Virus record (IMG/VR): IMGVR_UViG_3300044608_003120
Span: 1-24,066 of that record
Length of the DNA stretch: 24,066 nucleotides
From: a virus
Direction: 5' to 3' (one strand)
Made by a program: the position numbers and the translations under genes. The notes under the pieces were generated by a model. That model had not been told where the DNA came from. It ran no database searches and saw nothing but the letters and a program-made list of their open reading frames with translations. This document shows positions 1-24,066 of the stretch, piece by piece; the stretch's first letter is position 1, and every line of letters begins with the position of its first letter.

Positions 1-268
1 GGATCTGATCGTTGGCGCCGTAGCCGCCCACCTGGCTCTGGTTGGTGAGGGTGGAGCAGGTGGTCAGGGTCGTCAGGGTGGTGACGTTCCAGGTACCGGA
101 TTGGGTGGCGGCCACAGTCGCTGGGGCGGCGTCGAGGCTCACGCGCATGCGGCCAGCCGCATCGGGCGTGATCAGGCCGATGGTGCGGGTGAGGGCAGCG
201 ACCGCCAGCCGCAGCGACTGGAGGGTGGATTCCAGGGCGAGATCGTCAAAGGCGTTGCGCAGGGCCAT
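1..268 (-). CDS. Phage virion/tail protein, N-terminal part (cut by window edge)
   Basis: An open frame of 89 codons runs from an ATG at 268-266 off the left edge. The protein starts MALRNAFDDLALESTLQSLR and continues with TRTIGLITPDAAGRMRVSL, a beginning that resembles structural proteins of tailed phages with short helices followed by Thr/Ser-rich beta sequence. The ATG shares one base with the TGA of the upstream gene (TGATG), which supports the start and suggests coupled translation. It is the last gene of the minus-strand structural operon in the window. I cannot name its exact role; tail or fibre-associated protein is an inference from position and composition. Confidence 0.7.
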   Translation of the reverse strand, partial: MALRNAFDDLALESTLQSLRLAVAALTRTIGLITPDAAGRMRVSLDAAPATVAATQSGTWNVTTLTTLTTCSTLTNQSQVGGYGANDQI

Positions 269-561
269 CAGTTCACCCCGTCCTCGATGTAGAGGGTGAG
301 GGCACCGCCGCTGGTGTCCCACCACTGATAACGGGAGGCGCCCGCCAGCTGCTCGGCCGTCGGTGCACTGTCCTGAATGAAGAGGAGATCAGCGCTGGCC
401 GGGGGAGTCGCCCATTCGCTGTCGTGGTCCGCTGCGCTGCGCTTACGCAGGGTCTGGCCGGCACTGCCCCCGGCCGGCACACCGGCGCCCTGGGGTCCTG
501 GTGGTCCCACCTGGCCTGGGGGCCCGAGCAGGGAGGCCAGTTGCGTCCAGAACAGGGCCAC
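268..561 (-). CDS. Short collagen-like tail fibre protein
   Basis: A 97-residue protein. Residues about 13-25 hold a short Gly-Pro-Pro collagen-like stretch (GPPGQVGPPGPQG), followed by SAGQTLRKRSAADHDSEW, which matches the linker commonly seen in phage tail fibres (GQxLxKxSxxDxDxxW). The C-terminal part has WWDTSGGALTLYIEDG, a small beta unit also usual in fibre proteins. The start is GTG at 561, 18 bases after the stop of the previous gene. It overlaps the next gene by one base. The role is host-surface or tail fibre structure, inferred from family resemblance; the small size suggests a fibre module rather than a whole fibre. Confidence 0.7.
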   Translation of the reverse strand: MALFWTQLASLLGPPGQVGPPGPQGAGVPAGGSAGQTLRKRSAADHDSEWATPPASADLLFIQDSAPTAEQLAGASRYQWWDTSGGALTLYIEDGVN

Positions 562-579
562 GGCGGCGGGAAGCGGCGA

Positions 580-1338
580 TCACTGTCTCTTGCCATGGCC
601 GGCGCCAGGGTCGTCATCGGCCAACAGCTCCCCGAGGCGGCGGGCGATCAACAGCAGCTCCTGCTGGCGCCGCAGCTGCCGCTCACCATCGCCGGATTCA
701 CCGTTTGGCGCGGGGAGAGACGGACGTTTGTCATAGAGGCTCAGCAGCAGGGCGCGCTGGCGGCTGGTGGTGCCGCAGCCCACCGGACAGAGCAGCGCAG
801 CGCTCGCCGTTGCCGCCCCGGATGCACCGGAATCGTGAGGGAGGGGCAGGGCTTCTGGCTGCTCGCTGGCGCAGAGGCCCAGGGCGAGATGACCCAGGGC
901 CGCAGCCATCTCCACCCCCAGCAGCAGCGGCTGATCGGCGGAGAGCTCCAGCTGGCCGGCCCGCCCCGCACCGACCAGTACGTTCGCGCTGCTGCTTCCA
1001 TCCCACTGCAGCAGCACCAGGGTGTGGAGGCCATCGCCGCTGGTGTCGATCGCCGTGCGCAGCAGCGATTGCACCTGGCCCTGATGGGCCGCCACCTGCT
1101 CCTGCAGGGTCGGGGCCGCGGTGGTGCTCATCCGTTTGGCCAGCTCCGGCTGCAGGGTGATCAGCAGCCAAGCGGTGTAGAGCACCAGGCCGAGCAGCAC
1201 GATGCGAGAGAGCCGGTAGAGCAGTTGCCAGGGGCTACGCGCATCGAGCACGTCCCCGACGGCTTTCTGCAGGGCATCGCTGGTGGCGCGGGTGAACACC
1301 TCCACCCGCTCGGCCAGGCCTTTATTGGTATCGGGCAC
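580..1338 (-). CDS. Membrane-anchored phage protein of unknown function
   Basis: A 252-residue protein with one clear hydrophobic segment at about residues 44-62 (IVLLGLVLYTAWLLITLQ) preceded by a charged, amphipathic N-terminal part. The segment after it (residues about 75-180) is Ala/Leu/Gly-rich with alternating polar residues, and the C-terminus is a helical, charged tail (RQQELLLIARRLGELL). It starts 7 bases after the stop of the PKD-like gene and ends just before the fibre gene, so it belongs to the structural operon. I do not recognise the family. A single membrane anchor in this place could mean a lysis-related or host-membrane protein, but nothing in the sequence proves this. Confidence 0.6.
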   Translation of the reverse strand: MPDTNKGLAERVEVFTRATSDALQKAVGDVLDARSPWQLLYRLSRIVLLGLVLYTAWLLITLQPELAKRMSTTAAPTLQEQVAAHQGQVQSLLRTAIDTSGDGLHTLVLLQWDGSSSANVLVGAGRAGQLELSADQPLLLGVEMAAALGHLALGLCASEQPEALPLPHDSGASGAATASAALLCPVGCGTTSRQRALLLSLYDKRPSLPAPNGESGDGERQLRRQQELLLIARRLGELLADDDPGAGHGKRQ

Positions 1339-1345
1339 AGGTCGA

Positions 1346-2125
1346 TCAGGCGGAGAGTTCGTAGACCTGGCCGCTCAACCGGTCCAGATAGAAGTCGCCC
1401 ACCGTCGGCGGCGGCTGCAGGGTCGTGGGCGGCGGGCCATCGCCGGAATACCAGCGGGTGGCGCGGCTGCCGACGCCCGATTCCTGCACCACCGCCAGGG
1501 CCGGCTCACCGCTGGCGGGGTCCGGCAGGAAGCCCAGGCCGCCATTGGGGTGGAGACGCAGGCGCCAGACCACCGCATGGCGGCCGTCGTAGGGCTCACC
1601 GGTGATGCCGCCGCTGGGGATCAGGGGCTGGATGATGCCGCTGCTGCTGCCGCCACCGCCATCACGGTTGTTCAGCAGCTGTTGGGGCGGAACGGGGCAA
1701 CCCACCAACGCCACCGGAAGGGAGGCGATCAACATCCCCAGCTGCACCTGGACCGTGACATCGGCTCGTTGGGCGTAGACGTGCCGCAGCCGCGGTGCGG
1801 TGCGGGAGGTGACCGGCCAGGGCAGCAGATCGCTGCTGCCATCCCCCCAGGTGACTGAGATGGGAGAGGTGATGCTCTGGCGGGGGTTGATCAGCAGCTC
1901 GATCGCAACCGAGGCGATCGGTTCATTCCAGCGGCGATCGGCCGGCAGCCAGAACAGCTCCAGGTCGTTCGCCGGCACCGGCCCCTTGCGGTAGCCGAGT
2001 TCTTCCCAACGGCCGAACTCCATCGGCAGCACCCACTGCTCGGTGCCGGGGCAGCCGAGGGGAGGGAGCAGCCGCACCCGTGCCCCGCCCACCGTGGCTG
2101 GTTGCTCGGGCAGGGGGTAGGGCAT
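1346..2125 (-). CDS. Virion protein with PKD-like beta domain
   Basis: A 259-residue protein. Residues about 84-128 look like a PKD/Ig-like fold: SVTWGDGSS (WGDGS at 93-97) followed by RHVYAQRADVTVQVQL, the two signature strands of PKD domains. A Gly/Ser hinge (residues 156-163) joins this to a C-terminal part whose last strands (VGDFYLDRLSGQVYEL) resemble the FYxDxxTGxxYxL endings of phage fibre proteins. It lies 10 bases after the acidic-tail gene. PKD-like domains decorate virions and bind cell-surface sugars or proteins in other phages; a surface role here is inference. Start ATG at 2125. Confidence 0.65.
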   Translation of the reverse strand: MPYPLPEQPATVGGARVRLLPPLGCPGTEQWVLPMEFGRWEELGYRKGPVPANDLELFWLPADRRWNEPIASVAIELLINPRQSITSPISVTWGDGSSDLLPWPVTSRTAPRLRHVYAQRADVTVQVQLGMLIASLPVALVGCPVPPQQLLNNRDGGGGSSSGIIQPLIPSGGITGEPYDGRHAVVWRLRLHPNGGLGFLPDPASGEPALAVVQESGVGSRATRWYSGDGPPPTTLQPPPTVGDFYLDRLSGQVYELSA

Positions 2126-2135
2126 GGCGAGGGGA

Positions 2136-2621
2136 TCAGATCAACGGGTCAGAGAAGAGGTCATCGGGCAGGGCGCTCAGCGCGTCGCCCCCGTCTGTGG
2201 TGGAGTCATCGCCAGGCGTAGTGCCTGCCTCCTCTGGAGCCTCAGGGGCTGCTGGGGGCTCGGAGTCGGCCGCGTCCGCCTCAGCGGTCGTCCCGGTTTC
2301 TTCCGGGTGGGCCTCACCCCCGGCGGGTGGCTGTTCCGGCTCCTCCTTGCGGCGCCGGCCGCGCCGGCCGCGGGTTGATGCAGGTTTTGCATCGTCCGGC
2401 TCCAGCAGCTGGCTTCCATCTGCGGCGACCCCAATCGTTGGGGCTCCGGCTGTTGCCTCAGCACCGGCCACACGCCAGCCGAGCCCCAGCCAGCCGGGCA
2501 GATGCACCGGCCAGACGCAGCGCTCCTGGCTGCCCTGACGGATGCGCAGCATCCCGGCGGGGAGGGGCCCCTGGGCCGCGAGCCCTTGGCTCCTGAGCTC
2601 ATGGCTCTGTGGCTGGCTCAT
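2136..2621 (-). CDS. Structural-operon protein with acidic low-complexity tail
   Basis: A 161-residue protein. The first 60 residues contain a compact Trp-rich segment (CVWPVHLPGWLGLGWRV). Residues 80-161 are low complexity: a basic patch RGRRGRRRK, then a long Glu/Ala/Pro/Asp-rich stretch. The start ATG at 2621 is 2 bases after the stop of the preceding gene. No catalytic motif is visible. In phage operons, small proteins of this kind just downstream of capsid and decoration genes are often head-completion or connector proteins; I cannot assign one. Confidence 0.55.
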   Translation of the reverse strand: MSQPQSHELRSQGLAAQGPLPAGMLRIRQGSQERCVWPVHLPGWLGLGWRVAGAEATAGAPTIGVAADGSQLLEPDDAKPASTRGRRGRRRKEEPEQPPAGGEAHPEETGTTAEADAADSEPPAAPEAPEEAGTTPGDDSTTDGGDALSALPDDLFSDPLI

Positions 2622-2623
2622 GG

Positions 2624-3061
2624 TCAGGCCGGCAGGGTGGCGGTCAGGCCGACGACCATCCCCTCGGGCGTGGAGGGGGTGACGACGGCTTTGGCAAAGC
2701 AGAGCGCCGGCAGGTCGGCGTTATCGGCATCGGCGGCATCCAGCAGGATGTCGTGGCCGCTGATGTAGGCCTCCACCCGACCGCCCTCAGCCGGCACGGC
2801 AACGGTGGCCACCGGGATGAAGGTGCCGCGGGTGCCGTCGCGCAGCTGGGGCGCGAGATGCAGCACCACCGTCACCGCAGCGCTGTGGCCAGGGTGGGAG
2901 ACGAGCAGGGAGAAGCGGGAGGCGGCGTCGAGCTTGGTGTTGAGTTTCACCACCTCACCACTGGTGAACACCTTCTCGGTATCCCGGGTGGCGGAGCGGT
3001 TGGTCCAGCCCACCAAGACGGTGGCGGCATCCAGCAGGGAATTGGCCTTGAGGGGAGTCAT
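2624..3061 (-). CDS. Small capsid-associated protein (putative head decoration)
   Basis: A 145-residue protein following the capsid gene by 35 bases. I chose ATG 3061 (MTPLKANSLLDAATV) because it begins the compact sequence; the frame is open further upstream into the capsid gene. The sequence is beta-rich (SRFSLLVSHPGHSAAVTVVLHLA, written in part), with no motif for enzymes. Position directly after the major capsid gene fits decoration or head-stabilising proteins in siphovirus operons. The assignment is by context and not by recognised family. Confidence 0.6.
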   Translation of the reverse strand: MTPLKANSLLDAATVLVGWTNRSATRDTEKVFTSGEVVKLNTKLDAASRFSLLVSHPGHSAAVTVVLHLAPQLRDGTRGTFIPVATVAVPAEGGRVEAYISGHDILLDAADADNADLPALCFAKAVVTPSTPEGMVVGLTATLPA

Positions 3062-3096
3062 CGATCGGTCTCCAATGAGGGGGTAGGGAGTGGTGC

Positions 3097-4053
3097 TCAG
3101 GTAATGGGGGCGATGCTGTGCAGCCGGCCAGCGGCGCGGGGGTGCATCACGCCAAAGCCCACGTACCAATCGATCCGCGTGCGGAACACCGGGGCATCTG
3201 GCACCTCACCCAGGTCGCGCACCGAAATGCCGTAGCGGCCCTGGAACGGCCCCTGCAGACCGGTCACGGCCTGGTCGCCAAAGGTGCAGCAGTAGATCGA
3301 GCTGGTGCCGCCCGCCTCGCCATAGCCGAGCACTTCAAGGCCCTGGGCGTCGCGGTCGACGGTGAGGATCTGGCACTCCTGGTAGTGATGCACCATCACC
3401 CCCAGGTTGTTGGTGCTCACGTTGTAGACGCCCTGGCCAACGGTCTGGCGGGCGAGGGCATTGAGCTGGCGGCGCATCGCCTTGCTCATCACCAGATACT
3501 TCTTGCCGCCGTAGGAGTTCACCGAATCGATCAGCTCATCGAGCTTGTCGAAATCGAGTGCTCCGCCACCGTTGTTCAGTGCCATCTCACTGCCAGGGGA
3601 GAGGCGTTTGGCGAGGCCGTCAAAGCCCCGGCCCTGGCTGGCGGTGGCATCACCGTTGATCAGCGCCGCCTCCAGAGTGAGCCGCATCGAGCGGACCTTC
3701 ATTTCGGTCTGGGCAGCCCGGGCCTCAGGGCCCTGCAGGTCGACGATCGAGCGATCCACATCCACGTCACCGCCAAAGAGGTGCACGGCTTCTGACTGGG
3801 GATCAACGACGCCGTAGCTCTGCTTGTAGCCCTCGTTCACCGCCCGGAAGCCCACCGAGGGCAGTTCCTTCTCGACGGAATAGAAGAGGCCGCCGCCGGC
3901 GATGTTCATGAATGGCAGCCAGCTGAGCAGTTCGCCCTCAGCGAAGGTCTTGATCACCGCCAGGTGCTCCAGGCGGCTCTCGTACTTGGCTGCCTCGATC
4001 AGGGTGAGGCCCATCGGTGCTGCACTCCAGGGGTCCTGCCCCAGCGACGTCAC
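3097..4053 (-). CDS. Major capsid protein (HK97-fold type)
   Basis: A 318-residue protein with the features of HK97-like coat proteins: an N-terminal helix (MGLTLIEAAKYESRLEHLAV), the segment PFMNIAGGGLFYSVEKELPSV that resembles the E-loop/beta region, VRSMRLTLEAALINGD (the spine-helix region with a GD following, typical of the family), and a C-terminal part with WYVGFGVMHPRAAGRLHSI. The longest start is GTG 4053, placed right after an in-frame stop and inside the 19-bp repeat; an internal ATG at 4014 gives the more usual beginning of such proteins. It is downstream of the scaffold gene but separated from it by three minus-strand genes and a plus-strand island. Confidence 0.8.
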   Translation of the reverse strand: MTSLGQDPWSAAPMGLTLIEAAKYESRLEHLAVIKTFAEGELLSWLPFMNIAGGGLFYSVEKELPSVGFRAVNEGYKQSYGVVDPQSEAVHLFGGDVDVDRSIVDLQGPEARAAQTEMKVRSMRLTLEAALINGDATASQGRGFDGLAKRLSPGSEMALNNGGGALDFDKLDELIDSVNSYGGKKYLVMSKAMRRQLNALARQTVGQGVYNVSTNNLGVMVHHYQECQILTVDRDAQGLEVLGYGEAGGTSSIYCCTFGDQAVTGLQGPFQGRYGISVRDLGEVPDAPVFRTRIDWYVGFGVMHPRAAGRLHSIAPIT

Positions 4054-4068
4054 CGCCTATTGCCATGG
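4050..4068. repeat. 19-bp repeat, copy 1 (upstream of capsid gene)
   Basis: Reads TCACCGCCTATTGCCATGG on the plus strand and is identical to 7208-7226. It lies at the divergent junction between the capsid gene (minus) and the small plus-strand gene at 4268. If the capsid starts at ATG 4014, the element is 35 bases upstream; with GTG 4053 it overlaps the start codon. Candidate promoter or regulator site. Confidence 0.6.
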
Positions 4069-4267
4069 GTGCCAGCAGCGCAGCGGCGTTGCGGCCACCG
4101 GCTCTCGATGGGGCTCCGCTCCGGCCCTCCTCATGGTCGGGGGGCGCCTCAAGGGTGATACGAGCCCGCCGGTGTGGACGTTGGCTGCGCTGCGCTCCGC
4201 ATCCCAGTTGTGGACGGGCCCTTGACCCGCCCCCCGCCGGCTGAGGGGTCCTACGCGGAGCCCTCCC

Positions 4268-4453
4268 ATGGCTTCTCTGTCCCGCAAAGCCCAGCTGCAG
4301 CAGTTCTCCTGGCAGATGCTGGAAGATCTGGCGTTCTGCAGCGCGCGCTGGCCACGGCTGTCTGAGCTGGCGGCCCAGGTGCTGTTCGAGCAGCAGGCAG
4401 CCGCTCCGGCCATGCCGGTTGATCCAGAGCTGGAGTCGCTGCTGCCCTATTGA
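4268..4453 (+). CDS. Small helical protein, unknown (plus-strand island 1)
   Basis: A 61-residue protein starting MASLSRKAQLQQFSWQMLED with a GGAG ribosome-binding sequence upstream of the ATG. It is predicted mostly helical (residues 5-48) with an acidic C-terminus ending in SLLPY. It runs against the direction of the surrounding head genes, and the opposite-strand frames here look like shadows (Arg/Pro/Ala-rich, no motif). Function unknown; its place next to 4746-4958 suggests that both are transcribed from the divergent junction near 4050-4267. Confidence 0.55.
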   Translation: MASLSRKAQLQQFSWQMLEDLAFCSARWPRLSELAAQVLFEQQAAAPAMPVDPELESLLPY

Positions 4454-4668
4454 GGGCTTCCAGCCGGCGGGGCTCCCCGGGGCCCTGCTTTCTGCTGGTC
4501 GCGGCCACCAAGGCCAATCGTCCGGCCAGGCGACGACAACAGGGCGGCGATCCACCGGGACGAACGAGGCCACTGGCAGAGGTTCAGCACGCGCGGGGCC
4601 CGGAGCCTCACTGTCGGCGAGGGCCTGAGCACCGCTGCCCCAGCCGTCTCGCCCTGGAAAGGATCAGG

Positions 4669-4699
4669 CCTGGCGCCTCTGCGAGGCGTCCTTGCCAGG
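4669..4699. other. Nested hairpin between two plus-strand genes
   Basis: An inner perfect stem CGCCTC/GAGGCG with a 3-base loop (4674-4688) lies inside an outer CCTGG/CCAGG pair (4669-4673, 4695-4699). There is no T-tract, so termination is uncertain. The gap 4454-4745 holds no other gene that I can support. Confidence 0.35.
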
Positions 4700-4745
4700 T
4701 CGCTACAGCCGGGGCTGATCGCGGACGTCCCTCGCCTTCCTCGTG

Positions 4746-4958
4746 ATGGCCTCCTTTTCTCCCCGCTGCGAAATCCGCCAGCTGGCGGTGTTCGTCTATC
4801 CCGGCGGGATCAAGGCCGCCGATGCCGAGCGCATCACGGTCTTCTATGGCCGCCGCGGCAAGCCGGTCAAGAAGCCCCGCTTCATTCCGGCGCAGCTGGC
4901 CCATCAGCTGGCCCGCAAGCTGCAGGCCCGGCGCCTCGGCACCGTGGCGGTGCTCTGA
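4746..4958 (+). CDS. Small basic protein, unknown (plus-strand island 1)
   Basis: A 70-residue protein (MASFSPRCEIRQLAVFVYPG...) with beta strands at the N-terminus (CEIRQLAVFVYPGG), a basic middle (GRRGKPVKKPRF) and a helical C-terminus (AQLAHQLARKLQARRLG). A second ATG directly upstream at 4743 is possible. The gene ends 8 bases before a strong hairpin pair and is convergent with the small membrane protein gene at 5023-5199. Function unknown; the compact beta/basic composition could fit a nucleic-acid-binding protein, but that is a guess. Confidence 0.55.
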   Translation: MASFSPRCEIRQLAVFVYPGGIKAADAERITVFYGRRGKPVKKPRFIPAQLAHQLARKLQARRLGTVAVL

Positions 4959-4965
4959 GCCGCCC

Positions 4966-5011
4966 CAGGGGCTGCGGCCCCTGCCCCGGTGGGTCTTCGG
5001 GCCCCCGGGGC
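4966..5011. terminator. Bidirectional double hairpin between convergent genes
   Basis: Two adjacent hairpins: CAGGGGC/GCCCCTG with a TGCG loop (4966-4983), and a longer one at 4983-5011 whose arms (GCCCCGGTGGGTC and GGCCCCCGGGGC) pair over 12 base pairs with one bulged T around a TTCG tetraloop. They lie between the 3' ends of a plus-strand gene (4958) and a minus-strand gene (5023). This position and the stable UUCG-type loop support a bidirectional terminator, although the T-tract is short. Confidence 0.6.
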
Positions 5012-5022
5012 TTTCGGCTGAC

Positions 5023-5199
5023 TCAACGCAGCGTCTGACTCCGCTGCCAGTGCCGCTCCAGCCCTGCTCGGAACCGTTCCACCCCCCAGGCACTGCTGCG
5101 TACCTGGCGGTTGAGCAGCAGGGTGACCTTCCAGGTCTTGAGCCCGATGCCGACGGCGAACACCAGCCAGGGCACCAGGAGCCAGAGCGGATGGTCCAT
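5023..5199 (-). CDS. 58-residue single-span membrane protein
   Basis: A short gene starting at ATG 5199-5197 and ending with TGA at 5025-5023. The protein begins MDHPLWLLVPWLVFAVGIGL, a strong hydrophobic segment at about residues 4-30, followed by a basic, amphipathic tail (RQVRSSAWGVERFRAGLERH). The start shares one base with the TGA of the upstream gene (TGATG), the same coupling seen at other real junctions in this operon, and the 3' end runs into a terminator. Size, topology and place are compatible with a holin- or spanin-like role, or a membrane accessory protein; none is proven. Confidence 0.6.
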   Translation of the reverse strand: MDHPLWLLVPWLVFAVGIGLKTWKVTLLLNRQVRSSAWGVERFRAGLERHWQRSQTLR

Positions 5200-5639
5200 C
5201 AGGCCGGCAGCTGCGTCCTCGCCCTTCTACAGCGTTGGCTCTGCTGGTGCTGGCGGACCGTCCACTGGTTCCCCTTGATGGTCATGCCGCAGTGCTCGCA
5301 GGTCGTGAGCGGACGGCTCTTGCACCACTGGGCCGGCCGCTCACCCACCAGCTCGCGGCGGCTGAGGTCGATGCCCCTGCCCTGCTGGTAGCGGGTCAGG
5401 GCTGGTGCCGTGGTGATGAAGCCGGTCTCAAGGCAGCGGAACAGCAGGGCCTGACCCCGCAGGTTCTGAACGTTGAAGCTGGTGGCGGTCATCGGCCAGG
5501 ACTTGCTGCCTCTACCCATGGTGGCATCGGTCCAGGGGCAGCACCACCAATAGCGTCCAGTGAAGGAGGGGTTGCCGGTGGCGAGGAATGCTGGCGCGGG
5601 GGATGGGATTTCCCAGAACCTGAAAAATTTCCGAGGCAC
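5199..5639 (-). CDS. Zinc-finger protein, possibly a reduced homing-endonuclease-like protein
   Basis: A 146-residue protein from GTG 5639. Residues 114-137 hold a C-x2-C ... H-x5-C zinc-binding pattern (CEHCG at 114-118, H131, C137), similar to the C2HC fingers at the C-termini of phage HNH/NUMOD proteins. Residues 22-36 (GNPSFTGRYWWCCPW) loosely recall the NPxFxGxYxxxPW motif of NUMOD segments, but no HNH catalytic histidines are seen. Between them, LTRYQQGRGIDLSRRELVGE looks helical and basic. Shorter starts at ATG 5519 or 5492 are possible. It is coupled to the small membrane protein by a one-base overlap. Function uncertain; DNA binding is likely. Confidence 0.5.
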   Translation of the reverse strand: MPRKFFRFWEIPSPAPAFLATGNPSFTGRYWWCCPWTDATMGRGSKSWPMTATSFNVQNLRGQALLFRCLETGFITTAPALTRYQQGRGIDLSRRELVGERPAQWCKSRPLTTCEHCGMTIKGNQWTVRQHQQSQRCRRARTQLPA

Positions 5640-5658
5640 ACTGCGCCGCTTCCGGAAA

Positions 5659-5676
5659 CAGGGGGAATACCCCCTG
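5659..5676. other. Perfect hairpin upstream of zinc-finger gene
   Basis: CAGGGGG and CCCCCTG pair around an AATA loop, 20 bases upstream of the GTG at 5639; AAA and TTT flank it and could extend the stem with one bulge. It may end minus-strand transcripts from the scaffold operon or form a leader structure for the zinc-finger gene. Confidence 0.45.
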
Positions 5677-5718
5677 GTTTGCGTTCTTCTACGGCGATCT
5701 CCGGGGATCTCCAGGGAG

Positions 5719-5775
5719 TTACAGGGAGCTGATTTTGAAACGCGAATTATGAGGAGAATTCGCGATTTTTTTCAC
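5719..5775 (-). CDS. Possible 18-residue leader peptide
   Basis: A short frame reads VKKIANSPHNSRFKISSL from a GTG at 5775-5773 to TAA at 5721-5719. An AGGGGAG ribosome-binding sequence lies 8 bases upstream, one of the best in the window. The frame contains the hairpin at 5741-5764 and lies in an AT-richer patch upstream of the zinc-finger gene. It could be a leader peptide or chance; there is no homology argument. Confidence 0.2.
   Translation of the reverse strand: MKKIANSPHNSRFKISSL
5741..5772 (+). terminator. Rho-independent type terminator (plus strand)
   Basis: A perfect 8-bp stem, CGCGAATT (5741-5748) and AATTCGCG (5757-5764), with an 8-base loop is followed by A and seven T (5766-5772). 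This is the classic form of an intrinsic terminator for plus-strand transcription. No convincing plus-strand gene lies directly upstream, so it may block readthrough or antisense transcription into the head operon. Confidence 0.55.
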
Positions 5776-5863
5776 GTCAGCTTCTCCCCTTTTGAGCTGT
5801 TGATCATTTGACCGGTGGTGTTTTCCGGGCTCCGGGCAGTTGCGGGGTTGATCGACTCGCGCG

Positions 5864-6253
5864 TCAGCGGCGGCGGCGGGGTTGTTTGGTTGAGCGCTGC
5901 TGTGCTCGCTCCGCTGCATCCATCCGGCGAGCCAGGCCAGCGGCCCAGCGGCGGCCGGGGTCACCGCCCCAGCCATCCCAGGCCTGGCGGCCTTTGCCGT
6001 AGGTCTCCCAGGTTGAGCCCTGCTTGTCCACTTCGTGGCGAGCGAAGTAGCTCACCATCCGATCGATTGTCTGCGGTGAGAGCTCCTGGCGGTTGAGCAG
6101 CTGCCGCGCCCGGGCCAGCCCCACCGGCGTCATGCCCCGGTTGGAGGGCGGCTGCTGGGCCCGGCGCTCCAGGGCACGACGGGCGGCAGCGGCCACAGGG
6201 GCTGTCGGCCGGAAGGAGAGTCCGGCGTAGAAGCTGCGGGGCTGCCGTGCCAT
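5864..6253 (-). CDS. Phage protein with SYFARHEVDK / WGGDPGRRWA motif
   Basis: A 129-residue protein. Residues 58-77 (LSPQTIDRMVSYFARHEVDK) and 94-104 (GWGGDPGRRWA) match a small domain found in many tailed phages and polyvalent phage proteins, where it reads roughly LSxxTxRRMxxFFxRHxxDK ... AWxxWGGDxGxxWA. Its exact function is not established as far as I know; it often sits in the head-gene region. The N- and C-termini are basic (ending QPRRRR), which suits DNA or scaffold contact. It starts 9 bases after the scaffold gene stop, so the two are one transcription unit. Confidence 0.7.
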   Translation of the reverse strand: MARQPRSFYAGLSFRPTAPVAAAARRALERRAQQPPSNRGMTPVGLARARQLLNRQELSPQTIDRMVSYFARHEVDKQGSTWETYGKGRQAWDGWGGDPGRRWAAGLARRMDAAERAQQRSTKQPRRRR

Positions 6254-6262
6254 CGACGGGTC

Positions 6263-7162
6263 TCAGCGACGAGCACCGCGGCCGTTGACCGCGAACGAAG
6301 CCCGGTAGAGCTCGGAAGCTGACATCGCCTGGGGGTTGATCGGTTCGCCGTTGCTGCCGATGCCCGACACCGTCAGCCCACCAGCGGCCTGCATGCCGGC
6401 CGGGCCCCGCTGCTGGAACAGGAAGCCGTAGACGGGATGAACCCGCATCTGATCCAGGAACTCAGTGGTGGTCATCGGCCGACCGTCATCCCCCAGCAGC
6501 GGTTTGCCCTGGGAGTCCAGCGGTTCGAGCACGTCTTTTCCGTCGCCACCAGTGGTGAGGCGGAAGCAGGTGCCCAGCTGCCCCTTGAAGATGTCGAAGA
6601 ACGTCCCCCGCGCGTCACCGCCAGTGCGGCCCTCGGCCTGGGAAAAAGCCCGCTCCAGCAGACGGTCCTTGCGGAGCTGGAGCACCTGCTGTTTGGCTTC
6701 ATCGCGCTCGGCGGCGACGGCGGCAACCTTCTGGGCGGAGGCCTCCTCCATCTGCCGCTCGCGCAGCTCCATCTGCTGCTCGAGGATCTGCTTCTGGCGT
6801 TCGGCCTCCTGCAGGCGGGCGTACTCCTCGGGGTTGATCTCCGAGAAGCGGTTCAGCTGCTGGCGCAGCGTGCGGATCTCTTTTTCGAGCTGGTTGCTCT
6901 TGCGGCGTTCGGCCCGAAGGGGCTCGGAGAGGCGGTTGTCGTCAGCAGGTGGAGCAGCGCCATCGGACCCTGCAGAGCCTGCGGCGCCCTTGGCACTCCC
7001 GCTGGCAGCAGCCCCCTGGGAGCTGGTGCCGCTGGGATCGGCCGTGGAGGCGCCGTCGGCAGAACCCGGTTCGGTGGCCGCAACGGCGGCGTAGTTGTCG
7101 TCAGCACCCTGGCCGCTGGCGGCGGCAGTGCTTGAAGTGGAAGAAGCAGTGGCAGTGGCCAT
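6263..7162 (-). CDS. Capsid scaffolding protein
   Basis: A 299-residue protein with a low-complexity Ala/Ser/Gly N-terminus (residues 1-75) and a long charged coiled coil (residues about 78-170, e.g. QLEKEIRTLRQQLNRF and ERQKQILEQQMELRERQMEE). The C-terminal part (MTTTEFLDQMRVHPVYGFLF) and the last 40 residues with MSASELYRASFAVNGRGARR resemble scaffold C-termini that bind the coat protein. Scaffolds direct procapsid assembly and then leave or are cleaved. It precedes the GGDPGRRWA protein by 9 bases and is upstream of the capsid gene. Start ATG 7162, about 45 bases from the 19-bp repeat copy 2. Confidence 0.75.
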   Translation of the reverse strand: MATATASSTSSTAAASGQGADDNYAAVAATEPGSADGASTADPSGTSSQGAAASGSAKGAAGSAGSDGAAPPADDNRLSEPLRAERRKSNQLEKEIRTLRQQLNRFSEINPEEYARLQEAERQKQILEQQMELRERQMEEASAQKVAAVAAERDEAKQQVLQLRKDRLLERAFSQAEGRTGGDARGTFFDIFKGQLGTCFRLTTGGDGKDVLEPLDSQGKPLLGDDGRPMTTTEFLDQMRVHPVYGFLFQQRGPAGMQAAGGLTVSGIGSNGEPINPQAMSASELYRASFAVNGRGARR

Positions 7163-7207
7163 GACCCATCGCGGCTGTCGTGGAGGAGCACCCCATCCGG
7201 GCTGTGC

Positions 7208-7226
7208 TCACCGCCTATTGCCATGG
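7208..7226. repeat. 19-bp repeat, copy 2 (upstream of scaffold gene)
   Basis: Identical to 4050-4068 (TCACCGCCTATTGCCATGG on the plus strand) and again at a divergent junction, here between the scaffold gene (minus, start 7162) and the cupin gene (plus, start 7267). The following TGCC is also shared apart from one base. Candidate bidirectional promoter or regulator site of late genes. Confidence 0.6.
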
Positions 7227-7266
7227 CTGCCGCCGACAATGCAGTTACTCCACCTCCAGCCCTGCC

Positions 7267-7545
7267 ATGGCCAGTGCCATCAAGGTGACCTCAAACCCGG
7301 ATCCGGCGCAGCTGCAGAGCCTTGGCGTGACGAGCTGGCCGACCTGGGGCTGTGGGGTCAGCACCTTCCCCTGGACCTACGACGAGCAGGAGACCTGTCT
7401 GCTGCTGGAGGGCGATGTCACTGTCACCCCCGATGGCGGGGAGCCTGTGCGGTTCGGCGCCGGTGATCTGGTGGTGTTCGAGGAGGGCCTGAGCTGCACC
7501 TGGGACGTGCACGCCCCGGTGCGCAAGCACTATCGGTTCGGCTGA
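7267..7545 (+). CDS. Cupin-domain protein (cupin_3/DUF861-like)
   Basis: A 92-residue protein from ATG 7267; the frame is open further upstream to 7180, but homology-like sequence starts here. Residues 33-86 give a single cupin barrel: TFPWTYDEQETCLLLEGDVT, then GEPVRFGAGDLVVFEEGLSC, TWDVHAPVRKHYRFG, which follows the cupin_3 pattern (GDLVVFxxGLxxxWxVxxPVRKHY). Few of the usual metal-binding histidines are present, so catalytic activity is uncertain. It is a cellular-type gene of the kind seen widely in cyanobacteria, here in a plus-strand island inside a phage head operon: a moron or cargo gene. The next plus gene follows after 21 bases. Confidence 0.8.
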   Translation: MASAIKVTSNPDPAQLQSLGVTSWPTWGCGVSTFPWTYDEQETCLLLEGDVTVTPDGGEPVRFGAGDLVVFEEGLSCTWDVHAPVRKHYRFG

Positions 7546-7566
7546 CGACCCGCCAGGGTGGAAGCC

Positions 7567-7791
7567 ATGCAGAAGCCGTCTGTCCCTACGCCCCGTGAGA
7601 CCACCGAGGCGATGGTGCACAACATCGGCCGCGAGCTGGTGGAGATCGAGCAGCGCATCAGCCGCTGCCGGGGCGATCGAGTGGCGGAGCCGAGGCTGAC
7701 GGGCACCTGGATGGCCCACCTGCTGATCTGCAGCACCGAACTGCTGCACAACCTTCTCATCGACACGGCCAAGCGGCCGCAGCGTCTGTAG
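7567..7791 (+). CDS. Small helical protein, unknown (plus-strand island 2)
   Basis: A 74-residue protein (MQKPSVPTPRETTEAMVHNI...) with an AGGGTGGAAG sequence just upstream of the ATG as ribosome-binding site; GTG 7558 would add three residues. It is mostly helical: GRELVEIEQRISRCRGDRV and MAHLLICSTELLHNLLID. It follows the cupin gene and ends 3 bases from the stop of the LysM-HTH gene on the other strand with no obvious terminator. Function unknown. Confidence 0.55.
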   Translation: MQKPSVPTPRETTEAMVHNIGRELVEIEQRISRCRGDRVAEPRLTGTWMAHLLICSTELLHNLLIDTAKRPQRL

Positions 7792-7794
7792 GGC

Positions 7795-8703
7795 TCAGCC
7801 CCGCGACAGCTCCAGCTGCCTGGCCAGCCAAAGCTCCACGTCCTCGTAGGTGTAGCGGACCAGGTTGCCGAGCTTCACGAAGGGCGGTCCGTAGCCGCTG
7901 GAGTTCCAGCTGTAGATGGTGGAGAGCGACACGCCCAGGTACGCCGCCAGGGTCTCTGGCGTGTAGAAGCCCGAGGGGAGCGAGGTGGTGCTGGTGTCGG
8001 CGTTGGCGGCGGCGCGACGTTTGGGGATGAACAACCAGCTCCCCAAGGGCAACTGGTCCGATGGTCGAGCGGTGATGGTGGGGTTGAGGCTGCGCAGGGT
8101 GGTCACGGTGGTGCCGTGGCGCTCGGCCAGCACATTCAGGCTGTCACCGCTGGCGACGACCACGACGCGGTTGGGTTTTAGCGCCGCCTGGATGCGTTCG
8201 CCCAGCAGCGGCTGGGTGAGGGAGCCGATGCCGCCGGCGCCGTAGATGCCGCCGAACTCGGTGACGGAGAAGGCGGCGAACTGCCCCCGGCTTGGGGAGG
8301 GAAGGCGGCCGGGGGTGCTCAGCTCAGCCAGCGGACCCAGCCACACCGCCCCGAAACAGGGGGTGAGCAGCGGCGGGTTTGTGGCCGATACCGGCCGAAT
8401 GCCACTGGTGCTCCAGTTAATGGCTGCAGCCAGCCAGTCCCAGGGTTGGGATGGTGTCAGCGGCAGCACCGCGCCGCGGGTGAGATAGCCCTCGTAGGTG
8501 AAGTCGCCGGTATCGAGCCCCGGAGCGTTCTCCTTGCTGGAGATCCCCCGCAGGCGCTTGATGAAACCCTCAAACAGAAAGCGCCCGGTGTGCTCGGAAT
8601 CCAGCACCCCCGGCAGCGCATTGGAGAACAGCAGGATGCGGGCGTTGGCATAGGGCTGCAGCGCGGAAGGCGGCAACCTTCCAGGGGCGGGAGTGGTGGT
8701 CAC
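7795..8703 (-). CDS. LysM domain + excisionase-type HTH fusion protein
   Basis: A 302-residue protein with an unrecognised N-terminal domain (residues 1-175, with Gly-rich loops such as GGIYGAGGIGSLTQ), a LysM domain at about 179-228 (VVVVASGDSLNVLAERHGTT ... LNPTITARPSDQLPLGSWLFIP), and a C-terminal helix-turn-helix at about 246-297 (FYTPETLAAYLGVSLSTIYS ... GPPFVKLGNLVRYTYEDVELWL), the pattern of MerR-like HTH_17/excisionase proteins. LysM binds peptidoglycan or mediates virion contacts (as in gpX/T4 gp53-type proteins); HTH_17 binds DNA. The reading frame is continuous. It starts 3 bases after the previous gene and lies between portal and scaffold genes, so a virion role is likely, while the HTH is unexpected there. 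Confidence 0.75.
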   Translation of the reverse strand: MTTTPAPGRLPPSALQPYANARILLFSNALPGVLDSEHTGRFLFEGFIKRLRGISSKENAPGLDTGDFTYEGYLTRGAVLPLTPSQPWDWLAAAINWSTSGIRPVSATNPPLLTPCFGAVWLGPLAELSTPGRLPSPSRGQFAAFSVTEFGGIYGAGGIGSLTQPLLGERIQAALKPNRVVVVASGDSLNVLAERHGTTVTTLRSLNPTITARPSDQLPLGSWLFIPKRRAAANADTSTTSLPSGFYTPETLAAYLGVSLSTIYSWNSSGYGPPFVKLGNLVRYTYEDVELWLARQLELSRG

Positions 8704-8706
8704 GGT

Positions 8707-9225
8707 TCAGCCCCGCTCCAGCGCTGCGGTGAAGCCGGCTCCACCGCCGCTGAGCTGAGGATCGCGGCTCCAGTTCGCCAGGGTGGGGAGCATCAGCAGC
8801 AACGCCTGGGCATGGCTGCCCCGCTGGCGCCGCAGGGCCTGCTCGATCGAGAGACCCTCGCCGTAGCGGGTGACCGTCTCCTCCCGCAGCAGCTCGGTGT
8901 CGAACTCGATCACGTCCGCCTTCTTGACCGGAAGCGTCCCGTCCTCCGGCAGGGCATCGGGGCTGACGGCCTTCCGACGGGTCTCGATCGGTGCCTGCAG
9001 CTGCTCCGGGCTCAGCCCCGCCAGCTCGGTGTCGATGGTGGCGATGGCATCAAGCTCGCGGCGGGCGGTTGGGATGGCGTCCGGGTAGAGCTGCTCGAGA
9101 TCCGCCATCGCGTCGTTGATGGCGCGGATCGCCGGCAGGCGGGCCGGTATCGAGAGGGCAACGCGGATCCACTCCAGGTCAGCAGCCCGCCAGCGGTAAG
9201 ACGAGTCGGTGAGGGTCTGGCTCAT
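8707..9225 (-). CDS. Small phage protein after portal, unknown (head assembly?)
   Basis: A 172-residue protein. I chose ATG 9225 because it overlaps the portal stop by 4 bases (ATGA); the frame is open further upstream, but only as a Gly/Ala/Arg-rich shadow of the portal gene. The protein is mainly helical (YRWRAADLEWIRVALSIPAR, AINDAMADLEQLYPDA) with a charged middle and a Gly-rich end. Translational coupling to the portal and position before the LysM-HTH gene suggest a head-completion or adaptor protein. No family recognised. Confidence 0.65.
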   Translation of the reverse strand: MSQTLTDSSYRWRAADLEWIRVALSIPARLPAIRAINDAMADLEQLYPDAIPTARRELDAIATIDTELAGLSPEQLQAPIETRRKAVSPDALPEDGTLPVKKADVIEFDTELLREETVTRYGEGLSIEQALRRQRGSHAQALLLMLPTLANWSRDPQLSGGGAGFTAALERG

Positions 9226-10808
9226 GCGGCGACCGCAGCGGCATCTGCCTCCTCTTGCCTTGGCGGCAGGGTCGACACCGCTGCTGGCTCTGCTGCGCGT
9301 TGCTCCCCGGCCTTGGTAGCCGGGCTGTCGTCGAGCGTCGGGCTGCTGATCGCATTGGCCGTGGCCAGGGCCAACTGGTGCCGCAGCTCCTCCCTGCTGA
9401 TCACCCCCTTGTCGAAGAGCTCGATCCATTCCTTCACCTGCGGCTGCGGCTGGATCGGCGGGGTGAGCGGGCTCACCGTCACCTGCAGGCCGGCCCCTGG
9501 ATCGAGGGGCTCCCCGGTCAGGGCGCACCAGTGCTGCAGCAGCGTGGAGAAGAGGGAGGCCTTCTGGATCGCCATCGCCTGCAGCAGCGCGTAGCTCTGG
9601 GAGGCGGTGAGGCTGATCTCCATCTCGGTGCGGGCTGCACCGCGGTTCTGGCTGGGGATCAGGGCATCGCGGCGCATGGTGTCATCGAGGATCTGCAGCC
9701 AGGCCCGGTGCTCGGCCAGCGAGCGGGCCCGGATCTCGACGAACTCAAAGGAGGCGTCAGCGGGCAGGTCCATGCAGGTGTTGGGTCCGAGCACGACCGG
9801 CCCGGCCTGGCTGTTGCCCATGGCGTCCACCATCCCCTTGCGCACGCCTACGGGGAGAGCCGTCCTGGATAGGAGCTCCTCGTATTCGCTCTTACAGCGG
9901 AAGTGGTTGAGGTACTGGTGCGCCAGTCCCAGGTGCGGCAGATCGCCCTCGCCAAAGGCGGAGCCGTCGGAGGTGTACCAGCAGGCCGGCAGCCGGCTGA
10001 TGCCCTCGTAGGAGGTCACCACCGGCTCGTCGCAGCGCCAGCCGCTGCTGGCCTGGGGATCCGCGCAGACCGGGTGATGGGCCAGCTGCAGGCCGGTGAT
10101 GCTGTCGCCTGCGGTGAGCAGCTGCAAGCTGCGGTAGTGCCAGCGGTCGGGGGCATCGGCATCACCCAGCAGGGCCTGGATCTGCTCGGTGACAGCGCCC
10201 TCGCTGCCAGGAGACTCGGTGCTGATGGGCCGGTTCACCGGCTCCCGCCAGATGATCCGGCCCGGCAGGCCGTAGGAGACGGGGAGCTCCCAGTTCAGGC
10301 AGTTTGCCCGCGGCACCAGCTGCAGCCTGGGCAGGGACAGGCGGTCACCCCTGCGCAGGGCCTCCTGCCGGTCGCCCTCGCTGGGCCAGCTGTGCTCGGG
10401 CGGCAGCACCAGCACCAGGGCAGCGCCATCGCGCAGCACCAGCAGGTCGGCCGCGGCGAGGAAGACGCCCAGGTCCGTGCCCCGGCCGTCCACATCGGTG
10501 AGCACTGAGGACAAGCTCGCGGGGAGGCTGATCCAGCTCCCCCGGCTGAGCATGCCGGCGTAGGTGCGCAGGGCATCGCGGAAGAAGCCCGAGGGGCGAG
10601 CGGCATCGAGGCGCTTGCGGTAAGCGGTCTCAGGCTCCCGTTCGCCCTTGGGCAGGTAGTGCTCCTTGCGGCTGCTTCCGTCGAAGGCGGCGAGCAGGGC
10701 CCAGCAGTCGGCGGTGATCTGGAGGGCGGGCTGAAGGGCGGTCAGGGTGGGGTGCTGGGCCCAGGGGGTGTGGGGCGCAACAGCTTGCGGCTTGGTGGCA
10801 GAGAGCAC
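9222..10808 (-). CDS. Portal protein (DUF4055-like)
   Basis: A 528-residue protein with portal-family features: an N-terminal helical part with EHYLPKGEREPETAYRKRLD (residues about 49-68), which matches the YLPRxxxExxxxYxxRL segment of DUF4055 portals, a beta wing (LVLRDGAALVLVLPPE), and the stem region with GLAHQYLNHFRCKSEYEELL and ASFEFVEIRARSLAEHRAWL. The C-terminus (VKEWIELFDKGVISREELRH) is also usual. Portals form the 12-subunit ring at the capsid vertex through which TerL packages DNA. Start is GTG 10808. In related phages portal usually follows terminase closely; here a 5-kb cargo separates them. Confidence 0.8.
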   Translation of the reverse strand: MLSATKPQAVAPHTPWAQHPTLTALQPALQITADCWALLAAFDGSSRKEHYLPKGEREPETAYRKRLDAARPSGFFRDALRTYAGMLSRGSWISLPASLSSVLTDVDGRGTDLGVFLAAADLLVLRDGAALVLVLPPEHSWPSEGDRQEALRRGDRLSLPRLQLVPRANCLNWELPVSYGLPGRIIWREPVNRPISTESPGSEGAVTEQIQALLGDADAPDRWHYRSLQLLTAGDSITGLQLAHHPVCADPQASSGWRCDEPVVTSYEGISRLPACWYTSDGSAFGEGDLPHLGLAHQYLNHFRCKSEYEELLSRTALPVGVRKGMVDAMGNSQAGPVVLGPNTCMDLPADASFEFVEIRARSLAEHRAWLQILDDTMRRDALIPSQNRGAARTEMEISLTASQSYALLQAMAIQKASLFSTLLQHWCALTGEPLDPGAGLQVTVSPLTPPIQPQPQVKEWIELFDKGVISREELRHQLALATANAISSPTLDDSPATKAGEQRAAEPAAVSTLPPRQEEADAAAVAA

Positions 10809-11157
10809 GGGCGCTGGCTGAGGCTAATTGCTCTTACCTGCTGGGTCTAACAGGGGTATCTCGGCTGTGTAGATCAACGGTCGCTGGTTGTCAGACCCAC
10901 GAACCATGGCTGTGCCTGAAGGACTTGGCTGACGAATCCATGCATGCACGGGGTTTCAGGTTCTGCAACATCGAGAGCCATGAAATAGATCCCGAAAAGA
11001 AGCAAAGCCGATTTCGCCGTTTGTGAAAACAGCAAAAACGAGTGATGCGACATGGAGGTTATATGGAATACGACCTGTGCCAAGCCAGCGACAACTATTC
11101 ACCCAGGCTAGCTTCGTGCCTGCATGAGCACACAGGAAGACAGCAGGTGTTAGCTGG
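10809..11157. other. Gene-poor left flank of the cargo
   Basis: About 350 bases between the protease gene and the portal start. The part above about 10850 is visibly less GC-rich than the portal gene. A 69-codon minus-strand frame (10874-11083) shows no family pattern and has an alternative start, so I do not call it. No clear terminator with a T-tract was found. Near the left edge the word ATTGCTCT (about 10827) recurs at the other cargo edge. Confidence 0.5.
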
Positions 11158-13857
11158 TCATTCTATCGCTGCGACATCTATTTCGATCTCATTACCTTCA
11201 ACCTCGGCTTCGGTCTGGGCTTGAAGTTCGACGTTCGCTGCTCGCAGTGGTTCGTAGATCGAGATTTCGCCGCCCAAGATTTCAAAAGTCACCGCGAGCG
11301 CATAGCGGGCCATCGAGTCTGGATCATGGCTCCAGCCCTGATGGCCTACCACGGCGATGCAGAAGTGGTCGGGAAGGCTATTTGAACAGACTACCGCCCA
11401 GTCCTTCTGCACCGTTCCACTATTTCGCTTGAAGTCACGAATGAGGCCGTCCTGGGGTTTGTCATGCAGCACCCAGGGCAGAGTGGTTCCGGGCAGCGGC
11501 GGGTCCTCGTTTGATACATCCTTCATAGCGCGCACCCGGAAATCGTGAAGCCCCTCGCCAAGCTTGCTGGCCTTCCAATCTACCCAGGTGGATAGATAGC
11601 GGCGTAGGTTGCGGCGTGTGCGCCTTGGCGCAGCAACATAAGACAGCGTTACATCAATGCGGATCTCGAACTCGTCAGCCTGCTGGCGCAGCTCTGACGG
11701 AATCGGCACTTGATATATGTGACATTCACCGGCATGAATTTCGGTGTCACCGTTAGTGATGAGCGTCGTTCGATGGTCCGTATTGGTGGTGGCTCGCGCT
11801 TCGTCGGGAATGCCGAATCCCAAGCAGCGGAAGGCGCTCGTCGCCGCGATGAGAAGGGCCTGTTTTTCCTCGGGCACCATGTTGGACGGTGAACTACGTA
11901 AGCGTGCCAAAATGTCATTGGCCCAAGCCGGCCATTGTGCAGATTGCACTACGAGTGCGCGATACAGAAGTGCCGACTCGGCGGGTAAGACACTTTGCAC
12001 TAATGCCGCAATTCTTGCGACTTTGGGGGCTGCAAAGGACGTTCCAGCCGTGTCTCGGTCCACTGCCGGTCCAGGCCCATGCAGTGTAGAACGGGCGAGG
12101 TTAGGACAAGCGGCAGGGATTACACCGCCTGCCTGGATATCCGGCGGCGCATTGCTCGTGCGGGCTGCGTCGCCACCGTACGCAACTACTTCGGGCTTGA
12201 TGACGCCCCAGATGCCGGGGCCTGTCCGCGAGAACGCCGACGGTCCTGCGGGCTGCGTGGCAAAGGTACGCCATTCACCATGCACGGCATGGTCGTATGC
12301 GATCGAGCCAACGGTCAGGGCCTGTAGGCTCTGGCCTGGATTGGCAATGCGAGCCGTATTTTCAGTTAGGTAGTCGGGATAGTCTCGCCCAGCGTCCAAA
12401 TGGTCGGCGATGCCAAGGAAGGGGGATGTGCCTTTTAGAAGCAGATTACCGGCGCTTTGAACTATGAGCACGTCCCTTTCATTGCACAACTGATCGATCT
12501 CTGCGGCCCAGGATGACATATAGCGCGTTCGGCAGTAGCTGAGCGCATTGATCGAGTGATTAAAGATGCGGGTTTGACGCGGCCCGTCGTTGAAGGATTC
12601 GACGACCTTGCGGAGCGCTTCGGGTGGGAAAATCTCTACCGGCATAGTGTTTTGAGCGTTGAGCACGCGAGCGTTCTGAATCCAGATCGGCAATTGCGGT
12701 GCGCCGGCGGTCGGGATGTCCTCGCCATACAGCAGGGCGCCTGCAACGCGTGTACCGTGGCCGCCCGGCGCCACTTCATCGGCGACAGCGGTCGCGGCTT
12801 GACCCGGCAGAAAGCAACGAGATGCAACATGGTCAATGCCAGGCTGAAGCAGGAAGTGCGCCTCTTGAATGCCGCTATCAATGACGCAGACGGCAGGTGC
12901 ATCAGCATCGGGTACAACCGGCACGACGGCTGGCGCCAGCTGTGCGCCTTGCTTGCCCTGGTTCTGGGGCAGGATGATATCTTCCGGTTCTACGACCTCG
13001 AAGATGTAGGGATAATTGAGCACGAAGTCCTTTAAGCCCCTGCCCGAGATCTTTAGCCGCACCGTGAAGCTATCTGGCAGGACACCCGCGTCGAAATCCA
13101 GGCCATCCGTCAGATGCAGGATTTGAGCTTGATAGAACTCGATGAACTTTTGAATGGAACTCTCGCGTTCGATCTTGATGTTGTCCCATTCTTTGTAGGC
13201 ACTAGCCCGCCGCTCCGACCATTCGAACTCTTTGGCAGCCCACTGGGCGTCAGTCGCACGCTTGCCGCGCACTGGGCGCGGGGGAATCTCCTGTATGCCG
13301 GCACAGGCGATTCCGATGTCGACGATGTAGGGTTGGTTTTCGTCGATATCGCACCAAGACCCCATCAGCTGCTCGGAAAGAATGCGACCGAGCCGATCTA
13401 CCTGATTGGGATCGTCGAAAATCGCGTGGATCTCGGCAACGGTCGCAGAGCCGTGCAACGTGTTGGCAAAGCCTTGAACCATATTACGGAAAGCGGAGAT
13501 TTCAATATCTTCAGACGCCACGATTACATAGCCCTCTTCCTGCTCTGCGACTACCTCAAATTGGAATTTGGCGCGCAGCTTGTCGAGGTCTAGGCCGGTA
13601 TCAATCTGCAGCAGGATGGGAATCCCCGCAGTGATTTCCGGCAAAGCTTGGCCTGCTGCTTGGCGCTGGGCCTTGCGGGCCTGCCAATTCGCACTGAGTG
13701 ACTTAGCCGCACTGTCCAGAGCATTAGAGTGCGCTTGTCGTTGGGCTCCCTTGTTAGCTTGCGTCTGCTGAGAAGGATTACCGCCTCCGCGGAGACGCGC
13801 CTTGCCCTGGTAGCGCATTAGTAATGGCAGGTGGTCAAAGTTGTGCGCGCCCGGCAT
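11158..13857 (-). CDS. ietS: Subtilisin-like serine protease, IetS-type
   Basis: An 899-residue S8 (subtilase) protein. The catalytic triad is visible: Asp327 in CVIDSGI, His367 in GGHGTRVAG and Ser607 in GTSFAAP, with the oxyanion Asn471 in IVQSAGN. It has no signal peptide, so it should act in the cytoplasm. An N-terminal region of about 300 residues before the triad and a C-terminal beta-rich region (FEIRIDVTLSYVAAPRRTRR) are as in IetS proteins. In IetAS pairs, IetS is the toxic protease and IetA its controlling ATPase; the pair was found on an Agrobacterium Ti plasmid and later shown to give phage defence. It follows the ATPase gene after 3 bases and has lower GC than the phage genes. 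Confidence 0.85.
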   Translation of the reverse strand: MPGAHNFDHLPLLMRYQGKARLRGGGNPSQQTQANKGAQRQAHSNALDSAAKSLSANWQARKAQRQAAGQALPEITAGIPILLQIDTGLDLDKLRAKFQFEVVAEQEEGYVIVASEDIEISAFRNMVQGFANTLHGSATVAEIHAIFDDPNQVDRLGRILSEQLMGSWCDIDENQPYIVDIGIACAGIQEIPPRPVRGKRATDAQWAAKEFEWSERRASAYKEWDNIKIERESSIQKFIEFYQAQILHLTDGLDFDAGVLPDSFTVRLKISGRGLKDFVLNYPYIFEVVEPEDIILPQNQGKQGAQLAPAVVPVVPDADAPAVCVIDSGIQEAHFLLQPGIDHVASRCFLPGQAATAVADEVAPGGHGTRVAGALLYGEDIPTAGAPQLPIWIQNARVLNAQNTMPVEIFPPEALRKVVESFNDGPRQTRIFNHSINALSYCRTRYMSSWAAEIDQLCNERDVLIVQSAGNLLLKGTSPFLGIADHLDAGRDYPDYLTENTARIANPGQSLQALTVGSIAYDHAVHGEWRTFATQPAGPSAFSRTGPGIWGVIKPEVVAYGGDAARTSNAPPDIQAGGVIPAACPNLARSTLHGPGPAVDRDTAGTSFAAPKVARIAALVQSVLPAESALLYRALVVQSAQWPAWANDILARLRSSPSNMVPEEKQALLIAATSAFRCLGFGIPDEARATTNTDHRTTLITNGDTEIHAGECHIYQVPIPSELRQQADEFEIRIDVTLSYVAAPRRTRRNLRRYLSTWVDWKASKLGEGLHDFRVRAMKDVSNEDPPLPGTTLPWVLHDKPQDGLIRDFKRNSGTVQKDWAVVCSNSLPDHFCIAVVGHQGWSHDPDSMARYALAVTFEILGGEISIYEPLRAANVELQAQTEAEVEGNEIEIDVAAIE

Positions 13858-13860
13858 GGT

Positions 13861-14871
13861 TTAACCCCCTTGTGCTGCGTCGTGACGCTGCAGCTCTTCA
13901 ACGGCCTTAATTAGCCTGTCTTGCGATAGAGACGTGCGTCCGGCAAGCACGGCTGCCTTGGCGGCATCCTGGGCAGCCTTCACGACCATTGCAGCAGATG
14001 ACCCTTCGAGTTTGGCGACAAGAGGTTCCCATGTGATAGTTCTATCCATCTGCACGCTAGACAGTGTAAGTTTTAGCAACTTTTCAATCTCTGCCTTTCC
14101 GGGCAATGGGATGAGGAAAACATCGTCGAAGCGCCTGAATAGCGCCGGGTCCAACGAGGACTCCAGGTTAGTCGTCGCGACGAGCAGACCAGGCGCGTCG
14201 TACTCCTCCATCTGCTGCAGCAGCGAATTCACGATGCGTGACACCTCGCCGATGTCCTTAGATGCCGTGCGAGATCGTGCAATGAAATCGCATTCGTCTA
14301 GCAGCAGCACGCATGGCTTTTCGCGCGCGCTGCTGAAGATAGTTCGTAGGTTCTGGGCAGACTCACCGAAAAAGGAGGAGATGAGAACGTCGAAGCGAAC
14401 CTTCATGAGAGGCAATCCAGTATTCCAGGCCAGCCGCTTTGCCCCCAGCGACTTACCACAGCCCGGGGGCCCGTAGAGCAACACGGTTTTGCGAGGCTTG
14501 AGTCCGAAGGTGCCTAGCCGATCTCGTGCCGCATACTCGGCTTCGATGCGTGCGAAACGCTGCTCCACAGCTTTGGGCAGAACCATGTGATGCTCCAGCT
14601 GGTCGTGGGGGATGAGCGCGGCCAGCGACTCCCCATTACGTCGACTAACAGGCAATTCATTGAGCGAGCGCTCTATGTCACCTGAAGGAATCGGCGATGG
14701 CAGCATACGTTTCGGCCTAGGCTGCTTGAGAATGGCCTCCAACTGCTCGGCCAATCTGACGTGGCCTGTTTTTCTTTCTGCTTCGACAATTTTACCCGCG
14801 AGTCGGTCCAAATCAGATTGTGAGCCGTCGACGATGGCTCGCACGACTCTCTTGATCATATCGCCGTTCAT
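13861..14871 (-). CDS. ietA: AAA-family ATPase, IetA-type
   Basis: A 336-residue AAA+ ATPase: Walker A GPPGCGKS (134-141), Walker B LLLDECD (189-195), sensor-1 Asn235 in VATTN, and a RRF arginine-finger pair at 246-247 (DPALFRRFDD). The N-terminal 90 residues are helical and probably bind the protease or the trigger. The start ATG 14871 has an AGAGGA ribosome-binding sequence 9 bases upstream (14881-14886), which fixes the start. It is coupled with the protease gene (3-base gap). In the known pair IetA acts as the antitoxin or regulator of IetS. The fold is of the classical AAA (FtsH/spastin-like) group; the partner gene makes the IetA call much firmer. Confidence 0.85.
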   Translation of the reverse strand: MNGDMIKRVVRAIVDGSQSDLDRLAGKIVEAERKTGHVRLAEQLEAILKQPRPKRMLPSPIPSGDIERSLNELPVSRRNGESLAALIPHDQLEHHMVLPKAVEQRFARIEAEYAARDRLGTFGLKPRKTVLLYGPPGCGKSLGAKRLAWNTGLPLMKVRFDVLISSFFGESAQNLRTIFSSAREKPCVLLLDECDFIARSRTASKDIGEVSRIVNSLLQQMEEYDAPGLLVATTNLESSLDPALFRRFDDVFLIPLPGKAEIEKLLKLTLSSVQMDRTITWEPLVAKLEGSSAAMVVKAAQDAAKAAVLAGRTSLSQDRLIKAVEELQRHDAAQGG

Positions 14872-14873
14872 TT

Positions 14874-14898
14874 ATTATAATCCTCTGCTGGCAGTCAA
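14874..14898 (-). promoter_or_regulatory. Possible promoter of the ATPase-protease operon
   Basis: On the minus strand TTGACT (14898-14893) and a perfect TATAAT (14879-14874) occur just upstream of the ATPase start, but they are only 13 bases apart instead of about 17, and the TATAAT lies almost at the start codon. A real promoter may use other elements. Confidence 0.25.
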
Positions 14899-14909
14899 TG
14901 GAGAGAGCG

Positions 14910-14929
14910 CCAGCCCATCCACAGGCTGG
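14910..14929. other. Inverted repeat in the leader of the ATPase gene
   Basis: CCAGCC (14910-14915) and GGCTGG (14924-14929) pair around an 8-base loop, about 40 bases upstream of the ATPase start. It could be a leader hairpin or an operator. Confidence 0.3.
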
Positions 14930-14958
14930 AGTCCGTTGCCAAAGACTGACCCAGGCAC

Positions 14959-14975
14959 ATTCGAATTAATCGAAT
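14959..14975. promoter_or_regulatory. Palindromic operator candidate upstream of the ATPase gene
   Basis: ATTCGA and TCGAAT flank ATTAA as a perfect 6-bp inverted repeat in an AT-rich stretch, about 88 bases upstream of the ATPase start. Size and symmetry are those of a dimeric regulator site; toxin-antitoxin operons are commonly autoregulated, but no regulator gene is seen in the pair. Confidence 0.35.
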
Positions 14976-15372
14976 ATTGCCGGAAAACAATCTTCATCAG
15001 ACTACCTCCAGATCATTATTTTTGGTTGAACCAGATGCAGAATCATAAGCGCAGCACCAGGGCGCTTGTTTTGGTAAATACTCCGATTGCGCAGCCGAGA
15101 GGCGCATTTTGCGGTGGCCCGGAGAAACTTTGGGCTGACGTGCGCACTTTTGCTCATGAACTTGATCTTGGCATTCGGGCTCCAATGGATTTGCTGGTCC
15201 TAGCAAGAGCTGATCAAAGTTACGTGGCGCGACCTGATCCACCGCCCTGGCTTCTCTAAGCCCTTCGGGAGTGGCCAGGGCCCATTCAAAGGTTGACGTA
15301 CTAGCCTTGCGCATGGCCCCAGCCTCATCTAGCCCGACGAAGGGCATGGAATCGCTTGAGCCATTCTAGCAG

Positions 15373-15413
15373 CTACTGTTACCGCAGCGCAGATCATCAG
15401 AGCGTAACAGTAG
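15373..15413. other. 10-bp inverted repeat with 21-base spacer
   Basis: CTACTGTTAC (15373-15382) and GTAACAGTAG (15404-15413) are perfect complements in opposite direction. Arm centres are 31 bases apart, close to three helical turns, which suits a protein-binding site or recombination site more than a terminator. No T-tract follows. Confidence 0.5.
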
Positions 15414-15842
15414 GCGGCGGTTCAGTAATTAGCTCGGAGCGCCCAAAGCCTCATCTTTTGACGACTTCTAATCCGGCACCCAGTTCGCCCAGCAATAAAT
15501 AAGCTGCGAGGCTGATCTGACCCGCTTGAACGCCGGCTGGGCAATGTTCGCTGGATCACATGTTGCTCAACCTGGTGCAGAGATGTTGCGTGTCAGCATG
15601 TAAGCATCTAAGGCTCTTGGGTCCTGGCTTTTTCCGATCGATCGTCGTTATAAGAAGTCCTCTTCATAGGAGTCGAGAAGTAGCACTACTGTCAAGCGAT
15701 ATGTCGACCAAGATACGCTAGCGACTGACCTTGATCGACGGCGATTCCGGGCACTTGACTCGACCAAACGCAAATACCACTAATTTTCCGCATAAACTAA
15801 GCGGGCATCGGGGTGGGCTTTCGCTTGAATGCAATGCAGTCA

Positions 15843-16484
15843 TCAATATTGCTCTGCGACCTCCATTGCTACCACCCTTTGACTGCAAGCCTCTACGACC
15901 TCGCGCCACCGCTCCGGACTGATCCCAAGCCGCTCAGAGGCATCATCTAAAGCCATCCCCAAGCGCAACAGCTTCTGCCCCCGCGCATAGAGCTCCCTCC
16001 AGGAGGCCGGCACCTTGATCAGAAAACCCTTGTCGCGGAGATAGTGATACACCTCCCCGTTCGCATAGGTGCGGGCATAAGGCCGAAATGATCCCCGCTC
16101 TGGTGCATAACGGCGGGCGGCCTGGAGGATGCCAAGCATGGCGATCTGCTCCAGGTCGTCCTTGGGGTGGCCGGTGCGGCGGGAGATGTTGCCAGCCACG
16201 GTCCTGGCAATGTCACGGTGCTGCAGGGCCAGGGCATTGGCGGCGGCATGGGGATTGACGGGCCGGTGCCGCCGCGGCTTGGCCGGGAAGGCGATCACCA
16301 GCTGAACGGCATCGCCCTCGGGGTGGGGCCGGGCTTGCGGTCGATGACCAATCCCAATGCGCTTGGCGCTGCTGGGCTTCGGCAGACACGTCGCCACGAC
16401 CGGCGGCCGCAGCGGCAGATCAAGCTGACCGGTCGCACCACAGCAAGCGGGCGTTCGCAGTGGCCGGGCGATCGCGTCAGTCAT
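15843..16484 (-). CDS. Phage-encoded sigma-70-like protein lacking region 4
   Basis: A 213-residue protein. Residues about 83-160 match sigma region 2: DIARTVAGNISRRTGHPKDD, LEQIAMLGILQAARRYAPER, SFRPYARTYANGEVYHYLRD. A region-3-like helix pair follows (GMALDDASERLGISPERWREV). The protein ends soon after (MEVAEQY), with no region 4, which normally reads the -35 box. The N-terminal 75 residues are Pro/Arg-rich and not conserved. The gene starts 3 bases after TerL. It may direct RNA polymerase to late phage promoters, as phage sigma factors do elsewhere, or be a broken gene cut short by the cargo insertion. Confidence 0.75.
   Translation of the reverse strand: MTDAIARPLRTPACCGATGQLDLPLRPPVVATCLPKPSSAKRIGIGHRPQARPHPEGDAVQLVIAFPAKPRRHRPVNPHAAANALALQHRDIARTVAGNISRRTGHPKDDLEQIAMLGILQAARRYAPERGSFRPYARTYANGEVYHYLRDKGFLIKVPASWRELYARGQKLLRLGMALDDASERLGISPERWREVVEACSQRVVAMEVAEQY
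16468..16475. repeat. HIP1 octamer GCGATCGC
   Basis: Highly iterated palindrome typical of cyanobacterial genomes, here at the start of the sigma-like gene. A second copy is at 22262-22269 in the extended form GGCGATCGCC. Supports a cyanobacterial host. Confidence 0.6.
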
Positions 16485-16487
16485 CGC

Positions 16488-18188
16488 TCAGCGGCTAAAG
16501 ACCATCGGTACCGGCGAGCTGCCGTAGCCCCTGCCGCGCCAGAACTGGGCCTCGATCCAAAGCACCCCTTGGCAGAAGGCATCCACCTGGTCGTCGACAC
16601 CGCCGCGGGGCGAGAAGGCCAGCAGCTCCTCAATCAGGGAATCGGCCTTGCGGGCAAAGCGAACCTGCCCCGCCTCCACCAGAGGGGCCACGGCATGGGC
16701 ACGGGAGGCCTTGCTGCCCTTGGGCGGGATGGCGATCAACCCCGGCACCTGACGCTTGAGCAGCTGGCAGACCGCCGGGCCGTTGGCGGCGTCTTCGATC
16801 AGGACGGCGTTTGGGCGCAGGCCCTGCCGCTCGAGGGACACCAGCGACGCCAGCAGGAACTTGATCACCCCTGGCAGATCCAGCCGCTGCCGATGGGCCC
16901 AGAGGGCTTCGATTTGGAGTTCGGCCCAGGGGTCCTGACCGCCAGCAGGGGAGTGAGTGGCACTCACACCCCTTGGCGAGCCTTGAGCCGCGGCCGCATT
17001 GGCGGCCAGCGCCAGCCCCTGCCGCCTGGCATCCACGGCCGGATGGCGCTGCGGCTCCAGCAGGCCCAGCAACGCAAAACCGCAGGCGTCGTTGTCTTTG
17101 CCGTCCTTGAAGCTCAGGTCGCAGCTGAGCACCAGCGGCGCGTAGCGACGGGGCTGGCCCGGAGCGGCCGGCAGCGGCGGCTGGATCCAGTCCTTGCGGA
17201 ACAGCAGGCCTTCGGCAGGACTGGGCCGCTGCTGATAAAGGGCGTTCCACCAGTAGGAGCCGAGGCGGGTGCGGATGCGCTGGAGAACCGCCAGGGGCAC
17301 CCGTTCCGGGCAAAGCGGTTCGCCCGGCTGGCGCCAATCAGGGACTTTCGAGCAGGTATGCGGAATCTGCATAGAAATGGCTTCCGGCTCGGCGATAGCC
17401 GGCAGGTTGAGCACCGTCCAGTGCTCCGGGTTCTCCTGGTTCTCCTGCTCCAGCAGCCAGGCGGTCATGTCGTGGTGATCCCAGCGGGTCTGCACCACCA
17501 CCTGCGCCGCCGGGAGCAGGGCTCCATCGGCCGTGAGGCCCGGTTCGGCCCGGGTGAACCAGACACTCTTCAACCAGTCGATCAGCCGCTCGCGCTGCAG
17601 GGCGCTCTTGGCGTCTTCCGGGCCCTTGTAGGGGTCGTCGATGATCCCGAGGTTGTAGCCCTTGCCTGTGAACGGGCCCTTCACGCCAGCAGCGATGCAG
17701 CCGCCGCGCTGGGGCGTCAGCCAGTTGCCCACCGCGGCCGAATCCTTGGAGAGGGCGTGGCCGGTGATCCGGTAGTAGTGCCGGGCTTCTCGGCTGTGGG
17801 CATAGGCCAGCTCGCCGGAGTAGCTGGCGATGGCGCAGAACAGCTCCGGGTGCCGGCTCACCCAGTAGGCGGGGAACAGCCGCGACACCAGCTGGGACTT
17901 TCCATGGCGCGGCGGACAACAGACGATCAGACGGGTGAGCTGGCCATTGGCCACCTGCTGGAGCAGGTCGATCAGGAGCTCCGACAGCCGGTGGAATTGA
18001 AAGCTCGGGAAGGCGCTGCGGATGAAGTCGCGGAACAGCAGGCCTTGGCGGGTCATTGACGCCCGGTCGGGATCCGGAACACCCAGTAAGCCCCAGTCGG
18101 CCCACAGGTCAGTGGCGGGATCCAGCAGCAGACCACCGTCAAGGCCAGACGGGGCTGGGGACCCAAGGGTGGAGGCAACACGACCCAT
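16488..18188 (-). CDS. terL: Terminase large subunit
   Basis: A 566-residue packaging motor. ATPase domain: Walker A CPPRHGKSQ (91-99), Walker B IIDDP (182-186), coupling motif region QTRWDHHD (233-240). Nuclease domain (RNase H fold): Asp357 in VLSCDLSF, Glu/Asp 465-466 in VLIEDAANG, Asp532-533 in VDDQVDAF. A Gly/Ala/Pro-rich insert (residues about 381-418) that is not usual in the family interrupts the nuclease domain and contains a 27-nt palindrome in its DNA. TerL cuts concatemeric DNA and drives it into the prohead through the portal. Its ATG shares one base with the TerS stop (TGATG). Confidence 0.9.
   Translation of the reverse strand: MGRVASTLGSPAPSGLDGGLLLDPATDLWADWGLLGVPDPDRASMTRQGLLFRDFIRSAFPSFQFHRLSELLIDLLQQVANGQLTRLIVCCPPRHGKSQLVSRLFPAYWVSRHPELFCAIASYSGELAYAHSREARHYYRITGHALSKDSAAVGNWLTPQRGGCIAAGVKGPFTGKGYNLGIIDDPYKGPEDAKSALQRERLIDWLKSVWFTRAEPGLTADGALLPAAQVVVQTRWDHHDMTAWLLEQENQENPEHWTVLNLPAIAEPEAISMQIPHTCSKVPDWRQPGEPLCPERVPLAVLQRIRTRLGSYWWNALYQQRPSPAEGLLFRKDWIQPPLPAAPGQPRRYAPLVLSCDLSFKDGKDNDACGFALLGLLEPQRHPAVDARRQGLALAANAAAAQGSPRGVSATHSPAGGQDPWAELQIEALWAHRQRLDLPGVIKFLLASLVSLERQGLRPNAVLIEDAANGPAVCQLLKRQVPGLIAIPPKGSKASRAHAVAPLVEAGQVRFARKADSLIEELLAFSPRGGVDDQVDAFCQGVLWIEAQFWRGRGYGSSPVPMVFSR
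16947..16973. repeat. 27-nt palindrome inside terL
   Basis: Arms AGGGG-A-GTGAGTG and CACTCAC-A-CCCCT flank one central G; only one position (A/A) is mispaired. It lies in the non-conserved insert of the nuclease domain. Confidence 0.55.
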
Positions 18189-18718
18189 CAGCTTTTCGCC
18201 TCGGGGGGCTTGATCGGTGCCCGGAGCAGGCCGCCGATCTCGGCGATCACCCGGAACGCGCCGACGGCGGCGTTGAACTGGCCTGCATCCATCGCCCGGC
18301 GGGCGCAGTCGTTCAGCGCAAAGATCTGCTCGGCCTGGTGTCGGCGCCGGTCAGAGATCAGCTCCTCCACCATCCGCTGCCGCGCCAGGGCCAGGTAGCG
18401 GCTGATCGTTTTGATGTTGGTGATTCCCCAGTTCTGGGCGGCTTTTTCCCTCATCTCAGCCAATGGCAGACGCTGGGCGACCCACAGCTGCGCCTCGGCA
18501 ATGCGCGTCTCCACCTCCATGTGGGTGGCGCGGGGCTTGTGGCTCTGGCTACGGCGCCCCCGCGGTGGGTTGCCCTTGCCCACCGGCCGGCTGGGGTCGG
18601 CGGCCGGCCAAACGGGCTGACCATCGGCGTCCTGCTGGGGAGGCGCCTGCCGCAGCTCCTCCAGCAGCACCTGATCGGCATCCACCGGCGCCTCGGTCGC
18701 AGGGGCCTTGCGGCTCAC
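18188..18718 (-). CDS. terS: Terminase small subunit
   Basis: A 176-residue protein. I chose GTG 18718, which overlaps the stop of the preceding gene by 4 bases (GTGA). After a disordered N-terminus, residues about 70-125 hold a helix-turn-helix part (AQLWVAQRLPLAEMREKAAQ, WGITNIKTISRYLALARQRM) followed by helical oligomerisation segments (QAEQIFALNDCARRAMDAGQ, FNAAVGAFRVIAEIGGLL), a layout usual for small terminases. TerS recognises the packaging site and hands DNA to TerL, the next gene. Identification rests on layout plus adjacency to TerL. Confidence 0.75.
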   Translation of the reverse strand: MSRKAPATEAPVDADQVLLEELRQAPPQQDADGQPVWPAADPSRPVGKGNPPRGRRSQSHKPRATHMEVETRIAEAQLWVAQRLPLAEMREKAAQNWGITNIKTISRYLALARQRMVEELISDRRRHQAEQIFALNDCARRAMDAGQFNAAVGAFRVIAEIGGLLRAPIKPPEAKS

Positions 18719-19074
18719 AGCAGGCCCTCCCGCAGGAGCAGCCGCACGTAGGCGGCCCACTGCTCGGGGGTGAGCACCACCCGCCAGGTGCCGCCACGGA
18801 ACCGCACCAACGTCGCAGCGAACGCCGCAGCGGCGTGCTCGGCCTGCAGGGCGGCCTCATCGGGCTTGAGGCGGGCGGCGGCGGCGGTGTTAGCCCAGCT
18901 GGCCACCTGGATCACATGGGCCGGCACGCCATCGAGATCGCCGGTGTCACCGCCGGCTGAGGTGGTCCGGCCGGCGCCGAGTTTGCGGCGCACCACCAGG
19001 CCCAACAGATCGCTCAGCAACTGGGCCGCTTCCCGCTCGGCCGCATCCCCCTTGCGCTTCTGGGGATTGGCCAT
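18715..19074 (-). CDS. Small nuclease-fold (Holliday-resolvase-like) protein with altered active site
   Basis: A 119-residue protein: KRKGDAAEREAAQLLSDLLG at the N-terminus and RRKLGAGRTTSAGGDTGDLD, then GVPAHVIQVASWAN. The layout follows the restriction-endonuclease-like proteins next to phage terminases, normally G(D)IxGxPxxxxExKN. Here the expected Glu and Lys of ExK are Gln and Ala (QVA), so catalysis may be lost or done by other residues. Starts 3 bases after the previous gene and overlaps TerS by 4 bases. DNA binding or a structural role in packaging is possible. Confidence 0.6.
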   Translation of the reverse strand: MANPQKRKGDAAEREAAQLLSDLLGLVVRRKLGAGRTTSAGGDTGDLDGVPAHVIQVASWANTAAAARLKPDEAALQAEHAAAAFAATLVRFRGGTWRVVLTPEQWAAYVRLLLREGLL

Positions 19075-19077
19075 CGT

Positions 19078-19503
19078 TCAGCTCCGGCCCGGCTTGATCG
19101 TCCAGAACGCCTTGCCGTGCTTCTCCGTAGCGGCGCCGGTGGCGACCGCCAGCCGCTGGGCCTCCTTGAGGGCCTGCTCCTGCTGTTGCAGCGGCTCGGG
19201 ATAGGCGTAGCTGGTGCGTCCGGCCGACCAGCAGAAGCTGCAGCCGTTGTGAGAGAAGGAGGCATCCAGCTCGCCGGACTCCAGGGCCCCGCTGAGTTGC
19301 TCCAGCAGCGGGGAGAGCTCGGCTTCGATGCTTTTTTGCTGCAGCTTGAGGACTGTGATGCGATCGAGCAGCGCATCGAGTGCGGCGCCGACCAGGGGAG
19401 CAGAGCTGGCGGTGGTGGCAGTCATCAACTGAGCCAGCAAAGGAACGGAGAGGCGCAGGCAAGCGACCTGCAGCAAACCATAGCGGCTCGATAGTCCGAA
19501 CAC
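19078..19503 (-). CDS. Small coiled-coil protein (Gp157-like layout)
   Basis: A 141-residue protein if GTG 19503 is used; ATG 19425 gives 115 residues and starts right at the helical core. The middle is a helix pair (LLDRITVLKLQQKSIEAELS, PLLEQLSGALESGELDASFS), followed by a beta part with CSFCWSAGRTSYAYPEPLQQ and a final AFWTIKP. This plan (long helix, small beta unit, W-x-I/V end) is like small recombination-associated phage proteins of the Gp157 type, but the match is weak. It lies between the RecB-like nuclease and the resolvase-like gene, in the replication/recombination operon. Confidence 0.5.
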   Translation of the reverse strand: MFGLSSRYGLLQVACLRLSVPLLAQLMTATTASSAPLVGAALDALLDRITVLKLQQKSIEAELSPLLEQLSGALESGELDASFSHNGCSFCWSAGRTSYAYPEPLQQQEQALKEAQRLAVATGAATEKHGKAFWTIKPGRS

Positions 19504-19521
19504 ATCGGTTCGGACAGTTGA

Positions 19522-20235
19522 TCACCACGGCCGAAAGCGGCTCACGTAGCCCGCCCACGCCGCTGCCCAGGCCGCCATGCACTCCTCGCGGGAATACAGC
19601 GGTGAGAAGCGCGTCTCGCCCGGCCGGGCCCAGATCGTTTGGCCGGCGTCGTAGTGCACGCCCCAGATCGCCTCCAGGGCCATGTAGCCGCCCAGCTGGG
19701 CGCGGGTGCAGTAACTGCCGGAGCCGGGTCGCGAGAGGGTCTTGAGGTCGGCGAGCACCCGCAGGCCGTTGGTGTGCTGGATGTAGCCGGTGTCGTAGGT
19801 GCCGGCCAGGTTGCGGACCAGGCAGCAGGTGGGCCGCTCTGAGGCGATCACCGTCACCTGCTGCCAGTGGGGGTGGGCCAGCAGCGGCTCGATCCAGTCG
19901 CGGTAGTCCGAAGCCCGCAAGTCCTCCAGCAGCTGGGCCGCCTGCTGCCGGTTGCGGGGCTGCGGATGGAAACGGCTGTGCAGCAGGGCCTCCAGCGCAA
20001 GGTGCACGGTGTGGCCCCGCGGCTCCCAGACGTGGCGGGTGGCCTTGATGCGGGCCATCGCCCAGTCGCTCTTGGCTGAGCCGACCACGCCGGTGACCGA
20101 CACCGCGAACAGGTGCTCCCCCAGCCAGTAGCGGTGCTCCGGGTCGGTGCGCTGCAGGCCTGGGATCGGTGCCAGCCAGTTGCTGGGGTCAGCAACAGCT
20201 GAGCTTGTGGTTGAGCTGGAAGAACGCCTGATCAC
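19522..20235 (-). CDS. RecB-like PD-(D/E)XK nuclease
   Basis: A 237-residue protein from GTG 20235, which has a GAGG ribosome-binding sequence 5 bases upstream; a longer frame to ATG 20490 exists but its extra part is only a translation of the repeat array. Motifs follow RecB-family nucleases: His motif RGHTVHLALEALL (about 73-85), Asp148 in AGTYDTGYI, Asp163 and Lys165 in LADLKT, and Q-x3-Y in QLGGYMALE (180-188). The fold matches phage exonucleases used in recombination (RecE/Cas4-like). It is downstream of the primase-helicase and the iteron array, so it likely works in phage DNA replication or recombination. Confidence 0.75.
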   Translation of the reverse strand: MIRRSSSSTTSSAVADPSNWLAPIPGLQRTDPEHRYWLGEHLFAVSVTGVVGSAKSDWAMARIKATRHVWEPRGHTVHLALEALLHSRFHPQPRNRQQAAQLLEDLRASDYRDWIEPLLAHPHWQQVTVIASERPTCCLVRNLAGTYDTGYIQHTNGLRVLADLKTLSRPGSGSYCTRAQLGGYMALEAIWGVHYDAGQTIWARPGETRFSPLYSREECMAAWAAAWAGYVSRFRPW

Positions 20236-20266
20236 CAGAACCTCACGTGATACACCAAATTGGTTG

Positions 20267-20629
20267 GATTCTTTGGACCCCGTTGCAGCGCAGGGGATCT
20301 GGGCAGAAGATCGAACGTGAGATTCTTTGGATACTTTGGATTCTTTGATCCCCAGGGACTGTCTGTTCCAGGCAGGGACGAGCCGCAAAGAATCCCAAGA
20401 ATCCAGATCGGATCCACCCTGGGTGGGGCGCCAAAGCGCTTGCGCTGGTTTGGAAGCCAAAGAATCCCAGGAATCCAACCCCTTCTCCATTGGTTGTGGG
20501 TCAGTTGCCCGTGCGCAGCGTCGGAATGGGGATCGCCAGCAAAGAATCCAATGAATCCCGAGAGAGTCCGTCGTGCCAGATGCGTCAGATCAATTGCGTC
20601 GCAGGGAGATCCAATGAATCGCAAGAATC
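20267..20629. repeat. Array of twelve 9-bp repeats (iteron-like)
   Basis: Consensus CAAAGAATC (reverse GATTCTTTG). Units: 20267-20275; a tandem triplet 20321-20347; tandem pairs at 20386-20403, 20458-20475, 20540-20557 and 20612-20629. Members of each group follow without gap, period exactly 9. The first four units point one way and the last eight the other; the turn lies at 20348-20385. Pair starts are 72, 82 and 72 bases apart. It fills the 400-base gap between the primase-helicase stop and the nuclease start, where no gene is needed. Best read as an iteron-type origin, partition or operator array. Confidence 0.75.
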
Positions 20630-20634
20630 CACCC

Positions 20635-23148
20635 CTATAGATCGAACTCACGCGCCAGCCACTCAGCGCCGGCATCACTGAGCCCATAGCGGAGGTAGTA
20701 GCTCGCGCCGCTGGTGCCCACCCTGGTGGCTGCAACCAATCCGTCCAGGCTGCCGAGGAAGCGGCCCATGGCCTTGTAGGTGGTCAGCGCTTCCCCCTCC
20801 AGGTCCCGCTTGAGCCGAGCCTCCGCCGGCGCCATGCCGATCGCCTGCAGCAGCTCCAGGAGGCCTACCCCGACCAGACCGTTGGTGTGCAGGGCCTGGA
20901 GATAGCGCAGGGCTTCCTTCTGCTTGTCGCTGGCCTTGCGCACCCGCTGGCCGGCGCGATCCAGATCGCTCTCCTGCTCCTGTTGCTCCTGCAGATCGTC
21001 GTAGGTGCCCAGCCGGGCAAAGGCCCCGGTGTTGCCATCGATCGCCACCACTAGATCGGCGGGTGGGCCGGAGCGGGCCTCGCGCACCAGGCGGCGCTGG
21101 GGTGAATCCTTGATCAGCCGATTGCCCTTGGCCAGGTAGTGGAGGGTCAGGATCGTGTTGGCCGCCCCGGCGATGGCGTTGTGGCCCGAGAGGGCCTCGG
21201 TGCCGGTGGTGTCATTGGCCTTGTTGCAGTGGTGGATGAGCAGCAACGTGCCGCCGGCATCGGTGATCTGGTGCTTGAGGTCGTAGATCAGCGAACCCAT
21301 CTCCGGGTCGTTCTCGCCAAAGCAGCAGCTGCGGGTGATCGAGCGCAGCGAATCGAGGATCACCACCGCGCCGGGATGCTGCGCCAGGCAGGCCAGCAGG
21401 GCGTCGAGGTTGGCCTCGGTGGCGCGAAAGCGGCGCGACCAGAGCAGCAACGGGTGATCCCAGATCCCCAGCTGCTGGAGCATCTGGGCGGTGTCGCCGT
21501 CGCCCTGGTCGTCGGTCACCAGGATCACCGGCCGCGGTTCCTCCGGTGTCCCGAAGCCGAGAAAGTCCTCGGCGCAGAGCAGGCAGCGGGCCAGGGCATG
21601 CACCAGCCGCGTCTTGCCCACCTTGGCCCGGCCGCCCACGATCGAGAGATCGCGGCGAGGGATGCAGCCAGGGATCTCCCACGCCACAACCGGTTGCGGC
21701 ATCGCCAGCCGCTCGGCCTGATCGAGACCGCGGAAGCGGTTGCCGTTGCGCTGGTCGTGGGCCTCAAGGATCAGCTGGCCGATCTCCTGCAGCCGCAGGG
21801 CCGTCTTGAGTTGCAGGGCGGCATGGGCCTCGCGCACGCGGGCTGAACGGCGCAGGCTGTTGCGCTCGCGCCCCACCAGGGATCGGATGCAGTGCTCCAA
21901 GGCATTGAGGCGGCGGGTGATCGGGAGGTGCACCTTTCCCCAGCGCACCCGGGTGTCGGGCCGTGGCGAGAAGCGCTGCGAGCCTGCGCCAGAGCCAGCT
22001 CCTTTGGCGCCCCTGGCATTGCTGGTGTGGTCGGTGCCCTTGCCACCGGGATGGCGCCCGCCGGTGTCGCCCTGGTTTCGACGGCTGCCTGTGGTCTGCG
22101 CCCCAGGAGGCCTGGGGGTGTGGGCCGGCTGCGGCGGCAACCAGCCGTGCTGACGCGCGTGGAACCAGAAGGTGGCGGCGCTGATCTGCTCGCCGCCGGA
22201 GCTGGCCACCTGGCGGATGTCCCAGCCGCAGCTGGCGGAAGGGCTGTGGGCCTCCATCAGGGCGATCGCCAGCTCCCGGTCGTGGCCGGCCTGCTCGCAG
22301 GCCTGGATAAACCCCCAGAGGAGGTTGCGGTAGTCGGCGTAGGTGTTGCTGCCGGGCACGCGCCTGGGGATGGCGGCCAGAGCGCTGCGGATCTGCTCCA
22401 GCGGCCGCGGCTGTCCGAAGTCCTCGTCTCCCAGCTCGGGCAGTGGAATCCCAGTGCCTGGAACCTCGTAGGGCTGCTCCAGGGGAATCTCCTGTTGCGG
22501 CGTGGTGCCTGCAGCGGGTTCGGCGAACTCATCGGGCAGCAGCGCCAGGGCGATGTCCTCCGGCGAGTAGCGCTGAGCGCTCACGTGCACCAGCTCCACC
22601 AGGGCGGTGGGCTGCCCGCCGGCATCCACGTACCAGCAGCCCGGCAGCCGCATCACCCGTGAGGCGTCCTTGCAGTGGGGATCGCCGCCGGCATAGGCGA
22701 TCAGCTCGGCCTGCAGCGGCGCCCACTCCTTTGGCGGGATGGGCTGCTCCAGCAGCCAGTAGCAGTGGGCCGACTTGCCGCCGCTGAGCACGATCAGCGA
22801 GGGCTCCGGCAGCCCCAGCTCCCGCCAGGCGTTCAGCTGCCAGGCGATCGGCCGGTCGTCCCACTCCACAAAAAACGCCCGGCAGGCCGTGATCTCGCTC
22901 TTGCGGTCGCCGCCGTCGTTGATCACCAGGTAGATGCCGCGACCTTCCCGCTGCCACTGCTCCGCCACCGCCAGCTCGAAGGGCCCTTTGCGGGCACCGA
23001 TCTCCCCCTTGGCGGGGTTGGCGCGGTGGGGAAAGGCGCGCAGCCTGGCGCTGGCCGGGTCCTTGCCCAGCAGGGAGAGGAACTGCTTGGCGGCAGCGCA
23101 GTCGATGCAGGCCTGAGTGGGACTGGTGGCCGCTTCAGCGCTGGCCAT
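20635..23148 (-). CDS. Primase-helicase (AEP/RepB-type primase fused to RepA-like ATPase)
   Basis: An 837-residue replication protein. N-terminal archaeo-eukaryotic-type primase domain (about 30-205): acidic motif VEWDD (94-98), SGGKSAHCYWLL with His128 (122-133), and SRVMRLPG (163-170). A PriCT-like linker (about 270-340) is followed by a disordered Gly-rich part (340-400). C-terminal RecA/RepA-like helicase domain: Walker A GGRAKVGKTR (505-514) and Walker B VVILDS (595-600). The C-terminal 100 residues look like a winged-helix unit. Such fusions prime and unwind phage or plasmid DNA from an own origin, which fits the adjacent iteron array. It overlaps the upstream RHH gene by 14 bases. Confidence 0.85.
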   Translation of the reverse strand: MASAEAATSPTQACIDCAAAKQFLSLLGKDPASARLRAFPHRANPAKGEIGARKGPFELAVAEQWQREGRGIYLVINDGGDRKSEITACRAFFVEWDDRPIAWQLNAWRELGLPEPSLIVLSGGKSAHCYWLLEQPIPPKEWAPLQAELIAYAGGDPHCKDASRVMRLPGCWYVDAGGQPTALVELVHVSAQRYSPEDIALALLPDEFAEPAAGTTPQQEIPLEQPYEVPGTGIPLPELGDEDFGQPRPLEQIRSALAAIPRRVPGSNTYADYRNLLWGFIQACEQAGHDRELAIALMEAHSPSASCGWDIRQVASSGGEQISAATFWFHARQHGWLPPQPAHTPRPPGAQTTGSRRNQGDTGGRHPGGKGTDHTSNARGAKGAGSGAGSQRFSPRPDTRVRWGKVHLPITRRLNALEHCIRSLVGRERNSLRRSARVREAHAALQLKTALRLQEIGQLILEAHDQRNGNRFRGLDQAERLAMPQPVVAWEIPGCIPRRDLSIVGGRAKVGKTRLVHALARCLLCAEDFLGFGTPEEPRPVILVTDDQGDGDTAQMLQQLGIWDHPLLLWSRRFRATEANLDALLACLAQHPGAVVILDSLRSITRSCCFGENDPEMGSLIYDLKHQITDAGGTLLLIHHCNKANDTTGTEALSGHNAIAGAANTILTLHYLAKGNRLIKDSPQRRLVREARSGPPADLVVAIDGNTGAFARLGTYDDLQEQQEQESDLDRAGQRVRKASDKQKEALRYLQALHTNGLVGVGLLELLQAIGMAPAEARLKRDLEGEALTTYKAMGRFLGSLDGLVAATRVGTSGASYYLRYGLSDAGAEWLAREFDL
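22262..22269. repeat. HIP1 octamer GCGATCGC
   Basis: Second HIP1 octamer, inside the primase-helicase gene, in the extended GGCGATCGCC form. Confidence 0.6.
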
Positions 23149-23356
23149 GTTGTCCCTGACGCTTACGGGGGCTGCTGGCCAGCTCGTCGCGTTCCATGGC
23201 CTCGGCCACGATCAGGCGGATCACCGAGGAACGCGAGAGCACACCGCCGCGGGTGCGCGCATCCAGCCAGTCCCGCTGCTCGAGCGTGAACTGCACGGAG
23301 AGCGGGGTCATCATCGAGGGCATGGAAACCTCGGCATGTCGAATCAGCTTATTCAT
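23135..23356 (-). CDS. Ribbon-helix-helix DNA-binding protein
   Basis: A 73-residue protein. PLSVQFTLEQRDWLDARTRG and VLSRSSVIRLIVAEAM form a ribbon followed by two helices, the Arc/CopG pattern, then a basic tail (RKRQGQHGQR). It is the first gene of the replication operon and overlaps the primase-helicase by 14 bases. A 9-bp inverted repeat lies over its start codon, so autoregulation is likely. RHH proteins commonly bind tandem short repeats, and the array at 20267-20629 is also a possible target. Shorter starts (MPSMMT...) exist. Confidence 0.75.
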   Translation of the reverse strand: MNKLIRHAEVSMPSMMTPLSVQFTLEQRDWLDARTRGGVLSRSSVIRLIVAEAMERDELASSPRKRQGQHGQR

Positions 23357-23381
23357 GCTGGCACAGGCTCGCTAAGCTGAT
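23343..23381. promoter_or_regulatory. Inverted-repeat operator at the divergent junction
   Basis: ATCAGCTTA (23343-23351) and TAAGCTGAT (23373-23381) form a perfect 9-bp inverted repeat with a 21-base spacer; arm centres are 30 bases apart, about three helical turns. It covers the RHH start codon (23354-23356) and lies between the divergent genes, so it may control both. Confidence 0.6.
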
Positions 23382-23399
23382 CCGGTTGGCGAATAGGGC

Positions 23400-23750
23400 A
23401 TGGTCGACAGCGCAGCGGTGGATCGGGCAGCGGAGAAGGTCCGCAAGCTGGTGGCGATGAGCGCCTCACCCCATCTGGAGGAGGCTCGCACCAGCGCCTA
23501 TCTGGCCTGCCGGCTGATCCGTGAGCACGGCCTGCAGGTCAGCGGGCACCCTCCCTCTGCAGCGTCCGCGCCCGGGTTTCCCACGGCAGGAGTGCCCCAC
23601 AGGCAGCCCACAGCCGACCCCCATGGCTTTCGCCGCATCCGCGTCCGCCATCCCGGCCATTGCCGCTGTTGCGGCAAGCCGATCGCCCTCGGGGAGTGGG
23701 CGCTCTGGTGCCGTGGCAATGGCTTGCGTCACCCGCTCTGTTCCCCCTGA
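23400..23750 (+). CDS. DUF2786 / zinc-ribbon protein
   Basis: A 116-residue protein. The N-terminal 50 residues (AEKVRKLVAMSASPHLEEAR, TSAYLACRLIREHGL) match DUF2786, a short helical domain seen in phage and plasmid proteins. The C-terminal part has CRCCGKPIALGEWALWCRGN and a later HPLC, a zinc-ribbon pattern of four to five cysteines/histidines. The middle is Pro-rich and probably flexible. It diverges from the RHH gene across a 43-base gap that contains the inverted repeat. Likely a DNA- or RNA-binding early protein; exact role unknown. Confidence 0.7.
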   Translation: MVDSAAVDRAAEKVRKLVAMSASPHLEEARTSAYLACRLIREHGLQVSGHPPSAASAPGFPTAGVPHRQPTADPHGFRRIRVRHPGHCRCCGKPIALGEWALWCRGNGLRHPLCSP

Positions 23751-24066
23751 GCCGTTGCTGCGCCGCCGAGATCCAGCAGGCCTTGCTGGCCGTTCTGGCA
23801 GGGGAGGCCTTCCTGGCGGACAGACCCTGGGGTGAGATCTGGTGGGGCCGGATGCGGCTCGATCTGGCCAGCGGCTGGCAGCTGCAGATCGACATCGACC
23901 GTGATCGGCTTGGGGCCCTGATGTGGGCTCGATCCCCCGATGGGCGCGACTGGGAGTACGGCTGCCAGCGCGACGACTGGACCCTGGGGCCCGACAGCCG
24001 CATCGTCGAGCCCGTGGCGTTGCTGGAGCAGGAGCAACGCGAGCAGCTGGAGCGGCTGCTGCGCGA
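23708..24066 (+). CDS. Small conserved phage protein with SPDGRDW motif, cut by right edge
   Basis: An open frame from GTG 23708, overlapping the DUF2786 gene by 43 bases, runs off the window. It has SRCCAAEIQQALLAVLAGEA, GEIWWGRMRLDLASGWQLQI, DIDRDRLGALMWARSPDGRD and WEYGCQRDDWTLGPDSRIVE. The part GWxLxIDxDxDxLxxxxxARSPDGRxW recalls a small beta domain of bacterial and phage hypothetical proteins (possibly the DUF7693 group; I am not certain). The start is uncertain because there is no ATG before the domain. Confidence 0.55.
   Translation, partial: MPWQWLASPALFPLSRCCAAEIQQALLAVLAGEAFLADRPWGEIWWGRMRLDLASGWQLQIDIDRDRLGALMWARSPDGRDWEYGCQRDDWTLGPDSRIVEPVALLEQEQREQLERLLR

Follow-up and report, generated by a model that had tools for sequence, protein, structure and literature searches.

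An IetAS protease-ATPase module between the sigma-like and portal genes of a picocyanobacterial phage lineage

The locus and its borders

The window, by which we mean the whole 24,066 bases of viral DNA that were analyzed, contains a head operon whose genes run in one direction in the order TerL, sigma-like gene, portal, LysM/HTH protein, and scaffold-like protein. An initial annotation had placed an AAA+ ATPase and a subtilase between its sigma-like and portal genes. Family matches to the two bordering genes bear out this position, and the sequence confirms the coordinates of the two reading frames, their shared strand, and the 3-base gap between them. The features of the locus are as follows.

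16488 to 18188, minus strand: TerL, the terminase large subunit (PHROG phrog_38, 7e-79), which served as the anchor for finding relatives
15843 to 16484, minus strand: sigma-70 region-2 (sigma-like) gene, the left border of the slot (Pfam Sigma70_r2, 4e-12), in all 79 slots compared
10809 to 15842, no strand: cargo slot delimited by blastn breakpoints, without counterpart in 23 close sister loci
15020 to 15317, minus strand: remnant of a HigA-like helix-turn-helix regulator upstream of IetA, its homology split between two frames
13861 to 14871, minus strand: IetA, an AAA+ ATPase of 336 amino acids (Walker A GPPGCGKS, Walker B LLLDECD)
11158 to 13857, minus strand: IetS, a subtilase of 899 amino acids (triad D327/H367/S607)
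9222 to 10808, minus strand: portal gene, the right border of the slot (PHROG phrog_145, 1e-33), in all 79 slots compared

When the window was compared by blastn with the 23 sister loci that have the most similar TerL, DNA homology ended at or near the stop codon of the sigma-like gene and restarted at or near the start of the portal gene, so that the insert in the window spans 10809 to 15842. The two genes do lie inside an insert, as had been claimed, but at 5034 bp the whole of it is larger than ietA and ietS alone. The low GC content ascribed to the pair was also evident. GC is about 0.68 outside and 0.54 to 0.60 across 10.5 to 16 kb, while GC3 is 0.63 in IetA and IetS versus 0.83 to 0.89 in TerL and the portal gene. 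Scans for sigma-70 promoters and terminators gave a result no better than chance. An open reading frame at 14997 to 15347 (116 amino acids) was rejected as a third gene; it overlies the regulator remnant and has no family match. Elsewhere in the head operon, the LysM protein encoded at positions 7795 to 8703 carries an HTH_17 domain at its C terminus, and in some relatives (L005 and L009) homology to this protein ends at about residue 210, ahead of the HTH part.

Profile searches assign the pair to IetA and IetS, in agreement with the initial annotation. The PADLOC model PDLC02196 matches IetA at 2.2e-73 over residues 5 to 331 of 336, and PDLC02198 matches IetS at 4.8e-58 over residues 308 to 858, which leaves the N-terminal 290 to 300 residues of IetS outside the PADLOC matches. 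Pfam finds AAA in IetA (1.5e-29) and Peptidase_S8 in IetS (7.6e-30). Nearly the full length of both proteins is covered by PHROG families of unknown function, phrog_3757 for IetA (2e-104) and phrog_3964 for IetS (2e-174 over residues 5 to 886), and since these are phage families, phage-borne members were already known. The motifs read earlier from the sequence are present: in an alignment with three relatives the residues D327, H367, and S607 are invariant and both Walker motifs are kept. By sequence comparison, the nearest PDB entries to the AAA domain of IetA are AAA hexamers of the CDC48/PAN type, and no solved structure resembles IetS by sequence at E 0.01. An AlphaFold2 model of IetS built from four sequences had a mean pLDDT of 39 and was set aside.

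Relatives and origin of the module

Like IetAS of pTiC58 and sgiAT of Salmonella genomic island 1, the window pair consists of adjacent AAA+ ATPase and subtilase genes on a mobile element, with ietA directly 5' of ietS, an order also found in pTiKerr27. It differs from the pTi type in that its IetS is only about 25% identical and extends at the N terminus beyond the PADLOC models. The closest relative is viral contig L002 (IetA 91%, IetS 83% identity), whose DNA is 79.6% identical over all 3714 bases. A conjugative plasmid of Burkholderia plantarii follows (IetA 89%, IetS 73%), and a further relative adjoins parA/parB on a Planctomyces plasmid. Among genomes of the host family, 9 of 300 encode IetA at 1e-30, with 31 to 37% identity, and 16 of 386 cyanobacterial genomes encode IetS at 1e-60, none of them above 49% identity. 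No relative emerged when viral contigs were scanned at the DNA level with IetS patterns. In the IetS tree, the window groups with L002 (support 100/99), then with the Burkholderia plasmid, and then with viral contig L003, apart from 13 of 14 cyanobacterial IetS proteins. Since IetS nests among proteobacterial mobile elements and not among cyanobacterial homologs, the module crossed phyla, and on this phylogenetic evidence its source is proteobacterial mobile elements.

The module has also been inserted elsewhere. The phage homology of L002 sets in sharply just past IetS, within a tail-protein gene, at a point corresponding to about residue 440 to 470 of the 650 to 676 in its relatives. IetAS therefore disrupts the tail gene, and its movement is not tied to a particular phage. 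L003 belongs to an unrelated phage family whose gap between TerL and portal is mostly about 0.3 to 0.9 kb; in L003 it measures 4.6 kb and encloses a regulator as well as IetAS. Together with the slot in the window, this makes two unrelated lineages that place cargo in the terminase-portal gap. A few other members of the L003 family have inserts of 2 to 4.5 kb in this gap (L198, L220, L228, L237, L246, L180, and L181).

An intact DNA-binding regulator of 104 amino acids precedes IetA in both of the nearest relatives, L002 and the Burkholderia plasmid; pTiKerr27, in contrast, has no regulator gene directly before IetA. In the window this gene appears broken. A tblastn search with L002:168-482 as query matched 15314 to 15135 (32%, 3e-4) in one frame and 15172 to 15020 (42%, 1e-4) in another, and the remnant shares 63.7% nucleotide identity with the Burkholderia plasmid over 295 bp (1.4e-5). 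The split between frames may reflect decay or a sequencing error. A broken regulator upstream of IetA could mean that the module is decaying or abnormally expressed.

A slot with interchangeable cargo

Viral contigs yielded 79 loci with TerL relatives, and a search of GTDB genomes based on 11 aligned TerL proteins also yielded 79. Slots were then compared across the loci in which both flanks could be seen, again 79 after removal of six double views. The initial annotation had read the pair as cargo, and the comparison upholds this. None of the 79 slots contains IetAS, including those with portals 90 to 94% identical, and in each the sigma-like and portal genes enclose other DNA. The interval between these genes ranges from 0.6 to 7.2 kb, with a median of 2.2 kb and a standard deviation of 1330 bp; for five other intervals that we checked, the standard deviation was 47 to 492 bp. 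Every slot is filled, the shortest with about 0.6 kb, and in all 79 the slot has the lower GC content (mean 0.513 versus 0.678 in the flanks). The cargos form 70 nucleotide clusters. At the protein level, 136 cargo reading frames of at least 150 amino acids fall into 117 clusters, and 646 flanking frames fall into 106 clusters, eight of which dominate. These large cargo frames mostly run antisense to the late genes (111, against 25 in the same direction), and the window IetAS belongs to the minority oriented with them. These comparisons show that IetAS is cargo in a slot bordered by the sigma-like and portal genes.

Two short elements near the portal gene were considered. Pairwise matches had suggested a conserved 29-base element upstream of it, which was discarded on account of its absence from most loci. 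The other, a strand-biased motif of sequence [TC]GGCAANAGC, occurs some tens of bases 5' of the portal gene in 44 of 74 loci, and the form with T first is found in 31 of 73 loci, where 0.36 would be expected. It recurs before the scaffold gene, there followed by a GAGCAC...GTGCTC hairpin. In the window, near matches lie on the late strand at 7223 and 4065, and a degenerate one precedes the portal gene. Possibly the motif acts as a late start signal.

The lineage had been called cyanobacterial, and its relatives in cellular genomes are confined to cyanobacteria. By title, all GTDB genomes with TerL relatives are cyanobacterial, nearly all of them Cyanobium, Synechococcus, or Vulcanococcus, and the genes sit inside large chromosomal contigs, one of which is a complete chromosome. 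WH 5701 and one contig of Cruz-8D1 each have a tyrosine integrase on the strand of TerL, 9 to 10 kb upstream of it, and in FGCU6 a broken integrase lies about 10 kb away on the opposite side (distances computed from the gene coordinates). The prophage phiSynAce1 of Synechococcus sp. SynAce01 (65,524-73,790; PMC6337551) contains a TerL of this family at 70,049-71,644 and shares the sigma-like and portal genes with the window, with a filled slot between them (L146). It differs in that its slot holds other genes and that it was reported as an 8.2-kb, replication-defective prophage locus. Because no integrase is found near the SynAce01 TerL copy, and because the 24,066-base window, in which none is in view, ends short of the expected place, we only infer lysogeny for the phage of the window itself. 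One genome, Cyanobium sp. Cruz-8D1 (G006), carries about a dozen copies of the TerL family with differing slot cargos, several of them broken (L096, L097, L099, L100, L111, L132, L150, L154, L155, and L166).

Other slots are rich in defense-type genes. Of 40 cargo reading frames tested from 38 slots, 16 matched a PADLOC model at 1e-8 or better, a number raised by generic ATPase, helicase, and HNH models, and 24 had no match at that threshold. In a control with one representative of each flanking cluster, at most 8 of 106 matched (Fisher p 1e-5; 3e-4 with three doubtful matches taken out). The cargo frames were longer on average than the controls, and since lengths were unmatched, the size of this enrichment is approximate. 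The matches comprise Shedu SduA (L009), an AriA/OLD ATPase (L021), Lamassu LmuB with an ABC-3C CTD6 partner (L027), GmrSD/HEC-06 (L029), NsnA with a HEPN protein (L018), PDC-S15 FRG (L019), bSEFIR/TIR (L035), a HamB-like helicase (L008), HEC-01A (L129), HEC-04 (L149), a TmtA-like protein (L158), HNH proteins (L109 and L157), a dGTPase (L143), PDC-S33 (L156), and one doubtful desaturase model (L152).

Possible roles of the module and of the slot

Prophage defense hotspots are already known from P2/P4, Vibrio, and Bacillus prophages, and the one in temperate P2-like phages, between the replication gene A and the portal gene Q, likewise carries interchangeable defense cargos next to the portal (PMC9122126). 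The window, by comparison, comes from a cyanobacterial lineage unrelated to P2, and the left border of its slot is a sigma-like gene that follows TerL. Conserved flanking phage genes surround interchangeable, unrelated cargo in both cases (here 79 slots and about 70 clusters), and the sigma-portal slot is a probable new prophage defense hotspot, familiar in kind but new in location. The literature we searched contained no earlier description of a picocyanobacterial sigma-portal slot, which is not proof that none exists.

We consider it likely that a temperate-type phage lineage of Cyanobium and Synechococcus maintains this slot for cargo, and that in the window the slot holds IetAS from proteobacterial elements, serving the defense of the lysogen. 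In the lysogen, IetA would restrain or gate the subtilase until a competing phage infects the cell and upsets this restraint, whereupon IetS would cleave vital proteins and stop the infection. The outcome would be abortive infection or superinfection immunity, protecting the host population along with the resident prophage. IetAS was reportedly recovered in the antiviral screen of Gao et al. in 2020. In the homologous sgiAT, the subtilase is toxic in Escherichia coli and the ATPase relieves the toxicity (PMC5006074). The Pseudomonas filamentous prophage PfAC08 also bears IetAS, there associated with phage resistance by an unknown mechanism (PMC11878078); unlike the window phage, it is an inovirus with the pair at the genome end, and its IetS is only 24% identical to that of the window.

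A serious rival to defense is addiction, in which IetS is a stable protease toxin and IetA a labile antidote that together mainly kill cells losing the prophage. Precedent comes from pTiC58, which is stabilized by IetAS, and from SGI1, which is stabilized by sgiAT (PMC5006074), and the relatives on the conjugative Burkholderia plasmid, the nearest outside phages, and beside parA/parB point the same way. However, sgiAT expressed from its own promoter caused no post-segregational killing (PMC5006074), and the Pfam and PADLOC matches in sister slots are mostly of defense type with few classic toxin-antitoxin genes, although two HEPN proteins and one GNAT-like protein occur. We therefore judge lysogen maintenance as the main role to be unlikely. 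Prophage loss could free IetS as well, so an addiction effect may accompany defense. Given the rest of the slot contents, we infer that defense is the function for which IetAS was selected.

Other explanations fare worse. The slot might simply tolerate foreign DNA, with IetAS of no benefit to the phage and the broken regulator an early sign of decay. The apparent frameshift upstream of IetA and the many slots whose cargos have very low GC and no known function would fit such passive carriage, but both large reading frames are intact with conserved motifs, slot contents are enriched for defense models, and no slot examined was empty, which together make it improbable. The position of the pair between TerL and portal, on the strand of the late genes, might instead suggest that the subtilase and ATPase serve head assembly as a virion-maturation protease. 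This is highly improbable, and we reject it because sister loci, even those with portals 90 to 94% identical, do without the pair; moreover, DNA 80% identical interrupts a tail gene in the unrelated contig L002, and a 73% identical copy resides on a plasmid. The initial annotation had named two outcomes that would count against cargo defense, namely, proteins outside the IetA/IetS clades and a pair always present as a virion protease, and neither holds.

Picocyanobacteria rank among the key primary producers of fresh and marine waters, yet little has been described of the benefits they draw from their prophages. Our analysis shows that defense modules pass between proteobacterial and cyanobacterial mobile elements. 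A broader reading, toward which we lean only slightly, sees in the sigma-portal gap a dedicated armoury that an entire picocyanobacterial prophage lineage maintains, with single host genomes carrying as many as about a dozen copies. On this reading, the low-GC cargos without a match would mostly be anti-phage systems not yet known, and cargo can come even from another phylum. With about 70 different cargos in a fixed and easily recognized place, the slot can serve as a short list of anti-phage genes, some already known and others probably new. Cargos without a PADLOC match in nine slots (L006, L011, L012, L090, L096, L125, L140, L150, and L151), which reach 1772 amino acids in L125, are candidates for new defense genes.
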